Assembly (NCBI RefSeq): GCF_000176155.1
Contig: NZ_ACZO01000007.1
Coordinates: forward strand, 434,001-498,000
Source of the DNA: Vibrio metschnikovii CIP 69.14
GTDB taxonomy: Bacteria > Pseudomonadota > Gammaproteobacteria > Enterobacterales > Vibrionaceae
Direction of reading: 5' to 3'
Length of the DNA stretch: 64,000 nucleotides
This document shows, piece after piece, positions 1-64,000 of the stretch. A model generated the notes under the pieces. That model did not search any database, was not told the origin of the DNA, and saw only the letters and a program-made list of their open reading frames with translations. Numbering within the stretch: the first letter of the stretch is position 1; every line of letters starts with the position of its first letter. The position numbers and the translations under genes were made by a program.

Positions 1-140
1 AGCTTCTATTTCTAGAACCAATTGCTGTTTAATTCCCAAAAAATAAGAATAAAAAGCAAATTAATCGCTATTAATTCTCGTAATTTGAGAAAAATGCAAG
101 CATCAGCCCTCAAACAGAATCATGATTGAAAAAGGTTGCT

Positions 141-170
141 TATAGCCAAACAACTTAGAGTTGCAGGTAG
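141..170. repeat. truncated copy of a Vibrio intergenic repeat
   Basis: About 30 bases here closely match the left end of the full-length repeat at 51208-51330; the shared core is AACTT(A/G)GAGTTGCAGGTAG. The rest of the repeat is missing. It lies downstream of gltS, outside any convincing gene, and looks like a decayed or partial copy of a mobile intergenic repeat. Confidence 0.5.
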
Positions 171-207
171 GAAGGAGATATAAACAATCGCGGAAAAAGA
201 GAAAGGA

Positions 208-250
208 AAAAAGAAAGCCCAAGCGGCGTTTAGCGACTTGGGCTTTCTTT
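208..250 (-). terminator. rho-independent terminator downstream of gltS
   Basis: An 11-bp perfect stem (GAAAGCCCAAG / CTTGGGCTTTC) closes a 13-base loop. Read leftward it is followed by a T-rich run, and on the right side it is also followed by T residues, so it could work in both directions. It sits about 50 bases past the gltS stop codon. Confidence 0.85.
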
Positions 251-301
251 CTATTGAAGGCTATTCAAACGCTAACCTCAGTCATCGTCTCAAAACGAGA
301 C

Positions 302-1528
302 TTAACCAAAGATGCTGATATACCCTTGCAAAACGATCAGGTTAACAATATCAATAAAAAAGGCACCGACAATAGGCACGACCATAAAGGCTTGTGGTGA
401 AGGGCCATAACGATTGACAATCGAACCCATATTCATCACTGCGGTTGGTGTCGCTCCTAAGCCAAAACCACAATGCCCACCAGCAATCACCGCAGCATCA
501 TAATTGCTACCCATGAATTTAAAAGTCACGTAATAGGTAAAGAAAGCGAGGACGATGGATTGTACAGTGAGGATAATTAAAAATGGGATGGCTAAATCGA
601 GCACATTCCACAGCTTTAAACTCATCAACGCCATCGCCAAAAATAAGGACAGCGAGACGGTTCCCAGCATGTCGATGGTTTCAGTATCGAGCTTACGAAC
701 TTTCGTCACTTCGAGTACGTTAGTGATGATCACTCCGATAAACAAAGCATAAACGAAATCAGGGATCATCAGCCATTGGATTTCTAAAGTACTTGCCCAT
801 TGTGAAACGTATCGCGCTCCAACCACGCAAACAATCAAAAAGAACAGTTGTTCAACCACCTTTTTTCCGGTGACTTTATCTTCCTCATTTTCGTTATAAG
901 TGATAATTTCAGGATGCCGTTCATGGGTTTTAGAGCTTCGACCATACACAGATTCCATATTGTGTTTGTTTACCAAACGCTGAGCGACCGGGCTACCAAT
1001 TAAGCCGCCAATGATCAAACCGAAGGTGGCCGATGCCATGGCTATCTCAAGCACATTATCAAGGCCATACATCTCTTGGAAAGTTTGCGACCAAGCGGCA
1101 CCAGTACCGTGTCCGCCAGAAAGCGTAATCGACCCTGCCACTAAGCCCATTAATGGATCCAAGCCTAACGCAGTCGCCATAGAGACTCCGATGCCATTCT
1201 GGATAATGATATAAAACGACGCGATGGCCAAAAAGAGAAACACCTTGGCCCCGCCTTTGATAAGTTGCGTGTAGTTCGCCGCTAAGCCAACAGTGGCAAA
1301 AAACATCAGCATAAAGGTATTTTGCAGCGGTAAATCAAACTCTAAATCCATACCATAAAAATGCAGCATGCTGATCAGGCATGAAACAATTAAACCGCCG
1401 ACAATCGGCTCTGGTATATTGAATTTATTTAAAATCGGTAGCCTAGCATTAACAAAGTGGCCTAAAAACAGTACGCTGATCGCCACTAAAAAGGACTCCA
1501 GTGCCCCAACTGAAATTAAATGATTCAT
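302..1528 (-). CDS. gltS: sodium/glutamate symporter GltS
   Basis: Inner-membrane carrier predicted to import glutamate with Na+. The 408-residue product has the usual length of the GltS (ESS) family and begins with a short N-terminus followed by alternating hydrophobic segments. The glycine-rich stretches GGHGTGAAW and GGHCGFGLGATPTA, one in each half, match the two inverted re-entrant loops known in this family. The start ATG at 1528 has an AGG-type ribosome site a few bases upstream. The gene stands alone: a terminator follows it, and a 640-base gap separates it from the next gene upstream. Nothing in the sequence is disrupted. Family assignment is firm; substrate preference is inferred from the family. 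Confidence 0.93.
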   Translation of the reverse strand: MNHLISVGALESFLVAISVLFLGHFVNARLPILNKFNIPEPIVGGLIVSCLISMLHFYGMDLEFDLPLQNTFMLMFFATVGLAANYTQLIKGGAKVFLFLAIASFYIIIQNGIGVSMATALGLDPLMGLVAGSITLSGGHGTGAAWSQTFQEMYGLDNVLEIAMASATFGLIIGGLIGSPVAQRLVNKHNMESVYGRSSKTHERHPEIITYNENEEDKVTGKKVVEQLFFLIVCVVGARYVSQWASTLEIQWLMIPDFVYALFIGVIITNVLEVTKVRKLDTETIDMLGTVSLSLFLAMALMSLKLWNVLDLAIPFLIILTVQSIVLAFFTYYVTFKFMGSNYDAAVIAGGHCGFGLGATPTAVMNMGSIVNRYGPSPQAFMVVPIVGAFFIDIVNLIVLQGYISIFG

Positions 1529-2171
1529 ACAACCTCATCATAATATGCTCTTCATCCTCCATGATGATTGAGGGTTAATGGGATAGTCTATTCGATAGCT
1601 CACGTTCACAAAGATACGTATCTCAACCAATGTTGTGCGCCTTAGGCTGATTTAATGGGTGGAATAAGCGATGGTTAACTCACGCTGTTTACCCTTTAAA
1701 ATGTAAAAAGGAGCACACCACAAGTGGGTGGTTGCGCTCCTTTTTGCTGTTGAGCGTGCGCGAAAGCGGGTCTTTCTGGGCCAATAGGCTCCTTTACATC
1801 AACAGAAATGACCGATGCTATCGGATAGCGTTGTGGCTATAACCTCTATCGCCAAATCATTTGGGATAGAACAAGAGAAGATGTCCCTAGGGCGAATTGA
1901 CCTTTAGCGATGTTTTTTCAGCTAAAAATCAACACGCCCTAGCCTGCAATTTACTTGTTCCTATCGTAGTGGAATACTCTGACTCATGGATAGGTTGTGA
2001 GTCGAAACCAAGGAAAAACTCAAGTTCGCAACAGGCTGCATGGCCATAACCGGGCCGGACTATAGCACAGGAACCACGATTTTAGGTAACCCTATCCCAT
2101 TGGCGGAACGCACATTATTACAAATATGTGACAAAAATATGAATTAGGATAATCACAAAGGTAAATAATTC
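1529..2171. other. 643-base intergenic region without a recognisable gene
   Basis: No frame gives a convincing protein. The stretch contains a strong hairpin at 1704-1746 and several short inverted repeats. On the minus strand a TATAGT hexamer near 2058-2063 could serve as a -10 box for a transcript ending at the hairpin, but no good -35 box was found. It does not resemble 6S, tmRNA, RNase P, CsrB or Qrr RNAs. An unannotated small RNA is possible but unproven. Confidence 0.4.
1704..1746. terminator. bidirectional terminator-like hairpin
   Basis: The arms AAAAAGGAGC and GCTCCTTTTT enclose an inner stem-loop. The symmetric A-run/stem/T-run allows termination on both strands. No annotated gene ends next to it, so it may belong to an unannotated transcript in this gap. 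Confidence 0.6.
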
Positions 2172-3095
2172 TCACCAATCATCACTGACCGATGGCGCCA
2201 CCACCTGTACCGGGAAACCATTTTGCGCAGCAATGACCGCTCGAGCACGTGCGTCAGAATGATGAGAGGCGCTCAGCCACCAGGTTAACTCAACTGGCAA
2301 ATCAAGGGATTTTTTACTCCCATCACTACGGGTTAGAGACTCATGAGCTTCAAGGTATACACTGCGATCAGGCTCTAAGGTGACTTTGATCGGCTCATCG
2401 ATGATCCGCACTTTTACTCCGCGATCCACTTGATGAAAGAGCCACTCAATGTCTTTCGGATCCATACGAATACAGCCCGCACTCACGCGCATGCCAATCC
2501 CAAAGTCTTTGTTAGTACCATGGATCAGATACTCTCCTGAACCATAGGCTAAGCGCATCGCATAGTTACCCATCGGATTATCTGGACCGGCGGGAACCAC
2601 CGCGGGTAACTCAATACCACGCTGCAAATACTCATTACGTACTGACTGCGGCGGAGTCCAAGTTGGGTTACGGCGCATTTGGCTGATTTGTGTGGTCATT
2701 TCTGGCGTATCACGGCCAATTCGACCAATTCCAACCGGGAAAATATGCACCTGCTGAGTATTAGGTGGAAAATAATACAAACGCAACTCGGCAAGATTGA
2801 CCACAATGCCTTGATACTCAACCTCAGGTAAAATGACCTGTGAAGGAATCGTCAACACCAAACCCGCTTGGGGGAGAAACGGGTCGACGCCTTTATTGGC
2901 CGCCATTAAAGCCAGAAAACCGACATCATATTGGCCTGCTATCTGCGCCAACGTTTGTCCTTCTTGCACTTCATGATAATGCATCCGCCCGACTAGGCGA
3001 CTGCCCTCTTTAGGCAAGTCATAGACTGCCGCTTGCAAAGAGGCAAGCCCACTTAACCAGAGTAAACCGATGAGAAACCCGTTACGCAACATCAA
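2172..3095 (-). CDS. ldtA: L,D-transpeptidase with LysM domain (LdtA-like)
   Basis: Periplasmic enzyme that forms L,D cross-links in peptidoglycan or anchors lipoprotein to it. The 307-residue product has a signal peptide (hydrophobic core at residues 8-20, cleavage likely after LQA at about 22), a LysM-like module (about 38-85) and a YkuD catalytic domain. The catalytic signature is HGTN (192-195) with SAGCIRM around the nucleophile Cys208. It is the last gene of a leftward overlapping set: its first 14 bases overlap the end of the photolyase gene, so it is probably translated from the same mRNA. The equivalent V. cholerae gene is, from memory, called LdtA. Coupling a cell-wall enzyme to a DNA-repair gene is unexpected and may be only positional. 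Confidence 0.9.
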   Translation of the reverse strand: MMLRNGFLIGLLWLSGLASLQAAVYDLPKEGSRLVGRMHYHEVQEGQTLAQIAGQYDVGFLALMAANKGVDPFLPQAGLVLTIPSQVILPEVEYQGIVVNLAELRLYYFPPNTQQVHIFPVGIGRIGRDTPEMTTQISQMRRNPTWTPPQSVRNEYLQRGIELPAVVPAGPDNPMGNYAMRLAYGSGEYLIHGTNKDFGIGMRVSAGCIRMDPKDIEWLFHQVDRGVKVRIIDEPIKVTLEPDRSVYLEAHESLTRSDGSKKSLDLPVELTWWLSASHHSDARARAVIAAQNGFPVQVVAPSVSDDW

Positions 3096-4509
3096 TAGGA
3101 TTATCCTTTGCTTCTTTGTAGAGACGTAAGGTTACTTCTCTTGCTACTTTATGATCAACCATCGGTGAAGGATATAACAGAGACTTAACACCAGGCCATT
3201 TCCAAGGCGTATGAATATAGGCAGTAGGCACACTGGCCAGTTCAGGCACCCATTGGCGAATAAATTGCCCACTGGGATCAAACCGCTCACCTTGAGTGAT
3301 CGGGTTAAAAATTCGAAAATAGGGCTGACCATCACAACCGGTGGAAGCGCACCATTGCCAACCGCCATTATTCGCCGCGTAATCACCATCGATTAATTGC
3401 TGCATAAAGTAGCGCTCTCCCCAATGCCAATCAATGTGCAAATCTTTGGTCAGAAAACTCGCTACGACCATTCTTAATCGGTTATGCATCCAACCGGTTT
3501 GATTTAATTGCCGCATCGCCGCATCGACAATCGGATAGCCAGTGTTACCCTCACACCAACGAGCAAAAGCTTGCTTATCATCAGACCATTGCAGTTGATC
3601 ACCCCATGAATGAAAAGCTTTGCCTTTCGATAATTTACTTTCAAACACCAATAGATGCTGATAAAACTCGCGCCAAATCAATTCACTCAACCAGATTTCC
3701 GCGCCAGAAGATAACAGGCCAGATTGCGATTGCGCATACATTCGCGCAATACATTGCCGGACCGAGAGCATGCCAATCGCCAGATAAGGAGAAAGCCGAC
3801 TCGTGCCTTCCTGAGCAGGAAAATCACGTTGCTGATGATAATCATCGATCGATTGCTGGCAAAACTGACGTAATTGGTGGCGTACAGTTTCAAAATCTAC
3901 GGGCCATTGATCACTCGATACTCGTGGATAAGCAAAGTCTTGCCTCTCATTCCACAACGCGTTGTGTTCAGAATCTAACAACGGATTGACTGCGGCAGTT
4001 GGCGTTGAAACGATGACTGGCGGTGTAAACCGACTCAACCATGCCCGTTTGAAAGGTGTAAAGACTTTAAAATACTCGCCTTGTTTATTTAATACCTGCC
4101 CAGGCGTAAGTAGACACTTATCATCACAAGCTAACCAATCAATCCCGAGCGTACTTAATGCCTGTTCAGTTTGGCTATCCCGCTGCTGTTCATTCCATTC
4201 ATAGTCGCGATTGACCAACACTTGATTGACCGACAAGCTTTGTGCAAATTCACTGACCACTTGACTTGCTTGTTGATAGTCATCAACCTGTTTGTAAAAT
4301 AAAGGAATATTTAATGCCGCTAATTCTTGCTGCAAAGTAAACAAACGGCGATAAATGAAATCCGCTTGGATCGGAGCCAAGTCATGACGTTGCCACTGAT
4401 GAGGTGTGGCCACGAAAAGGGCCGAAACCGATTCACCGCTGGCAATCGCCTGCTGTAATGCTGTGTTATCTATCGCGCGCAAATCTCGGCGCAACCAGAC
4501 CAGTTTCAT
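3082..4509 (-). CDS. phrA: deoxyribodipyrimidine (CPD) photolyase
   Basis: Blue-light-driven flavoenzyme that splits cyclobutane pyrimidine dimers. The 475-residue product has the class I length. The N-terminal antenna domain starts with VWLRRDLRAIDN. The C-terminal FAD domain carries SRLSPYLAIGMLSVRQ, the EFYQHLL region, GYPIVDAAMRQL and the WQWCASTGCDGQPYFRIFNP block, which contains conserved FAD-contacting and electron-transfer residues. It overlaps the upstream MerR gene by 4 bases (ATGA) and the downstream ldtA by 14, so the three are very likely co-translated. Control by the adjacent MerR protein, possibly light-responsive, is inferred from the arrangement. A cryptochrome role cannot be excluded, but the intact repair motifs favour a photolyase. 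Confidence 0.93.
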   Translation of the reverse strand: MKLVWLRRDLRAIDNTALQQAIASGESVSALFVATPHQWQRHDLAPIQADFIYRRLFTLQQELAALNIPLFYKQVDDYQQASQVVSEFAQSLSVNQVLVNRDYEWNEQQRDSQTEQALSTLGIDWLACDDKCLLTPGQVLNKQGEYFKVFTPFKRAWLSRFTPPVIVSTPTAAVNPLLDSEHNALWNERQDFAYPRVSSDQWPVDFETVRHQLRQFCQQSIDDYHQQRDFPAQEGTSRLSPYLAIGMLSVRQCIARMYAQSQSGLLSSGAEIWLSELIWREFYQHLLVFESKLSKGKAFHSWGDQLQWSDDKQAFARWCEGNTGYPIVDAAMRQLNQTGWMHNRLRMVVASFLTKDLHIDWHWGERYFMQQLIDGDYAANNGGWQWCASTGCDGQPYFRIFNPITQGERFDPSGQFIRQWVPELASVPTAYIHTPWKWPGVKSLLYPSPMVDHKVAREVTLRLYKEAKDNPIDVA

Positions 4510-5318
4510 GACTCATTCTCCTGATGGGTTAAGACATCCAAAACACTGGATAAGACCAAGTGATCCTGCAGTTGGGTTTTCAACTGAGCCAACGCAGAGC
4601 GCTGCGCTTCTGCTAAACTTCGATGTGAAAACACACTCACTCCTTGCCAGTCGTGCAAACTTTCGTGCTGGAGCAAGCCACTCATATCGTCAACGCCTTC
4701 AATAAACGTCACTTGATAGCCTTTTTCAGCCCACATTACCGCCCAAAGCCAAGCAAGAATGCTACCGTGTCCATCAAAGCTGATACACAAACAAGGACCA
4801 CGATGCGCCGCTTTATTTTCCGATTCGAGAATACTCGATAATTTACTGAGCATCAGGCTGCTAAACAGCCCCTTTTGCAGCGAGCGTAATGGTCCTTTGA
4901 CCTTTTCCAGAGCTTCAATCACCGGCAACACAAACTGCGCTTCAATAATATCCAAAGGGTATTCTTTCATTACCGTGGCAATCACATTCGCGGCTTTAGC
5001 TCGTTTCAATTTAGCCAACGCGTCCAGTAACGCCGAACACGCTTCAAGCTCTCCACCCGGGTCCAGCACCTCACTTTCCGGTAGTTGATTGTTGTGTAAC
5101 AACTGACTTACTTTGCCAATCGAGACGCCTTTTAATAACCAGCTCTGAATGGTTTGGATCGTCTGAATATCCTGTTCGGTATACAGCCGATGCCCTTTCT
5201 CGGTACGTAAAGGTTGCAACAAGCTGTAGCGACGCTGCCAAGCACGTAACGTTACAGGCTTAACACCGGTTAACTCCGCAACTTCACGAATCGCATAGTG
5301 CTTCGCCTCATAGTCCAT
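4506..5318 (-). CDS. MerR-family regulator of the photolyase operon
   Basis: DNA-binding regulator of 270 residues. Residues 8-75 form a MerR winged helix-turn-helix (IREVAELTGVKPVTLRAWQRRY, with the wing at LRTEKGHRLY). The rest resembles the helical-bundle plus Rossmann-like region of CarH/LitR light sensors. A DGHG sequence sits where those sensors carry the cobalamin-ligating DxHxxG motif, but the full motif is not present, so B12 binding is doubtful. The gene overlaps DUF523 upstream by 11 bases and phr downstream by 4. MerR proteins of this branch commonly repress photolyase genes; the dyads at 6310-6381 are the likely operator. Family call is firm; light or B12 sensing is inference. 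Confidence 0.85.
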   Translation of the reverse strand: MDYEAKHYAIREVAELTGVKPVTLRAWQRRYSLLQPLRTEKGHRLYTEQDIQTIQTIQSWLLKGVSIGKVSQLLHNNQLPESEVLDPGGELEACSALLDALAKLKRAKAANVIATVMKEYPLDIIEAQFVLPVIEALEKVKGPLRSLQKGLFSSLMLSKLSSILESENKAAHRGPCLCISFDGHGSILAWLWAVMWAEKGYQVTFIEGVDDMSGLLQHESLHDWQGVSVFSHRSLAEAQRSALAQLKTQLQDHLVLSSVLDVLTHQENES

Positions 5319-6264
5319 AACGTAATCTCAATGCTTGTGGGTGGGGATCTAAATAACGCTGCTGACTAAGATACTCATCAGGATACATGGATAAATAGTG
5401 CTTAATTAACGTTAAAGGCGCGAGCAGAGGCAATAAACCTTGACGATATTCATCAATCACTCGCGCTAACTCGGCTTTCTGTTGTGCGGTCAAAGAGCGT
5501 TTAAAATAACCTTGGATGTGCATTAGCACGTTAGTATTATTTTTACGGCTAATACGGTGAGTAAGTGCTTGCATTAAGCCTAAGCGATATTGCTCGATAA
5601 AGGTGTCGGTCGGATATTTGGTCACTTCCGCGACTAAACGCCCTAAAGCTTTGTAGGACATCGGATGATGAGCCATTAAAGAGAGTTTATAACGCGAATG
5701 GAATTCTACGACTTTACCTGCCGTTGGCTGTGAGCCAAGCGATTGGTAAAAATCATTTAAACAAAAAACGCGAGTAATAAAATTTTCTCGCAGCACAGGG
5801 TCATTTAATCGACCATCCTCTTCAACCGGTAACCAAGGCATGCGTTGCATTAATTGTTGCGTGTACAACCCGACGCCATTTTTTTCAGCACCGCCTCGTT
5901 CACCGTAGACTTTGACTCTTTCCATACCACAAGTCGGCGATTTAGCACACACGATATAACCGGATAGATGTTCAGATTGCAGCTGCTCTATTTTCTGCTC
6001 AGAATAGTTGAGTAAGGCCGCCGTATGATCACGGCTGGCATCTTTTGTCTCCACCAAGGCGATGCGTTCATTATTCGATATTAAACGTATGGTTGGTCGC
6101 GGCACTGGTAGCCCCATACCGACTTCAGGACAAACGGAAACAAATTCGAAGAAGTTGGCTAACTCTTTGGTTACAAAGTTGCTTACTTTATGCCCTGAGT
6201 CAAAGCGAACCGGTTCACCGAGTACACAAGCGCTAATACCAACGCGAATAGGGGTCGATTCCAT
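5308..6264 (-). CDS. DUF523/DUF1722 two-domain protein (YbgA-type)
   Basis: First gene of the leftward photolyase set, 318 residues. The N-terminal half is a DUF523 domain with conserved cysteines (VGISACVLGEPVRFD near the start; CVCPEVGMG-like and CAKSPTCGMERV segments), suggesting a metal or Fe-S site. The C-terminal half is a DUF1722/YbgA domain (FHSRYKLSLMAHHPMSYKALG). I placed the start at 6264, not at the longer frame's 6303, because AGGAGA stands about 7 bases upstream of ATG at 6264 and homologues begin there. Fused DUF523-DUF1722 proteins are often neighbours of photolyases, but the biochemical function is not established. It overlaps the MerR gene by 11 bases. Confidence 0.87.
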   Translation of the reverse strand: MESTPIRVGISACVLGEPVRFDSGHKVSNFVTKELANFFEFVSVCPEVGMGLPVPRPTIRLISNNERIALVETKDASRDHTAALLNYSEQKIEQLQSEHLSGYIVCAKSPTCGMERVKVYGERGGAEKNGVGLYTQQLMQRMPWLPVEEDGRLNDPVLRENFITRVFCLNDFYQSLGSQPTAGKVVEFHSRYKLSLMAHHPMSYKALGRLVAEVTKYPTDTFIEQYRLGLMQALTHRISRKNNTNVLMHIQGYFKRSLTAQQKAELARVIDEYRQGLLPLLAPLTLIKHYLSMYPDEYLSQQRYLDPHPQALRLRYGL

Positions 6265-6309
6265 CTTTTTTCTCCTAATGACGATAATGTTGGGTAACAT
6301 CACTCATGG

Positions 6310-6381
6310 TTGTACAATTATTTTATTTGTATAAGGTATAGCACAGCTCCGCAAAGTTATACAAATTATTTTTTTGTACAT
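6310..6381. promoter_or_regulatory. paired dyads, putative MerR operator of the photolyase operon
   Basis: Two 25-base elements in inverted order: TTGTACAA-N9-TTGTATAA at 6310-6334 and TTATACAA-N9-TTGTACA at 6357-6380. Each is an imperfect dyad, and the second approximates the reverse complement of the first. They lie 45 bases or more upstream of the DUF523 start codon, where the leftward promoter should be. Spaced TGTACA-type dyads fit a MerR dimer or tetramer such as CarH/LitR. That the neighbouring MerR protein binds here is inference. Confidence 0.55.
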
Positions 6382-6549
6382 GAAACTGAGCATCTTTTGT
6401 CTCCCTATTCGATCAAGCAGCTAAAAAGCCTAAAATTACAGCGAGAAAACGAGTGCTTTGTGATTCAAACGATTAACAAATCGATTGCGCCATCAAATTA
6501 AACAGATTTAGTTATCAACTGGGCATTCAAAAGATTATCAAGGTATTTT

Positions 6550-6566
6550 TGTGACTTAGTTCTCAC
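6550..6566 (+). promoter_or_regulatory. weak CRP-like site upstream of deoD
   Basis: TGTGACTTAGTTCTCAC has a perfect left half-site (TGTGA) and a right half-site that is poor or displaced by one base. It lies about 100 bases before deoD. CRP/CytR control of deo genes is well known in enteric bacteria, but this match is weak. Confidence 0.3.
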
Positions 6567-6668
6567 GGAGTGCTGGTACGACAAGATAGTATTGCTGTAA
6601 CTGAACATTCATCAGTCAACAATAATCGTAATTAACTATTGTGACTGATTAACTCTTGGAGAAAAATG

Positions 6669-7379
6669 ATGGCGACCCCACATATCAACGCACAAGCAGG
6701 CGCATTTGCAGAAACCATTTTGATGCCTGGCGATCCGCTTCGCGCAAAGTTCATCGCCGAAACCTATTTAGACGATGTGACCCAAGTTTGTGATGTCCGT
6801 AACATGTTCGGTTACACCGGTTTTTACAAAGGTGTCAAACTGTCCGTTATGGGTCACGGCATGGGAATTCCATCCGCGAGCATTTATGTACACGAACTGC
6901 TGGCTGAATACGGCGTAAAAAATATTATTCGTATCGGTAGCTGTGGCGCTGTTCGTGATGATGTTAACTTAATGGATGTAGTGATCGCGATGGGCGCATC
7001 AACCGATTCTAAAGTAAACCGCATCCGTTTCGGCGGACATGATTTTGCTGCAGTGGCCGATTATGACTTGCTAGAAACCGCCGTCAATCAAGCCCGCGCT
7101 CATCAAATTCCAGTTAAAGTCGGTAATATTTTCTCTGCCGACCTCTTCTATACTCCAGAGCCAGAAATTTTTGAAAAGATGAAAAAGCTAGGCATCTTAG
7201 GTGTCGATATGGAAGTCGCTGGTATTTATGGTGTTGCGGCTGAGCACGGCGCTCGCGCACTCGCTATTCTCACCGTCTCTGATCATATTTTGCGTGGTGA
7301 AAAACTCAGCTCAGAAGAACGTCAAAAATCGTTCCATGAGATGATGACCATTGCGCTCGATACAGCAATCAACCTTTAA
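6669..7379 (+). CDS. deoD: purine nucleoside phosphorylase DeoD
   Basis: Cytoplasmic enzyme that converts purine (deoxy)nucleosides and phosphate to the base and (deoxy)ribose-1-phosphate in nucleoside salvage. The 236-residue product matches the hexameric bacterial DeoD family throughout: MATPHINA at the N-terminus, [13 protein letters not shown] phosphate loop, [25 protein letters not shown] (purine and ribose contacts) and the catalytic Asp in TVSDH. Two ATGs are adjacent (6666 and 6669). The second gives the family's MATPHINA start and a better spacing from GGAG, so it is preferred. It stands apart from other deo genes, so this is likely the second, chromosome II copy. The next gene starts 23 bases downstream and may be co-transcribed. 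Confidence 0.95.
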
Positions 7380-7402
7380 TTTTTTACCCCGAGGGGGAGA
7401 TC

Positions 7403-8872
7403 GTGTCTAACGACCAACTACCAGCGGCCGCTGAAGGTTTGCAACTCAACTTTTGTAAAACATTGGCGTGTGATAACTTTGGCTTGAGCGACGCAAAACA
7501 TTATGTTCTGCAACATGCGAACCCAAAGCGGCCAACGATGGTTTGTCGTGAGTGTGGAGCTTTCCCCCCCTTACTTAATAATCGCGATGTGCTTAATGAG
7601 CTGCATCGCTTACGTCAGCAACACAGTGATGGTTTGCCCGCGTGCCGGCGCGATAATTGTCAAAATTTTGGCTTATCGGTGCACACTCACAAGCACCTTT
7701 ATCACGCTTTTGGTTACAGTGGCGACAGACAGCGTTATCGCTGTAAACAGTGCCACTCGACTTTTGTCGATAAATGGTCAGGTTCGAATAATAAACTTTT
7801 ATTACAAGAGAGCTTACTCGGCTTGCTGTTTACCGGATATTCTGTGCGCGAAATTTGCCGCAAGTTACACATCAATCCTAAAACTTTTTATGATCACGTC
7901 GAACACATTGCCAGCCGATGTCGACGTAAATTAGCCATGATTGACGCTCGATGGGTCAATCACGCCAAGACGTATCAGTTAGCCTCTTATTATTTGCCGC
8001 TACAACCTCGCAGCAATAATGGCGCGCTGTGGATGGCAACGGGTGATGCCAAAACCGGTTATATTTTGTGTCAGCATGTCAACTATTCAATCCATGAACA
8101 GGCGCAAGGAACGAACGATCACGATCCTTATCATCTACCTGCACGTTTTGTCAGTAAAGATTACTCTTCAGAATCAAACCTCCCGCTGTCAGTTTCTTCA
8201 TCTATTTTACGGGAACGGATTGATCAAAAATATCAAACGATTTTAGCGCGAGGCAATGTTGAAGACCCAATGGGGAATTTAACGCGTTTTGATTATCCAT
8301 CAAAAGGAGCATTAATTCGCCCGCCCTATACCGCGTATGCTCATTATCTGCATGTGCTCGATCTGTGTCACAGCGATAAACCTGTGACGATTTTCATGCC
8401 ACAAGATCCCTTATTACGCTCCGCATCAATGAGTGTTTGCTTACCTCGTATCCAAAATAACACCGTACATCTGATGTACGTTGAAGAGGATGAAACCTGG
8501 TCAAACCATCATGCATTCAACAAAATCGATATCGTTCTCATGGGCTGGTGGCGAGATCGATGGGCGATTATTAATCATCAGAATAGCGCGAAAGGGATCT
8601 GTTATTTAGCGGGTAATCAGCCCGATCCCGAGCATTGGCTATCGATCGCTTCCACCCGTCAAATAGCTTTCTACCAACAGCGCTTCCAATTACTGTTTGA
8701 ATCGCTGATTAATGAGCCGCGTCGTAAATTACGTCCCGGCGGCATCTTGCCGTTATTGGATATTTTCCGTGCTTGGCATAACCTCTGTTATCAAGATAAA
8801 TATGGTTTCACCGCAGCACAAAACTTAGGCGTAACTCAACATCCTTTAACATTAAAAGAGCTTTTATCATAA
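7403..8872 (+). CDS. transposase-like zinc-ribbon DNA-binding protein, probably domesticated
   Basis: 489 residues, GTG start preceded by GAGGGGG. The N-terminus holds two Cys4 units, each a CX4C pair with NFG followed by a CX2C pair (ACDNFG/CRECG near 18-50; CRRDNCQNFG/CKQCHSTF near 80-110), like the IS1 InsA-type zinc finger in duplicate. A helix-turn-helix follows (SVREICRKLHINPKTFYDHV, about 145-165). The middle has WMATGDAKTGYI, and the C-terminus (FRAWHNLCYQDKYGFTAAQNLG) resembles the end of DDE transposases. No terminal inverted repeats or target duplications flank it, and it sits 23 bases after deoD, so it looks like a fixed cellular gene. Function unknown; a regulator derived from a transposase is my inference. 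Confidence 0.7.
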   Translation: MSNDQLPAAAEGLQLNFCKTLACDNFGLSDAKHYVLQHANPKRPTMVCRECGAFPPLLNNRDVLNELHRLRQQHSDGLPACRRDNCQNFGLSVHTHKHLYHAFGYSGDRQRYRCKQCHSTFVDKWSGSNNKLLLQESLLGLLFTGYSVREICRKLHINPKTFYDHVEHIASRCRRKLAMIDARWVNHAKTYQLASYYLPLQPRSNNGALWMATGDAKTGYILCQHVNYSIHEQAQGTNDHDPYHLPARFVSKDYSSESNLPLSVSSSILRERIDQKYQTILARGNVEDPMGNLTRFDYPSKGALIRPPYTAYAHYLHVLDLCHSDKPVTIFMPQDPLLRSASMSVCLPRIQNNTVHLMYVEEDETWSNHHAFNKIDIVLMGWWRDRWAIINHQNSAKGICYLAGNQPDPEHWLSIASTRQIAFYQQRFQLLFESLINEPRRKLRPGGILPLLDIFRAWHNLCYQDKYGFTAAQNLGVTQHPLTLKELLS

Positions 8873-8895
8873 CGCAGCCTCCGGCAGCATTAAAA

Positions 8896-8933
8896 ACCGC
8901 CCGCAAAAACACTCTTCATCCCCTGCGGGCGGT
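8896..8933 (+). terminator. hairpin after the transposase-like gene
   Basis: A 9-bp perfect stem (ACCGCCCGC / GCGGGCGGT) with a 20-base loop lies 24 bases past the stop codon. A good T-run is missing, so it may stabilise the mRNA end more than terminate. Confidence 0.5.
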
Positions 8934-9137
8934 ATTCAGTACTCAATCAAGGTTATAGACTCGAACACAAGGTCTATCGACCCCATCACGTATTCACACT
9001 AAACTAAGAGGGAAGTGACTTTCTTACCGCACCTTGGGGTGAATCAAGAAATGTGAACTAAGATCAATAAATACGGTGTCATCGAGTAATTCACAGTACA
9101 TTACTTGTCGATAGAGATAAGCTTAAGCCTAAAGACC

Positions 9138-10718
9138 ATGCACAAAAAGGTTCAATCATCCTTGATTAGGAAAGATGGCCTAAGGTTAATCAATCAGCAT
9201 GGTACTGATAAGGATGATCATTTGGATAAGCATCAGCGCCTCCTCGAACAGGAAATTAAACAACTAAAATCGAGAATTGATTCTGAACCTCAACAGGTCA
9301 TCCCTATCGCTCAGCAATGTTTATCTCGAGCCGAGCAGTTGGATTATTCTCAGGGTATCTTGCAATCACAGATCATTCTCTCACGTTGCGCTTGGGTCAA
9401 TGGCGATTATCGCCTTGGTTTGAAAACCATTAAGCAAGCTTATCTCCACCAACACAGCCAAGATAATGATGATTATCTCGCCGAAATTTTTCATGTTCAT
9501 GCTCTGCACTTCTGGGGACAAGCAAAATATTACACCGCACAACAGTATTGGATTAATGCGCTTGAGCAAGCTTCCCTTGTCGATGATACCGAAATCCTAA
9601 TCGAAAGCCTTATCGGACTGGGTAATATTTGGCGCATGACTCATGACTATCAACTGGCTTGTTCTACCCATGAATTAGCCGTCAAAGTCGCCAATAATTG
9701 TCGAATCGCTTGGTTAGAAGGCAAAGCTCGGATTTTATGGGCTTGGGACCTTTATCTGCTCAATCATTACTTAGATATGCTTTCTGTGCTCGATGGCGCA
9801 GAAGAAGCCTTGCAAACTCATGCCGATCAAACTTGGCAAGCAGAAATATGGGATTTTCGTAGCCTCGCATTATTGGGGTTAGAACGTTTAGCGGATGCCG
9901 AACAAGCCACACAACGCGCGCATGATTTAGCTGAGCGACATAACCTGCCATGGATGAAAGCTCACGCTTATATTAGCCGCGCACGATTAGAATTATTGCG
10001 TAAAAACATCGATAAAGCTGGCCAGTTACTCGCTTTGGCCGAACAATCTGCAGAGAAATTCGATGATCGAGAGCTGCTCTCGCAAATTTGCTATCAACAA
10101 TCGTTGGTCGCGGAAGAGAGTGGCAATTATCCGCAAGCCTTGGCCGCCTTTCAAAAATATCGACAGCTTTCTCTTAGCATGCAGCGTGAACATACCGCGC
10201 ACTTAGGGTTAGATAAGGCGCGTCTCTCAAAACGGCAATTGGAGCAGCGGGCTAGAAAACTCACTCACCGTATTCGCTCCCAGTATGAATATGATCCACA
10301 AAAACATTTATCTAATGTGGTGTCCGAAAACTACTGGTGGGAGCAGCTAATGCTTTACAAAGCAGAGTTAAAGCAAAGTAAACATTGCGTGTTGATCATT
10401 CGTCATGACGATCCCTCCTATTGAGATACCTGTACGGAAATCATCCATTCATTATGTGTCGCGCCGGATTTATTATCCCGTTTAAGCCCAACACGATTAG
10501 CGTTATTGTTGGCGGAAACCGGCCCTCAAGCCCAGCAGTTTTATCATACCCTTGAGCAAATATTGGATGTTTATCCATGGCAACGCAAAGGCTTAACCGG
10601 ACCAAAACCACGATTAACTTGGCATGATATATTGAGTTTTCCGTTTACTTTGGAACAATTAGAACAATTAGAACAACTTCAAGCACAGGAAGAGGCCAAT
10701 GGAAACACTGCTCAATAA
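9138..10718 (+). pseudogene. TPR protein with degenerate GGDEF domain, split by an in-frame stop
   Basis: An open frame runs from here to a TGA at 10422-10424 and then continues in the same frame, without further stops, to 10718. Together they encode 526 residues, the same length as the next gene. The N-terminal part is TPR-like helical repeats followed by a coiled linker. The remainder aligns by eye to a GGDEF domain: DPQKHLSN replaces DPLTxLxNRR, the metal motif is lost (IIRHDDPSY), and SRLSPTRLALLLAET stands where ARxGGDEFxxLLPET is expected. The domain is therefore dead as a cyclase even without the stop. The start ATG at 9138 is chosen over a TTG at 9105; neither has a strong ribosome site. 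The end overlaps the active paralogue by 20 bases. A Trp codon changed to TGA, or a sequencing error, would explain the split. Confidence 0.7.
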
Positions 10719-12279
10719 AATTCAGGATGCAGGGTTAGACGTCACCGCCGTGAATGGGGAAGAAGCGATCATCTTTTGGCATCATGTTTATCAACATATC
10801 GCCAATTCTCCTGAAGAAAAAGCCTTGTGTCTTACGTTAAGTGCCGAGTATCGCGCGGAACTAAACCAATTAGCAGCCAGCTCTGAGGAGTTAAATGCAG
10901 CACTGGAACTGCTCAGTGCCAGCAAAAACATTGAGCTAATTTTAAGTATTAAACAGAGTCTCAGCGAACGCTTAATTGAGCTTAGCCACTACCATGCGGC
11001 ACTCAACGAATACGTGACTATCTCCCACCTTGCCGTCACCCATGGCTATATTGATGACTTTGCACAATCAGTACTTGGGATGGGAAACTTATGTGATGCC
11101 TACGGCGATCATAACCGTGCGCTGCGTTATTACCAAAAAATCGATGCGCTTGACCACGCTCTCAGTAGCCGATCGTTACGCTTACGTTATAAATTACATA
11201 TGCTGGCCTGCTATCTGCATCTTCAACGTTTTTCGGCGGCTTATGATTTACTCAAGGAGTGCGAAGAGCTCAGTATCTTGGTCAGTGATAAAACCTTGAT
11301 GGGGCAAATTGCGCTGTATCAAGCGAAGTTATGTCGTCAACACGGTCAACTGGATCAAGCAGTCACTCGACTATCCCATGTCCAATACGTCAGTGGTAAC
11401 GTCCATTCGATGTGGCTATCTAACATGATACGCATTGAACAAGCTTATTGCTTATTAGAGTTAGATAAAGCACACATGGCCGCGTTGCTACTCACTACCA
11501 CGGAAAAACGTCTTAAGAAACTTAACGTACCGATTTTAGAGCAGAGTCTGTATGCGGCATTCAGTGAAGTGTGTGAACGCCAAGGCGACTATCAACGCGC
11601 TTTATATTATGAGAAAAAAGGCTTTCGCTTAGAGTCTGATTTAGTAAAACGTATTCCGATTGGTGAACTGGGTGCGGCTCAACTGCGCCGCTTGGCTCGT
11701 TTTGAGCCACAATTAAAACTGATTCTCTCTGAACAAGAAAATCGTGAGCTAAAAGAAACGACTGAGCATCAAAAAAACACCGTTGCTCAATTACAACAAG
11801 ACGTGTTCACCGATCCATTGACTCAATTACATAACCGCCGTTGGTTAGAAATAAAGCTGAAAGATTTACTGCTCCACGAGACGTCCTTTGCTTTTTTAGT
11901 GGTGGATATTGATCACTTTAAATCGATTAATGATGAATTAAGCCATTTAGTCGGTGATAAAGCGATTACTCATGTTTCTGAAACGCTTGCCGATTATTTT
12001 AAGTTTCGTGGCGCCTCCTGTGTGCGCTTTGGTGGAGAAGAATTTTTAGTCATCCTTGAAGGCTGTTCATTAGATCAAGCCATCATGCATGCCGATACCT
12101 TTCGAGAACGCATCGTCAATTACGATTGGCAAACCATATTAGGCGAACGAGGTCTCACCGTCAGTATTGGTATAACCCTCCATCGTGATGGTGAAAATAC
12201 TCAGCGAACCTTCTATCGTGCTGATAAAGCGCTTTACAGAGCGAAAGCCAATGGCCGCAATCAAGTTTGTAGTGAATAG
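10699..12279 (+). CDS. TPR-GGDEF diguanylate cyclase
   Basis: Predicted to make c-di-GMP from two GTP. The 526 residues comprise an N-terminal array of TPR-like helices (about 1-340), a coiled linker (EQENRELKETTEHQKNT) and a C-terminal GGDEF domain starting at DPLTQLHNRRW. The metal-binding DIDHFKSIND and active-site GGEEF are intact. The RxxD inhibitory site before GGEEF reads RGAS, so product inhibition through the I-site is probably lost. There is no signal peptide or membrane segment, so the protein is likely cytoplasmic. The ATG overlaps the end of the degenerate paralogue by 20 bases, suggesting translational coupling. A plzD-like receptor lies immediately downstream, which points to a local c-di-GMP circuit. 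Confidence 0.9.
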   Translation: METLLNKIQDAGLDVTAVNGEEAIIFWHHVYQHIANSPEEKALCLTLSAEYRAELNQLAASSEELNAALELLSASKNIELILSIKQSLSERLIELSHYHAALNEYVTISHLAVTHGYIDDFAQSVLGMGNLCDAYGDHNRALRYYQKIDALDHALSSRSLRLRYKLHMLACYLHLQRFSAAYDLLKECEELSILVSDKTLMGQIALYQAKLCRQHGQLDQAVTRLSHVQYVSGNVHSMWLSNMIRIEQAYCLLELDKAHMAALLLTTTEKRLKKLNVPILEQSLYAAFSEVCERQGDYQRALYYEKKGFRLESDLVKRIPIGELGAAQLRRLARFEPQLKLILSEQENRELKETTEHQKNTVAQLQQDVFTDPLTQLHNRRWLEIKLKDLLLHETSFAFLVVDIDHFKSINDELSHLVGDKAITHVSETLADYFKFRGASCVRFGGEEFLVILEGCSLDQAIMHADTFRERIVNYDWQTILGERGLTVSIGITLHRDGENTQRTFYRADKALYRAKANGRNQVCSE

Positions 12280-12299
12280 TCATCAACTACAAACTTGAT
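12259..12299 (+). terminator. hairpin overlapping the diguanylate cyclase stop codon
   Basis: A 14-bp perfect stem (ATCAAGTTTGTAGT / ACTACAAACTTGAT) closes a 13-base loop containing the TAG stop. It lacks a following T-run, so it may be an mRNA-stabilising or weak termination structure. Confidence 0.5.
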
Positions 12300-12460
12300 C
12301 TAAAACGCTTAATTTTTGCTTAAATTGCTTGGAAAAGGCCTCGAATCCACCTAAGATCGGCCATTGATTATTTTTATAAATTTAACAAAAAGCGAATTCA
12401 GACCCCATAAAAAATCGACAAAGCAACGATTACACCCAAGAGTCTGAACGCGGAGCATTT

Positions 12461-13216
12461 ATGCATACAACGTCATTAATCAATCATGAAAAACTGGCTC
12501 ACCCTAAACCACAATCAACAGCCGATACCGTCACCACGGTCAACAGTATTGATGCTTTAGCGATGGTAGAGCATGGCAGTGAGTTAACCTTAAGTATTAC
12601 CACACCGGTAGGAACAAAATTTCTTTGCAAAACCGCGTTTATTGGTACTCATTCAGACACTTATTTACTGATTGAAACGCCTAAAATTTCAGCCGATGAC
12701 TTGAATTATTACTTCCAGCAAGGTTTTTGGATCCATATTCGCGCTATTTCATCGCGCGGTGAAGGGGCAAAAATTCATTTCCGTAGCCAACTGCTGCATA
12801 CCATTCAAGATCCTTTGGCTCTTTTGGTACTTTCTATCCCCAATACCATGCAGGTGACGCAATTGCGTCAAGAACCCCGTTATGAGGTTAATTTGGCGGC
12901 TCGTGTGACTTGTGAAAACCAGCGTTCTGAATGTGAGGTGAGAGATCTATCGAAAAATGGTTGCCGTTTTATCACACCACCATTAAGCCGCCATTGGCAA
13001 GTTGGCGATCATGTCAGTATTGATATCTCGACTGAGCGACAGCATAGCCAAGTTTTTTCGCCTCTAACTGGACGAATTTGCAATCTACAGCGCTCGATTC
13101 ATCACGTTCGGTATGGCTTGAAATTTGACGAGTCAGGAAGAGAAAGTGCGAAAACGCTGCTCGGACAGTTGAAATTCAATGGTACTAAACTGATGCTGAC
13201 GAAATCATCTCAATAA
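12461..13216 (+). CDS. plzD: PilZ-domain c-di-GMP receptor (PlzD-like)
   Basis: Cytoplasmic c-di-GMP effector of 251 residues, equivalent in size and sequence pattern to V. cholerae PlzD (VCA0042). The N-terminal half (about 30-130) is a YcgR-like PilZN barrel. The C-terminal half is a PilZ domain with both binding motifs intact: RQEPR (RxxxR, in the interdomain linker) and DLSKNG (D/NxSxxG). The start ATG follows GGAG at a good distance. It lies 180 bases after a diguanylate cyclase gene and converges with the Qrr-like RNA that ends about 20 bases downstream. A role in motility, biofilm or virulence output is known for the family; the specific partner here is not shown. Confidence 0.92.
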   Translation: MHTTSLINHEKLAHPKPQSTADTVTTVNSIDALAMVEHGSELTLSITTPVGTKFLCKTAFIGTHSDTYLLIETPKISADDLNYYFQQGFWIHIRAISSRGEGAKIHFRSQLLHTIQDPLALLVLSIPNTMQVTQLRQEPRYEVNLAARVTCENQRSECEVRDLSKNGCRFITPPLSRHWQVGDHVSIDISTERQHSQVFSPLTGRICNLQRSIHHVRYGLKFDESGRESAKTLLGQLKFNGTKLMLTKSSQ

Positions 13217-13236
13217 AACATCATTTTCTTAACAAC

Positions 13237-13345
13237 AAAAAAATAGCCAGTCGCAACACGGCGACTGGCTTGTATTGGGTGAACAAATTGTCGTTCACTA
13301 ACAACGTCAGTTGATTAAAACGGCCCTCGGCTTAAGAAGGGCCGC
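13237..13345 (-). ncRNA. divergent Qrr-like small RNA
   Basis: Read leftward, this stretch has the architecture of a Qrr quorum-sensing RNA. The first hairpin is CGGCCC / GGGCCG around a TTAAGCCGA-containing loop. The near-invariant AACTGACGTTGTTAGTGAA core follows, then a TTGTTCACC stretch, then a terminator stem AGCCAGTCG / CGACTGGCT with a T-run. It is clearly related to the canonical copy at 37993-38097, with a compensated first stem. It differs in the bases just before the core (TTTTAAT in place of CACCTAGC), and no sigma-54 -24/-12 element stands at the right distance. Only half LuxO sites are seen upstream; a TATAAT hexamer (minus strand, 13369-13374) could drive it. Boundaries are approximate. 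Confidence 0.78.
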
Positions 13346-13606
13346 AACAAATTATGCACTAGGTTTAATTATATTTAAAGTTGCAATCAGTGACTGGCGT
13401 TATATTTACTAATATTTTCATTCGGTTAATTGCAAAAAAACATCATTAAACTCAGAAAAACAAGGTTTAGATCACACTCAAACACGGCAGCGATTAAAGC
13501 CTTCAAGCTCAGTGATGAATCGCGGTTAGCAATAACAACGGTAGGAGGGGGAAGTGGACTTCGCTATACTTCTCCATCGCTTAATAGCCACCTTTAGGTC
13601 AGTATA

Positions 13607-14530
13607 ATGAATTATCTCAGCACATTTTTAAAAGGGATCGCTATGGGAGCAGCAGATGTTGTTCCAGGTGTCTCTGGCGGCACTATCGCTTTTATTACCG
13701 GAATCTATGATACTTTATTAGAAAGTATTCGGCGCATTAACCCACACCTAATCCAACATTGGCGACAACATGGGTTGCTCTCCACTTTTCGCCATATCAA
13801 TGGCGGATTTTTATTGGTTTTATTCAGTGGCATTTTTACCAGCATACTCACCTTAGCGAAATTCATCTCTTGGCTATTAGTTAACCAACCTATTCCCACG
13901 TGGTCATTTTTCTTCGGATTAATCATGGTCTCGGTGTGGCATATGCTGCAGCAAGTAGAAAAACGGCAGGCTTCACGTTTTCTCGCTTTTATCGTCGGTG
14001 GTGTCTTCGCTTATACCATCACCATGATTAATCCTATTCAACTCGATGTGACAACATTCAATATCGTGCTAGCAGGCAGCATTGCGATTTGTGCAATGAT
14101 TTTACCTGGCATTTCAGGCAGCTTTATTCTTCTATTACTCGGCATGTATACTCCGATCCTCAATGCTGTCAAGACGTTACAAATTGATATGCTGAGCTTA
14201 TTTATGTTTGGCTGTATCCTAGGCATTACCAGCTTTTCCCATCTTTTATCATGGCTACTCAAACGTTATCGAGATGTCACTCTGACTTTTTTAACGGGTC
14301 TGATGATGGGAACACTACCTAAAATTTGGCCGTGGAAAGAAACGTTAACGTGGCGAACCAACTCCAGTGGCCAAGAAGTTCCGGTATTACAGCACAACCT
14401 ATTGCCTTGGGATTACGAGCAACTCACCACTCAACCAGCACAATTAGGCATTGCCATACTATGCATGCTAAGTGCGGTGATCATCGTCCTTGGACTAGAA
14501 AAAATTGCTCAGCGTGAACAGAGCCATTAA
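13607..14530 (+). CDS. popT: DUF368 undecaprenyl-phosphate translocase (PopT)
   Basis: Polytopic inner-membrane protein of 307 residues with about eight hydrophobic segments. The N-terminal motif GAADVVPGVSGGTIAFITGIYD and the internally repeated AMILPGISGSFILLLLGMY are DUF368 signatures; the duplicated PGxSG loops suggest an inverted-repeat carrier. The family was recently shown, in V. cholerae VCA0040 among others, to return undecaprenyl phosphate to the inner face of the membrane for reuse in peptidoglycan and surface-polymer synthesis. The start ATG follows AGG at 8 bases. The gene is monocistronic, with a roughly 250-base upstream region after the Qrr-like RNA promoter and a 370-base gap downstream. 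Family call firm; substrate from published work on homologues. Confidence 0.9.
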   Translation: MNYLSTFLKGIAMGAADVVPGVSGGTIAFITGIYDTLLESIRRINPHLIQHWRQHGLLSTFRHINGGFLLVLFSGIFTSILTLAKFISWLLVNQPIPTWSFFFGLIMVSVWHMLQQVEKRQASRFLAFIVGGVFAYTITMINPIQLDVTTFNIVLAGSIAICAMILPGISGSFILLLLGMYTPILNAVKTLQIDMLSLFMFGCILGITSFSHLLSWLLKRYRDVTLTFLTGLMMGTLPKIWPWKETLTWRTNSSGQEVPVLQHNLLPWDYEQLTTQPAQLGIAILCMLSAVIIVLGLEKIAQREQSH

Positions 14531-14903
14531 AGCGAGTTCATGTGCTCACCATTGAATTCACACTTCAACAACAGAACCGAGATAATCTAACAACATAAAG
14601 GCAATGCAATTACTTTCATTTTACATCGATATTTTTCATGATTGTGAGTAATTAAACCTAGACACCAGATATCGGGTGGATTATTATTGGCTACCTTCAG
14701 TCAATCATCACTGAAGTAAATAGCACGGATGGATCTTGACTAAACAAGATCGCTGAAGCTAACAATGCCTTGAAACGGATGATGACCAACCACATTGGCT
14801 GCTCAACGCATCGAATCGGTCGTTGAACACTGATCAGATCTGCCCATTGGTTCGATTTCAAGGCTCAACACTCTAATAATTACATTTGAACACAGGGATA
14901 ATT
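14531..14903. other. 373-base intergenic region, no gene seen
   Basis: No open frame with coding character, no tRNA and no clear terminator was found. It presumably holds the sstT promoter; AGGGA stands 5 bases before the sstT ATG at 14904. Confidence 0.5.
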
Positions 14904-16120
14904 ATGCAAAGCAACTCTCTCCTTGCCCGTTTTGCTCGTGGAAATCTGGTATTACAAATTTTAGCTGGGATCGTCTAGGCATCGCACTAGCTATTATTTC
15001 ACCAGAAAGAGCAGAAAGTGCGAGCCTGATTGGTAATCTATTTGTCGGTGCACTCAAAGCCGTTGCACCGATTTTAGTGTTTATCTTGGTCGCCGCTTCA
15101 ATCGCTAACCAAAAGAAAAACAAACACACTTATATGCGCCCTATCGTGGTGCTTTACCTTTTCGGTACTTTTGCGGCCGCATTAACGGCGGTTTTGTTAA
15201 GCTTTATGTTCCCAACCACATTGACACTGGTTGCCGGAGCAGAAGGAGCGACACCACCTCAGGGTATTAGCGAAGTCATCCAAACACTTTTATACAAGTT
15301 AGTCGATAACCCAGTCAACGCGCTGATGTCCGCCAACTACATTGGTATTCTTGCGTGGGCGGTTGGCCTTGGCTTAGCACTGCATCATCATGCTTCTGCG
15401 ACCACTAAATCCGTATTTGAAGATCTTAGCCACGGAGTATCACAAATTGTTCGCTTTATTATCCGCTTAGCTCCATTTGGTATTTTTGGCCTTGTTGCAT
15501 CCACCTTTGCCTCAACCGGATTTGATGCACTAATCGGCTATGCTCAACTGCTGGCTGTCTTGCTAGGCGCGATGCTCTTTATTGCGTTAATTGTCAACCC
15601 AGCTATCGTTTATGCAAAAACCAAAAGCAACCCTTACCCATTAGTCTTCCAGTGTTTACGTGAAAGTGGAGTGACTGCCTTTTTCACCCGTTCAAGCGCA
15701 GCAAATATTCCTGTGAATATGGCACTGTGTGAGAAATTAAAGCTTGATGAAGATACTTATTCCGTCTCTATTCCCCTTGGCGCGACGATTAATATGGGCG
15801 GTGCAGCGATTACAATTACCGTATTAACGCTAGCAGCCGTTCATACCATGGGCATTGAAATAGATATTTTCACCGCATTATTATTGAGTGTTGTCGCGGC
15901 AATTTCAGCCTGTGGTGCTTCTGGAGTGGCGGGCGGTTCGCTACTTTTGATACCACTTGCATGTAGTTTATTTGGTATTTCGAATGATGTGGCAATGCAA
16001 GTCGTCGCGGTTGGCTTTATTATCGGAGTGATTCAAGATTCTGCTGAAACAGCACTCAACAGCTCAACCGATGTGGTGTTTACTGCTGCCGTTTGTCAGG
16101 CGAAACAGAACCAAGCTTAA
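14904..16120 (+). pseudogene. sstT: serine/threonine:Na+ symporter SstT, frameshifted near its N-terminus
   Basis: The intact gene would encode an inner-membrane DAACS-family carrier that imports serine and threonine with Na+. Translation from ATG 14904 ([19 protein letters not shown]) reads LAGIV and then meets TAG at 14976-14978. Adding one T there (GTC-TTA-GGC) restores [20 protein letters not shown], and the frame then runs unbroken to 16120 with the family motifs [28 protein letters not shown] and [11 protein letters not shown]. One base is therefore missing at about 14975-14977. A 347-residue frame from an internal start at 15077 would lack the first transmembrane segment and is unlikely to work alone. 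This is either a recent inactivation or a base error in the assembly. Confidence 0.85.
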
Positions 16121-16146
16121 TCTGATAAAGCGTCTGTGCACAATAC

Positions 16147-16176
16147 AAAACGCCCCTTTATTAAGGGGCGTTTTTG
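16147..16176 (+). terminator. terminator downstream of sstT
   Basis: AAAACGCCCCTTTATTAAGG folds with the following GGCG arm into an 8-9 bp GC-rich stem (CGCCCCTT / AAGGGGCG) with a T-run on the right and an A-run on the left. It is suitable for both strands and lies about 30 bases past the sstT stop. Confidence 0.9.
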
Positions 16177-16252
16177 TTGGCAAGTTATTCAACTGAGGTA
16201 ATCAATAGCATGGCTCAGTCAGCCAACGACCACTTTGTATTGCTTGATAAGA

Positions 16253-17407
16253 TTAAGGAGTTTTAGGTTTATCAATCGGACTGTGTGAGAAGTCCAATCG
16301 TGCTGGATCGGTTTCAACATCGGCGGTTAGCTCATTCACTTGAGGGCTATCCTCATCTTGAGGAACTTCCACTCGCTCCTCTGGGCCAACGTCTTCCCCT
16401 TTCTTCGGAATGGGAACCGAACGCTTATAAAACTTATTGAGTGCACGAATAATGCCATGATTGTTGACGGTATAAGTGGCTATTTTTCTTTGTAGTGGCT
16501 TCGCCAGAAATTGCAACTCAACAACCGAGTCGACACCAATCTTAGTACCCACCTGATCCCGCAAAGAAATCGCTGGCTTATGACCGAAAGCCGCCGACAA
16601 AAATAGCCATATATAAGCGACTTCATTACCATTCTCTCCGTGCTCTATCCACGCCTTACCCGCGAGATACATCGCTTCTGGATGACCTTTCTCTGCCGCC
16701 CGCTCTAACCAATAACAACCTTTAGCATGATCACGCACCACACCAATACCTTCAAGATAATTGAGACCCAGCTTGATCATTGCTTCTAAGCTATTGAGCT
16801 CTGCCGCTCTTGAATACCAATAAAACGAATCTTGTGGTGATGGTGATAGATTGTCTTTTGAAACACACCATTCTCCCATAAACAGCATGGCGTCAATGTG
16901 TTGGCTTTCTGCCGCTTCTTGAATGAGCTCAACGCCTTTAACGACGTTAATTTCCGTCCCTCGGCCATAAATCAACGCCTCTCCAGTGGCGAGTTTTGCT
17001 GCCAAATCACCTTCAACCGCTCGAATAAATTGCTGCCAAAACTTAGTTTTCTCTTTAATCAGAACATCTTCACGCATTTTCCCACAGACACGTACTACGC
17101 CGTACATACCGTTAATATTGTCGAAATTCGCTGCACGTTCATACCAAAATAACGCTTCTTTAAGGTTATTTCGTTCCGCTTCTTTAGCAAGGAACAGCAT
17201 CGTCGGTACATGACCAGACTCTGCTTTAAAAAGCCGATCCTTTTTCTCCTGCTCACGCATTCGCTCTAACGTTTTACGATACGCTTCTTCACGCGCTTTC
17301 TTCTCTGCTTCTAGGCGTTTTTTACGAATCGATAACGAAATCATCCAGATAAAAATCAGGATGAGTGAGAGACCGGTAGCGCCAATAGCAATTCCAATGG
17401 TGTTCAT
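16253..17407 (-). CDS. membrane-anchored Sel1-repeat protein
   Basis: 384 residues. One N-terminal transmembrane helix (about 5-27) is followed by a basic coiled stretch (RKKRLEAEKKAREEAYRK). Then come several Sel1-like repeats between about 65 and 290, recognisable from spaced alanine/glycine patterns such as LFWYERAANF, SFYWYSRAAELNSLEAMIKLG and GCYWLERAAEKGHPEAMYLAG. The tail is acidic and probably disordered. Such proteins usually act as protein-interaction scaffolds; no enzymatic motif is present and no specific role can be assigned. It stands alone, convergent with sstT. The N-in or N-out topology was not determined. Confidence 0.78.
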   Translation of the reverse strand: MNTIGIAIGATGLSLILIFIWMISLSIRKKRLEAEKKAREEAYRKTLERMREQEKKDRLFKAESGHVPTMLFLAKEAERNNLKEALFWYERAANFDNINGMYGVVRVCGKMREDVLIKEKTKFWQQFIRAVEGDLAAKLATGEALIYGRGTEINVVKGVELIQEAAESQHIDAMLFMGEWCVSKDNLSPSPQDSFYWYSRAAELNSLEAMIKLGLNYLEGIGVVRDHAKGCYWLERAAEKGHPEAMYLAGKAWIEHGENGNEVAYIWLFLSAAFGHKPAISLRDQVGTKIGVDSVVELQFLAKPLQRKIATYTVNNHGIIRALNKFYKRSVPIPKKGEDVGPEERVEVPQDEDSPQVNELTADVETDPARLDFSHSPIDKPKTP

Positions 17408-17596
17408 GTAATAAAGTTCTTAATCCGTTTGTGACTAATCATAGCGTGAAAAATAGTGATGCTGGTGTATAAAAGTACCTTAATGATCATCAAACTGATG
17501 ATTCTTCCTGACGACAACGTTCAGTAAACGAAGAAAGCTATGCGTTGGTTTTAACCATTAAGTCAAGGCAGAGTAACACATTCGATGATTAAATAA

Positions 17597-17628
17597 GAAC
17601 ATGCCGCATTAGAAAATGCGGCATGTTC
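17597..17628 (-). terminator. terminator downstream of malM
   Basis: A 14-bp perfect stem (GAACATGCCGCATT / AATGCGGCATGTTC) with a 4-base loop lies about 50 bases past the malM stop. Read leftward it is followed by TTATTTAATC. Confidence 0.75.
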
Positions 17629-17678
17629 ATGGCTTAAAAATCAACCCTAGCGCTACCCCAAATGTTCTAAAGCGCTCA

Positions 17679-18506
17679 TTAGTGAGTTCTGCTATTAACG
17701 GCTTTCACAAATACCGCTTGTGCACTCTCAATCCCTAAGGCTTTAGCTTCATCCAGCAGACCAAGTGCTTTAGGAATATCATTTGCAGCAACCGCTTGTT
17801 GGATAGCAGTGTGATAATAATTTTTAGTATCTGGCTGAACTGTTGCTGCTTCGGTTGATACTGACGTTTTAGATGGAGAACGATTGAATGACAACCAACT
17901 TGGACCGGCAACATCAAGCTCAATGGTCCCCGTTAAATGATGAGGTATTGGAATATCTTTAAGTTCAGGCATATAGTTACCGCGAGCCTCTGCGTCAATG
18001 CGGCCAGGATGTGCAACATATGTACTTGCTTGAAGATCAGATGATTTTGTATAAACGATTAAATAGAGTGTGCTATATCCTTGAGGTGGAAAAAAATCCA
18101 GTTCTGAAACTAAACGATTTCCTTTATTAAGCCGAGGTTTACGATACTCAAAACTCGCGCTATCAAATGACTCAATCACTTGACCTTGCTTATCTGTAAC
18201 CATAACGTGTGGGTAAAAAACAGAATCTTTAATTTCACTCGTTATAGTTAAAGAAAGTTGGCCTCGATCTGCTGGGATTTCAAACATCGCGACAGGGCTA
18301 GAAATAAGATCATTCTTTAAATATTGTGTACTAGGCGTGATAGAGACCTTTGTTGTGCTAGGCAACCTCACTTTGGTAGCTTGTAATTGAGCAACCATTT
18401 CAAATTGTTGTCTTGCTGAATCTGCAGAAGTCTGTTCGATAAGCGGGTTAGACTGACACCCTGCTAAAGCAATGCAGCCTCCTAATAATAATGCTCGAAA
18501 ATACAT
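17679..18506 (-). CDS. malM: maltose-operon periplasmic protein MalM (lipoprotein)
   Basis: 275 residues with a lipoprotein signal: hydrophobic stretch then LAGC, so Cys17 would be the lipidated residue. It matches MalM in length and in its central beta-rich region (FEIPADRGQLSLTITSE; FDSASFEYRKPRLNKGNRL). MalM is encoded at the end of lamB operons in many gamma-proteobacteria, but its exact function is unsettled; a periplasmic or outer-membrane role in maltodextrin uptake is assumed. It follows the maltoporin gene by about 110 bases, with an intrinsic terminator between them, so it probably depends on read-through. The MalT-box cluster upstream of lamB is the likely control point. Confidence 0.87.
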   Translation of the reverse strand: MYFRALLLGGCIALAGCQSNPLIEQTSADSARQQFEMVAQLQATKVRLPSTTKVSITPSTQYLKNDLISSPVAMFEIPADRGQLSLTITSEIKDSVFYPHVMVTDKQGQVIESFDSASFEYRKPRLNKGNRLVSELDFFPPQGYSTLYLIVYTKSSDLQASTYVAHPGRIDAEARGNYMPELKDIPIPHHLTGTIELDVAGPSWLSFNRSPSKTSVSTEAATVQPDTKNYYHTAIQQAVAANDIPKALGLLDEAKALGIESAQAVFVKAVNSRTH

Positions 18507-18550
18507 AAGGATCCCCTATTTTATTTTTTTAAAGATTCGCATAAACCTTT

Positions 18551-18582
18551 AAAAAAATAGCTGACCTAAGTCAGCTATTTAT
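18551..18582 (-). terminator. intercistronic terminator between lamB and malM
   Basis: The stem AATAGCTGAC / GTCAGCTATT with a short loop is followed, reading leftward, by a run of seven T. It lies between the lamB stop and malM start and should reduce expression of malM relative to lamB. Confidence 0.8.
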
Positions 18583-18615
18583 CTATGGACTTAATAATGT
18601 GAAACTGTTAGCAGT

Positions 18616-19806
18616 TTACCACCAAGCTTCTACTTGCACACCAACAACAAACTCTGAATCATTACCTGTACCGAAACGATCATCATTTTTCGTATCGTGT
18701 AGGTAGCTACCATAAACGCGTAACTCCGGACGAGACCAGAAACTATCACCCATTGCCCAAGCTTGAGCAACAGTCAACTTAGCATGACCAAAGTCTTCGG
18801 TTTCTGTACCTGCAGCTTTCTTACCGCCGTGATAACCGGCTTCAAAGACGGTACGCATCGTATCATTCCACTTATACATCGGACGTACTACTGCCGAGTA
18901 TTGGTCTGTACTTAACTTCGCAGCGCTGATATCTGAGCCGTTCATATAAGCCAATTGGTGGCCCATTTCCCACTGTTCGCCAAGGCTCATTACACCCCAG
19001 TTAATCAAACGAAACGCGCTTGCGTCATTATTCGCTGACGTACCACGGTCATACCACGCACCTGAGCCAAAATCTGCCACTTGTTTTCCATAACCATTAG
19101 TGCCGTATTGTAGAATAGTTTGGTTAAATCCATTGCTTAAGCCTTGATGTAAAATCGCACTGAGTAGTACACCATCATCTGCTTGCTCACTGACATTATC
19201 TTTATCAGTAGCAAAGTTATAAGCAACAGCAAGTTCTAAAGAAGCATTATCCCATACACCAATATTCGCTAGACGAGCATCAAAAATATAGCCGGTTGAG
19301 TTTTCATGAGCACCATCTTGAATCAATGCAACAGAGAGCTTTTGATCGCCAATCGAAACATTTTCAATACCACCACCAGTACCTGACGTGTTTAGGAAGT
19401 AGAAATCCGTAATGTGGATATCTTTACGTTGATAGTAGCGTTTACCTGCCCAAAGAACCGCGTCAGGATCTGAGGCAAACAAACCTTTTGCTTGCACGTT
19501 AAACTGAGCAACGTTAATTTCTTTGCTTTCCCAACCACTCTTACCTTCGTCCGAGCTGGCAATCATTGATTCAACTTTCCAAGTTTGCTCACCAGTTTTT
19601 AACTCTTTAGCAAAACCAAACTCGTAGTAGTTGTCATCTTCATTACCTAGACGACCTACGCCACTTTTTTCAAACGCTTGATCACCAGTACCATGATTGC
19701 TGATGGCTGTACCAGCACGCATGTAACCATTAAAATCGACAGCAAAAGCAGAACCTGCTGCTAAAGAAGCAGCCACTGCGGCAGCAATTACACTTACTTT
19801 TTTCAT
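18616..19806 (-). CDS. lamB: maltoporin LamB
   Basis: Outer-membrane trimeric channel for maltose and maltodextrins. The product has a typical signal peptide (MKKVSVIAAAVAASLAAGSAFA, cleaved at about residue 22) and a mature beta-barrel of about 374 residues that begins with VDFNGYMRAGT and ends with an aromatic residue pair (EAWW), as outer-membrane porins do. The start at 19806 is preferred over 19818, because the upstream ATG lies within the GGAG ribosome site that serves the second ATG and the signal peptide begins there. The gene is divergent from glgX across a 446-base region that holds several MalT-box-like sequences. The malEFGK transporter genes are not in this window. Confidence 0.92.
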   Translation of the reverse strand: MKKVSVIAAAVAASLAAGSAFAVDFNGYMRAGTAISNHGTGDQAFEKSGVGRLGNEDDNYYEFGFAKELKTGEQTWKVESMIASSDEGKSGWESKEINVAQFNVQAKGLFASDPDAVLWAGKRYYQRKDIHITDFYFLNTSGTGGGIENVSIGDQKLSVALIQDGAHENSTGYIFDARLANIGVWDNASLELAVAYNFATDKDNVSEQADDGVLLSAILHQGLSNGFNQTILQYGTNGYGKQVADFGSGAWYDRGTSANNDASAFRLINWGVMSLGEQWEMGHQLAYMNGSDISAAKLSTDQYSAVVRPMYKWNDTMRTVFEAGYHGGKKAAGTETEDFGHAKLTVAQAWAMGDSFWSRPELRVYGSYLHDTKNDDRFGTGNDSEFVVGVQVEAWW

Positions 19807-19907
19807 TGTTAACTCCATTTAGGGTTTTCTTTTATCACTCTATTTTTATCCTCAACCATGACGCGACTCATAAAGGCAGAAATGAATAACGAAAAGTAGA
19901 GGTGAGA

Positions 19908-20013
19908 CGGGATGAATCCCCCGTTGTTTCAGCTGCTGAGCAGGTTACTAAAAGTACACAAGGGTGACGTCCTCCACCCTAACTATATTTAGGGGGGATG
20001 AGAAAGGATGAGA
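19908..20013. promoter_or_regulatory. cluster of putative MalT boxes between lamB and glgX
   Basis: The MalT consensus is GGGGA(T/G)GAGG with core GGATGA. On the plus strand there are GGGATGA at 19909-19915, GGGGATGAGA at 19994-20003 and GGATGAGA at 20006-20013; the last two are direct repeats 12 bases apart. GGGTGGAGGA occurs on the minus strand near 19971-19980. This density is typical of malK-lamB type promoters and suggests MalT activation of lamB-malM, and possibly of glgX. Which promoter each box serves was not resolved. Confidence 0.6.
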
Positions 20014-20252
20014 GATTTTACCGAATGGTGTTTTTAATAGGTTGATCACGGAATTAGGGGGGAGATAGGTACCAACCAACACCATTAATTCATACAAAAT
20101 GTATGAGCGATCACTATTTCACAATAAGTTAACCGCAAGAGTGAAATAAAATTACATAATAATATTTGTGACTAGGCGCTTGACCTTATGCTGACAAAGC
20201 CTTTTACTTAATAAGTCAGTGACTGAAAATAGAATAACAACGGTAACTTACC

Positions 20253-22226
20253 ATGAAAGCCATGCTCTCTCAGCCGTACCCACTCGGTGCGACACTCGAT
20301 AACGATGGATGCAATTTTGCTGTCTTCGCCCCCGCTAACAAAGATATTGTGTTAGCACTTTTTCATGTCGATGGCAGCTACCAAACCCATCCTTTGGATC
20401 ACGAATATGCCGGTATCCAGCACACCTACGTGGAAGGCGTTAAGGCGGGACAACGTTACGGTTTTATTACTCAAGTCGAAGGCGAGCTATTTTATCTGTC
20501 TGACCCTTACGCTCAGGCCTTAGATGGCCCACTGACCTATCAGCCGCCGTTAACACCAAATGGTAGTTTTGATTTGCCCAAATGTGTCGTGGTCGATGAT
20601 CAATTTGACTGGCAAGGCGTGCAACGCCCTAAACGGCCACGTGATGAGATGGTTATTTTTGAAACCCATGTCAAGGGGCTGACTAAACTCAATCCTAATG
20701 TCCCTAAATCACAACGCGGTACTTATTTAGGGTTAATTAGTGAACCAATGCTGAGCTTTTATCAGCAACAAAATATCAATACATTGCAACTGCTACCCAT
20801 CGCCGCCTGTATGCATGAGCCTCACCTACTCGAAATGGGTAAAGTCAATTACTGGGGCTATAACCCCTATTTATTTATGGTGCCGGACCCACGTTACGCC
20901 AAAAGTGATGCGGTACAGGAATTGAAAACCGTGATCCGCGAACTGCATAAACAAGGCATCGAAGTGATTTTGGATGTCGTTTATAACCATACGGCTGAGG
21001 GCGGTGAAGGGGGTGCCGTTTTTAATCTGAAAGGGCTAGATCCTAATTACTACCTCAAGCACGGCTCAATGTACGCTAATTTTACCGGATGCGGCAATAC
21101 ACTTAACCTCACTTATCAGCCCACCTTAAATCTTGTCATGGATACTTTGCGCTATTGGGTCAATGAGTATCAGATTGATGGTTTTCGTTTCGATTTAGCC
21201 GCCACTTTGGGGCGTGATGGCGATAATTTTAGTCGTGAAGCCGCGTTCTTTAAAGCCGTAGCTCAAGACCCTGTATTACAACAAGTGAAGTTGATTGCCG
21301 AGCCATGGGATATTGGTCCAAATGGTTATCAAGTCGGTAATTTTCCTTTTGGCTGGAATGAAACTAACGATAAATTACGAGATATTGCGCGAAGTTTTTG
21401 GCGTGGCGATCAAGGCTTTTTAAAAGAGTTTGCCACACGAATCATGGGTTCACGCGATTTATACAGCGCATCACAGTGGCCCTATAAATTAACCGTCAAC
21501 TACATCACCTATCATGACGGCTTTACTTTGCAAGATTTGGTTTCTTACAAACATAAACACAATGAAGCCAATGGCGAACAAAATCGTGATGGTCATGGTG
21601 ATAATCGCTCGGATAACTATGGTTTCGAAGGTGATACCGACAATATGGTCATTCGTACCATTCGTGAGCGACAAAAACGTAATTTTATGGCCAGTTTATT
21701 GTTTGCGTTTGGGATCCCCCATATTCTTACTGCGGATGTCGTCTCACATACTCAGCAAGGTAATAACAATGCTTATTGCCAAGATAACGACATCAGTTGG
21801 TTAAACTGGCAATTGACGGAACGTAAAGAATATTTCAGACAATGGCTCGGTGAAATGGTTGCTGCTCGTCAGCGTTATATGGTGCCGTTTATTCGCGCCT
21901 TCAGTGGTGAAACTCGCAATTCAAACCGCGTTTTTTGGCGACGTAATGACGGTACATTAATGGAGCAAGATGACTGGAATCAACGTAACTCGGTAATACT
22001 GCATATTGGCATTGGTGATCATGGCCAAGAGCTCGCTTATTTGATTAATCAAACCAACGCTAATACACGCTTCACACTGCCAGGAGAAACGGATCAAGAA
22101 TGGTGTGTGATCTGTGATACGAATATGCGCACCGTACATCAAGACTCGGTAAAAGATGAGGTTGTCCTCCTTCCCATGTCGATGGCGATTTTGCACAGCC
22201 ATCCGCGGAAAAAATCGCACAAATAG
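20253..22226 (+). CDS. glgX: glycogen debranching enzyme GlgX (GH13 isoamylase type)
   Basis: Cytoplasmic enzyme predicted to hydrolyse alpha-1,6 branches of glycogen or limit dextrins. The 657-residue product starts with a CBM48 module (YPLGATLDNDGCNFAVFAPAN), followed by a GH13 barrel: VIYDVVYNHT-type region I (VILDVVYNHTAEG), nucleophile Asp in DGFRFDLAA, acid/base Glu in LIAEPWDIGPNGYQVGNFP and the HD pair in YHDGFTLQDLVSY. Length and motifs fit GlgX rather than pullulanase. A second in-frame ATG lies 9 bases downstream; the ribosome site is weak for both. It is divergent from lamB and probably shares MalT control. Together with malP, malQ and glgB, it completes an intracellular glucan cycle. 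Confidence 0.92.
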   Translation: MKAMLSQPYPLGATLDNDGCNFAVFAPANKDIVLALFHVDGSYQTHPLDHEYAGIQHTYVEGVKAGQRYGFITQVEGELFYLSDPYAQALDGPLTYQPPLTPNGSFDLPKCVVVDDQFDWQGVQRPKRPRDEMVIFETHVKGLTKLNPNVPKSQRGTYLGLISEPMLSFYQQQNINTLQLLPIAACMHEPHLLEMGKVNYWGYNPYLFMVPDPRYAKSDAVQELKTVIRELHKQGIEVILDVVYNHTAEGGEGGAVFNLKGLDPNYYLKHGSMYANFTGCGNTLNLTYQPTLNLVMDTLRYWVNEYQIDGFRFDLAATLGRDGDNFSREAAFFKAVAQDPVLQQVKLIAEPWDIGPNGYQVGNFPFGWNETNDKLRDIARSFWRGDQGFLKEFATRIMGSRDLYSASQWPYKLTVNYITYHDGFTLQDLVSYKHKHNEANGEQNRDGHGDNRSDNYGFEGDTDNMVIRTIRERQKRNFMASLLFAFGIPHILTADVVSHTQQGNNNAYCQDNDISWLNWQLTERKEYFRQWLGEMVAARQRYMVPFIRAFSGETRNSNRVFWRRNDGTLMEQDDWNQRNSVILHIGIGDHGQELAYLINQTNANTRFTLPGETDQEWCVICDTNMRTVHQDSVKDEVVLLPMSMAILHSHPRKKSHK

Positions 22227-22231
22227 CCTCT

Positions 22232-22269
22232 AGCAAGTAGGTGTTCATCGGCTCGACCACCTACTTGCT
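22232..22269 (+). terminator. hairpin downstream of glgX
   Basis: A 12-bp perfect stem (AGCAAGTAGGTG / CACCTACTTGCT) with a 14-base loop begins 6 bases past the glgX stop. It has no clear T-run, so termination may be weak. Confidence 0.55.
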
Positions 22270-22393
22270 GTCGATAATAGCGATTTTGATCTCCCACACC
22301 ACTTCTGTTATAACAGCGCTTCCTCATTGATGTCCCCTATTTATTAGAAACGCTATTTCTCCCAAACTATAGAGCGTAGATTAAGGTTTTTGC

Positions 22394-24238
22394 ATGTATA
22401 AACGATTTGAAAGTTTGACCGATGCTTTCCCCAAACAAGAGCCACAGCGCCCACCCAATACCTTGTGGGCTTTTTGCTTACACTACACCAAAGGTTTTGA
22501 AAAACCGTTAATCACTATGGCGCTATTAAGTACTTTAATCGCCGTCATTGAAGTATCTTTATTTGGTTTTATGGGGCACTTGGTCGACTGGCTATCCACC
22601 AGCCAACCAGAGACATTTCTCAGTGAGAATCGCAATACACTGATAGGTCTAGGGCTGCTCCTTTTAGTGGGAATGCCGCTGCTCGTTTCGGTGTATTCAT
22701 TATTAATTCATCAGACCATGCTGGGTAACTATCCGATGTCGATTCGCTGGCTCGCACATCGTTACTTACTCAAACAAAGCCTCTCTTTCTATCAAGATGA
22801 ATTTTCCGGTCGCATTGCCACGAAAGTGATGCAAAGCGCTTTAGCGGTACGTGAAACGGTCATGAAGACATTGGATGTCTTTGTCTACGTGATTGTTTAT
22901 TTCTCAGCCATGCTGTTTATTTTAGCTCAAGCCGATTGGCGACTTATGCTGCCGATGTTGCTCTGGCTTACCGCTTATATCGCGATTCAAGTGCACTACG
23001 TGCCGAAATTAAAAAAAATCTCTACCGAGCAAGCCGATGCTCGGTCGCTAATGACCGGGCGAATTGTTGACAGTTATACCAATATCATGACCGTAAAACT
23101 GTTTTCTCATAGCCGACGTGAAACCGATTATGCCGAGCAAGGTATGGAAGGGTTTCTCGATACGGTGCACCGCCAAATGCGCTTAGTGACCGGTTTTAAT
23201 ATTTGCGTCGAAATCGCCAATTATGTCTTGGTATTTACGATTGCTGCTATGTCGATCTATTTATGGATGGGCAGTGCGATCACTGTTGGAGCGATTGCGA
23301 TTGCCATCAGTTTAGCGCTGCGTATCAACGGCATGTCAAAATGGATCATGTGGGAAGTTGGTGCTCTGTTTGAAAACATGGGCACGGTGGTCGATGGTAT
23401 GAAAATGCTTTCTAAACCGATTGCGATTGAAGACAGCCCTAATGCCCAAACCTTGCAAGTACGTGAAGGGAAAATCGAGTTCGAAAACGTCAGTTTTCAT
23501 TATGGTGAAAATAAAGGGGTGATCAATCACCTCAACCTGACCATTAAACCTGGAGAAAAAGTTGGCCTCGTCGGTCGCTCCGGAGCTGGGAAATCGACCT
23601 TGGTTAATCTCCTGCTACGCTTTCACGACGTAGAAGGTGGCGCTATCAAAATCGACGGTCAAAATATTGCAGAAGTGACTCAAGACTCATTGCGCGCTGC
23701 CATTGGTATGGTGACGCAAGATACTTCTTTGCTCCATCGTTCGATTCGTGAAAATATCTTATACAGCAACCCCAATGCTTCGGAAGAAGCGATGTTAAGA
23801 GCCACACGTCAGGCGCATTCTCATGAGTTTATTGAAACTTTAACCGACCCATTTGGTAACGTCGGTTATGATGCACAGGTTGGCGAACGTGGCGTTAAGC
23901 TCTCAGGTGGACAGCGTCAGCGGATTGCCATATCGCGAGTGCTACTGAAAGATGCGCCACTGCTGGTGTTGGATGAGGCCACCTCAGCGCTCGATTCAGA
24001 AGTCGAAGCCGCCATTCAAGAAAGCCTCAATGAGCTGATGCAAAATAAAACCGTGATTGCGATTGCCCATCGGCTATCGACTATTGCCGCTATGGATCGC
24101 TTGATTGTACTCGATAAAGGACACATTGTTGAACAGGGCACTCATCAAGAGTTGATTCAACAAAATGGCATCTATGCACAACTCTGGGCACATCAGACTG
24201 GCGGTTTTATTGGTGGTGAAGAAGACGATTTGGCGTAA
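22394..24238 (+). CDS. ABC transporter, fused permease and ATPase (MsbA/exporter type)
   Basis: 614 residues. The N-terminal half has six membrane segments of the type I exporter fold (from about 35 to 330) and the C-terminal half is an ATP-binding domain. Walker A (GRSGAGKST), Q-loop (VTQDT), signature (LSGGQRQR), Walker B (LLVLDEATSALD) and the H-loop (AHRLST) are all intact, so a homodimer should be active. Half-transporters of this form export lipids, drugs or peptides; substrate cannot be told from sequence. It lies 170 bases after glgX and 160 before the DUF445 gene, with no overlap, so it is probably its own unit. Confidence 0.85.
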   Translation: MYKRFESLTDAFPKQEPQRPPNTLWAFCLHYTKGFEKPLITMALLSTLIAVIEVSLFGFMGHLVDWLSTSQPETFLSENRNTLIGLGLLLLVGMPLLVSVYSLLIHQTMLGNYPMSIRWLAHRYLLKQSLSFYQDEFSGRIATKVMQSALAVRETVMKTLDVFVYVIVYFSAMLFILAQADWRLMLPMLLWLTAYIAIQVHYVPKLKKISTEQADARSLMTGRIVDSYTNIMTVKLFSHSRRETDYAEQGMEGFLDTVHRQMRLVTGFNICVEIANYVLVFTIAAMSIYLWMGSAITVGAIAIAISLALRINGMSKWIMWEVGALFENMGTVVDGMKMLSKPIAIEDSPNAQTLQVREGKIEFENVSFHYGENKGVINHLNLTIKPGEKVGLVGRSGAGKSTLVNLLLRFHDVEGGAIKIDGQNIAEVTQDSLRAAIGMVTQDTSLLHRSIRENILYSNPNASEEAMLRATRQAHSHEFIETLTDPFGNVGYDAQVGERGVKLSGGQRQRIAISRVLLKDAPLLVLDEATSALDSEVEAAIQESLNELMQNKTVIAIAHRLSTIAAMDRLIVLDKGHIVEQGTHQELIQQNGIYAQLWAHQTGGFIGGEEDDLA

Positions 24239-24396
24239 TCGATAGGTATAAAGTGAGTACTTCCTATCATCATCGTTATGAATGCTGGCTGCCTCCCATG
24301 CAACCAACGTTTATACGACGTCGACTCAACAATATTAGCTAATTTTTTCTATCTCTTTCGTCCCTTTGGGACATTTCATTTTGGTGTAACTTTATC

Positions 24397-25101
24397 ATGA
24401 ACAACAAAAGCATTATGACCAACCTCATTGCCTTACTGGTATTAATCGGTGGTTATTACTTCTCTTATCCTATGATATTTAGTGCAGGATTATTCGCTTT
24501 TTCTGGTGCGGTGACCAACTGGCTAGCCATTCATATGTTATTTGAAAAAGTGCCTTTTCTTTATGGTTCAGGGGTTATCCCTGCGCGATTCGATGATTTT
24601 AAACACGCGATTAAGACCCTGATGATGGAGCAGTTTTTTACTGATGCGAATATTGAGCGTTTTCTCAATCAAGAAATGAGCAGTTCGCAATCCATCAATC
24701 TTGAACCGGTAATTGCTCAGGTTGACTTTAATCCAGCGTTTGATTCCTTGGTTGAGGTGATTCAGCAATCTTCCTTTGGTGGAATGCTGGCTATGTTTGG
24801 CGGTGCAGACGCACTGCAACCGCTTAGAGCTCCTTTTGTTGAAAAGATGCAAGCGTCCATGATCGACATCAGTCAGAGCGATTCCGTGAAAAACGCCTTA
24901 AAAACCCAGCTTGAGTCTCCGGCGATGCTGGATGAAATCAAAACCAATATTGAGCAGATCATCAATCAACGTTTGCACGAGTTAACACCACAAATGGTTA
25001 AAGAAATCGTCCAGAAAATGATTAAACAACATTTAGGCTGGCTCGTTGTATGGGGCGGAGTATTTGGCGGTTTAATTGGTGTCGTGGCCGGTGCACTATA
25101 G
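24397..25101 (+). CDS. DUF445 family membrane protein
   Basis: 234 residues. An N-terminal hydrophobic pair (about 8-45, including GAVTNWLAIHMLFE, which is the DUF445 signature) is followed by a long helical soluble region and a C-terminal glycine-rich membrane anchor (VWGGVFGGLIGVVAGAL). The family is common in bacteria, but no biochemical function is agreed. It stands between an ABC exporter and a convergent PAP2 phosphatase gene; the shared terminator lies at 25116-25145. The assignment is at family level only. Confidence 0.8.
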   Translation: MNNKSIMTNLIALLVLIGGYYFSYPMIFSAGLFAFSGAVTNWLAIHMLFEKVPFLYGSGVIPARFDDFKHAIKTLMMEQFFTDANIERFLNQEMSSSQSINLEPVIAQVDFNPAFDSLVEVIQQSSFGGMLAMFGGADALQPLRAPFVEKMQASMIDISQSDSVKNALKTQLESPAMLDEIKTNIEQIINQRLHELTPQMVKEIVQKMIKQHLGWLVVWGGVFGGLIGVVAGAL

Positions 25102-25115
25102 GCCATTAATACTCG

Positions 25116-25145
25116 AAAAAAATGGGCGTAATGCCCATTTTTTAT
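25116..25145. terminator. bidirectional terminator between DUF445 and PAP2 genes
   Basis: AAAAAAATGGGC / GCCCATTTTTT forms a symmetric stem with A- and T-runs, serving both convergent genes. Its right end overlaps the stop codon of the PAP2 gene. Confidence 0.9.
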
Positions 25146-25894
25146 TGTTTTTGATAACGTAAAAAAGACGGTAAATAGCGCCAAGCCCAAGGATACCGTT
25201 TCGGAACGAAGAGATACAAGGCACCGATTAACAAAACCGCTGCAAATAAATCCTCAGGCCGATGCATACCAACCCATAAGCGAGAAAAAGCGATAGAGCC
25301 ACTCCAAGCTAATAATAGCAAAGCGCTTAATCGATGTTTTTGCTCTAACCAAATACCACCAAAAAACAGCAAACAGAGTGCAGCAAACACGGTATGGCCT
25401 GAAGGGAAAGAGTAATCTCGCTCTTGTTCCCACACCGCTAAACGTGCCGAAGAGACTTTACCGTTCATTTGCTCCATGGCTAACGCTTGTTGCTGGGCAT
25501 CTAAGCGATAAAAGTGTTGCGGAGAAGGCAGAGTGAGTGATTGAGTCATCACTTCAGTGTAAGGACGAGGGCTTTGAGTCACGTGTTTGATGCCTGTTTT
25601 TAGGATCATCGCCAGAACTAACAGTACCCCGAGTTGCATCGCTTTATCTAGCCATTGGCGTCGACACTCAGGCACGCGATACCAAGTCCAACCCATCAGT
25701 ACCACTAAAGTCAGCAAAAACCCTTCTTTACCGGCAGAGTGAGTGAGTAAGACCAGCCATTGGGTCAGACGATCATCGTCTAAAGCGAATAAGTTGACTT
25801 GTGTCCCGACAAGACTGATGGGGATTAATAGCAGCATGAGCGCTATAAATAGCATCAATCCAAATTTAGATTGAGTAATTGGTTGCTTCAACAC
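25142..25894 (-). CDS. pgpB: PAP2-family lipid phosphatase (PgpB-like)
   Basis: Inner-membrane phosphatase of 250 residues. The three PAP2 motifs are visible: KTGIKHVTQSPRPY (KX6RP), YSFPSGHT (PSGH) and SRLWVGMHRPEDL (SRX5HX3D). The long insert between motifs 1 and 2 is typical of PgpB. PgpB proteins dephosphorylate phosphatidylglycerophosphate and undecaprenyl pyrophosphate; which dominates here is unknown. Translation starts at GTG 25894, preceded by GGAGGT at 6 bases. That ribosome site is one arm of a hairpin (25895-25930), so translation may be controlled by folding. It is convergent with the DUF445 gene. Confidence 0.85.
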   Translation of the reverse strand: MLKQPITQSKFGLMLFIALMLLLIPISLVGTQVNLFALDDDRLTQWLVLLTHSAGKEGFLLTLVVLMGWTWYRVPECRRQWLDKAMQLGVLLVLAMILKTGIKHVTQSPRPYTEVMTQSLTLPSPQHFYRLDAQQQALAMEQMNGKVSSARLAVWEQERDYSFPSGHTVFAALCLLFFGGIWLEQKHRLSALLLLAWSGSIAFSRLWVGMHRPEDLFAAVLLIGALYLFVPKRYPWAWRYLPSFLRYQKQ

Positions 25895-25930
25895 GTTTAC
25901 ACCTCCACTTTGAAGCTAGGGAGTGTAAAC
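25895..25930 (-). promoter_or_regulatory. hairpin enclosing the ribosome-binding site of the PAP2 gene
   Basis: In the leftward transcript, GTTTACACTCCC pairs with GGAGGTGTAAAC across a 12-base loop: nine consecutive pairs including one G-U, then one mismatch and two G-C pairs. The second arm contains the GGAGGT ribosome site and ends at the GTG start. This would hide the site when folded. An RNA thermometer or protein-controlled switch is possible; a DNA-level operator is an alternative. Confidence 0.5.
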
Positions 25931-26066
25931 GAGTTTTTATCCACTTCTATCAAACTCTATTCATTTCTTTGTCAATTTTTTAAAAACGCGATCTTCGACG
26001 GTTACACAATAATCAACGCCTAATCACGGTACTTGTTCTTAGACAAACCGTCATCACTTTAAACGC

Positions 26067-26897
26067 TCAACCAGCCATATCAACAGACAAACGATTCAAC
26101 TCATCAATAATCGCTTTCGTCTCCTTAGAGTAGATCAACTTATCTTTGGCTCCGATTAACTGAATCATTTTTACTTTACCAGAGAGAACAAGCTGACGAA
26201 GCATACGCAGCACCATTTGGCAATCAATAACATGATGCTCATCTAATCGATTCAATGGGATCAATGAAGCAAGATCAATAGAAATCACCAATTGGTCACA
26301 GTGCTCAATATAATGATTCAATTGGCTTTTGACTTGGTTTCGTTGCCGAAAATGACATTCTTGATCGGTTAACCAATCGCAACCTAAATCTTCTGCATAA
26401 TCTAAAGTTTGGCTATTTACTCGCTGGGCATCAATCCCTAAATAGAGTAACCGCGTCTGAGCATAACGAGATAATGCAAAATGATAAGCAGACCCAACTT
26501 GACGATCTAAAGTCTGTTTTAATTCAAATTCATGGCCAATATGAATAATCCCGAGTTCGTCATTATCGAGCGCTAACAACGGTAAGGCATTGAGCAACAA
26601 TTCATGGCAATTGCCCAATATCACCGGAATAGAATGCAAGGTAAAATGATGACTGAGCAAGTCACGAAAACGAGTATCGGCAGGATCATGTAAGACTAAA
26701 TGACCAGCATCAGCATAGTGGGCATGGATACCTTGTTGATAAAGCCAATCGGCGGCAAATTCTAAACTTTGCTGAGCCAATTCAAATTCTACTTGAGACA
26801 TTGGCTTTATCTGTTCGCACACAGTACAAAACGTAAAAGCAGACATCGACTGAGGCTCAGGACGACTGAGACGGTAGCGTTTGAATAGACTGAGCAT
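26067..26897 (-). CDS. arginase/agmatinase-fold protein with degenerate metal site
   Basis: 276 residues. The pattern follows the ureohydrolase family, but metal-ligand motifs are altered: GNCHE where GGDHS is expected, HIGHEFELK where HFDAHxDxR is expected, and VISIDLASLIPLN where SxDxDxxDP is expected. Some histidine and aspartate ligands remain, but several are lost, so ordinary Mn2+-dependent arginase or agmatinase activity is doubtful. An N-terminal CTVCEQ stretch adds two cysteines. It is downstream of the IclR regulator gene by 6 bases, so the two are probably co-transcribed. Function unknown; a formimidoglutamase-like relic or a repurposed binding protein is possible. Confidence 0.6.
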   Translation of the reverse strand: MLSLFKRYRLSRPEPQSMSAFTFCTVCEQIKPMSQVEFELAQQSLEFAADWLYQQGIHAHYADAGHLVLHDPADTRFRDLLSHHFTLHSIPVILGNCHELLLNALPLLALDNDELGIIHIGHEFELKQTLDRQVGSAYHFALSRYAQTRLLYLGIDAQRVNSQTLDYAEDLGCDWLTDQECHFRQRNQVKSQLNHYIEHCDQLVISIDLASLIPLNRLDEHHVIDCQMVLRMLRQLVLSGKVKMIQLIGAKDKLIYSKETKAIIDELNRLSVDMAG

Positions 26898-26903
26898 GAT
26901 GAA

Positions 26904-27638
26904 TTACCTCTCTGGTGGCAACGCTCGCGCGGCCTGTAATACATGTAAAATGATCCGTTGCCGATGGGTCTCGACACGATGAGCCGGTGCCATAACAGAA
27001 ATCGCCCCGATCAATTTACTCCCTTTCATTACCGGAGCGCTGATCCCAGAAACCCCAGGATCAATTTCAGAGGTGCTCACGGCATAACCATGGCGACGAA
27101 TTTTCTCTAATTCGATTTGCCATTTTTCCATTTGATGATCTTCACCAAAATAGCGCAGTATTTTTTCACAGCGCTGAGATGGCATAAACGCCAACATCAC
27201 TTTAGATGAGGCACCTCGAAGCAGGGGTTGACTTTGACCCTGGACGAAGCTGCATCGAAGTGCCTGCATGCTCTCTTTTTGGCTGACACACAAAGCTCGA
27301 TATCCCACCGGAACCATGTAGGCCGCCATTTCACCAGTCTGTTTCTGTAAACGACTTAGCACCGCTTCCACTGCATCTAAATTATGTTGACTGGTCTCAT
27401 AACTGTGCATAAGCAGCAGGGCAGCAGGGCCAATAATTAACGTTTTGTCGTGTGGGCTTTCTTCTATTAAGTTCCACTCTTTAAGCAGTTTCAGATGCCG
27501 ATATAAGCTACTTAGTGGTACTTGCAGCTGATCACTTAACGTTTTAGCCGAAACCGGTTCATGATTGACGGCAACTTGCATCAATAACTGCAGCGATTTC
27601 TCATTAACCTGACTGGTTGTTGTTTTTGCTTCATTCAT
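26904..27638 (-). CDS. IclR-family transcriptional regulator
   Basis: About 244 residues. An N-terminal winged helix-turn-helix (VSAKTLSDQLQVPLSSLYRHLKLL) is followed by an IclR effector domain with RALCVSQKES, LLRGASSKVMLAF and the C-terminal SEIDPGVSGISAPVM block characteristic of the family. The ATG at 27638 is preferred over a TTG at 27674, though its ribosome site (AAGG) is loose. It is divergent from the NhaC-type antiporter gene, with about 250 bases between, and is followed after 6 bases by the degenerate arginase-fold gene. Regulation of either neighbour is inferred from position; the ligand is unknown. Confidence 0.87.
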   Translation of the reverse strand: MNEAKTTTSQVNEKSLQLLMQVAVNHEPVSAKTLSDQLQVPLSSLYRHLKLLKEWNLIEESPHDKTLIIGPAALLLMHSYETSQHNLDAVEAVLSRLQKQTGEMAAYMVPVGYRALCVSQKESMQALRCSFVQGQSQPLLRGASSKVMLAFMPSQRCEKILRYFGEDHQMEKWQIELEKIRRHGYAVSTSEIDPGVSGISAPVMKGSKLIGAISVMAPAHRVETHRQRIILHVLQAARALPPER

Positions 27639-27890
27639 GTTGTTCTTTTTAGCCTTTATTGCTTTATCGCTCAAACTTACATTCTTATATATCGAGAATT
27701 CTAAACGATTGAAAGCATTGCTTTCTCAAAATATGGGAAAATTAGATGAAAAAATCGCATTATCTTATCCATTCAATAGTGCAATGAAAGACATATAAGA
27801 ATCTAGATGTTTAGATGGCTAAATTTGACAAACCCTACTGGAACGATTAGGCTGCGTCTCCTTGTTGTTGATCATTAAAGTTGTTGTTCC

Positions 27891-29255
27891 ATGTCTTCAA
27901 ACTCATCTACTCCCATTACACCATCGGCGATCGCCTTACTCCCTCTACTCGTGTTTCTTGCACTCTTTATTGGTGTCGGCGCTTATCTCACGTTTCAAGG
28001 AGTTGAGTTTGCGTTTTATCAACTCCCCGCCCCTATCGCGATTTTACCTGCCGTGATCATCGCGCTCTTGCTGAGTAAAGAATCTCTGAATAGCGCTATC
28101 GAGCAGTTTTTGCGTGGCGTTGGGCACCAAGATATTATTGCGATGTGTATGATTTACTTATTGGCAGGGGCCTTTGCCGCGGTAGCAAAAGCATCTGGTG
28201 GGGTTGATGCAACGGTAAATTTGGGGCTGTCAGCCATCCCAAGTGAAATGATTTTACCGGGGATTTTTCTTATTTCGGCCTTTATCGCCACGGCGATGGG
28301 CACATCAATGGGTACCATTGCCGCCGTTGCGCCAGTGGCATTAGGCATTGCTCAGTCATCCGGTATGAGCCTCCCATTAACCGCTGGAGTCGTATTGAGC
28401 GGTGCAATGTTTGGCGACAACTTATCCATCATCTCAGATACCACCATCGCCGCCACGCGTTCACAAGGCTGTGAAATGCGCGATAAATTTCGTGAAAATA
28501 TTCGCATTGCTCTCCCCGCCGCTTTTTTCTCATTAATTTTATTCGCGTTTAGCAGTACCGCAACACAAACCCCTGATACTTCTGCTATTGAGTGGTTGAA
28601 AGTATTGCCATACATGACGATTTTGGTGCTGGCTATCTCGGGGATCAATGTCTTTGTTGTCTTAACCGTAGGCATTGTATTGGCTGGTAGTGTCGGGCTT
28701 TGGCACAGTGATCACTATAGCTTAGCCAATTTTGGACAAGATATTTACCGTGGCTTTGGCAATATGCAGGAGATTTTCTTATTGTCGATGTTGATTGGTG
28801 GCTTAAGTGAACTGATGCGTCGCCAAGGAGGACTCGCTTTTTTAACTCAACTGGTGAGCCGTTGGATCCAGCGCTTAGCCAAAAAACAAACTCCAGCAGC
28901 GCAAAGTCGCGCTAGTGAGTTAGGTATTGCTGGTTTAGTCGCAATGGTCAATACCTGTACAGCTAACAATACGGTTGCTATCATCGTCTCTGGTGGTATT
29001 GCTCGTCAGCTAGCCGAAGAGCATGCAGTGACACCACGTCGTTCGGCAAGTTTGTTGGATATTTTTTCTTGTGTGATGCAAGGTATCCTGCCATATGGGG
29101 CACAAGTACTCTTACTTGGATCGATTTTCCAACTCTCTCCCTTGGAGATTGTAGCTCACTCTTATTACTGCTTTTCATTAGCTTTTGCGGCGATTGTGGC
29201 GATTTTCTTTACCCGTCCATCCCGTCGTTACTCACAAACGGTAACTCATCAATAA
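27891..29255 (+). CDS. NhaC-type Na+/H+ antiporter family protein
   Basis: Polytopic inner-membrane transporter, 454 residues with about ten to twelve hydrophobic segments. Glycine/serine-rich ATAMGTSMGTIAAVAPVALG and the charged GAMFGDNLSIISDTTIAATRSQGCEMRDKF block are signatures of the NhaC/ion transporter superfamily; conserved polar residues in the latter likely contact ions. A repeated motif MVNTCTANNTVAIIVSG lies in the C-terminal half. Family members exchange Na+ and H+ or carry organic anions or amino acids, so substrate is open. Divergent IclR suggests a metabolite-linked role. No RBS is obvious before ATG 27891. Confidence 0.82.
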   Translation: MSSNSSTPITPSAIALLPLLVFLALFIGVGAYLTFQGVEFAFYQLPAPIAILPAVIIALLLSKESLNSAIEQFLRGVGHQDIIAMCMIYLLAGAFAAVAKASGGVDATVNLGLSAIPSEMILPGIFLISAFIATAMGTSMGTIAAVAPVALGIAQSSGMSLPLTAGVVLSGAMFGDNLSIISDTTIAATRSQGCEMRDKFRENIRIALPAAFFSLILFAFSSTATQTPDTSAIEWLKVLPYMTILVLAISGINVFVVLTVGIVLAGSVGLWHSDHYSLANFGQDIYRGFGNMQEIFLLSMLIGGLSELMRRQGGLAFLTQLVSRWIQRLAKKQTPAAQSRASELGIAGLVAMVNTCTANNTVAIIVSGGIARQLAEEHAVTPRRSASLLDIFSCVMQGILPYGAQVLLLGSIFQLSPLEIVAHSYYCFSLAFAAIVAIFFTRPSRRYSQTVTHQ

Positions 29256-29274
29256 ATAAAAGCACACGAACGAT

Positions 29275-29310
29275 AAAACGGCCCCTGAGTCTACACTGAG
29301 GGGCCGTTTT
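29275..29310. terminator. terminator after the NhaC-type gene
   Basis: AAAACGGCCCCT / AGGGGCCGTTTT is a perfect 12-bp stem with A- and T-runs and a 12-base loop, usable on both strands between convergent genes. Confidence 0.92.
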
Positions 29311-29363
29311 AATGACCGATTAGGTCAATGTATGCCTTGCAAAGCGAAGGCGGTAAGCGCCGA

Positions 29364-31250
29364 TTAACTCACTTTAAACGTCGCCACTTTCGCGCTCAGC
29401 TCGGCGGCTTGCTGCTTCAATTGATTCGATTGACTTAAGCTATCTTCAGCCCCTTCTACTAACTGCTCAGTCACGTCTTTAATCGCCGTCACATTTTGGG
29501 TAATTTCACCCGTAACGTGCGTTTGCTCCTCCGCCGCTGTCGCAATCTGAGTCGCCATGTCACTGATCAAAGCAACCGCAGCATTGATTTCTTCTAATGC
29601 ATGTGTCGCTTTATCGGCATCATCAACAGAGTTATTCGCCAAACTTGAGCTACTTTCCATCAATGCAACGGCTCGTTTAGTCGTTTCTTGGAGCGTATCA
29701 ATGGTCGATTTTATCTCTTCGGTTGAGGTATGAGTGCGCTGTGATAATACTCGAACTTCATCAGCAACCACCGCAAAACCTCGCCCTTGATCGCCTGCTC
29801 GCGCCGCTTCAATCGCGGCATTTAACGCCAATAGGTTCGTTTGTTCAGCAATGCCTTGAATGGTCGCTAACACGGTGGAGATTTCTTGTGCGTGTTGATT
29901 AAGGGCTGAAATAACCGAGCTGGCTTGCGTCACCTCTTTAGCAAGATGATGAATCGACGACTTGGTATTAAGCACTAAAGTACGGCCATTATTGGTGCTG
30001 GTGGCTGAATTCTGTGCCGCTTGAGCGGTTTGCTCAGCGTGAGAGGCAATTTCTTGTGTCGCCGATGCCATTTCGGTCACCGCTGTTGCGACCATGGTGA
30101 CTTCTTGCTGCTGAAGGCTCAATTCAGAAGCCGATTGATTAGCTCGCTGCGCACCATGCTCGGACTGCGCGGTTAATTGCTCGGATTGCTGACGAATATG
30201 ACCAATCAGTTGTTGTAAGCTTGCTACAAAAGTATTGAAGCTCTCTGCTAATTTTCCTACTTCATCATTGTTTTCAACCTGAATACGTTGGGTTAAATCA
30301 CCGCTCCCATTGGCGATTTGCTCTAAGGCATGAGAAACGTTATTTAAAGGACGGAACAAAATATTACACAACACATTAAATAAGACCGTACAGACCACGA
30401 CAACTAAAAAGGTAACCAACAACTGTCCCCAGAGCGCATCAAAGAGAGGAGCAATCAACGATGAATAATTGATAACAATCACCGTACTTAACGCTGTGCC
30501 TTCAATCGCACGTGCAAATAGTACATTCTCTTGACCATTGATCATCACTTTACTGTATTGACCAGAGCGCTGTGCCGTTTGAATATCGCGAAAATTCAGT
30601 CCCAACTCACTGACATTCTTATTTAATAACTGAGTGTTTGCATGAGTAAAAATATTGCCTTGTTGATTAGCAATAAACATATAACCAGAGCCGGGCAAAA
30701 TGGTTTGCTTCATGCTATTGAGAATATCGGTGATCTCCACATCGGCGCCAAGCACTAATGTTTGCCCATGTAAATTGATCGCTTTACCAAGAGAAACCAC
30801 ATTGGCTCCGGTCGCAGCGGCGACGGTAGGATTATCCATGAACACGGCATTGGGGTTAGCTTTGGCGTTAATGTACCATCCCCATTGACGAGGATCGTTA
30901 TTGCCTGGTGGTAATACCACACCATTGGCATTCTGTTGTGAGCCATCCGGATAAGCCAAAAATACATTATCAAAATCGGCGGAGTGCTTAACCTGTTTAA
31001 GGTGGGTAACAATCGCCTCTGGTTTCACCTCTTGCGATAAAGAAGTCAGCGCTCGCTCTTTCGAGACCAGCCAATCAGAAACGTATTGATTATAAGAAGA
31101 GGTCGCACTTTGCAAACGTTGCTCGATTTCGATATCCAATCGCCCGAGTGCGGCATTAAACGATACGGCTTCAACCAATACGCCACCGACGATGATGGCA
31201 ATACTGGCTGAGATAGCCAACTTATTCTTTAGTGAAAGGTTTTTAAACAT
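29364..31250 (-). CDS. methyl-accepting chemotaxis protein (Cache sensor)
   Basis: Inner-membrane chemoreceptor, 628 residues. TM1 spans about 11-31, a periplasmic Cache-type sensor about 35-275 (with an [27 protein letters not shown] pattern typical of dCache), and TM2 about 278-300. HAMP follows, then a long cytoplasmic coiled coil with the conserved hairpin tip [32 protein letters not shown]. No C-terminal NWxxF-type tether is present. The ligand cannot be named. It is next to the chitinase gene and shares its orientation, but a terminator separates them. A role in attraction to amino acids or small organic ligands is common for this sensor class. Confidence 0.92.
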
Positions 31251-31557
31251 ACGCTATCCCCGTTATGACCTTGTCGTGCTTCGTGTGAGAAGCGCTTATT
31301 TATTTGTTTTCGGCATCCTGCATTATAATTTTTAGGCTAGAAATAAATGAGAGACTCTCTACGAAATGGTTTATTCGCATCAAAAAATTATAGTTCATGA
31401 TTGAGAAAGGTTAGCGATTGGGGTCGATTGTGTGAGTGAGGTAAAGAAACTGAGCATCATCTGTCAGGAGATAACGCAAAAAAAGAAACAGGCCCTACCC
31501 TAAGGCAAAGCCTGTCAATCTACCGATCAATGTCACTCATTGAGAAGTAATGAGACA
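31251..31557. other. 307-base gap between chemoreceptor and chitinase genes
   Basis: It contains the chitinase terminator (31477-31517) and must contain the leftward promoter of the chemoreceptor gene. No open frame or RNA gene was recognised. Confidence 0.5.
31477..31517 (-). terminator. terminator downstream of the chitinase gene
   Basis: An ACAGGC / GCCTGT stem encloses a loop containing further paired bases. Read leftward it is followed by TTTCTTTTTTT. It lies about 40 bases after the chitinase stop codon. Confidence 0.8.
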
Positions 31558-34104
31558 TTATTGGGTAGCGCAGTCCGCAACACCTATCTCTTTCCATACC
31601 CCCCAAGCACCTGACTGAGCGGGATTATCCCCTTGTGTCCACCATTTGGCTTCCCACACTTTACCAGCCCATGTTACTTGGTTGCCACCGACATAAACGG
31701 CAGAGGCATTCCATAGATTGTCACATTGATCATTATTGCTGGTCGCTAAAACGATGACTGAAACGGATGCTGAGCTACTCAACTCACCATCACTGACCGT
31801 TACCGTAAAGTTAAGCGTGGTATCAACGGAATAAGAACCCGCGGTGAAGCTCAGTTGACTGCCATTGATCTGTACTTCCAGTCCAGTTGGTACTTGCCAA
31901 TCAAAGCTCAGCGTCTCTTGCTGCGCATCATAAGATGCCGAAGCATCAACCAACACTTGCTCACCAGCTCTCACTTCAGAAGGCGCAGAGACAATCGCAA
32001 CGGGAGGCGTATTTTCCACACCACCGTCTTCGGCTTTAACGGTAATTTGAACCGTTGCGGAACCACTCGCTCCCTCATTGTCTGTTACGGTTAACTTAAA
32101 ACGTAAGGTTTCGGTTTGAGTGACTTCACCAATCGAAAAACTCGCCTGAGCTTGATTCGCATCACTGAGTTGCACGGTTGGCCCAGCAATTTGTTCCCAG
32201 TAATAGCTGGCAATCGTGCCATCGGTATCTTTGGAAGCGCTGCCATCTAAGGTTACGGTCGCTGGAGCGATAACAGTTTGTGCCATACCTGCATCAGCAA
32301 TCGGAGCGCGATTAACTGGTGGGTTCGATCCTTGAGCAAGCCCTTCATGCTTGGCATTAAGAATATCGCCGTTATCCGCATCAATTTCCCATGAGAATAA
32401 ACCGGCTAAACCTAGCTGACGAACATAAGCCCCTTTGGCTTTAATCGAGCGCGGATCGTCAAACGTGACCAATTCCCCTGTGGTGCGATTCCATACCCAA
32501 GGAGCTTCGGCTTGGGCATCATAACCGTATTCAAAGCCATTAATCCCTTGGTTATTATCACCAATCATATACGCTTTAAGGCCCTTATAATCAATGACAC
32601 CATCTTCCCAGACTCCCTGCGCTGTTGAGCCCGTTAATTTGCCGGTCGCAACCCCTGTCATCGGATCGGTAGGATCGGTCAACGAAGCAGGCATCACACC
32701 TTGCCAACCTCGACCATACATCGCAGCCCCAAGAACAAGCTTATTGGCTGGTACACCTTGGGCTAGCAATAATTGAATTGCGTTATCCGCGGTGTAAGCA
32801 GGGCCTTTATACGGTTCACCGTTTTCATCAATGCCTGTTCCATCACACTGACCTGGGCGCATAAAGTTACCGCAATACAGTGCCGTTTGATGACCAGGGA
32901 CGTTATTCCAACCACCATAAAAATCGTAGGTCATCGCAAAGATATAATCCATATATTGAATTGCCTGACCATAATCGACTTTTTCTATTTTATCGAAACC
33001 GACACCTATCGCAGAAGTGAGCTCGTAAGAACGACCGGTCTCCGCTTCAAGTTCATCCAACATCACTCGTAGCTCTTGCATTAAGGCTATATAAGCCGGT
33101 CCATCATTGATCGGATCGCCTAAATCGGGGGCCGCGCCATTGCCACCGGGGAATTCCCAATCAATATCGATACCGTCATAAAACTTCCATGTCTGTAAAA
33201 AACGTTTCATCGATGCCACGAACGTATCGCGTTTTGCTTTATCCGTGAAATCATAGAAAGGATCGGATAGCGTCCATCCGCCAACCGATGGCAAGATTTT
33301 TAAGTCGGGATAACGCTGCTTGAGTGCCATTAACATCGCATAGTTACCTTTGATCGGCGAACTGTACTGATGTCCTGCTTGAGGAAAACTTTTCTGGTAT
33401 GCCGCCCAAGGGTCGTGGATCACCACTTCGTAATCAGGTACCCCCTGACAGGCGGTCATCAAGGCATTATAACTATTACCACCGACCGATTTGACCGACT
33501 CATTCGGACCACAAATAGGGATAAAACCATACAAGATATGCGTTAAGTTATGGGCAGGAATATTATCCACCGTATAATTACGACCATAAATGCCCCACTC
33601 AACGAAATAGGTACCAACGACGGTATCTGGGTCCAATGAATAGGATTTATTATTCGGATCAACGTTCATGGTCAGAGGTTCAAGGTGTGAACCATCGGTA
33701 TCAGCCAGAATTAACTCTGCTGGCGCACTGGTCGTACACCCAGAATCATCACAGGCTGCAACTTGGAGTTGATAACGGCCACCTTTATCATAGGTGAAGT
33801 TGGCGGTGGTTTGACTCCCGCTGATCGGCCCAGAAGCCACTTCCACACCATCAAATAAAATTTTATAAGTATGCCCGCGTTCACCGCTCCATTGATTAAA
33901 GGTAATCGAGATCGGCGCTTGTTCACGATATTGCACCATTTGGTGATAGCCCGCGGTCGTTTCCATTGCTAACTGTATTTTAGAAAACTGCAGGTTATTT
34001 GATCCATATACATCAATACTTGGCGCGCTTGGCGCTGCAATTACCGTGCTACTTAGCGATAAGGCAAAAGCCATCCCCGCCGAACACAGAATAGTACGCT
34101 TCAT
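31558..34104 (-). CDS. chiA: secreted multidomain chitinase, GH18 (ChiA-2-like)
   Basis: Extracellular endochitinase of 848 residues. Domains in order: signal peptide (1-23), ChiA N-terminal Ig-like domain (about 25-135), GH18 catalytic domain (about 160-590), PKD/Ig-like domain (about 600-690), second Ig-like domain (about 698-785) and a C-terminal CBM5/12 chitin-binding module (about 793-845, with tryptophans in NLWNASAVYVGG and AKWWTQGDNP). The catalytic DxxDxDxE motif is intact as DGIDIDWE, with acid Glu317. Length and architecture match V. cholerae ChiA-2 (VCA0027). It degrades chitin to oligosaccharides, feeding growth and competence induction in vibrios. It has its own promoter region and a terminator. 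Confidence 0.94.
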   Translation of the reverse strand: MKRTILCSAGMAFALSLSSTVIAAPSAPSIDVYGSNNLQFSKIQLAMETTAGYHQMVQYREQAPISITFNQWSGERGHTYKILFDGVEVASGPISGSQTTANFTYDKGGRYQLQVAACDDSGCTTSAPAELILADTDGSHLEPLTMNVDPNNKSYSLDPDTVVGTYFVEWGIYGRNYTVDNIPAHNLTHILYGFIPICGPNESVKSVGGNSYNALMTACQGVPDYEVVIHDPWAAYQKSFPQAGHQYSSPIKGNYAMLMALKQRYPDLKILPSVGGWTLSDPFYDFTDKAKRDTFVASMKRFLQTWKFYDGIDIDWEFPGGNGAAPDLGDPINDGPAYIALMQELRVMLDELEAETGRSYELTSAIGVGFDKIEKVDYGQAIQYMDYIFAMTYDFYGGWNNVPGHQTALYCGNFMRPGQCDGTGIDENGEPYKGPAYTADNAIQLLLAQGVPANKLVLGAAMYGRGWQGVMPASLTDPTDPMTGVATGKLTGSTAQGVWEDGVIDYKGLKAYMIGDNNQGINGFEYGYDAQAEAPWVWNRTTGELVTFDDPRSIKAKGAYVRQLGLAGLFSWEIDADNGDILNAKHEGLAQGSNPPVNRAPIADAGMAQTVIAPATVTLDGSASKDTDGTIASYYWEQIAGPTVQLSDANQAQASFSIGEVTQTETLRFKLTVTDNEGASGSATVQITVKAEDGGVENTPPVAIVSAPSEVRAGEQVLVDASASYDAQQETLSFDWQVPTGLEVQINGSQLSFTAGSYSVDTTLNFTVTVSDGELSSSASVSVIVLATSNNDQCDNLWNASAVYVGGNQVTWAGKVWEAKWWTQGDNPAQSGAWGVWKEIGVADCATQ

Positions 34105-34472
34105 ATCTGTCTCTCTTATGGTTGATTAAACATCTGAGACAGTATTTGATACTTGTGAGCGTTTGAAAAATGGAGTTCCAGAGTTTACGAGGCACAACGA
34201 GCAATGAATGGAACACATTCAACGTGTTACATGCTAAAGGCAATCTTCAGCCAAAAAAACGGATTTTCTATCGTATAGAGTAGAAAAACGGCTATTTTGG
34301 ACTATGCTCGCATCGTTTCATATTGAGGATCGGTGAGCGTATATTGAAGCGAATCGAAAGATGATGTTTTGATGAACGCTCACTGATTGCCGATGTGAAA
34401 ACTTGCTTTTATCGCGGACAAGCGGCACCCTGACAGTCTTCCCTTCTTCAAGTAATCAATAGGATAAAATAG
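34105..34472. other. 368-base divergent promoter region of chiA and the DUF2057 gene
   Basis: No coding frame or RNA gene is evident. Both flanking genes point away, so it should hold two promoters. I could not identify a convincing CRP or other operator in it. Confidence 0.45.
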
Positions 34473-35096
34473 ATGAATGCCATCAAGCCATTATCGTGTC
34501 TTTTTGCGATTGTTTTTAGTGCCGCAACCCTAGCTAAAGTCACCATTGATATTCCTGATAGTATTAATATGTTGGTGGTTAATGGAGAGAAACCTGCAGT
34601 TTCTGGCGGTTTTTTTTCTGCAAAGAAAACATTAACCTTAGAAGATGGACAGCAACAGATCGTCTTCCGATACCAGCCTTATTTCACACAAGGTAATGAT
34701 CGTATTCAAGTAGAAAGTGAAGTGATTGTTGCGACTTTTTCTGCGCAAGAGACCAATCTAACCTTTGGTCTACCAACCTACCGTAACGCCGTTGACGCGG
34801 AAAACAATATCCGTCATCTGACTTGGTCACTGCAAGATTCTAACGGGCAGTCTGTTGCTCTCCAGCAAGATCGACTGATCAAACCCGGGATGCAAATAGG
34901 GCGTAACTATCAACAAGAATTGTTGGAATACAATCGTGCAGGAGGCCCCGCAGCCATCGTCACCACCACTTCAGTCTCCAACAACATAAAAGCCCCACAG
35001 GCGATCGATAATACCGCCGAAGAGATGCTGTATTTCTGGTACAACAAGGCTGATGCTGCCACTCAAGAAAAGTTCAAACGCTTTATTAATCAGTAA
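34473..35096 (+). CDS. DUF2057 (YccT-type) exported protein
   Basis: 207 residues with a signal peptide (MNAIKPLSCLFAIVFSAATLA, cleaved near residue 21) and a beta-rich body. The N-terminal block VTIDIPDSINMLVVNGEKP followed by LEDGQQQIVFRYQPYF is the DUF2057/YccT signature, and the C-terminal AEEMLYFWYNKADAATQEKFKRFI helix is conserved in vibrio members. Function is not established; the family is periplasmic or membrane-associated. It is divergent from chiA, an arrangement that matches the V. cholerae order (VCA0026/VCA0027), but a chitin-related role is not shown. A terminator lies 20 bases downstream. Confidence 0.82.
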   Translation: MNAIKPLSCLFAIVFSAATLAKVTIDIPDSINMLVVNGEKPAVSGGFFSAKKTLTLEDGQQQIVFRYQPYFTQGNDRIQVESEVIVATFSAQETNLTFGLPTYRNAVDAENNIRHLTWSLQDSNGQSVALQQDRLIKPGMQIGRNYQQELLEYNRAGGPAAIVTTTSVSNNIKAPQAIDNTAEEMLYFWYNKADAATQEKFKRFINQ

Positions 35097-35116
35097 CCAT
35101 CGCGATATTCGCCCAT

Positions 35117-35158
35117 AATAAAACCCCAAGTATTCAGAGATAAACTTGGGGTTTTATT
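35117..35158. terminator. terminator between DUF2057 and DASS genes
   Basis: ATAAAACCCCAAG / CTTGGGGTTTTAT gives a perfect 13-bp stem with T-rich flanks on both strands, between convergent genes. Confidence 0.92.
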
Positions 35159-35191
35159 GTTTTCAACAGCAGAGATGATGAGCGGTGCTGA

Positions 35192-36580
35192 TTAATTCCA
35201 GAATAACATCGCAATCGCTGATAAAATCACAATACAAGCGATGTTCAATGCCATCCCAACTCGCATCATTTCACTCTGTTTAATGTGCCCGGTCGCAAAC
35301 ACAATCGCATTCGGTGGCGTTGCCACAGGGAGCATGAAGGCACACGATGCCGCTATCGCAATCAACACCGACAGTATCACGGGTGAAACACCTAAAGCTT
35401 CAGCAACACCAGCAAACACCGGAATTAATAACGCGGCACTGGCCGTATTACTGGCAAACTCCGTTAAAAACACCACAAAAGCCGCAATCACGATAATAAT
35501 CAGTAAAATATTTAACTCTGAAATCATCGAGCTCAGTTCATTGGCCAGAAACACGCTGGTTCCGGTCTGTCTAAGAATATTACTGAGACAGATACCACCA
35601 CCAAACAGCAGTAATACACCCCAGTCGGCGGTTTTTTCAATATCTTTCCAGTGAACTACTCGTGCAAAACAGACCAGAACAATCGCGCCTAAGGCGACGA
35701 TCGTATCAAAGCTTTTAAAACCACCGAGAAGTTCATTAACCGGTTTACTGAATATCCACAATGAGACGGTCAAGGCAAAAATGGCCAAAGTCACCACTTT
35801 CCCTTTATCCCAACTCACTGTCTCGTGATTGAGCTCGAACTGCCCTTTTAGATCGGGTTTAAGCATCCAATAAAGTAGCAACATAGCAATAGGTAACATG
35901 ACGATAGTCGTCGGCAAACCAAACTGCATCCACTCAGAGAAGGATAACCCCACTTGAGCGGCGGCAATCGCATTCGGAGGACTACCAACAATCGTTGCAA
36001 TACCACCGATACTGGCACTATAAGCAATACCTAACAGCACAAATACATAAGTATTATGGCCTTTGTCTTGGTCAACTTTACTTAAAATACCAAGCACTAA
36101 AGGTAGCATCATCGCCGCCGTGGCCGTATTACTGATCCACATTGACAGACCAGCCGTGACACCAAACAGCATGAACACCGCGACACTAAAGCGCCCACGT
36201 GCCAGTATTAACACTTTATCAGCAATGACTTTATCCAGCCCTTGACGATGCATCGCGGCCGCTAACGCAAATCCGCCTAAAAATAGAAAGATGATCGAGT
36301 TAGCAAAACTATTCAGTGCAGCCTGAGTTTCAAATACTCCAAATATCACCGCTAATATCGGCACTAAAATCGCAGTTACCGTGACATGCAATGCTTCGGT
36401 TAACCATAGCACAGCGATAAACGCTAAAATGCTCAATCCAAGGACGACATTAGGGGCAAAAGGTAAGGTATTCAGTAGGATAAAAAACAGGGCAATATCC
36501 GCTAACACAATCAAGCTGTTGCGGTTGAATAACCATTCTCGGGTATTGTTGGGCAATGGGACATTCTCGTTTCGATTCAT
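35192..36580 (-). CDS. DASS-family Na+/dicarboxylate (SLC13-type) symporter
   Basis: Inner-membrane transporter, 462 residues with about twelve hydrophobic segments. The conserved SNT motifs of the DASS/SLC13 family occur in both repeats: [14 protein letters not shown] in the first half and [17 protein letters not shown] in the second (SNT in each). The motif [15 protein letters not shown] near the C-terminus is the family signature. These proteins import C4-dicarboxylates, citrate or sulfate with Na+; the ATPPNA form is more usual in dicarboxylate carriers, so that is my guess. Monocistronic, convergent with DUF2057. Confidence 0.87.
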
Positions 36581-36868
36581 TATTATTTTTCCTTATCGGG
36601 CCAAACGGCAGCCAATATGATCCCATAGATTCAAACGAGAGGATAATTATTATTGCGAAATTGTTAACCTTATCAAAACTATGGGCAACAATTTAACAGC
36701 TTGAAATGAATGCGCTTCTCAGCACGAAAATCATTAACAAAGTTTGCACAACAAAGCGTGACTTAAACAAAGGTTCCCCCTTAGCAAAAGAGAGATTTTA
36801 TGGATTGGCTATTCTCGCTCTTGCTTATCTATGAAAGAATGAAAACTCTCTCCATTGGAAGGTCCATC

Positions 36869-37825
36869 ATGCAAGCGCTCATCACCCAACTGCAATTTTC
36901 AGCCTCCATTACCGGCCCGATTTGTTTAATGTTACTGTTGGGGGTATTACTCAAGCGTGTGCAGTTGATTAACGATAATTTTATTGATGTTGCCTCAAAA
37001 CTGGTTTTTCAAGTCACACTCCCGGCGATGCTTTTTCTCAGTATTGTCGGAGCCGAGCATGACTTCTCTTCCAGTCTGTCCTTGATTGTTTTTGGGCTCA
37101 TTGCCAATTTTATTTTTTTCTTGTTTACCTGCTGGATGACTCAGCGACAATTTCATCATCCTCAAGATCAAGGCGTGATCATTCAAGGCGGCTTTCGAGC
37201 CAATACCGCAATCATAGGCTTGGCATACGTCGCGAATTTATACGGCAATAGTGGCGTCGCATTAGCCGCAATTTATGTCGCAACAACCACTGTCTTATAT
37301 AATATTCAAGCGGTGATCGCCTTAACACCAAAAGGCGAAGCTCAAGGCACAAAAGCACTCACAACGATACTCAAAACATTGACGAAGAACCCGTTGATTA
37401 TCGCTATCCTACTTGGGGTGTTGTGTTATGCGATAGCGCTACCGATCCCTACTATGATCAGCGAAGCAGGACACTATTTTGCCAACATGACTCTGCCTCT
37501 TGCTTTGCTCTGCACCGGTGGCTCACTGAATATCCAATCACTAAAAAATGATTCCCGATCGACTTGGTTTGCGACTCGCTACAAACTGCTTTGGTCACCG
37601 CTGTTGATCACCAGCGCTGCATTATGGTTTGGCTTTCGGGGTATGGATGTCGGGATTATTCTATTAATGACTGGAGCACCAACCGCTGCCGCAAGCTATG
37701 TCATGGCGAGAGCGATGGGAGGAAATGCACCACTCGCTGCAAACATTATCGCCTTAACGACGGTGTTTTCTTTTATCAGTTGTACCTTAGGGATTTTCTT
37801 ACTCTCAAGCTTGGCGCTTATTTGA
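36869..37825 (+). CDS. AEC-family (auxin efflux carrier type) transporter
   Basis: Inner-membrane carrier, 318 residues from ATG 36869, with ten predicted hydrophobic segments in two five-helix halves. Family patterns are FQVTLPAMLFLSIVG in the first half, GGFRANTAIIGLAYVANLYG in the middle and GAPTAAASYVMARAMGGNAPLAANII in the second. The start at 36869 follows GGAAGG at 8 bases and gives the family's normal N-terminus; a longer frame from 36800 adds 23 non-family residues. Members transport malate, malonate or amino acids; substrate here is unknown. Just downstream lies the Qrr promoter region, in the same orientation. Confidence 0.84.
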   Translation: MQALITQLQFSASITGPICLMLLLGVLLKRVQLINDNFIDVASKLVFQVTLPAMLFLSIVGAEHDFSSSLSLIVFGLIANFIFFLFTCWMTQRQFHHPQDQGVIIQGGFRANTAIIGLAYVANLYGNSGVALAAIYVATTTVLYNIQAVIALTPKGEAQGTKALTTILKTLTKNPLIIAILLGVLCYAIALPIPTMISEAGHYFANMTLPLALLCTGGSLNIQSLKNDSRSTWFATRYKLLWSPLLITSAALWFGFRGMDVGIILLMTGAPTAAASYVMARAMGGNAPLAANIIALTTVFSFISCTLGIFLLSSLALI

Positions 37826-37880
37826 TGAACGTAATGTAAGGATGTTGAATGAGGCGGATTTTTTGCGAACTGCCTCTCAA

Positions 37881-37982
37881 TTGCAATTTGCAAATGCAAT
37901 TATGAAACACGACGCTATAAAACTGCGAAAATCAGCCGATTTTGCTGGTTTTGTCACCAAAAAATATTGGCACGGTAATTGT
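37881..37982 (+). promoter_or_regulatory. LuxO site and sigma-54 promoter of the Qrr RNA
   Basis: TTGCAATTTGCAA at 37881-37893 exactly fits the LuxO palindrome TTGCA-W3-TGCAA; an overlapping TTGCAAATGCAA follows directly. TTGGCACGGTAATTGT at 37967-37982 has GG and GT dinucleotides ten bases apart, matching a sigma-54 -24/-12 element (consensus TGGCAC-N5-TTGC), about 12 bases before the RNA start. LuxO~P with sigma-54 activates qrr genes at low cell density in vibrios. Confidence 0.87.
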
Positions 37983-37992
37983 ATTGTAATAA

Positions 37993-38097
37993 GTGACCCT
38001 TTTAAGCCGAGGGTCACCTAGCCAACTGACGTTGTTAGTGAATATTTTGTTCACAAATAGATAGCCAGCCGCCCAATTGCGACTGGCTTTTTTTTTT
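37993..38097 (+). ncRNA. qrr: Qrr quorum-regulatory small RNA
   Basis: A roughly 105-base RNA with all Qrr elements. It begins with hairpin GTGACCC / GGGTCAC around a loop with TTAAGCCGA. The invariant CCTAGCCAACTGACGTTG and TTAGTGAATA core follows, then TTGTTCACAAATA, and a terminator stem AGCCAG(C)CG...CGACTGGCT with ten T. Qrr RNAs act with Hfq by base-pairing through the core, repressing hapR/luxR-type and activating aphA-type mRNAs. The LuxO site and sigma-54 promoter are in place upstream. Its T-run ends one base before the stop codon of the convergent glgB. Which numbered Qrr this is cannot be told without comparison. Confidence 0.95.
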
Positions 38098-38098
38098 G

Positions 38099-40297
38099 CT
38101 AATTCAGTTTGTAAAATAACGTCGCTAACGGTGGAATACGTAACCGCAGTGATTGTGCTAACCCTTCGCTCGGCACACGATCGCTGTTGACGACCGATAA
38201 AACGTCAAAACCACTCCCGCCATATCGCTTTTCATCCGTATTCAAGAGCAATTGATAAGTGGCCGAGACAGGGACACCTAAACGAAACGCTTCGTGCGGT
38301 ACTGGCGTAAAATTGGTGATCACCAACACGCGCTCACCTGCACTATTGATCCGCTCATGAGCGATAATGCTCGCATCAGCCGCATCTTGTAGACGCCATT
38401 CAAACCCTTGAGGATCACAATCCAGTTCGTGCAGCGCGCTGTGTGTACGATACAAGTGGTTCAAATCGCGGACTAAGTTTTGTACCCCTTTATGACGCTC
38501 AAACTCCAACAAAAACCATTGCAGTTGATCATCGTGGTTCCACTCCCCCGTTTGTGCGAATTCAGCGCCCATAAAGTTAAGTTTCTTACCTGGTTGACCA
38601 TACATGTAACCCAAATAGGCACGCATATTCGCAGTTTGCTGCCATTCATCACCGGGCATTTTGTAAATCAATGACTGCTTACCGTACACCACTTCATCGT
38701 GTGACAGCGATAAGACATAGTTTTCACTAAAGGCATAAATTAATGGGAAGGTTAAAGTGTTGTGATGATATTTACGATGCACCGGATCTTCTTTGATATA
38801 AGAAAGGCTATCGTGCATCCACCCCATATTCCACTTAAAGCCAAAGCCTAACCCCCCAACAAAGGTTGGGGCAGAAACGCCAGGGAAAGCCGTTGACTCT
38901 TCAGCAATGGTCATGGCATTAGGGAAATGCTTATACACTTCTTCATTCATCCATTTCAACATCGCAATCGCGTCGTAATTTTCACGTCCCCCATCAACGT
39001 TCGGGATCCATTGATCATGGCTACGCGAGTAATCGAGATAAAGCATAGAAGCAACAGCATCGACTCGTATGCCATCAATATGGAACATCTCAAACCAATA
39101 GAGCGCGTTAGACACTAAGAAGCGGCGCACATGTTCACGGCCTAAATCATAAATATAGGAATTCCAATCTTGATGCCAGCCACGGCGAGGATCAGGATCG
39201 TGATACAGCGGCGTACCATCAAAATTCGCTAACCCATGGGAATCGGATGGAAAATGGGCAGGAACCCAGTCTAGCACCACTCCAATTTGCGCCTGATGGC
39301 ACTGATCGACAAAATATTTAAAATCATCCGGCGTGCCATAACGACTGGTTGGAGCGAATAACCCTATCGGCTGATATCCCCAAGACCCATAAAAGGGATG
39401 CTCAGAAACTGGCATTAACTCTACGTGGGTATAGCCCATATCCACCAGATAAGGTACTAGCTGATCAGCCAATTCACGATAAGTTAAAAAGCGCCCATCT
39501 TCACCGCGCTTCCAAGACCCCGGATGCAACTCGTAAAAAGACAGTGCTTGTTTGCGCTTTTCGGAAATGGGGCGCTGTTGCCATTGAGTATCTTGCCATT
39601 GATAGCGGCGATGATCGTAAGTCACGGAAGCTAAAGAAGGATACTGCTCAGCATAGCAACCCCATGGATCGGCCTTATGAGGTAAGCCTTCCCCATGAGG
39701 ACCTTTCAGTTCGAATTTGTATTGTGTTCCTTCGGGTAAATTAGGAATAAATAATCCCCAGATACCATAATCAAGGCGTTGCATCGGATGGCGACGCCCA
39801 TCCCAGTGGTTAAAAGCACCGATTAAACTGCAAGCTGAAGCATGAGGCGCATAGACTAAAAAACGAGTGCCGCTGATCTGATGTCCATCACGCTCTAAGG
39901 TAACAAATTGTGCTCCCATATGATGGTACATCTGCTTGGGCGTATGCAGCTGTTCAAATTCAGCATATAAGGAATGATATTGGTAAGGGTCATCAATGAT
40001 TTGCTCTGTGCCGGCCCAATCGACCGCCAGCTGGTAATGGGTAAACCGCAGATCATGATCGGATTTAAGAATAAACCCATCGAACTCATCACGCTCTAAG
40101 GCGATTCTTGGTTGCCCTTCTAAGAGCAGCTCAACCTTATCTGCATTAGGAAGCCATACCCGCAGTGCCCCTTGCTCTTGTGGAAGATAAGGGCCAAGAA
40201 AGGCAAAGGGATCGGCACACGCAGCATGCAATAATTGTTGATAGGTCTGCTGTAACTTAACGATTTTTTTCAGCGGTTTCTTTTTTACGGGGTTCAA
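38099..40297 (-). CDS. glgB: 1,4-alpha-glucan branching enzyme GlgB
   Basis: Cytoplasmic enzyme that introduces alpha-1,6 branches into glycogen. The 732-residue product has the long form of the family: an N1 domain (about 20-110), CBM48 (about 125-220), then GH13_9 with [17 protein letters not shown] (nucleophile Asp), [13 protein letters not shown] (acid/base Glu) and [12 protein letters not shown]. The start is TTG at 40297, with AGGAG 8 bases upstream. It follows malQ in the same direction, but an intrinsic terminator 30 bases upstream separates it, so it probably has its own weak promoter or depends on read-through. Its 3' end abuts the Qrr terminator on the other strand. Confidence 0.95.
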
Positions 40298-40327
40298 TAT
40301 ACTTACTCCTAACCAAGACTCTCAAAA

Positions 40328-40353
40328 GGAAAAATGCCCGCTAAGTGCGGGCT
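40328..40353 (-). terminator. terminator between malQ and glgB
   Basis: GCCCGC / GCGGGC stem with a 7-base loop (full arms AATGCCCGC and GCGGGCTT). Read leftward it is followed by ATTTTTCCTTTT. It stands 242 bases after malQ and 31 before the glgB start, so it likely uncouples the two. Confidence 0.78.
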
Positions 40354-40594
40354 TGCTAGCATGGCATCCATGACCTTGAGTTTGACAGATCCGATTTGTG
40401 CTGTAGTAGACACTCGGAATTTATTCGATCATTTAGCCTGATACATCTTAACTAACCCTGTAAAAACATGGAGTGACCTAGCGTTTATTTCTTAACCTTA
40501 ACTCAAAAAGATGCCGTATTATCGACAGAAACGGCACAGTGATGAGTGAACAACGCCAGTATCATCGCCGCCCAAAGGCGGCTACTCCGGTTTA

Positions 40595-42775
40595 TTATTG
40601 GCTCGCTTTCGCGCGAATCTGGGTCAATTTAGTCGCAATACGATTAACATCGTCGCGGGCAAAAATCTCATCTAAGTTCATCGATAGCTTACGACGCCAG
40701 TTAGGATACTCATTTACGGTACCTGGAATATTGACGGGCTTATCCATTTCCAGCCAATCTTCTAACTGAACGCTGAGTAACGCGGAAGAACCCGCCGCAA
40801 CGTGCAGTTGCAATGCTTCACTTAAGTAAGAGTCCATAGGAACTAACTGAGCATCACGTCCAATGCTTGCTGGTAAGTAACCGTGCCAATCAACCGAATT
40901 CAGTATGCCTTGCTTACATTTCAAACGATCCGTAAACAGCTCTTGCAGTTGCGCTTCATCAGGATACAAACCAATCTCGCGGCCCATTTTTAAGTCATCA
41001 CAGTGCCAAAAACCACGTAACGTTGGCATATCATGAGTACATAATGCCGCCATCGATTGCTCTGCATAATGAGTCGGAGAAATAAACCCACCGTCTTCTT
41101 TTGACGTTTCAAAGAAAAAGACTTTGTAAGAGTGCACCCCTGCATCGCGCAGCAATGCGACGATTTCATCAGGAACGGTACCTAAATCTTCACCGATCAC
41201 ACTACACTGGTGACGGTGTGATTCGAGCGCCAAAATAGCCAACATATCTTTAACTGGATAGTAAATGTAAGCACCTTGAGTGGCATTTTCACCTTTCGGG
41301 ATCCACCACAAACGCAATAAACCAAGCACATGATCAATCCGTAACGCACCACAATGTTTCATGTTGGCACGGAGCAACTTGATGTAAGCATCGTAAGCCG
41401 TGGCGTGTAAGGTTTGTGGATTAAGTGGCGGTAAGCCCCAATTTTGCCCCAAAGGACCTAGCACATCCGGTGGCGCGCCAATACTGGCATCCAAAACTAA
41501 GCTGCCGTTATCTGCCCACGTTTCAGCGCCAGAGTCAGCGACTCCCACGGCGAGATCGCGATATAAACCAACCGCCATGCCTTTTTCATCAGCTAATGCT
41601 TGTACTTCATTAATTTGTGTATCGGCGACCCATTGCAAATACATATAAAGATGAACACGCTCACGATGTTCTTCAATGTACTTTTGCACCGCCGCATTAT
41701 CAAAGTGACGGTATTTTTCAGGGAAAACTGGCCACCCCCACACTTGGCTATCTTGTGCATGCAAATCCGTGTGCAGTGCATCGAACGCGGCTTGGTGAAC
41801 AAGACTTTCGCCACCTTGCTCGACAAAAGCTAAGAAGGCACGCGCGCGATCGGTATTATTATCCAAATGGCGGCGCTTAAACTCATTAAACAGTAACGGC
41901 AAGACACTCATTTTAAGCTCTGCCACTTCGGTATAATTAACCCAGTGAGTTTCACGAACTTTTTGTAAACGTTGCTGAAAATCCTGACTACCGACTTGTT
42001 GCTGAGCTTCGGCACTGAGTGCAAACTCAGGTACCGAGCTAACATCGATATACAGGATATTTAGCCAGCGACGTGAAGAAGGGCTATAAGGGCTGGCCCC
42101 TTCAGGGTTAGCAGGAAATAGCGAATGAATCGGGTTTAAACCCACAAAATCACCGCCACGCGAAGCGATATCAGCCACTAGCTGCTTGAGATCGCCAAAA
42201 TCGCCCATCCCCCAGTTGTGTTGGGTACGTAAGGTGTAGAGCTGAATGCTTGGTCCCCACAGTTTTTTACCTTGAACCAAAGCAGGTTGCTTAAAACACG
42301 CTCGCGGCGTGATGATCAGCGTCATCGTATACGGTGCTTTGCGCCGCTTACGAGTAACCAATAACGTATGATATCCCCACGCCAAACCGCTTGGCAACGC
42401 AAACACTAAAGGGCCACCCTCTGCACGTTCATCACGAACAATTTGTGATTGAAGATAGCCTTCAAGTACTTCTCCCTGCTCGGTTTCTATCCGCCAATTA
42501 AATTCACTTTCCCGAGCGCTGACACCTAGGTACAGTGGAACTTCAACCGCATCCCCTTCTGAGATCACCAACACAGGATCCAAGACATCTTTTTTATGTT
42601 TTTTCTGAGCTGACGCTAATAACGTTTGATCATTGGTTGTATCGTACCCCAAAGACGCCAAAAGACGACGAATAGTGTCGTCTGAAACGGTGGCCTCGTC
42701 TCCCCAAGCGCTGACATAGCTATCGGCAATTCTTGCCATCTCTGCGACTTGTTTTAATGCATTATGTTCTTTCAT
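40595..42775 (-). CDS. malQ: 4-alpha-glucanotransferase (amylomaltase) MalQ
   Basis: Cytoplasmic GH77 enzyme that disproportionates maltodextrins, releasing glucose. At 726 residues it is the long enteric/vibrio form, with an N-terminal extension of about 150 residues. Conserved motifs: YSPSSRRWLNILYIDV, GLYRDLAVGVADSGAETWAD, ALRIDHVLGLLRLWWIP (nucleophile Asp), SVIGEDLGTVPDEI (acid/base Glu) and THDMPTLRGFW. The gene follows malP by 100 bases with a hairpin in the gap, the classical malPQ order, and is presumably under MalT control from the malP promoter. Confidence 0.95.
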   Translation of the reverse strand: MKEHNALKQVAEMARIADSYVSAWGDEATVSDDTIRRLLASLGYDTTNDQTLLASAQKKHKKDVLDPVLVISEGDAVEVPLYLGVSARESEFNWRIETEQGEVLEGYLQSQIVRDERAEGGPLVFALPSGLAWGYHTLLVTRKRRKAPYTMTLIITPRACFKQPALVQGKKLWGPSIQLYTLRTQHNWGMGDFGDLKQLVADIASRGGDFVGLNPIHSLFPANPEGASPYSPSSRRWLNILYIDVSSVPEFALSAEAQQQVGSQDFQQRLQKVRETHWVNYTEVAELKMSVLPLLFNEFKRRHLDNNTDRARAFLAFVEQGGESLVHQAAFDALHTDLHAQDSQVWGWPVFPEKYRHFDNAAVQKYIEEHRERVHLYMYLQWVADTQINEVQALADEKGMAVGLYRDLAVGVADSGAETWADNGSLVLDASIGAPPDVLGPLGQNWGLPPLNPQTLHATAYDAYIKLLRANMKHCGALRIDHVLGLLRLWWIPKGENATQGAYIYYPVKDMLAILALESHRHQCSVIGEDLGTVPDEIVALLRDAGVHSYKVFFFETSKEDGGFISPTHYAEQSMAALCTHDMPTLRGFWHCDDLKMGREIGLYPDEAQLQELFTDRLKCKQGILNSVDWHGYLPASIGRDAQLVPMDSYLSEALQLHVAAGSSALLSVQLEDWLEMDKPVNIPGTVNEYPNWRRKLSMNLDEIFARDDVNRIATKLTQIRAKASQ

Positions 42776-42837
42776 CGCTTTCTCCGAAGGGACTGCTTAC
42801 CCCTCAAAAATCATGTAGGGTGTATAAGAAAAGAGTT

Positions 42838-42866
42838 ATCCAGCCAAGGGTTTCCTTGGCCGGATA
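42838..42866 (-). terminator. intercistronic hairpin between malP and malQ
   Basis: ATCCAGCCAAGGG and CCTTGGCCGGAT pair with one G-U or mismatch; read leftward the stem is followed by AACTCTTTTC. The imperfect T-run suggests partial attenuation or mRNA stabilisation between the two cistrons. Confidence 0.6.
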
Positions 42867-42875
42867 GTCGGTTAA

Positions 42876-45329
42876 TTAGCGTTTAACCGCTTTTAATTTC
42901 CAAATGTTATTCACGTAATCTCGAATACTACGGTCTGAGCTGAATTTACCCACCAGCGCGGTATTCAAAATGGCTTTTTTCGCCCAGCCAGCTTGATCAC
43001 GATATTGCTTGTCCATCGCTTCATGAGCTTGAATGTAAGAAGCAAAATCGGCCAGTACGAGGTAAGGGTCTCCGCCATCCAGTAAACTGTCATAAGTCGC
43101 GCGCAGCTGTCCCGGAGCACCTGGTGTAAACTCATCGCCCAGCAGTAAATCCATTGACGCTTTCAACAGTGGATCGGCTTGATAATAATCGTAAGGGTTG
43201 TAGCCGCGTGCTTTCAACGATTCAACGCCATCAACATCCAAACCAAAGATGTAGATATTCTCATCACCAACTTCTTCACGAATTTCTACGTTTGCGCCAT
43301 CCATCGTACCGATGGTTAACGCACCATTCAGTGCCATTTTCATATTACCGGTACCTGATGCCTCTTTACCTGCGGTAGAGATTTGCTCAGACACATCGGC
43401 TGCCGGAATAATGATTTCCGCCATGCTGACACGATAATCAGGAATAAATACCACTTTAAGTTTGTGATTCACACGAGGATCGTTATTCACTTTCTCCGCA
43501 ATCTTGTTCAGCGCATAAATAATTTCTTTAGCAAGGTGATAACCCGGCGCCGCTTTCGCAGCAAAGAACACCACGCGTGGCTGCATATCAAATTTTGGAT
43601 CGTTCAATAAGCGATGATAGAGCGAAAGAATGTGCAACATATTCAGATGCTGACGTTTGTATTCGTGTAAACGTTTGATCTGGACATCAAAGATAGCGTT
43701 GGTATCAAGCTCAATACCCATATTGTCGCTTACCCAGTCAGCCAAACGTTGTTTATTGGCTTTCTTAACGGCCATAAACTGCTTTTGAAACGCTTTATCA
43801 TCAGCATACTTGGCAATCTCTTTAAGCTGTTCTAAATCCGCAGGCCATTGGTCACCAATCTTCTCGGTGATCAATGCGGTTAATCCTGGGTTACAGAATT
43901 TTAACCAGCGGCGAGGGGTCACCCCATTTGTCACGTTTTGGATCTTACCAGGGTAAAGCTCAACGAATTCGGGAAACAGATCCCGTTGCACTAACGCAGA
44001 GTGTAAGGCAGCAACACCATTGACGGCATACGACCCGACAACACACAAGTTAGCCATACGCACCATGCGGTGGAAACCTTCTTGAATGATCGATAATTTT
44101 TGCTGTTTGGTTACATCACCAGGCCATTTAGCACGAACGTCTTGTAAGAAGCGATGGTTGATCTCGTAAATGATCTCCATATGACGAGGTAACAAGCGTT
44201 GGATTAACGATTCACTCCACGTTTCTAAGGCTTCTGGTAATAACGTATGGTTAGTGTAAGCAAACGTTTTTGAACTGATTTCCCACGCCGCTTCCCAAGT
44301 CAAATCATGCTCATCAATGAAAATGCGCATTAATTCAGGAATGGCGATGGTTGGATGGGTATCATTTAACTGAATGGTTTCATATTTTGGTAAGTCTTGT
44401 AGCGAGAAACCAGCCGCTTGATGACGACGCAAAATATCACGCACTGAAGCCGCACTGTGGAAATATTGCTGCATCAAACGTAGCGTTTTGCCTTTTTCGT
44501 GGTTGTCATTAGGATAAAGTACTTTGGTGATATTACCCGCATCAATCAGCGCGTGCTGCGCTTCAAAATAGTTACCATTATTAAAGCTCTCTAATGAGAA
44601 CGGTGCAATGGCACGACATTCCCAAAGACGCAACGGGTAAACGGTTTCACTCTGGTAGCCCACAATAGGCAGATCCCACGGCATCGCTTGTACCAACATG
44701 CCCGGTACCCAGCGGCGCTTCTCTTTACCTTGATCGTGGTAGACTTCGACATGACCATAAAAGCCAATTTCTTGTTTAATGTCAGGACGAGCGACTTCCC
44801 ATGGATAGCCTTCAATTCCACACCAAGCATCCGGCGCTTCTTTTTGATGTCCATCCTCAAACGATTGTTTAAACAAACCGTACTCATAATGCAAACCATA
44901 GCCGACGGTTGGATACTCTTGCGCAGCACACGAGTCCATAAAACAAGCGGCTAAACGACCTAAACCGCCATTACCTAATGACGGATCGCGTTCTTCTTCT
45001 AGTAAATCCGTCAGGTTCTGTCCAAGTTCACTCATTGCTTGGCCAACCTGCTCATACAAGCCCATGCTGATCAGGTTATTGCCTGTTAGTCGCCCAATTA
45101 AGAATTCAAGTGAAAGGTAGTTAACACTTTTCGCGTTAACAATTCGTGGGTCTTGCTCTGTTTCAAGTAGATCAAACGTGGTCAATTCCGCTAGCGCTTG
45201 ACCCATTGCTAAATACCATACTCGGCTAGAAGCATGTTCAATCGTCGTCGCATAGGTCGCGGTAAGGTGGCGTTTCACGTTTGCTTGAAATAATGCTTTA
45301 TCAAAAGTTTTCTGTTGCGTAGGTTTCAT
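42876..45329 (-). CDS. malP: maltodextrin/glycogen phosphorylase MalP
   Basis: Cytoplasmic PLP-dependent enzyme that cleaves alpha-1,4-glucans with phosphate to glucose-1-phosphate. The 817-residue product matches the GT35 family: EEERDPSLGNGGLGRLAACFMDS, LNDTHPTIAIPELMRI, GVTPRRWL, and the PLP site EASGTGNMKMALNGALTIGTMDGAN, whose Lys in GNMKMA binds the cofactor. Orientation is leftward, divergent from malT, with malQ following. The intergenic region carries MalT-box-like and CRP-like sequences. Maltodextrin rather than glycogen specificity is inferred from the mal context. Confidence 0.95.
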   Translation of the reverse strand: MKPTQQKTFDKALFQANVKRHLTATYATTIEHASSRVWYLAMGQALAELTTFDLLETEQDPRIVNAKSVNYLSLEFLIGRLTGNNLISMGLYEQVGQAMSELGQNLTDLLEEERDPSLGNGGLGRLAACFMDSCAAQEYPTVGYGLHYEYGLFKQSFEDGHQKEAPDAWCGIEGYPWEVARPDIKQEIGFYGHVEVYHDQGKEKRRWVPGMLVQAMPWDLPIVGYQSETVYPLRLWECRAIAPFSLESFNNGNYFEAQHALIDAGNITKVLYPNDNHEKGKTLRLMQQYFHSAASVRDILRRHQAAGFSLQDLPKYETIQLNDTHPTIAIPELMRIFIDEHDLTWEAAWEISSKTFAYTNHTLLPEALETWSESLIQRLLPRHMEIIYEINHRFLQDVRAKWPGDVTKQQKLSIIQEGFHRMVRMANLCVVGSYAVNGVAALHSALVQRDLFPEFVELYPGKIQNVTNGVTPRRWLKFCNPGLTALITEKIGDQWPADLEQLKEIAKYADDKAFQKQFMAVKKANKQRLADWVSDNMGIELDTNAIFDVQIKRLHEYKRQHLNMLHILSLYHRLLNDPKFDMQPRVVFFAAKAAPGYHLAKEIIYALNKIAEKVNNDPRVNHKLKVVFIPDYRVSMAEIIIPAADVSEQISTAGKEASGTGNMKMALNGALTIGTMDGANVEIREEVGDENIYIFGLDVDGVESLKARGYNPYDYYQADPLLKASMDLLLGDEFTPGAPGQLRATYDSLLDGGDPYLVLADFASYIQAHEAMDKQYRDQAGWAKKAILNTALVGKFSSDRSIRDYVNNIWKLKAVKR

Positions 45330-45395
45330 TGAGAAATCTCACTTTTCGGTTTTAATCCATCTGTGGTCTATCGTGCATTGCCTCTTTCCGCAAAA

Positions 45396-45430
45396 CATCC
45401 TCCCACTGAAATGGCAAATTAGGATGAGAA
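45396..45430 (-). promoter_or_regulatory. putative MalT boxes of the malP promoter
   Basis: GGGAGGATG (minus strand, 45396-45404) and AGGATGAGA (plus strand, 45421-45429) resemble the MalT box core GGATGA. They lie 65-100 bases upstream of the malP start. Orientation differs between the two, so the functional arrangement is uncertain. Confidence 0.45.
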
Positions 45431-45503
45431 GCAAGGGCGTAGATGCAGCGATAGCCTCGTAGAGGTGATCTGTCTCTCATCGATCAAACAGAGAAACAAA
45501 CGA

Positions 45504-45523
45504 TGAGTGATAACGATCACAGC
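45504..45523. promoter_or_regulatory. CRP-like site between malP and malT
   Basis: AGTGATAACGATCACA matches TGTGA-N6-TCACA at nine of ten positions. It lies between the divergent genes and could serve either promoter. Confidence 0.6.
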
Positions 45524-45687
45524 AACGCGTTTAGTGAGCATAGTGGTCTCTTTTTACAAAACCCGGACAGCTAGATAAACATTTACTCAAAATGCAACAA
45601 TGATCACATGACATTATTTTCTGTTGCTTAATTTGCAGCGTATCTCGTGTGCAAGAGATAAATATCAGGGTTATTCACCTCACCAAT

Positions 45688-45706
45688 AAGTGACAAGCAT
45701 CACATA
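45688..45706 (+). promoter_or_regulatory. CRP-like site upstream of malT
   Basis: AGTGACAAGCATCACA matches TGTGA-N6-TCACA at nine of ten positions, about 120 bases before the malT start. CRP activation of malT is known in E. coli. Confidence 0.65.
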
Positions 45707-45823
45707 ATAGGGGCGTAGTTAGTGAAGAACTGTGAATTTGGCAAGAAAGTCGTCTGGGATCAATAACAGTCTGCGGCAAGTTCCAGTAACATCCCTGTCA
45801 TTAACGATGACGGGACAAATATC

Positions 45824-48532
45824 ATGTGGATTCCATCGAAATTAACTCGCCCAGGACGGCTACACAACGCTATTGTCCGTCCGCGCGTTTTAGAACTCCT
45901 GCAAAAGGCCCCTTGTTATAAGTTGGTCCTTTTCCGCTCTCCAGCGGGTTATGGCAAAACCACCATGGCCGCTCAATGGCTTGCCGATAAACCGAATGTC
46001 GGCTGGTACAGTATTGATGAAAGTGATAATGATCCTTTTCGCTTCATGAATTACTTACTGCAAGCGATGAATAAAGCGACTCAACAAAGCTGCCCTAATG
46101 CGCAAAAATTGGCAGAACGACGCCAATTTTCATCGCCCCACTCACTGTTTAGCGAAGTTTTTGCTGAGATTTCTCAGTTTGATCAAGAATGCTTTGTCGT
46201 GTTGGATGATTATCATCTGATCAGTGATGATGAGATTCACGAAGCGATGCGCTTTTTCCTGAAACATATGCCAGATAATCTCACCCTAGTCGTCACCAGC
46301 CGCATGACACCGCCGCTGGGCACAGCGAATCTGCGTGTACGTGATTTAATGATAGAGATAGGTAATGAGTTGCTGGCGTTTGATACCGAAGAGACCACGC
46401 GTTTTTTCAACCAGCGTGTCGTGGAAGGTATTGATGACGTCACCGCCCTCAACCTGCGTAATTATGTTGAAGGTTGGCCTTCAGCATTACAACTTATCGC
46501 CTTACAAGCACAACATCAAAAGCGCACCTTAGCCCAGTCGGTTGAATCGGTCGCTCATTTTAACCATGCCCATTTATGGGATTACTTAGTTGAAGAAGTG
46601 TTTGATTTACTGGATAAAGAAACACGCCACTTTCTGATGCAGTGCTCGGTATTGGATCACTTTAACGACAGCTTAGTCAGCGCCTTAACACAACGAGACG
46701 ATGCCCTAAGTATGATTGAATCACTCAATCGGTATGGTCTGTTTATCTATCCATTAGAAGGTGATCACAACTGGTATCGCTTTCATAATTTATTTGCTGA
46801 ATTTCTTGCCCATCAACGCATGGCACGGATCCCTCAGCAAGAGCAAGAATTACATCGCTCCGCCGCGCGCGCCTGGCTTGAAGCCTCTACCCCACATCAA
46901 GCTTTACGTCATGCTAACTTAGCGCAGGATACCGATCTTTTAGCGAGTATTTTGACTCAACATGGTTGGAAAATGTTCAACCAAGGTGAGCTTAATGTCC
47001 TTGAGTCGGCAATTAATCTCCTCGCGCCACAACAGCTTTATAAAGAACCCAAACTCTGTTTACTGCAAGCTTGGTTGGCACAAAGCCAACATCGCTACGA
47101 TACCGTAGGCGCGATGCTTGAACAGGCAGAAAAAGAGATGCAAGCGCTGAACGTCGAACTCAGTAGTAAACAGCAAGGTGAGTTTAATGCGCTATTGGCT
47201 CAAGTCGCGATCAACAAAAATGAGCCCGAGAAAGCCTTAACCCTCGCTGAACTGGCATTAAGCCAATTAGACAGCACCGTGTATCGAAGCCGCATTGTTG
47301 CCACATCGGTTGTTGGAGAAGTGAACCACGTTCTTGGTCACCTCAGTCGTGCGCTATCAATGATGCAACAAACCGAAAAACTGGCACGGCAATATCAAGT
47401 CTACCATCAAGCGCTCTGGGCCTTATTGCAACAGAGCGAAATCTTAATTGCTCAGGGCTACGTGCAAGCGGCTTTCGAAGTGCAAGATAACGCCTTCAAG
47501 CTGGTGGAGGAGCAGCATTTACACCAAGTTCCCTTACATGAGTTTTTACTGCGTATTCGCGCCCAAATTCTCTGGTGTTGGAATCGTTTAGATGAAGCAG
47601 AAGAGTGTGCCCACAAGGGGTTAGAAGTGCTTGGTCAACATTCACCGAGTCAACATTTACACAGTTATTCAATGTTGGCACGTATCGCGGTTGGCCGTGG
47701 AGAACTGGATAAAGCCGGGCGTTATATCGAGCAAGTCCATCACCTGATCAAACAATCACAGTATCATGTCGACTGGACGGCGAACGCCTCATTATCGTTA
47801 TTATTGTATTGGCAAGCTCGTGGGGATAAAACCGCGATAGAACATTGGTTGACCACTACCCATCGACCAGAAAAAGCTTATAACCATTTTTTCCAACTGC
47901 AATGGCGCAATATTGCTCGCGCACAAATTTGCCTCGAACAGTATCCGGAAGCGAAACAAACCTTAGCATTTTTACAACAGCAAGCGAGTGAGTACCAACT
48001 ACTGACCGACTTAAATCGCAACTTAATTGTTGAAGCCACGCTCGCCGCGCTCGGCAATGATGATGAACTCGCTCGTGATAAGCTCAAAGAGGCTCTACGC
48101 CTCACCAATCAAACGGGCATGGTGGGTAATTTCCTGATCGATGGACAAAAAATTGGCCATTTACTGGAAAAAATGGTTCACCGCGGAGAATTAGGGGATT
48201 TAGAGCGCCATCGCGCCCAGCTATTGATTAAGGAGATATCAACCTCTCAGCGCAGTCGCTCCATTCATTTTGATGAAGAATTTGTCGAAAAGCTGATTAA
48301 CCATCCCAATATCCCTGAGCTGGTTAGAACCAGTCCGCTCACTCAACGTGAGTGGCAAGTGCTTGGGTTAATTTATTCAGGCTTTAGTAATGAGCAGATT
48401 GCTCAAGAGCTTGATGTGGCAGGGACGACCATCAAAACGCATATTCGTAACCTGTATCAAAAACTGAATATCGCCAACCGTAAAGAAGCGATGCATACCG
48501 CAGAAAACTTATTACAGTTAATGGGATATTAA
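45824..48532 (+). CDS. malT: maltose regulon activator MalT
   Basis: ATP-dependent transcription activator triggered by maltotriose. The 902-residue product has the MalT/LAL (STAND) layout: an N-terminal NTPase with Walker [14 protein letters not shown] (about 39-52) and Walker B-like [10 protein letters not shown], a winged-helix and arm region, a superhelical sensor made of TPR-like repeats (about 440-800), and a C-terminal LuxR-type helix-turn-helix ([36 protein letters not shown]). It is divergent from malPQ, as in enteric bacteria. Targets in this window are likely malPQ and lamB-malM, judging from nearby MalT-box-like sequences. Confidence 0.96.
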
Positions 48533-48545
48533 AATATCTCGAACC

Positions 48546-48580
48546 TCGGCCTACTGATTGGATTATAACAAGTAGGCCGA
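48546..48580. terminator. terminator between malT and yibL
   Basis: TCGGCCTACT / AGTAGGCCGA is a perfect 10-bp stem with a 15-base loop in the short gap between convergent genes. T-runs are weak. Confidence 0.65.
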
Positions 48581-48587
48581 CCGTCGA

Positions 48588-48944
48588 TTAAAATGGTTTA
48601 GGCGCAAAACCAGTCATCACTTCGACCCGTAAGGCTTTACCAATTTTGGTGGTAGGATGAACAATAACCAGCCCTTTAACGGATTTTTTCAGTTTCCCTA
48701 AATCGGCCTGCTCTTCTTTAGTCAACTCACGATAAAACGGCATATCCGCCAGCATTTTGCGCTCTTTGTTTAGCTCATACTCTGCTTTGTTCTTCAAACT
48801 ATTAATTTGTTTGGTCAACTGATCAACTTCATCCGTAAACTTACTCACCATAGCGCTATCACCGCGAGTCTTGGCCGATTCTAACTTATGAGAACAAGTA
48901 TCAAGGCGGCTGTGTAATTTTTGCAGATCGTTTTTTAAACTCAT
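48588..48944 (-). CDS. yibL: YibL-family ribosome-associated protein
   Basis: 118 residues, highly charged. The N-terminal half is a coiled coil (LQKLHSRLDTCSHKLESAKTRGDSAMVSKFTDEVDQLTKQI, heptad-like), and the C-terminal half carries the conserved FYRELTKEEQADLGKLKKSVKGLVIVHPTTKIGKALRV block of YibL (DUF2810). E. coli YibL has been reported with ribosomal particles; its role is unclear. The gene is monocistronic, convergent with malT. Intact and of normal length. Confidence 0.85.
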   Translation of the reverse strand: MSLKNDLQKLHSRLDTCSHKLESAKTRGDSAMVSKFTDEVDQLTKQINSLKNKAEYELNKERKMLADMPFYRELTKEEQADLGKLKKSVKGLVIVHPTTKIGKALRVEVMTGFAPKPF

Positions 48945-49321
48945 GGGGCTTAAGGCTCTTACCGATAAATGGGCACGGATTATAGCATAGGAGAGGCAGA
49001 GTGTTGAAATACAAAAACATCGATTCTTGCTCTTGGATTTCTCTCACCATATAGCGCTGTGAACATCAGATGACCACAAAGTCCAGCTTCTTGAGCAAGT
49101 GATATCGAGTCACCGCTCTTTGATAACCATAAAAATGTGACATAAAACCGATTAATCTTTCATTCATCGTTTAATAACTGCACTAGTATTATGGTAATAG
49201 TCTGCATCGTTGATAATGCTATCGATAAAATAAAAATATCATTCTCACACCACGAGATGATCAAGCAGGCAAACGGTATCAGTTGGTTTGAACTTAATAA
49301 TCATGAAAGATGGAAAACACC
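48945..49321. other. 377-base divergent intergenic region
   Basis: It separates yibL from the chemoreceptor gene and should hold both promoters. No RNA gene or clear operator was identified. The region near 49140-49260 is AT-rich. Confidence 0.4.
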
Positions 49322-50983
49322 ATGAATATAACCATACGCCAGCGTCTCTACATTTTGTCGATTGTGCCTTTATTACTGATCGCCCTGAGTATGATCTACT
49401 CAACCTTCGCAGAAACGCGCAGTTTGACTCAAGAGCAGATGAATAACACTCGCCTTGCGATGATGGAGATGAAAAAAACCGAGCTGAAATCTTATTTGGA
49501 GATTTCGCGTACCGCAATCGAGCCATTACTGCGTCGTCAAGCGCCTTTAGAAGAGGCACTGACGATTTTGCGAGAGATTCGCTTTGGACTTGATGGTTAT
49601 ATTTTTGGTTATGACAGTAAAGGGACTCGCCTTCTCCTTGGTCAGAGTAAAGCGGGACTAGGCGATAACTTTATCAATATGACCGATGCCCAAGGTAACT
49701 TTTTAATCCGAGATATCATTAATAACGCGAGGAAAGATGAATTTTCCATCTACTATTTTCCAAAGCCCGGGGAATCCATTCCTTTACCTAAACTCAGCTA
49801 CTCGATTTATATTCCTCAATGGGATTTAACCATAGGTACTGGGTTTTATACCGATGATGTCGATGCAGAAATTGCTGCCATGGAAAAACGAGCTCAGCAA
49901 CAACTGACTCAAAGCCTTTGGACATTAACGACGATTGCCACTGTTATTGTCATTATTGTCGGAGTCATGGCGCTGTTCTTAAACCGCAGCATTATGCGCC
50001 CACTGGATATGCTGGATGACTCGATTCGCTCTTTTGCCAGTGGCGATGCCGATCTCACCGCTCGGATGGAAAGCTTCACCATTCCAGAGTTTGCCCGCCT
50101 AAGCAGTAATTTCAATGCTTTTGTGGCCAGCCTGCAAGGGATCATCCAACGCGTCCATCAACTTGGACAACAAGTGGTTGCAGAAACCGATACCATGACG
50201 CAACGCGCTGCTCAAGTAGATATTATTGCTACAGGGCAGCGCGAAGAGACCGAGCAAGTCGCCACCGCGATGACAGAAATGACAACGACCGCTCAAGAGA
50301 TCTCGAATAATGCTAATCAAGCAGCCAATTCGGCCAAACAAGCGGAAGATAATGCTCAAGAAGCGCATAAAATTGTTGAATCTGCGGCTCGTTCGGTAGA
50401 AGCCTTAGCCAAAGAGGTCGCCGAAGCCAGTACCGTGATTTCTAAACTCGAAGGCGATGTCAAAAATATTTCCAGCTCTTTAGTGGTTATTCAAGATATT
50501 GCTGAACAAACCAATTTACTGGCATTGAACGCCGCGATTGAAGCCGCACGAGCTGGCGATCAAGGCAGAGGCTTTGCGGTGGTCGCCGATGAAGTACGCA
50601 AATTGGCCAGCCGTACCCAAGACAGTACGGAAGACATCCATAACATGATTCAGCAGTTAAAGTCTGCTTCAGACAACGCCGTGAAAGCGATGGACTCCAG
50701 TCAACACCGCAGCACATCGACGGTCAAAGAAGCCAGCGAAGCAGCAAAAGCGCTGGAAAGCATTCAGCAATCGATCGGTGTGATCATGGATATGAACTCA
50801 TTAATTGCCACCGCGACTGAAGAACAAAGTATTGTTGGCCAAGAAATATCCGAACGGATTGTGGTCATTTCTGACCAAAGTAGTCAGTCTGCCGATCTGG
50901 CTAATGAAAACAAAGCCAGTAGCCAAGATCTTAATGGCCGTGCGCATGAGCTGTATAACTTGGTCGGGCGCTTTAAAGTTTAA
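49322..50983 (+). CDS. methyl-accepting chemotaxis protein (sCache_2 sensor)
   Basis: Inner-membrane chemoreceptor of 553 residues. TM1 spans about 9-28. A single periplasmic Cache domain follows ([19 protein letters not shown] through [16 protein letters not shown]), of the sCache_2 type that binds small carboxylates or related ligands in other receptors. TM2 lies at about 192-216, then HAMP ([25 protein letters not shown]) and the signalling domain with tip [32 protein letters not shown]. The start at 49322 is chosen over 49310 because GGA stands at a proper distance before it. A parS2 site begins 4 bases after the stop codon. Confidence 0.92.
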
Positions 50984-50986
50984 GGT

Positions 50987-51001
50987 GTTTACAGTGTAAA
51001 T
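50987..51001. other. parS2-type centromere site
   Basis: GTTTACAGTGTAAAT fits the chromosome II partition site consensus NTTTACANTGTAAAN at every defined position. It lies 4 bases past the chemoreceptor stop codon. ParB2, encoded about 12 kb away, should bind it. Confidence 0.85.
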
Positions 51002-51076
51002 TACTGACTCTGATCATCACTGAGTCACTGGCCATCACCGATAACCAAACGGCTGAGCGTTGCAGATAAGCAGCCG

Positions 51077-51110
51077 CCCTAATCACTTCGTTTGTCGAAG
51101 TGATTAGGGC
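51077..51110. repeat. near-perfect 34-base inverted repeat
   Basis: GCCCTAATCACTTCG and CGAAGTGATTAGGGC are exact complements around a 4-base spacer. No T-run follows on either strand, so a simple intrinsic terminator is less likely. It lies between a parS2 site and the 123-base repeat. Confidence 0.7.
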
Positions 51111-51207
51111 TAGAAACCTCCGTTAAGACGGCTCCAATTAAGAGTAAAAGTCGTCTATTAATAATAAAATTATTATCACAGCGTCGAGTAGATAATGGAA
51201 CGATAAA

Positions 51208-51330
51208 TATACCCAAACAACTTGGAGTTGCAGGTAGACGGCAAGTTAGTGAGTCCCCATGAGCATAGACAGGCTATGGGGGTGAACGAACATAGCCAAC
51301 CCCCCTGCTGCTTCAACTAGGAAGGGTATA
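51208..51330. repeat. 123-base palindromic Vibrio intergenic repeat (MITE-like)
   Basis: It begins TATACCCAAAC and ends GAAGGGTATA, so the termini are inverted (TATACCC / GGGTATA). The inner arms AACTTGGAGTTGCAGGTAG and CTGCTGCTTCAACTAG are partly complementary, giving a long folded structure. The middle contains a second hairpin (CCCCATGAGCATAG / CTATGGGGG). I recognise this type as a dispersed repeat of vibrios. A truncated relative is at 141-170. It lies in a gene-free stretch. Confidence 0.75.
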
Positions 51331-51445
51331 GCGAATAACATGTTTACTCTCTGAACCTCAGAGGTGACTGATTTCGAACAATGGCTCAATAGATACCCGA
51401 TAGACAGGGAAAATCATCCAATGAAAACGCTTTGGGAGTGATAGT

Positions 51446-52693
51446 GTGCAACATTCCGTACTCATCGTTGAAGACAGTCGAGCTTATCGAAATTACTTAA
51501 CTGCCCTTCTTTCAAAACTAGAAGTAGATCTGATGATTGCCGATGACTACCAATCGGCACGTCGTTTACTCGATGCTCCAGAGTCGACCAATATACTCTG
51601 TGCGGTATTAGATTACTGTTTACCCGATGCGCAAGATGGAGAAATCGTCGATCTGCTGATTGAAAAAAACATCCCTAGCATTGTTCTCACTGCTCATGTA
51701 AATGAAGACATTCGTCAACGACTCGTCAACAAAGGGATACTCGATTACATCCTTAAAGACAGCGTTGCATCTGTCGCGTATTTAGCGCCACTCATTGATC
51801 GCTTGATTAACAACTTAACCCATACCGCTTTAGTGGTTGATGATTCGGTGATGGTACGGCGTCATATGTGTCAATTATTACAGCGTTGTTATATTCATTG
51901 TTTAGAAGCCGAGAATGGTCAACAAGGCTTAGAAATACTGAAACAGCATCCACAAATCACGCTCGTGATTGTCGATCATGATATGCCGATTAAAAATGGC
52001 GTCACCATGATCCAAGAAACTCTAGCCTTGTACCCACGCCATAAATTTATGCTGCTTGGGGTTTCGGCAAGTAATGATCGCTCTATTACCTCACAATTTC
52101 TTAAAGCCGGAGCAAATGATTTTCTGCATAAACCCTTTAATCAAGATGAGTTCTATTGTCGGGTGAATAATTTATTAAATTTAAAGGATTCTAACGATCG
52201 GATGTTCTATCTGGCCAATAAAGATGTGTTAACTGGATTGTGGAATCGACGCTTCTTTTTTGACCATATTTATACAACGAAAAACCTGATCAGTATTGCG
52301 ATGCTAGACCTGGATCATTTTAAAAAAGTGAATGACTTATACGGTCATGCCATGGGAGATCAAGTCCTACAATCTGTTGCTCAATGTATGCAAGACATTT
52401 TTAATCATGAAGATAACGAACTGGTAGCACGTTTTGGTGGTGAAGAATTTTGTCTCTATTCTAAACAAGCGTTTCCGATAGTCATTGAGAAGCTCGAACA
52501 ACTCATCAAGCAGGTCGCGAGTTTATCCTTTAGCCATAATCAACACACCTTCTCAGTCACGATCAGTGTTGGGCTATTTTGTGGCTATCAAGATATTTCC
52601 ACCTTGGTGAATCGAGCAGATGACATGTTGTATGAAGCCAAGCGACGAGGAAGAAATCAATTGATCTACAAGCCGCCTCACTTAACAACCTAA
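51446..52693 (+). CDS. response regulator with two receiver domains and GGDEF output
   Basis: 415 residues, cytoplasmic, predicted diguanylate cyclase controlled by phosphorylation. Receiver 1 (about 4-120) has acidic IVEDSR, phospho-acceptor Asp in LDYCLPD, and Lys in YILKDS. Receiver 2 (about 128-245) has VVDDS, Asp in VDHDMP and Lys in LHKPF. The GGDEF domain has DVLTGLWNRRFFFDH, LDLDHFKKVND and intact GGEEF. No RxxD I-site precedes it. The start is GTG at 51446, preceded by GGGAG. No histidine kinase is adjacent, so the phosphodonor is unknown. The gene follows a 460-base gap containing the parS2 site and repeats. Confidence 0.92.
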   Translation: MQHSVLIVEDSRAYRNYLTALLSKLEVDLMIADDYQSARRLLDAPESTNILCAVLDYCLPDAQDGEIVDLLIEKNIPSIVLTAHVNEDIRQRLVNKGILDYILKDSVASVAYLAPLIDRLINNLTHTALVVDDSVMVRRHMCQLLQRCYIHCLEAENGQQGLEILKQHPQITLVIVDHDMPIKNGVTMIQETLALYPRHKFMLLGVSASNDRSITSQFLKAGANDFLHKPFNQDEFYCRVNNLLNLKDSNDRMFYLANKDVLTGLWNRRFFFDHIYTTKNLISIAMLDLDHFKKVNDLYGHAMGDQVLQSVAQCMQDIFNHEDNELVARFGGEEFCLYSKQAFPIVIEKLEQLIKQVASLSFSHNQHTFSVTISVGLFCGYQDISTLVNRADDMLYEAKRRGRNQLIYKPPHLTT

Positions 52694-52789
52694 GAGAGTC
52701 ACGGTGACAATCAAGCATGGTCAAGGTTAACGTTAAGATAACCTTCTCAGCTTATGGTTTAAAAACAAGTTAAATCCATAAGCTAAACA

Positions 52790-53098
52790 TTAAAGAAATA
52801 AAGCTCTTTCTTCTCTGCACTCATATTCACCCATTTCAAAGGCACGACAAACCCAAGGGCGCAATTCATAGATAGTACACATAAAAGTTTCACGATCGAG
52901 CGCCGAGCACCATCCGTCATCCAAACGACGCATCGTTTCTCCGCCCCATCGATCAACCGCGACGTGCTGCTTAGGAACCCCTGTGTCACTAATGAGCATG
53001 ACTTCTAATCGGCAGCAACAAGCCTGACAAGTGGAACAGGTAATTGGCGAAGATCGATCAGGATTGAGTTCGGTATGGATAGGAATTGATTTAGTCAT
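52790..53098 (-). CDS. YkgJ-family cysteine cluster protein
   Basis: 102 residues from ATG 53098. A cysteine cluster near the N-terminus (CSTCQACCC) is followed by more cysteines in WCSALD, FMCTIYELRPWVCRAFEMGEYEC. This is the CxxCxxCC...C...C pattern of the YkgJ/CxxCxxCC family, believed to bind zinc or an Fe-S cluster. An upstream in-frame ATG (53131) would add 11 residues; family members begin near the MTKSIPI sequence, so the shorter form is preferred, but neither start has a strong ribosome site. Function unknown. It stands alone. Confidence 0.78.
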   Translation of the reverse strand: MTKSIPIHTELNPDRSSPITCSTCQACCCRLEVMLISDTGVPKQHVAVDRWGGETMRRLDDGWCSALDRETFMCTIYELRPWVCRAFEMGEYECREERALFL

Positions 53099-53225
53099 AA
53101 AGGTCAATAATAAAGGCGATGAGCGCATCATACGCCAACTCGGTCAAGATAGCGAAAACCCTCTATCTGTTTTAGGATAAAACGTTAAGACTCAGCCTAA
53201 CGTCTGTAGAATGGACAGAACGTGA

Positions 53226-53933
53226 TTACCATGGCAAGCGCTCTCCGTTATAAGCCAAAAACTGTCCTGTTTGCTGCAAATTCGCTTGAATGATTAACTC
53301 AACCAGATGCTGTGCAGCCTGCTCTGGCGTTAATAACTTATCGGCGGGTACGTTGGCTTGAAAAGGCTTAGACAGCGGCGTATCGGTGGTCCCTGGATGT
53401 AGCGCCAAGACGACACCTCGTTTAATCGTGCGCTGCCACTCAATAGAGAGGGTTTTCAGCAGCATATTCAGTGCGGCTTTAGAGGCCCGATAGCTGTACC
53501 ATCCGCCAAGACGGTTATCACTAATACTGCCCACTTTGGCAGAAATAGTCACAAACTTAGCAGCATCACTGGCTTTCATCAGCGGCGAAAAATACTTGGC
53601 CAATAACAGCGTAGGCAAGGTGTTAATGGTAATATTTTGCATAAAAAAATCACTATTCAATGCTTGCAAATTCTTCTCTGGACCCTGATCTTGAGCATGC
53701 AGCATACCTACCGCGTTAATTAACCAATCCAGTGTCGAAAAACGCTGACTGAATAAAGCAACGTCAGATTCTTGAGTGACATCCAACTGAGACCAAGTGA
53801 CACGTTGAGAGGTGAAATCGGGGCATTGGCGATGATAAGTCGCATGAATATTCGCTTCAGGCAAGGCCAATAATAACTGCTTTACGATGGCTAAACCGAT
53901 GCCACCATTTGCGCCAACCACCAAAATATCCAT
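53226..53933 (-). CDS. short-chain dehydrogenase/reductase, coupled to the 6-4 photolyase
   Basis: 235-residue SDR. It starts MDILVVGANGGIGLA, the nucleotide-binding GxxxGIG motif, and has the NAVG motif (LINAVG) and the catalytic YxxxK (YSYRASK) with an upstream Ser (TISAKVGS). The start codon overlaps the photolyase stop as TAATG, with GGAGGAG in front, so it is translationally coupled. A longer frame from 54014 reads inside the upstream gene and lacks a family N-terminus. SDR genes accompany photolyases in several marine gamma-proteobacteria, but the substrate is unknown. Confidence 0.87.
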   Translation of the reverse strand: MDILVVGANGGIGLAIVKQLLLALPEANIHATYHRQCPDFTSQRVTWSQLDVTQESDVALFSQRFSTLDWLINAVGMLHAQDQGPEKNLQALNSDFFMQNITINTLPTLLLAKYFSPLMKASDAAKFVTISAKVGSISDNRLGGWYSYRASKAALNMLLKTLSIEWQRTIKRGVVLALHPGTTDTPLSKPFQANVPADKLLTPEQAAQHLVELIIQANLQQTGQFLAYNGERLPW

Positions 53934-55477
53934 TATAACTCCTCCAGGTGACTCACGTAGTATTCTGCCGTCTGTAAGATATCCGCTCGCTGCTGATCCG
54001 TCATGTTGTCCCATGAACGATACAACATTCCAATACGGGGATTGACTGCTAAACGATCACGCTGCTGATGCATAAATCGCCAATAAAGGCTATTGAATGG
54101 ACAGGAAGCTTTACCACTGCGGGCTTTATTATCATAGAAACAGGTCTTACAATAATCGCTCATTTTATTAATATAAGAACCGCTAGCCGCATACGGTTTA
54201 GTCCCGACGATGCCACCATCGGCAAATAAAGCCATTCCTCGTGTATTTGGCATCTCAACCCACTCAATGGCATCGACGTAAACACCTAAATACCAAGCAT
54301 CGACTTCATCGGGATTGATTCCAGTTAATAAGCAGAAGTTTCCCGTCACCATCAGACGCTGAATGTGGTGTGCATAAGCAAAATCGAGTGATTGACCGAT
54401 CGCTCGCTGCATACAATGCATTTTTGTTTTTGCCGTCCAAAAATAGCTAGGTAAGCGGGAGGTGGCCTGAAGTGCATTGAGCTGAGCATAGTGCGGCATG
54501 TTGGCCCAATAGATGCCACGTATGTACTCACGCCAGCCTAGGATTTGGCGAACAAAGCCTTCCACTTGGGCAAGATCGATCTGGCTCTCACGCTGATAAG
54601 CCGCAACCGCTGCATCAATCACTTCTTTAGGATGTAAGAGCTTACTGTTAAGAGCAAAGGACAATCGGCTATGATAAAGACTCCATTGCGCAGGATGTAA
54701 GTGGGTCATTGCATCTTGAAATTGGCCAAAGCGTGGTAAACACACTTGGCAAAAATGAGCAAGCAATGTCAAACTCTGCGCGCGGTTGATTGGCCAAAAT
54801 AAATCCCCCTTTAGGTGCCCTATCGTTTGTACTCCATGTCGATTTAGGCGTTCAAGAACGTCCGATGGGGCATTTTTGAACAGCAAAGGTTCCGGTAACT
54901 GAGCAATATCTTGTGCTTTTAATTTATTGCGGTTACTGGCATCAAAATTCCATTGACCAGCAAGCGGTTTGCCATCTTCGATTAAAACCGTAAAACGTTG
55001 TCGCATCCGCCGATAAAAATGCTCCATCATTTTATGCTTCCCTTTGGGGAAATTTTGTTCAATCTCTTCAAACGGCAGCAAAAAGTGCTCGCTATCCACA
55101 CAACCAATAACCGTATTAGCTAAACGCAAGTTTGCGAGCTGTGCGAGTAAACGGTACTCATCAGGACGCTGATACTCGAAACTCATGGCTCCAGTCTGTT
55201 GTACGTAGTGAGCGATTAATTGTGGTAGATCACTAAAATTCTGTGTCTCATCGAGGGTCAGATAAAGTACTTGATGACCTTCTTCCTGTCTCGCTTGAGC
55301 AAATTCTTGCATCGCTAAAAAAAACGCGACGACTTTTTGGATGTGATGAGTCACATAGCCCGTTTCTTGATGAAGTTCAGCAATAATGTACAGCACATCA
55401 TCATCAGCTTTCTTAAACCAAGAGTGTTGAGCATTAAGCTGATCGCCTAATACTAATCGAACCGTTTTGAAATTCAT
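53933..55477 (-). CDS. Fe-S bacterial cryptochrome/(6-4) photolyase-type protein
   Basis: 514 residues, the length of the FeS-BCP/CryPro (photolyase-related) family. The N-terminus (VRLVLGDQLNAQHSWF) marks the family's antenna domain, which differs from class I enzymes. The C-terminal part has GWREYIRGIYWANMP and, near the end, the four-cysteine 4Fe-4S binding region: LLTGI, CKTCFYDNKARSGKASCPFNSLYWRF, with further Cys upstream. Known members repair (6-4) photoproducts. It forms a two-gene unit with the SDR (1-base overlap). It lies 48 kb from phr, so the window carries both photolyase classes. Confidence 0.9.
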   Translation of the reverse strand: MNFKTVRLVLGDQLNAQHSWFKKADDDVLYIIAELHQETGYVTHHIQKVVAFFLAMQEFAQARQEEGHQVLYLTLDETQNFSDLPQLIAHYVQQTGAMSFEYQRPDEYRLLAQLANLRLANTVIGCVDSEHFLLPFEEIEQNFPKGKHKMMEHFYRRMRQRFTVLIEDGKPLAGQWNFDASNRNKLKAQDIAQLPEPLLFKNAPSDVLERLNRHGVQTIGHLKGDLFWPINRAQSLTLLAHFCQVCLPRFGQFQDAMTHLHPAQWSLYHSRLSFALNSKLLHPKEVIDAAVAAYQRESQIDLAQVEGFVRQILGWREYIRGIYWANMPHYAQLNALQATSRLPSYFWTAKTKMHCMQRAIGQSLDFAYAHHIQRLMVTGNFCLLTGINPDEVDAWYLGVYVDAIEWVEMPNTRGMALFADGGIVGTKPYAASGSYINKMSDYCKTCFYDNKARSGKASCPFNSLYWRFMHQQRDRLAVNPRIGMLYRSWDNMTDQQRADILQTAEYYVSHLEEL

Positions 55478-55709
55478 GCCGTGATCAGATCCTTGATTCA
55501 GAGATGGATAGGGTTAGCTAAACCTTTACGCGAATACAGAGAATAAGAGCATTCACTGCTGTTGGATTAACCTTTTTATGATTAAAAATCGTCGTCACAT
55601 CAGAATGTTACTGAATAGTTAACTATATTTTCGTTCATTTATTACTCACTTTAGTAAACAAACACTACTATCTATAGGTTGGTTAATAATAATAAATGAG
55701 GCTTATGTT

Positions 55710-57653
55710 ATGTATTGGAAAACGCTATCAATTCGTCGCAGAATTAACTGGGTTCTATCCGTCATACTGGTGACTTGTACATTGATTGCCATGGGGCAAC
55801 AGGCAATCCGCACATCAAATGATCAATTGAATGAGCTTAAGTCGCACACTCTGCCGAGTCAATTACGCGGACTCGCTTTTGAAATCAGTAATCAGCTACA
55901 ACCGGCGATCACAGGATCGAATTTTCTTGCTCATCATTCAGGTTTGCTGGATTGGAGCGCGGAACAAAAATCCATTGCTAATCCCGCCGTAGCTCATCAG
56001 GCATTAGAAAATGCGATGACTCGACTCGGAGCAGACAATGCTTTTGCCGTCTTAGATAGCGCAGAAGGAAAATATATTTTTACTTATGATGGTCAGCATC
56101 GAGCCACTCGCCTTGCCGATTACCCCTTTAAAGATTTCTATCCCAACTTTCTCGGCAAAAACAAACCCATTGAATTGAACATGAACCAAGATCAAGTAGG
56201 TGGGCAATACGTTATTTTTATTAATTATCGCAGTACACAAGTCAATCCTCGAACCAATCAACCTTATGTGGTCGCCGGGTTAGGCTTCAACGTTAGTAGC
56301 TTGGTCAGTATGATCGAAAGCTTTAGGATAGGCTCTAATGGGCGAGCCATGCTGGCATCGAGCGACGGAAAAATCCAAGTCGCTCCCAAAGATTCTGTGT
56401 TAGCGAATCATACCAGCGGGCAACTGCAACAAGCCATTAGTGCGGGTAAAACCGCTCCCATTATTACTGAACTTACCGTCAACCAAGACGCTTATTTAAT
56501 TGGATCTTATTGGTTAGCAGATTTAGACCGTTTTGTGGTTGTTGAAATACCCAAATCTCAAATTACCTCACCAATCATGGCTCAATTTATTCAATCGCTC
56601 CTGTTTACATTAATTTTTATCGCCGTTGCCTTAGTGATCATGCACTTTGTCGTTACGGCGTTAACTAAACCGATTCAACAACTAAGCAGTGAGATTGATC
56701 ATATTGCCCAGCATCTTGATTTAAACCACAAAGTGAATATTTTTGATGGTGCAGAGGTAGCGAATTTATCGCAGAAAATTAACCTCTTTATTGAGCGGTT
56801 CAGAGATTCATTAAGTTCTGTTAATCAAACTGTAGCGGAATCGCAAGTGGCATTTTTACAATTGAAACATAACGCTAAAGAAACCAATCAAGCCACCGAG
56901 GAACAGCGTAGTGCTTTAGGAACCATTTCTCAGGCCAGTCAACATATTACCGAACGAACCGAAGAAGCGACACGACTCGCTAGCCATGCAGGCGAGCTTT
57001 CCGCGCAAGGCAATAGCTCATTACAAAATGCCCTCTCTGCGATGCACAGCAGCCTTACCCATATAGAACAACTCGGTTCGAATATGGCAACCAGCCAGCA
57101 GAGTCTGCAACAGCTTAACAACCATATTGAAAATATTCTTCGCGTTCTCGAAGTGATTAGCTCTATTTCCGAGCAAACCAACTTGTTAGCGTTAAACGCG
57201 GCGATAGAAGCCGCAAGGGCTGGAGAACATGGTCGAGGATTTGCGGTCGTTGCTGATGAAGTGCGTTCGCTTTCCCAACGCACTAGTGAGTCTACCACCG
57301 AGATCCAAGACATCATCAATAAGCTTCGATCGGCGTCGAATTCAGTGACCACACAAATTGAAGTCGTGCATGAAAATAGCCAACACAGTTTGACCACTCA
57401 TCATCAAGCAGTAAAAGATGTGCAAGCATTAAACACCACTCTACAAGCGCTCTTTTCAATGAACCAACAAATCGCTCAAGGTGCTGAAGAGCAAAGTGCA
57501 GCGGTAGTAGAAATTAATCAAAGCATAGAAAATTTAAATGAACAAAGTAGCCGCACCGAACAACTGACTCAACAAGGTGAGCATTCGGTGATCGGCGTAG
57601 AAAAACAGATGACTCATTTAGCCGCTAAAATTAATCAGTTTAAGGGAATATAA
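55710..57653 (+). CDS. methyl-accepting chemotaxis protein (dCache-type sensor)
   Basis: Inner-membrane chemoreceptor, 647 residues. TM1 spans about 12-32, a large periplasmic Cache region about 35-290 ([58 protein letters not shown]), and TM2 about 292-315. HAMP follows and then the signalling domain with [35 protein letters not shown]. Ligand not assignable. The start ATG at 55710 has GAGG about 8 bases upstream. It is divergent from the 6-4 photolyase and convergent with the SQR-like gene, with a terminator between. Confidence 0.92.
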
Positions 57654-57676
57654 CCGGTTGATTCTTGCCGAAGCTC

Positions 57677-57712
57677 ACTCGCTACGTCTTGCGATAAAGA
57701 GACGTAGCGAGT
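57677..57712. terminator. terminator between chemoreceptor and SQR-like genes
   Basis: ACTCGCTACGTCT / AGACGTAGCGAGT is a perfect 13-bp stem with a 10-base loop, followed by TGTTTCTCTT, between convergent genes. Confidence 0.8.
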
Positions 57713-57735
57713 TGTTTCTCTTCCTAGAAAATGAT

Positions 57736-59049
57736 CTACATCGGTGTGTAACCTCGTAGCATCATGTCGTAAATCGGTTTAATCACAGATTCTTTTACCT
57801 TCCAAGCAAAGCGACTGCTTTTTAGAGGGTCAACGACTTGAAACGGTAGCGCTGTCATTGGTTGGAGAGTGAAGTCAAACTCCCACAGCATTGCATGACC
57901 CACATCTAAGATCATCGGACATGACGTGTAACCATCCCATTTCGCCATTAATGGTTTATCTTTTATTAGTGCCGTTAAGTTTTGTGTCACTACCGGAATT
58001 TGCGTTTTAACAGACGCCGCCGTCTTACCGATTGGCGTTCCTACATTATCTCCCAAGCCAAAAATATTGCTGTAACGCTTATGCTGCATCGTATATTGAT
58101 CGACCTCTAGGTAGCCCTTAAATTGCTCGTTATCTGCCAATGGCGATTCTCTGATGGTTTTTATGGCCGTCATAGGCGGAGCAACATGAATAAAATCCCA
58201 ATCAACGGTGTATGTCGATTGGTCCGCTAATTGGAATGTGGCCAGTTTTCTACTCGTATCGACTGAGGTTAAGGTATGCTGAAAATGTGATTCAATGCTG
58301 CGTTGCTGCCAAATCTCACGTATCCGCTGGTCAAATACTTTAACTGAGAAAAGGAAATTCTCTGCCGTAAAATAGTCAAAAACAAATTTATCTCGATGAC
58401 CGGATTGGGCAACAAAGTATTCCACCAAGTTGGTCGCTTTCATTGGCGCTCCAGCACATTTCATCGCCCCCTGCGGTCGAGTAAAGACGGCTTTACCACC
58501 TTGGCTATGGGCAAATGCTTGAGCTTGTTGATGACTAGCGATTCCGGCCTGCGGGCTGTAATAAATACTCGTTATCCCGTTTTGGCCAATTTCTTGCGGA
58601 TCAAACCCGTCAATTAAGTCATAACGAAGTTCAACACCCGTCGCGACAATCAAATAGTCGTAGTTCACTAACAGACCATTTTCAGTCACCACTTGATTTC
58701 GCTCAGGCCGATACTCAATCACGGAATCTTCAACCCAACGCACACTAGCATCAATAAAACGTTCATTGGGACTAATCACATCACTGACTTGTGTATAAGC
58801 ACCGGCAAGTAATAACGTTTGGCCCGGCTGATACCAATGGAAACCACGTGGTTCTATCACGGTGATCGTTGCGCCGTCCAAATAATGTCCCAATTGATTG
58901 GCAATACCAATACCGGCCGCTCCCCCCCCAACAATGACAATGTTAGCTTGAGTTTTGGTTTTATTTATCTGCCGATAACCTACCCCTACCGCGCCTACCG
59001 CGCCAACCCCAACGCCTGCTTTAAGAAACGTCCTTCGTGAAATAGCCAT
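57736..59049 (-). CDS. Tat-exported sulfide:quinone oxidoreductase-like flavoprotein
   Basis: 437 residues. A twin-arginine signal (SRRTFLKAGVGVGAVGAVGVG, residues 4-25) is followed by an FAD-binding GxGxxG (IVIVGGGAAGIG) and the second dinucleotide motif region VATGVELRYDLI. The GLGDNVGTPIGKTAASVKTQ block near residue 340 is typical of the SQR/FCSD family. Two cysteines stand at the family positions (MKCAGAPMKA and YTSCPMIL), as in type II SQR, which lacks the first of the three cysteines. The start at 59049 follows GGAG at 5 bases; an upstream frame start adds 10 residues. It likely oxidises sulfide to polysulfide and reduces quinone on the periplasmic face. Sulfide use by this organism is inferred. 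Confidence 0.84.
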   Translation of the reverse strand: MAISRRTFLKAGVGVGAVGAVGVGYRQINKTKTQANIVIVGGGAAGIGIANQLGHYLDGATITVIEPRGFHWYQPGQTLLLAGAYTQVSDVISPNERFIDASVRWVEDSVIEYRPERNQVVTENGLLVNYDYLIVATGVELRYDLIDGFDPQEIGQNGITSIYYSPQAGIASHQQAQAFAHSQGGKAVFTRPQGAMKCAGAPMKATNLVEYFVAQSGHRDKFVFDYFTAENFLFSVKVFDQRIREIWQQRSIESHFQHTLTSVDTSRKLATFQLADQSTYTVDWDFIHVAPPMTAIKTIRESPLADNEQFKGYLEVDQYTMQHKRYSNIFGLGDNVGTPIGKTAASVKTQIPVVTQNLTALIKDKPLMAKWDGYTSCPMILDVGHAMLWEFDFTLQPMTALPFQVVDPLKSSRFAWKVKESVIKPIYDMMLRGYTPM

Positions 59050-59225
59050 AGTGACTCCTAGGGTGTTCTCGCTTGACAATAATTTCTTTTATCGTCTAGC
59101 GAAATCATCGATCATGATTTCAAGCTCAAACACTTAAAGTCGGCAACCAGCACAGTAATCCCAACAATGACCAATCACAAGCATGGCTAAGCAGCAGCGT
59201 TAAGTAAAATGAGCGTCTAATGATT

Positions 59226-59270
59226 AAGGGGTTGCGTCCTTTTATCGAAAGCGAATATAAGCAACCCCTT
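59226..59270. repeat. inverted repeat upstream of the SQR-like gene
   Basis: AAGGGGTTGC and GCAACCCCTT are exact complements separated by 25 bases. It lies between the SQR-like gene and the parS2 pair. No T-run follows immediately. Confidence 0.5.
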
Positions 59271-59345
59271 ATAAAGGTAGTCAGTAGTTACTCTCAATAC
59301 CAATGAGGATTGATTAAATTCGTAGACTCAGTCACACGCTTTCCA

Positions 59346-59360
59346 GTTTACAGTGTAAAT
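59346..59360. other. parS2-type centromere site
   Basis: GTTTACAGTGTAAAT is identical to the site at 50987 and fits NTTTACANTGTAAAN fully. It lies in the short gap downstream of tmcA, 42 bases from the next site. Confidence 0.85.
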
Positions 59361-59373
59361 TTCAATCCTCGTT

Positions 59374-61410
59374 TTATTGAAGGCTCAGTTTACACTGTAA
59401 ATCACTCAATAACCGAGCGAGCTGCTGACGTAATACTTGCTCTGTTTGTTTACGTCCGGTATAGCCATGAATGGCTGCACACTCTGTCCAGGTACGCTGT
59501 TGAATGACTTTTTCAATCAATAAATCTTCGATCACCATTGAGGATTGAAAAGCAGAATGAATGAGGAGTTTTTCAATCCATACAGCGACACTTTCATAAT
59601 TCGCCCCACCCATACTGTAACGAGTCAATAAATCAACCGGCAACGTTATTCGCTTCTCGGTTTTAGCTTCGCTCAATAACAAACAAACCGTCTTTGCAGC
59701 TAAGCACTGCAAACTATCTTTCAACTCGTAGAGCAAATGTGCTTGGAATTGCCGACGAGCTTGAGAGAGCCATTCTACGTGTCGAGCGTAGATCATCAGT
59801 AATGAAAAACAACCACTCGCTTGATCACGCTGTGAACCTAACTTGATGCTATGAAAACCATTGCGTTGCCAAAAATGGATAAGCTCCGGCGTAGCACCAA
59901 AGCTGGTAGCAACATAATCACAAGGATGGCGTTCAATAAAGTGAGTCAGTAACTGGCTGCCAATACCCAAATGTTGTCGCTGGGGATGAACCGCTATTCG
60001 CATCACTCGCCAACATTGCTGCTGCGCTGCCTGCGTTATTCCCATCTGATTGGCTAATGTAATCGGGGCAAGATGCCCCCGAGGACGACGCTGACCTAAC
60101 TGAATCGATTCAATTAACTCTTGATCCAATCCGCCCTCTTGCACCGCTAAGAGACACCCAACCAGACACTGCTGATGGCTAGCAACGTAGAGCGTTAATT
60201 TTTCGTCACTCAACAAATGGAAAAGATCATTCGGCGAAGTTTGATAATGGGCATTAACCAATAAACCAAACGCCTCTTTTAACAAACCCGGTGACGCCAA
60301 TAACTCGGTTTTCGATACACTAAAATAATCGATATTATCGAGCGTGATCGCTGCTAAATCCGACCGTAAATCATAATTGAGGAGAAAGGTCTCTCGATGC
60401 CAAGTCTCTAGAGGGTCTTGCGCAGCCCAGCGAATAGGTTGCTCCAAATGTAGACAATGCGTTTGTGGTCGATGCTGTGCTAACCAGTGTTGAAATTTGA
60501 GCGTGAAACCTCGCCCACAACCTTCATAGCCATGAATAGTGGTCGAAAAGACCGCTCGATGATAACGCTCAACAAAACGATACAAAAACGGTAACGGCAG
60601 TGCTGCTGCCTCATCGACCAACAATAAATCACAGTCATGCTCATGTTGCTCCAGCTCATCTGGAGCAATAAACTGTAATTGAGAAGCTTGATAATCAATT
60701 TTATCTTTACTTACCTCGGCACCGGGTAAACCTTGCGCTGCAAAATAAAACACCGGAGTAATCGCCGATAAGCGTGGCGCTGTAATGATGATCTTGAGCG
60801 TTCGCGATTGCATTAACTTGGCAGCAGCGATACCTAAAGCGCTACTTTTGCCTCTACCGCGATCGGCGGTAAGTAATAATGGGCGCTTACGATGTCCAGT
60901 AACCACTCGAAGCATCGCCTCAACCGCTAATGCTTGTTCTTGGGTATGGCATGACTCAGGAACAAGGAAAGACTTAGGAAGGGCAGGAATATCGCTTTCG
61001 GTAACAATCAATAACTGCTCAAGTGCTCGAGTAAGCCAAATATTATCAGCGGCGGTAGGATTAACCTGATGACCGATAATAAACAGAAGCCCGCCACCAA
61101 TTAATGTCCCTAAGGCAGCACTAAAACTATTAGCATCAAATCCTTGGCTAAAATCCGTGATCAATACATGACATTCTTGACCTAAAAGACGCTGTCCTTG
61201 GTTATACGCTAACGAAGAAGCGGCGAAAAACGGAACACCACCAAGTTGTACAACACGATGTTCCTCTACTGTTGCAAGCCATGCTTGAAGAACATGTCGA
61301 CTCCATGGTAGTTCACCAGACAGATAAACGGCAAAGCGGTGATTACGCTGTTGTGCACAGCGTTGGAGAGATTGGAAGTAGTTAAGATAATCGGTCGTTA
61401 AAGTCGTCAT
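59374..61410 (-). CDS. tmcA: tRNA(Met) cytidine acetyltransferase TmcA
   Basis: Enzyme that uses acetyl-CoA and ATP or GTP to make N4-acetylcytidine at the wobble base of elongator tRNA(Met). The 678-residue product has an N-terminal domain, a RecA/helicase-like ATPase with Walker A LTADRGRGKSSALG (about 180-193) and the DEAA motif (LLVDEAAALPLP), a GNAT acetyltransferase domain (RVMRIAVHPQRQHLGIGSQLL, about 455-475) and a C-terminal tRNA-binding region. The last six codons before LSLQ read D-L-Q-C-K-L and contain a parS2 site (59388-59402). The start at 61410 has no strong ribosome site. It is divergent from the PotD-like gene. Confidence 0.95.
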   Translation of the reverse strand: MTTLTTDYLNYFQSLQRCAQQRNHRFAVYLSGELPWSRHVLQAWLATVEEHRVVQLGGVPFFAASSLAYNQGQRLLGQECHVLITDFSQGFDANSFSAALGTLIGGGLLFIIGHQVNPTAADNIWLTRALEQLLIVTESDIPALPKSFLVPESCHTQEQALAVEAMLRVVTGHRKRPLLLTADRGRGKSSALGIAAAKLMQSRTLKIIITAPRLSAITPVFYFAAQGLPGAEVSKDKIDYQASQLQFIAPDELEQHEHDCDLLLVDEAAALPLPFLYRFVERYHRAVFSTTIHGYEGCGRGFTLKFQHWLAQHRPQTHCLHLEQPIRWAAQDPLETWHRETFLLNYDLRSDLAAITLDNIDYFSVSKTELLASPGLLKEAFGLLVNAHYQTSPNDLFHLLSDEKLTLYVASHQQCLVGCLLAVQEGGLDQELIESIQLGQRRPRGHLAPITLANQMGITQAAQQQCWRVMRIAVHPQRQHLGIGSQLLTHFIERHPCDYVATSFGATPELIHFWQRNGFHSIKLGSQRDQASGCFSLLMIYARHVEWLSQARRQFQAHLLYELKDSLQCLAAKTVCLLLSEAKTEKRITLPVDLLTRYSMGGANYESVAVWIEKLLIHSAFQSSMVIEDLLIEKVIQQRTWTECAAIHGYTGRKQTEQVLRQQLARLLSDLQCKLSLQ
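59388..59402. other. parS2-type site inside the tmcA coding sequence
   Basis: GTTTACACTGTAAAT fits NTTTACANTGTAAAN and differs from the other two sites only at the free central base. It lies 14 bases inside the 3' end of tmcA, so its bases are constrained by both centromere and protein functions. Confidence 0.83.
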
Positions 61411-61634
61411 ACAGATTCACATTTCATCATGATTTGGCAATGGTAGCACAAAAGGTAAAGTGGATACGGTATCGGCTTGCGCGACACAATAAACATCATG
61501 CTAAGCCAAAGAATTGAGAAGGTTAAAATAATTGTTCTTAACGATAAATTATATTTGCTTTATTGAAACACCGATTTAACTAATTATGCATCTGAACACC
61601 AGCATTGGGCTGGACTTTAAGGAACGAAAATGCA

Positions 61635-62669
61635 ATGAAATCTTTCATCAAAGGATTGGTCCTCGCAGCTGTCATTACTTCTGCTCAAGTGAGTGCGCAA
61701 GCACAAAGACTGAATGTTTACGCTTGGGGTGGCTACCTGCCAGAAAAATCACTCAAACAGTTTGAAGCTCAAGAAGGCGTTTCGATCCATTATTCAACCT
61801 TCGAGAATAATGAATCCATGTACACTAGGCTCAAACTTCTTAAAGGCAGCGGATATGATGTTGTTTTTGCTTCCGCTTATTTTATTGAAAAAATGGCTCG
61901 TGAAGGGCTATTGAGCGAATTGGATCACGCACAAATTCCAAACATGAAAGATGCTATGCCATCGTTATTAGGTCAAGCGCATGATCCAAAGAACCAGTAT
62001 TCTTTGCCCTACATTTGGGGCATTACTGGCCTTAGCTACAACGCTGCTTATTTGCCTAACGGAATTTCTCGCTGGGCCGATCTGTGGGACCCGAAATATG
62101 TCCGTCAAGTCATGCTGATTGATGATATGCGTGATGTATTTGGTATGGCACTGAAACTCAATGGATTTAGTATCAATACCCAAAACGAAGCAGAAATAGA
62201 AAAGGCTTATCAATCATTGGTTGCCTTAAAACGTAATGTATTGCTGTATAACTCTGATGCGCCGCATGTACCTTATGTTTCTGGCGAAGTCGCCCTAGGC
62301 ATGCAGTGGAATGGCAACGCATTCCAAGGCCAAGAAGAGCTACCAGAGCTTACCTTCGTGATGCCTGAAGAAGGTGCTGTACTATGGATGGATAACTTTA
62401 CTATTCCTTCCGGTAGTAATAATAAAGCACTAGCCCATAAATTTATTAATTTTATGTATCAAGCTGAGAATCAAGCCGAGATAGTAAACAGTTTAGGTTA
62501 TGCATCCGCAACGCAATCAGGAAGAGCTTTATTAGCGGACGAACTACGTAATAATCCGTCGATTTTTCCTTCTGATGAAGAGATGCAAAAAGGCGAATTT
62601 ATTAACGATGTAGGCCCAGAAGCGCTCGTTATTTATGAACGCTACTGGCAGCGTCTGCGTAATCAATAA
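61635..62669 (+). CDS. PotD-like periplasmic polyamine-binding protein
   Basis: 344 residues from ATG 61635. A signal peptide (cleaved near VSAQA, residue 22) precedes a type II periplasmic binding fold: RLNVYAWGGYLP, FENNESMYTRLKLL, GYDVVFASAYFIEKM, LPYIWGITGLSYN and GAVLWMDNFTIPSGS match the PotD/PotF family. A TTG start at 61605 is possible, but ATG 61635 gives a normal signal sequence. It should bind spermidine, putrescine or a relative. No permease or ATPase genes are adjacent, so it may be an orphan that serves a distant transporter or a signalling receptor such as the MbaA/NspS type. It lies between tmcA and parB with a terminator downstream. Confidence 0.87.
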   Translation: MKSFIKGLVLAAVITSAQVSAQAQRLNVYAWGGYLPEKSLKQFEAQEGVSIHYSTFENNESMYTRLKLLKGSGYDVVFASAYFIEKMAREGLLSELDHAQIPNMKDAMPSLLGQAHDPKNQYSLPYIWGITGLSYNAAYLPNGISRWADLWDPKYVRQVMLIDDMRDVFGMALKLNGFSINTQNEAEIEKAYQSLVALKRNVLLYNSDAPHVPYVSGEVALGMQWNGNAFQGQEELPELTFVMPEEGAVLWMDNFTIPSGSNNKALAHKFINFMYQAENQAEIVNSLGYASATQSGRALLADELRNNPSIFPSDEEMQKGEFINDVGPEALVIYERYWQRLRNQ

Positions 62670-62688
62670 TCGTCCATACACTTAACAT

Positions 62689-62726
62689 AAAAAAAGACAG
62701 CCCATTTTATGGGCTGTCTTTTTTTA
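62689..62726. terminator. terminator between the PotD-like gene and parB
   Basis: AAAAAAAGACAGCCCA / TGGGCTGTCTTTTTTT forms a long perfect stem with a 5-base loop. It serves both convergent genes. Confidence 0.95.
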
Positions 62727-62749
62727 TGTTGAAAGAAAACGATACCGAG

Positions 62750-63721
62750 TTAGCTAAGTTTCTTTTCGAGAAAGTCTAAAATCTCTTGAGCCAATTGGTC
62801 ATCAACTTTTTGGATATTCAGCGTTAATAGCGGCCCTTTACGCTGATAGTTGACTCGGCCTTTGACCAGCTCAATTTTATTATTCAGCGTTTTTTTCGGT
62901 GGCGAAAGCTGCTCTATCCAAGATTCTATCGTTTCTGTGACCTCTTTGGTGATCCGAGTAACCCCTTGAGACTGACAGTGTTGCCAAACAAAGCCATTGG
63001 CTTGCTGACATTTATCTAACAACTCTTTTTGCTGATCAGGTGTTAATTCATTAAATTGCTTATGTAATTTAACGATGGTCGGTCGACCAAGTTCAACCAC
63101 ATTTGGGTAAGCTTGTAACAGGGCTAGAGGCAGTGAAGCCGCCTTTAGCGCTCCGCTGACTAACGCCTCACTGCACTGAAACATCTTAGCTAACGCTTTT
63201 TGATCTTCTGCTGCTCCACTATCAAGCTGAGCTTGCATTTCTTTGCCTTTTTCATACAGAGATAAGGGCTTATGTGCATTCGCTACATCAGACAAAAATT
63301 TAGCATGATCGCTAGTGATATTATCAGCGACATAAACTAAAAAATCTTGCTTGGCAATCAAACACGATTTACGACGGCGACTACCATCTAGGATCTCAAT
63401 TTGTCCGTTCTCAAGCCGACGACCGACAGCCGGATATTGCTGCCCACGCTCACGTAACGTATTGAGAATATCGGCCAACGCATGTTCGTTAAGGAATGAT
63501 TGCTCACGCGCATTTTGAGTAAAAACAGAAGTACGACTATCAATCTCTGAAGCCGGTATACGAATAAGTTCAAAAGTTACCATCGCTTCACCGGCAACGG
63601 TTAACTCAATGATCTGCGCTTGGGCTTTAGCAGCGGCTTGTGCCTCTTGCGGGGTAGAGGCCCGTCTTTTATCGGCTTTACCGAACAATTTAGCGTTCAG
63701 ATCAGATGTTTTTATGGCCAT
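62750..63721 (-). CDS. parB2: chromosome II partition protein ParB2
   Basis: Centromere-binding protein, 323 residues. An N-terminal ParA-interacting segment is followed by the ParB/Sulfiredoxin-like box (about 80-120, IEILDGSRRRKSCLIAKQDFLVY) and a helix-turn-helix region (AEDQKALAKMFQCSEALVSGALKAASLP). This belongs to the plasmid-like/chromosome II ParB branch, not the chromosome I type. It lies 7 bases after parA, with GGGG as ribosome site overlapping the parA end, so the pair is an operon. Three parS2 sites lie 2-13 kb away in this window. It should bind those and spread, and cooperate with ParA2 in positioning the chromosome II origin. Confidence 0.93.
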   Translation of the reverse strand: MAIKTSDLNAKLFGKADKRRASTPQEAQAAAKAQAQIIELTVAGEAMVTFELIRIPASEIDSRTSVFTQNAREQSFLNEHALADILNTLRERGQQYPAVGRRLENGQIEILDGSRRRKSCLIAKQDFLVYVADNITSDHAKFLSDVANAHKPLSLYEKGKEMQAQLDSGAAEDQKALAKMFQCSEALVSGALKAASLPLALLQAYPNVVELGRPTIVKLHKQFNELTPDQQKELLDKCQQANGFVWQHCQSQGVTRITKEVTETIESWIEQLSPPKKTLNNKIELVKGRVNYQRKGPLLTLNIQKVDDQLAQEILDFLEKKLS

Positions 63722-63728
63722 GAATTAC

Positions 63729-64000
63729 TTACCCCTGATTTAAAGAAAGCCAATGTGAATGCAAAACACGCTCTAGCTCAAGTGCGCTTTTTTGCACCGC
63801 GTCTTGCGCTGTGGCTAAGGTTTTTTTACCGCCCTCAAAATCACTCGTCGTTAAATCAAACACGGTACTGTAGGTATCAGCACAAGTTTCAAAAGCACGG
63901 CTACGTGGAATAGTAGCCATCATCACTTGCTCGCCCAATAAATAGTTCATCTCGGTTAATACAGAAACTTGCTTTTTATTATCGTCTTCAAACATCGTTG
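63729..64000 (-). CDS. parA2: ParA2 partition ATPase, C-terminal part (cut by window end)
   Basis: The frame runs off the right edge of the window; only about the last 90 codons are present. The visible sequence (EQVMMATIPRSRAFETCADTYSTVFDLTTSD) matches the C-terminal region of ParA proteins, where it follows the nucleotide-binding core. The Walker motifs lie outside the window. It ends 7 bases before parB. The identity is inferred from this segment and the parB neighbour, and the start is not visible. Confidence 0.85.
   Translation of the reverse strand, partial: TMFEDDNKKQVSVLTEMNYLLGEQVMMATIPRSRAFETCADTYSTVFDLTTSDFEGGKKTLATAQDAVQKSALELERVLHSHWLSLNQG

Follow-up and report, generated by a model that had tools for sequence, protein, structure and literature searches.

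Between a plzD-like gene and a VCA0040-like gene, the minus strand of the window (the whole stretch of DNA that was analyzed, 64 kb in length) carries a divergent, Qrr-derived small RNA that is, in our judgement, likely to be a conserved and working sRNA, which would have lost both its control by LuxO and sigma-54 and its pairing region II, would be driven by sigma-70, and would serve other or fewer targets. Judged by Rfam's model of the family, it is a Qrr homologue. We did not file it as a functioning Qrr since it lacks the sigma-54 promoter, the LuxO box and region II; most likely, it still works like a Qrr in the sense of a pairing sRNA that is placed under other control. The features concerned are, in window coordinates:

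12461 to 13216, plus strand: plzD-like gene (PilZ/YcgR-domain protein with PilZ and PilZNR domains), convergent neighbour of the RNA
13237 to 13344, minus strand: divergent small RNA derived from a Qrr, its start predicted near 13345 to 13343
13237 to 13270, minus strand: intrinsic terminator, a 10-pair stem (13270 to 13245) plus a U-run (fold and pair count)
13279 to 13298, minus strand: hairpin GTGAAC...GTTCAC (fold and pair count)
13294 to 13313, minus strand: invariant Qrr core CAACTGACGTTGTTAGTGAA (alignment and exact core search)
13313 to 13320, minus strand: TTTTAATC replacing CACCTAGC, with pairing region II lost (comparison with the copy at 37994)
13321 to 13344, minus strand: stem-loop 1, stem CGGCCC/GGGCCG, whose loop keeps the aphA pairing region I (AAGCCG; region I after PMC3262071)
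13346 to 13485, minus strand: 140-nt upstream region, the presumed promoter/control region (one substitution relative to V. injensis)
13351 to 13359, minus strand: GTGCATAAT, a conserved -10-like box (CATAAT), identical in the window, V. injensis and genome G167, on the old sigma-54 -12 position (compare V. furnissii)
13374 to 13386, minus strand: relic LuxO half-site (TTGCAA at 13386 to 13381; LuxO-box search)
13607 to 14530, plus strand: VCA0040-like gene (PF04018), the divergent neighbour whose protein was used in the tree
37994 to 38096, plus strand: ordinary Qrr paralogue used for comparison, with a sigma-54 site at 37968 to 37982 and a LuxO box at 37881 to 37893

The Rfam model RF00378 (Qrr) scores the segment from 13237 to 13344 at 89.7 bits (E = 1.4e-15; curated cut-off 50) and matches one other place in the window, the plus-strand copy at 37994 to 38096 (103.2 bits); two further matches, at C5:717226 (111.4 bits) and C6:846739 (88.8 bits), complete the four found in the genome of the window's strain (G000; 3.8 Mb, 11 contigs). 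The 18-base Qrr core is exact in both copies of the window, with 0.02 chance occurrences expected in 64 kb, and it was not found elsewhere in these 64 kb when up to three mismatches were allowed. Along the RNA, the order of elements is CGGCCC-loop-GGGCCG, TTTTAAT, CAACTGACGTTGTTAGTGAAC, the 10-pair terminator and the U-run, and its fold has a z score of -6.33 against shuffles, none of 200 being as low. The initial annotation, made from the letters of the sequence, had described a Qrr-like RNA with a compensated first stem and the core at this position, in which TTTTAAT replaces the bases that precede the core, and this description was borne out. In an alignment of 12 Qrrs, 98.1% of the cells are paired and two-sided changes occur at 6 of the 22 pairs (4 of the 6 pairs of stem 1 and 2 of the 10 pairs of the terminator), a pair count reached by none of 500 column shuffles; the pairs altered in the divergent copies are pairs 1, 3 and 5 of stem 1, and they are changed on both sides, so that the stem is rebuilt. 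The U-run terminator would fit a dependence of this RNA on Hfq.

The RNA had also been placed convergently with the c-di-GMP receptor gene plzD at a distance of about 20 bases, and this holds, as plzD ends at 13216 and the U-run of the RNA at 13237; the assignment of plzD itself fits the domains of its product and the matches of that product to the solved VCA0042 structures (E about 1e-106). The terminator hairpin (13245 to 13270) lies 28 nt beyond the plzD stop codon on the opposite strand, and read-through from plzD would consequently be antisense to the RNA. The nearest upstream frame on the same strand (at least 100 amino acids) begins about 3 kb away, past two genes of opposite orientation, and the RNA therefore needs a promoter of its own.

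This promoter does not resemble that of an ordinary qrr gene. The other three Qrr copies of the genome have TTGGCAC and, at -12, TGC or TTGT, together with CACCTAGCC, and the copy at 13237 has none of these. Between 13346 and 13620, there is no match to the sigma-54 pattern TGGCAC-N5-TTGC with up to two mismatches, the nearest one on the same strand lying at 13652 to 13666, within the next gene. A search with the LuxO box consensus TTGCAW3TGCAA (PMC11443567) found upstream of the RNA solely the two-mismatch relic at 13374 to 13386, as compared to a perfect box at 37881 to 37893 for the copy at 37994; TTGCAA half-sites persist at 13435 to 13430 and at 13386 to 13381. The earlier statement that neither a sigma-54 element nor a full LuxO palindrome stands upstream is thus upheld. 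We rejected the notion of an ordinary LuxO-driven Qrr with an overlooked promoter, given that no site exists at two mismatches and that relatives reveal its former position. The V. furnissii promoter ends in ATGGCACGGTTAATGCATAATTCATTTCGACCC, and its counterpart in the window is GTGCATAATTTGTTGCGGCCC, with no TGG ahead of it; compared with V. furnissii, the -12 part of the sigma-54 element survives in the window, and the GG of the -24 element is gone. Neither the copy at 13237 nor that of V. injensis retains the GG of the -24 element or a full LuxO palindrome, the G167 copy likewise has no -24 element, and the sister clade keeps them, a distribution that supports the earlier proposal of a Qrr relative uncoupled from LuxO.

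A TATAAT had been pointed out upstream in place of the usual promoter. It exists in the window (13373 to 13368), but it is missing in G167 and is not the conserved promoter element; this is the CATAAT (13356 to 13351) within GTGCATAAT, which is conserved in all three genomes. From the end of CATAAT to the first base of the first stem, the distance is 6 bases in the window and 5 in G167, a spacing that would be as for a sigma-70 -10 element. The candidate sigma-70 pair TTTAAA/CATAAT is weak (9/12), its -35 part TTTAAA is missing in G167, and the number of sigma-70-like sites (2 found versus 1.0 +/- 0.9 in shuffles) lies about within one standard deviation; for these reasons, we can only infer the use of sigma-70. 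On this understanding, the GTGCATAAT box most likely serves sigma-70 RNA polymerase as the promoter of the RNA, which would no longer be driven by phosphorylated LuxO. Outside GTGCATAAT, the upstream region of G167 aligns poorly with that of the window. In the 200 nt upstream of the G167 copy, one site resembles a LuxO box with a single mismatch. By eye, it overlaps the GTGCATAAT box and, given this overlap, may be a chance occurrence; no such site with one mismatch is found upstream of the window copy. Two other readings of the upstream region were dropped: it gave no fold signal as a structured RNA (z of 0.29 on the minus and -1.19 on the plus strand), and an 18-codon frame seen by eye has no ribosome site.

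The origin of the divergent form can be traced through its genomic neighbourhood. A plzD scan of the named genomes yielded seven loci. V. injensis (G074), whose plzD is 96% identical, has the same divergent Qrr in the same place (82.3 bits). At four of the seven loci, an ordinary Qrr lies between plzD and the VCA0040-like gene; it adjoins plzD directly in V. cincinnatiensis (G035), and in V. furnissii (G055), V. aestuarianus and Vibrio sp. SCSIO 43135, it adjoins the VCA0040-like gene, about 1.5 kb from plzD. No Qrr match was present at the plzD loci of V. rotiferianus and of an uncultured Vibrio. The three ordinary copies whose upstream DNA was read have -24 elements (TTGGTATG in V. cincinnatiensis, ATGGCACG in V. 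furnissii, TTGGCATG in V. aestuarianus), with LuxO-type TTGCA boxes farther up. When the RNA together with 136 upstream bases was searched against the genomes of the genus, 144 of 227 matched at E <= 1e-12; among the matches listed, only those in G000 and V. injensis are near full length, and the others start no more than 20 bases ahead of the RNA. ACCTAG is present in 68 of the 71 distinct Qrr copies from the loci collected, the three without it being those of the window, V. injensis and G167. A sigma-54 pattern was found in 67 of the same 71 copies; it missed these same three and, wrongly, the copy at 37994, whose -12 part reads TTGT.

G167 (2.6 Mb, 80% complete) has the same gene order of plzD, Qrr and VCA0040-like gene; its divergent copy shares TTTTAATCAACTGACG and GTGCATAAT with the window and has a first stem rebuilt as TGGCTC/GAGCCA. 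Its VCA0040-like protein is 80% identical to that of the window (75% for V. cincinnatiensis), and its plzD 55%. In a tree of 25 VCA0040-like proteins, from which duplicate and partial rows had been left out, the window, V. injensis and G167 form one clade (100/99); its sister consists of V. cincinnatiensis, G034 and G054, genomes whose ordinary copies have TTGG -24 elements. Since the divergent clade is sister to genomes with ordinary copies, a single origin fits: the divergent form would have arisen once, in the common ancestor of the divergent clade, and comparison shows that the qrr gene linked to plzD and VCA0040 there lost the -24 element and the LuxO boxes as well as its ACCUAGC pairing bases. 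An artefact of a single strain was discarded, as V. injensis and G167 have the same form; breaks in luxO and hapR are no cause either, both genes being uninterrupted in V. injensis. No match was obtained in a near-match search among 50,697 phage records, and a phage origin was likewise dropped.

The losses just described might suggest a decaying pseudogene, in which region II and the promoter drifted after the control by LuxO had ceased and the remainder is a residue. Such a course would account for the missing region II, -24 element and LuxO boxes, and stem 1 of V. injensis has one broken pair, which counts against constraint. We nevertheless regard this explanation as unlikely. When the window is compared with V. 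injensis, 1 substitution is seen in the 140 nt upstream of the RNA, and 2 plus one gap in the RNA itself, as against 30 substitutions plus gaps in the next 121 nt, 9 differences in the 20 nt after plzD, and 53 in the 756 nt of plzD; with bases treated as independent, Fisher tests of the 140-nt block give 2e-10 versus the next stretch and 0.0016 versus plzD. The RNA and its upstream region are hence far more conserved than their flanks, and paired changes have rebuilt stem 1. Relative to the window, the G167 RNA is identical in 83 of 108 columns, including TTTTAATCAACTGACGTTGTTAGTGAACG without a break, although the plzD proteins are only 55% identical; such a run of 29 identical bases in a distant genome also speaks against decay. 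High upstream identity alone is not unique to the divergent copy: in the same pair of genomes, the promoters of the ordinary qrr genes differ at 25/140, 26/140 and, for the nearly as conserved promoter at 37994, 5/140 positions, the last not being distinguishable from 1/140 (p = 0.21). The initial annotation had named a lack of conservation in relatives as the observation that would speak against it; the RNA and the upstream block turned out to be conserved in V. injensis. In our assessment of these comparisons, simple decay is not the explanation for the divergent copy. The RNA and its new 140-base upstream region appear to be under strong constraint (in two genomes, and for the RNA also in the third, the form being known in three genomes of which two are close relatives), and would thus have been kept as a working RNA gene.

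What such an RNA might still regulate can be gauged from its pairing regions. In Qrr4 of V. harveyi, a change in region I (AGCC) abolishes only the activation of aphA, and a change in region II (ACCU) abolishes the control of aphA, luxR and luxO (PMC3262071). The RNA at 13237 has kept region I, and region II is gone. In G000, we assigned hapR by its place between hpt- and lpd-like frames, and luxO and aphA likewise by context, with PF10400 as a further basis for aphA. Duplexes were predicted between 32-nt target windows and the first 66 nt of each RNA, with 60 shuffled targets for comparison. For the hapR, aphA and luxO leaders, the copy at 37994 is predicted to pair with -24.1, -25.9 and -25.5 kcal/mol, none of 60 shuffles being as low in each case (its aphA duplex reaches -27.8 at finer steps); the corresponding values for the 13237 RNA are -19.1, -18.3 and -18.8 kcal/mol, with 8, 7 and 12 of 60 shuffles as low. 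Predicted values for luxO leader pairing that were obtained without shuffles are -20.4 for the ordinary chromosome 1 copy, -15.1 for the divergent V. injensis copy and -23.9 for the G167 RNA on the luxO of G000; because the G167 RNA pairs more strongly than an ordinary copy, luxO is the least clean case. The activation of aphA and the repression of luxO should, by these predictions, be lost, and any action on hapR should be weak at best. The RNA has kept its core, stem-loops and terminator and should for this reason remain a pairing RNA of the Hfq type, which would then serve other targets. The changed target set envisioned by the initial annotation is accordingly half substantiated: the predicted loss of known targets fits the published mutants, but no new target was found. 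The pattern GTYRGTTGRTTRRRRY, searched with one mismatch, gave 37, 35 and 19 hits in G000, G074 and G167, respectively, versus 27, 29 and 15 for the reversed control, and nothing stood above this control. Among 12 GTYRGTTGRTTRRRRY loci inspected, one is the RNA itself, and the rest lie inside or antisense to frames, in tRNA-like or frameless DNA, or near starts. One of them, G000:C4:21427-21442, is a one-mismatch complement to the new segment located 173 nt before a DusB-like frame, with the identical 16 bases in G074 and G167; another match is found at the start of a 448-amino-acid frame. With counts near those of the control, both are leads only.

A core that is fully kept next to a lost mRNA-pairing region II would also suit a decoy, which would take up a binding partner of the other Qrrs, either a QrrX-like sponge or Hfq, and in this way tune the ordinary copies instead of mRNAs; the accessible text of PMC9732341 describes the QrrX sponge of V. 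cholerae as pairing with a conserved Qrr domain. A partner was not found for the window's RNA, and we consider this role very improbable.

The quorum circuit that surrounds the RNA is itself altered. A Qrr of 95 to 96 nt lies between uvrB and luxO in G092 and V. cincinnatiensis. The distance from the uvrB stop codon to a fixed LuxO motif is 140 to 141 nt in G000 and V. injensis versus 313 to 328 nt in G092 and V. cincinnatiensis, a gap that is shorter by about 170 to 190 nt, and no Qrr is detected in the uvrB-luxO gap of G000 and V. injensis even at E = 1, their four Qrr matches each being elsewhere. The absence of qrr1 beside luxO in these two multi-qrr genomes contradicts the published generalization that multi-qrr species always have qrr1 in this position, and a LuxO circuit without qrr1 could therefore be studied directly in V. 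injensis. In the window's strain, luxO (G000:C6:1264146-1268117) is split by a DDE transposase gene (305 amino acids), and hapR (G000:C8, about 147473-148021) has an early TAG in the helix-turn-helix region; the V. injensis genes are both uninterrupted. As far as the accessible parts of these papers go, work on the V. metschnikovii group restates the general LuxO-Qrr scheme (PMC10668802), and a LuxO-independent yet sigma-54-dependent route to a Qrr has been described in V. fischeri (PMC10162802).

An RNA that has been rewired within quorum sensing, for instance under HapR or the LuxO half-sites, and that still acts weakly on hapR through its core, would draw on the persisting TTGCAA half-sites, on the predicted pairing of the core with the hapR leader, and on the intact luxO and hapR of V. 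injensis. However, there is no -24 element on which an activator of the LuxO type could work, the hapR pairing falls within the shuffled range, and both genes are interrupted in the window's own strain; we hold this possibility to be quite unlikely and continue to favour a conserved pairing RNA under sigma-70 control that serves other targets.

Qrr relatives without a sigma-54 element recur in vibrios, and the losses of the promoter and of region II go together. In 227 genomes, RF00378 counts were compared by eye with exact CACCTAGCCAACTGACG counts, and the RF00378 count was the higher one in G000, in G074 and in 23 others; those 23 genomes contain 114 Qrr matches, of which 62 were fetched (those of up to 96.7 bits and three others). 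Pooling these 62 with the earlier loci gave 128 Qrr copies, a pool that is biased towards odd copies and whose members are not independent: 101 have both TGG[CT][AC] upstream and ACCTAG/ACCTCG, 7 have the first only, 5 the second only, and 15 neither, with the TGG[CT][AC] test being loose, as it admits at least G162:C68:20339, a copy that fails a stricter pattern. The coincidence of both losses in other vibrio copies would also be compatible with pseudogene formation, and some of the 8 of the 62 fetched copies that fall below the Rfam cut-off may be decayed. G162 has three Qrr-like copies within 8 kb (C68:20339, 23068 and 28114) plus one at C10:24664; the sigma-54 element is absent from three of the four by either test and from the fourth by the stricter one. 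A Qrr-like fragment of 47.9 bits, below the cut-off, occurs at G044:C3:15606-15703 on a 36.7-kb contig. At G163:C11:37822-37932, a Qrr relative has neither a sigma-54 element nor region II (CATTTAACC for CACCTAGCC), with stem and core intact, and it looks like an independent parallel case.

Among known systems, the 13237 RNA is closest to the Qrr2-Qrr5 type (RF00378), especially to the V. cincinnatiensis and V. furnissii copies that neighbour the VCA0040-like gene, with which it shares its place, stem-loops, core, region I loop and terminator; it differs in lacking the -24 element, the LuxO boxes and region II, and in having a rebuilt first stem and a conserved new upstream region. Qrr1, encoded beside luxO, has the same core and overall fold and is a known example of a Qrr whose pairing region and target set are reduced (PMC3262071), but it lacks region I and keeps region II and the control by LuxO, the reverse of the 13237 RNA in all three respects. 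The copies at G163:C11:37822, G188:C2:967598 and G162:C68:28114 are like the 13237 RNA in lacking the sigma-54 element and an intact region II; their replacement bases differ from it, and none was seen beside plzD in the loci tabulated. A literature search, with subscription papers mostly outside its reach, found no report of such a Qrr.

To a broader proposal, we assign roughly even weight: a qrr gene may have been recruited to another regulon. Its promoter would have changed from LuxO/sigma-54 to sigma-70 by building on the old -12 element, and with the quorum target site lost as well, the outcome would be a conserved 'orphan Qrr' that has inputs and targets of its own. The ancestral qrr1 beside luxO is likewise gone from at least two genomes of the lineage, and similar orphan Qrrs would have arisen repeatedly in vibrios. 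In the species studied, Qrr copies are very alike and under common LuxO control, which, according to the accessible text of PMC8043402, makes it hard to ask about the role of a single copy. A natural copy that has the core but neither region II nor the control by LuxO separates these parts, and its divergence shows a way for sister sRNAs to depart from a common circuit.
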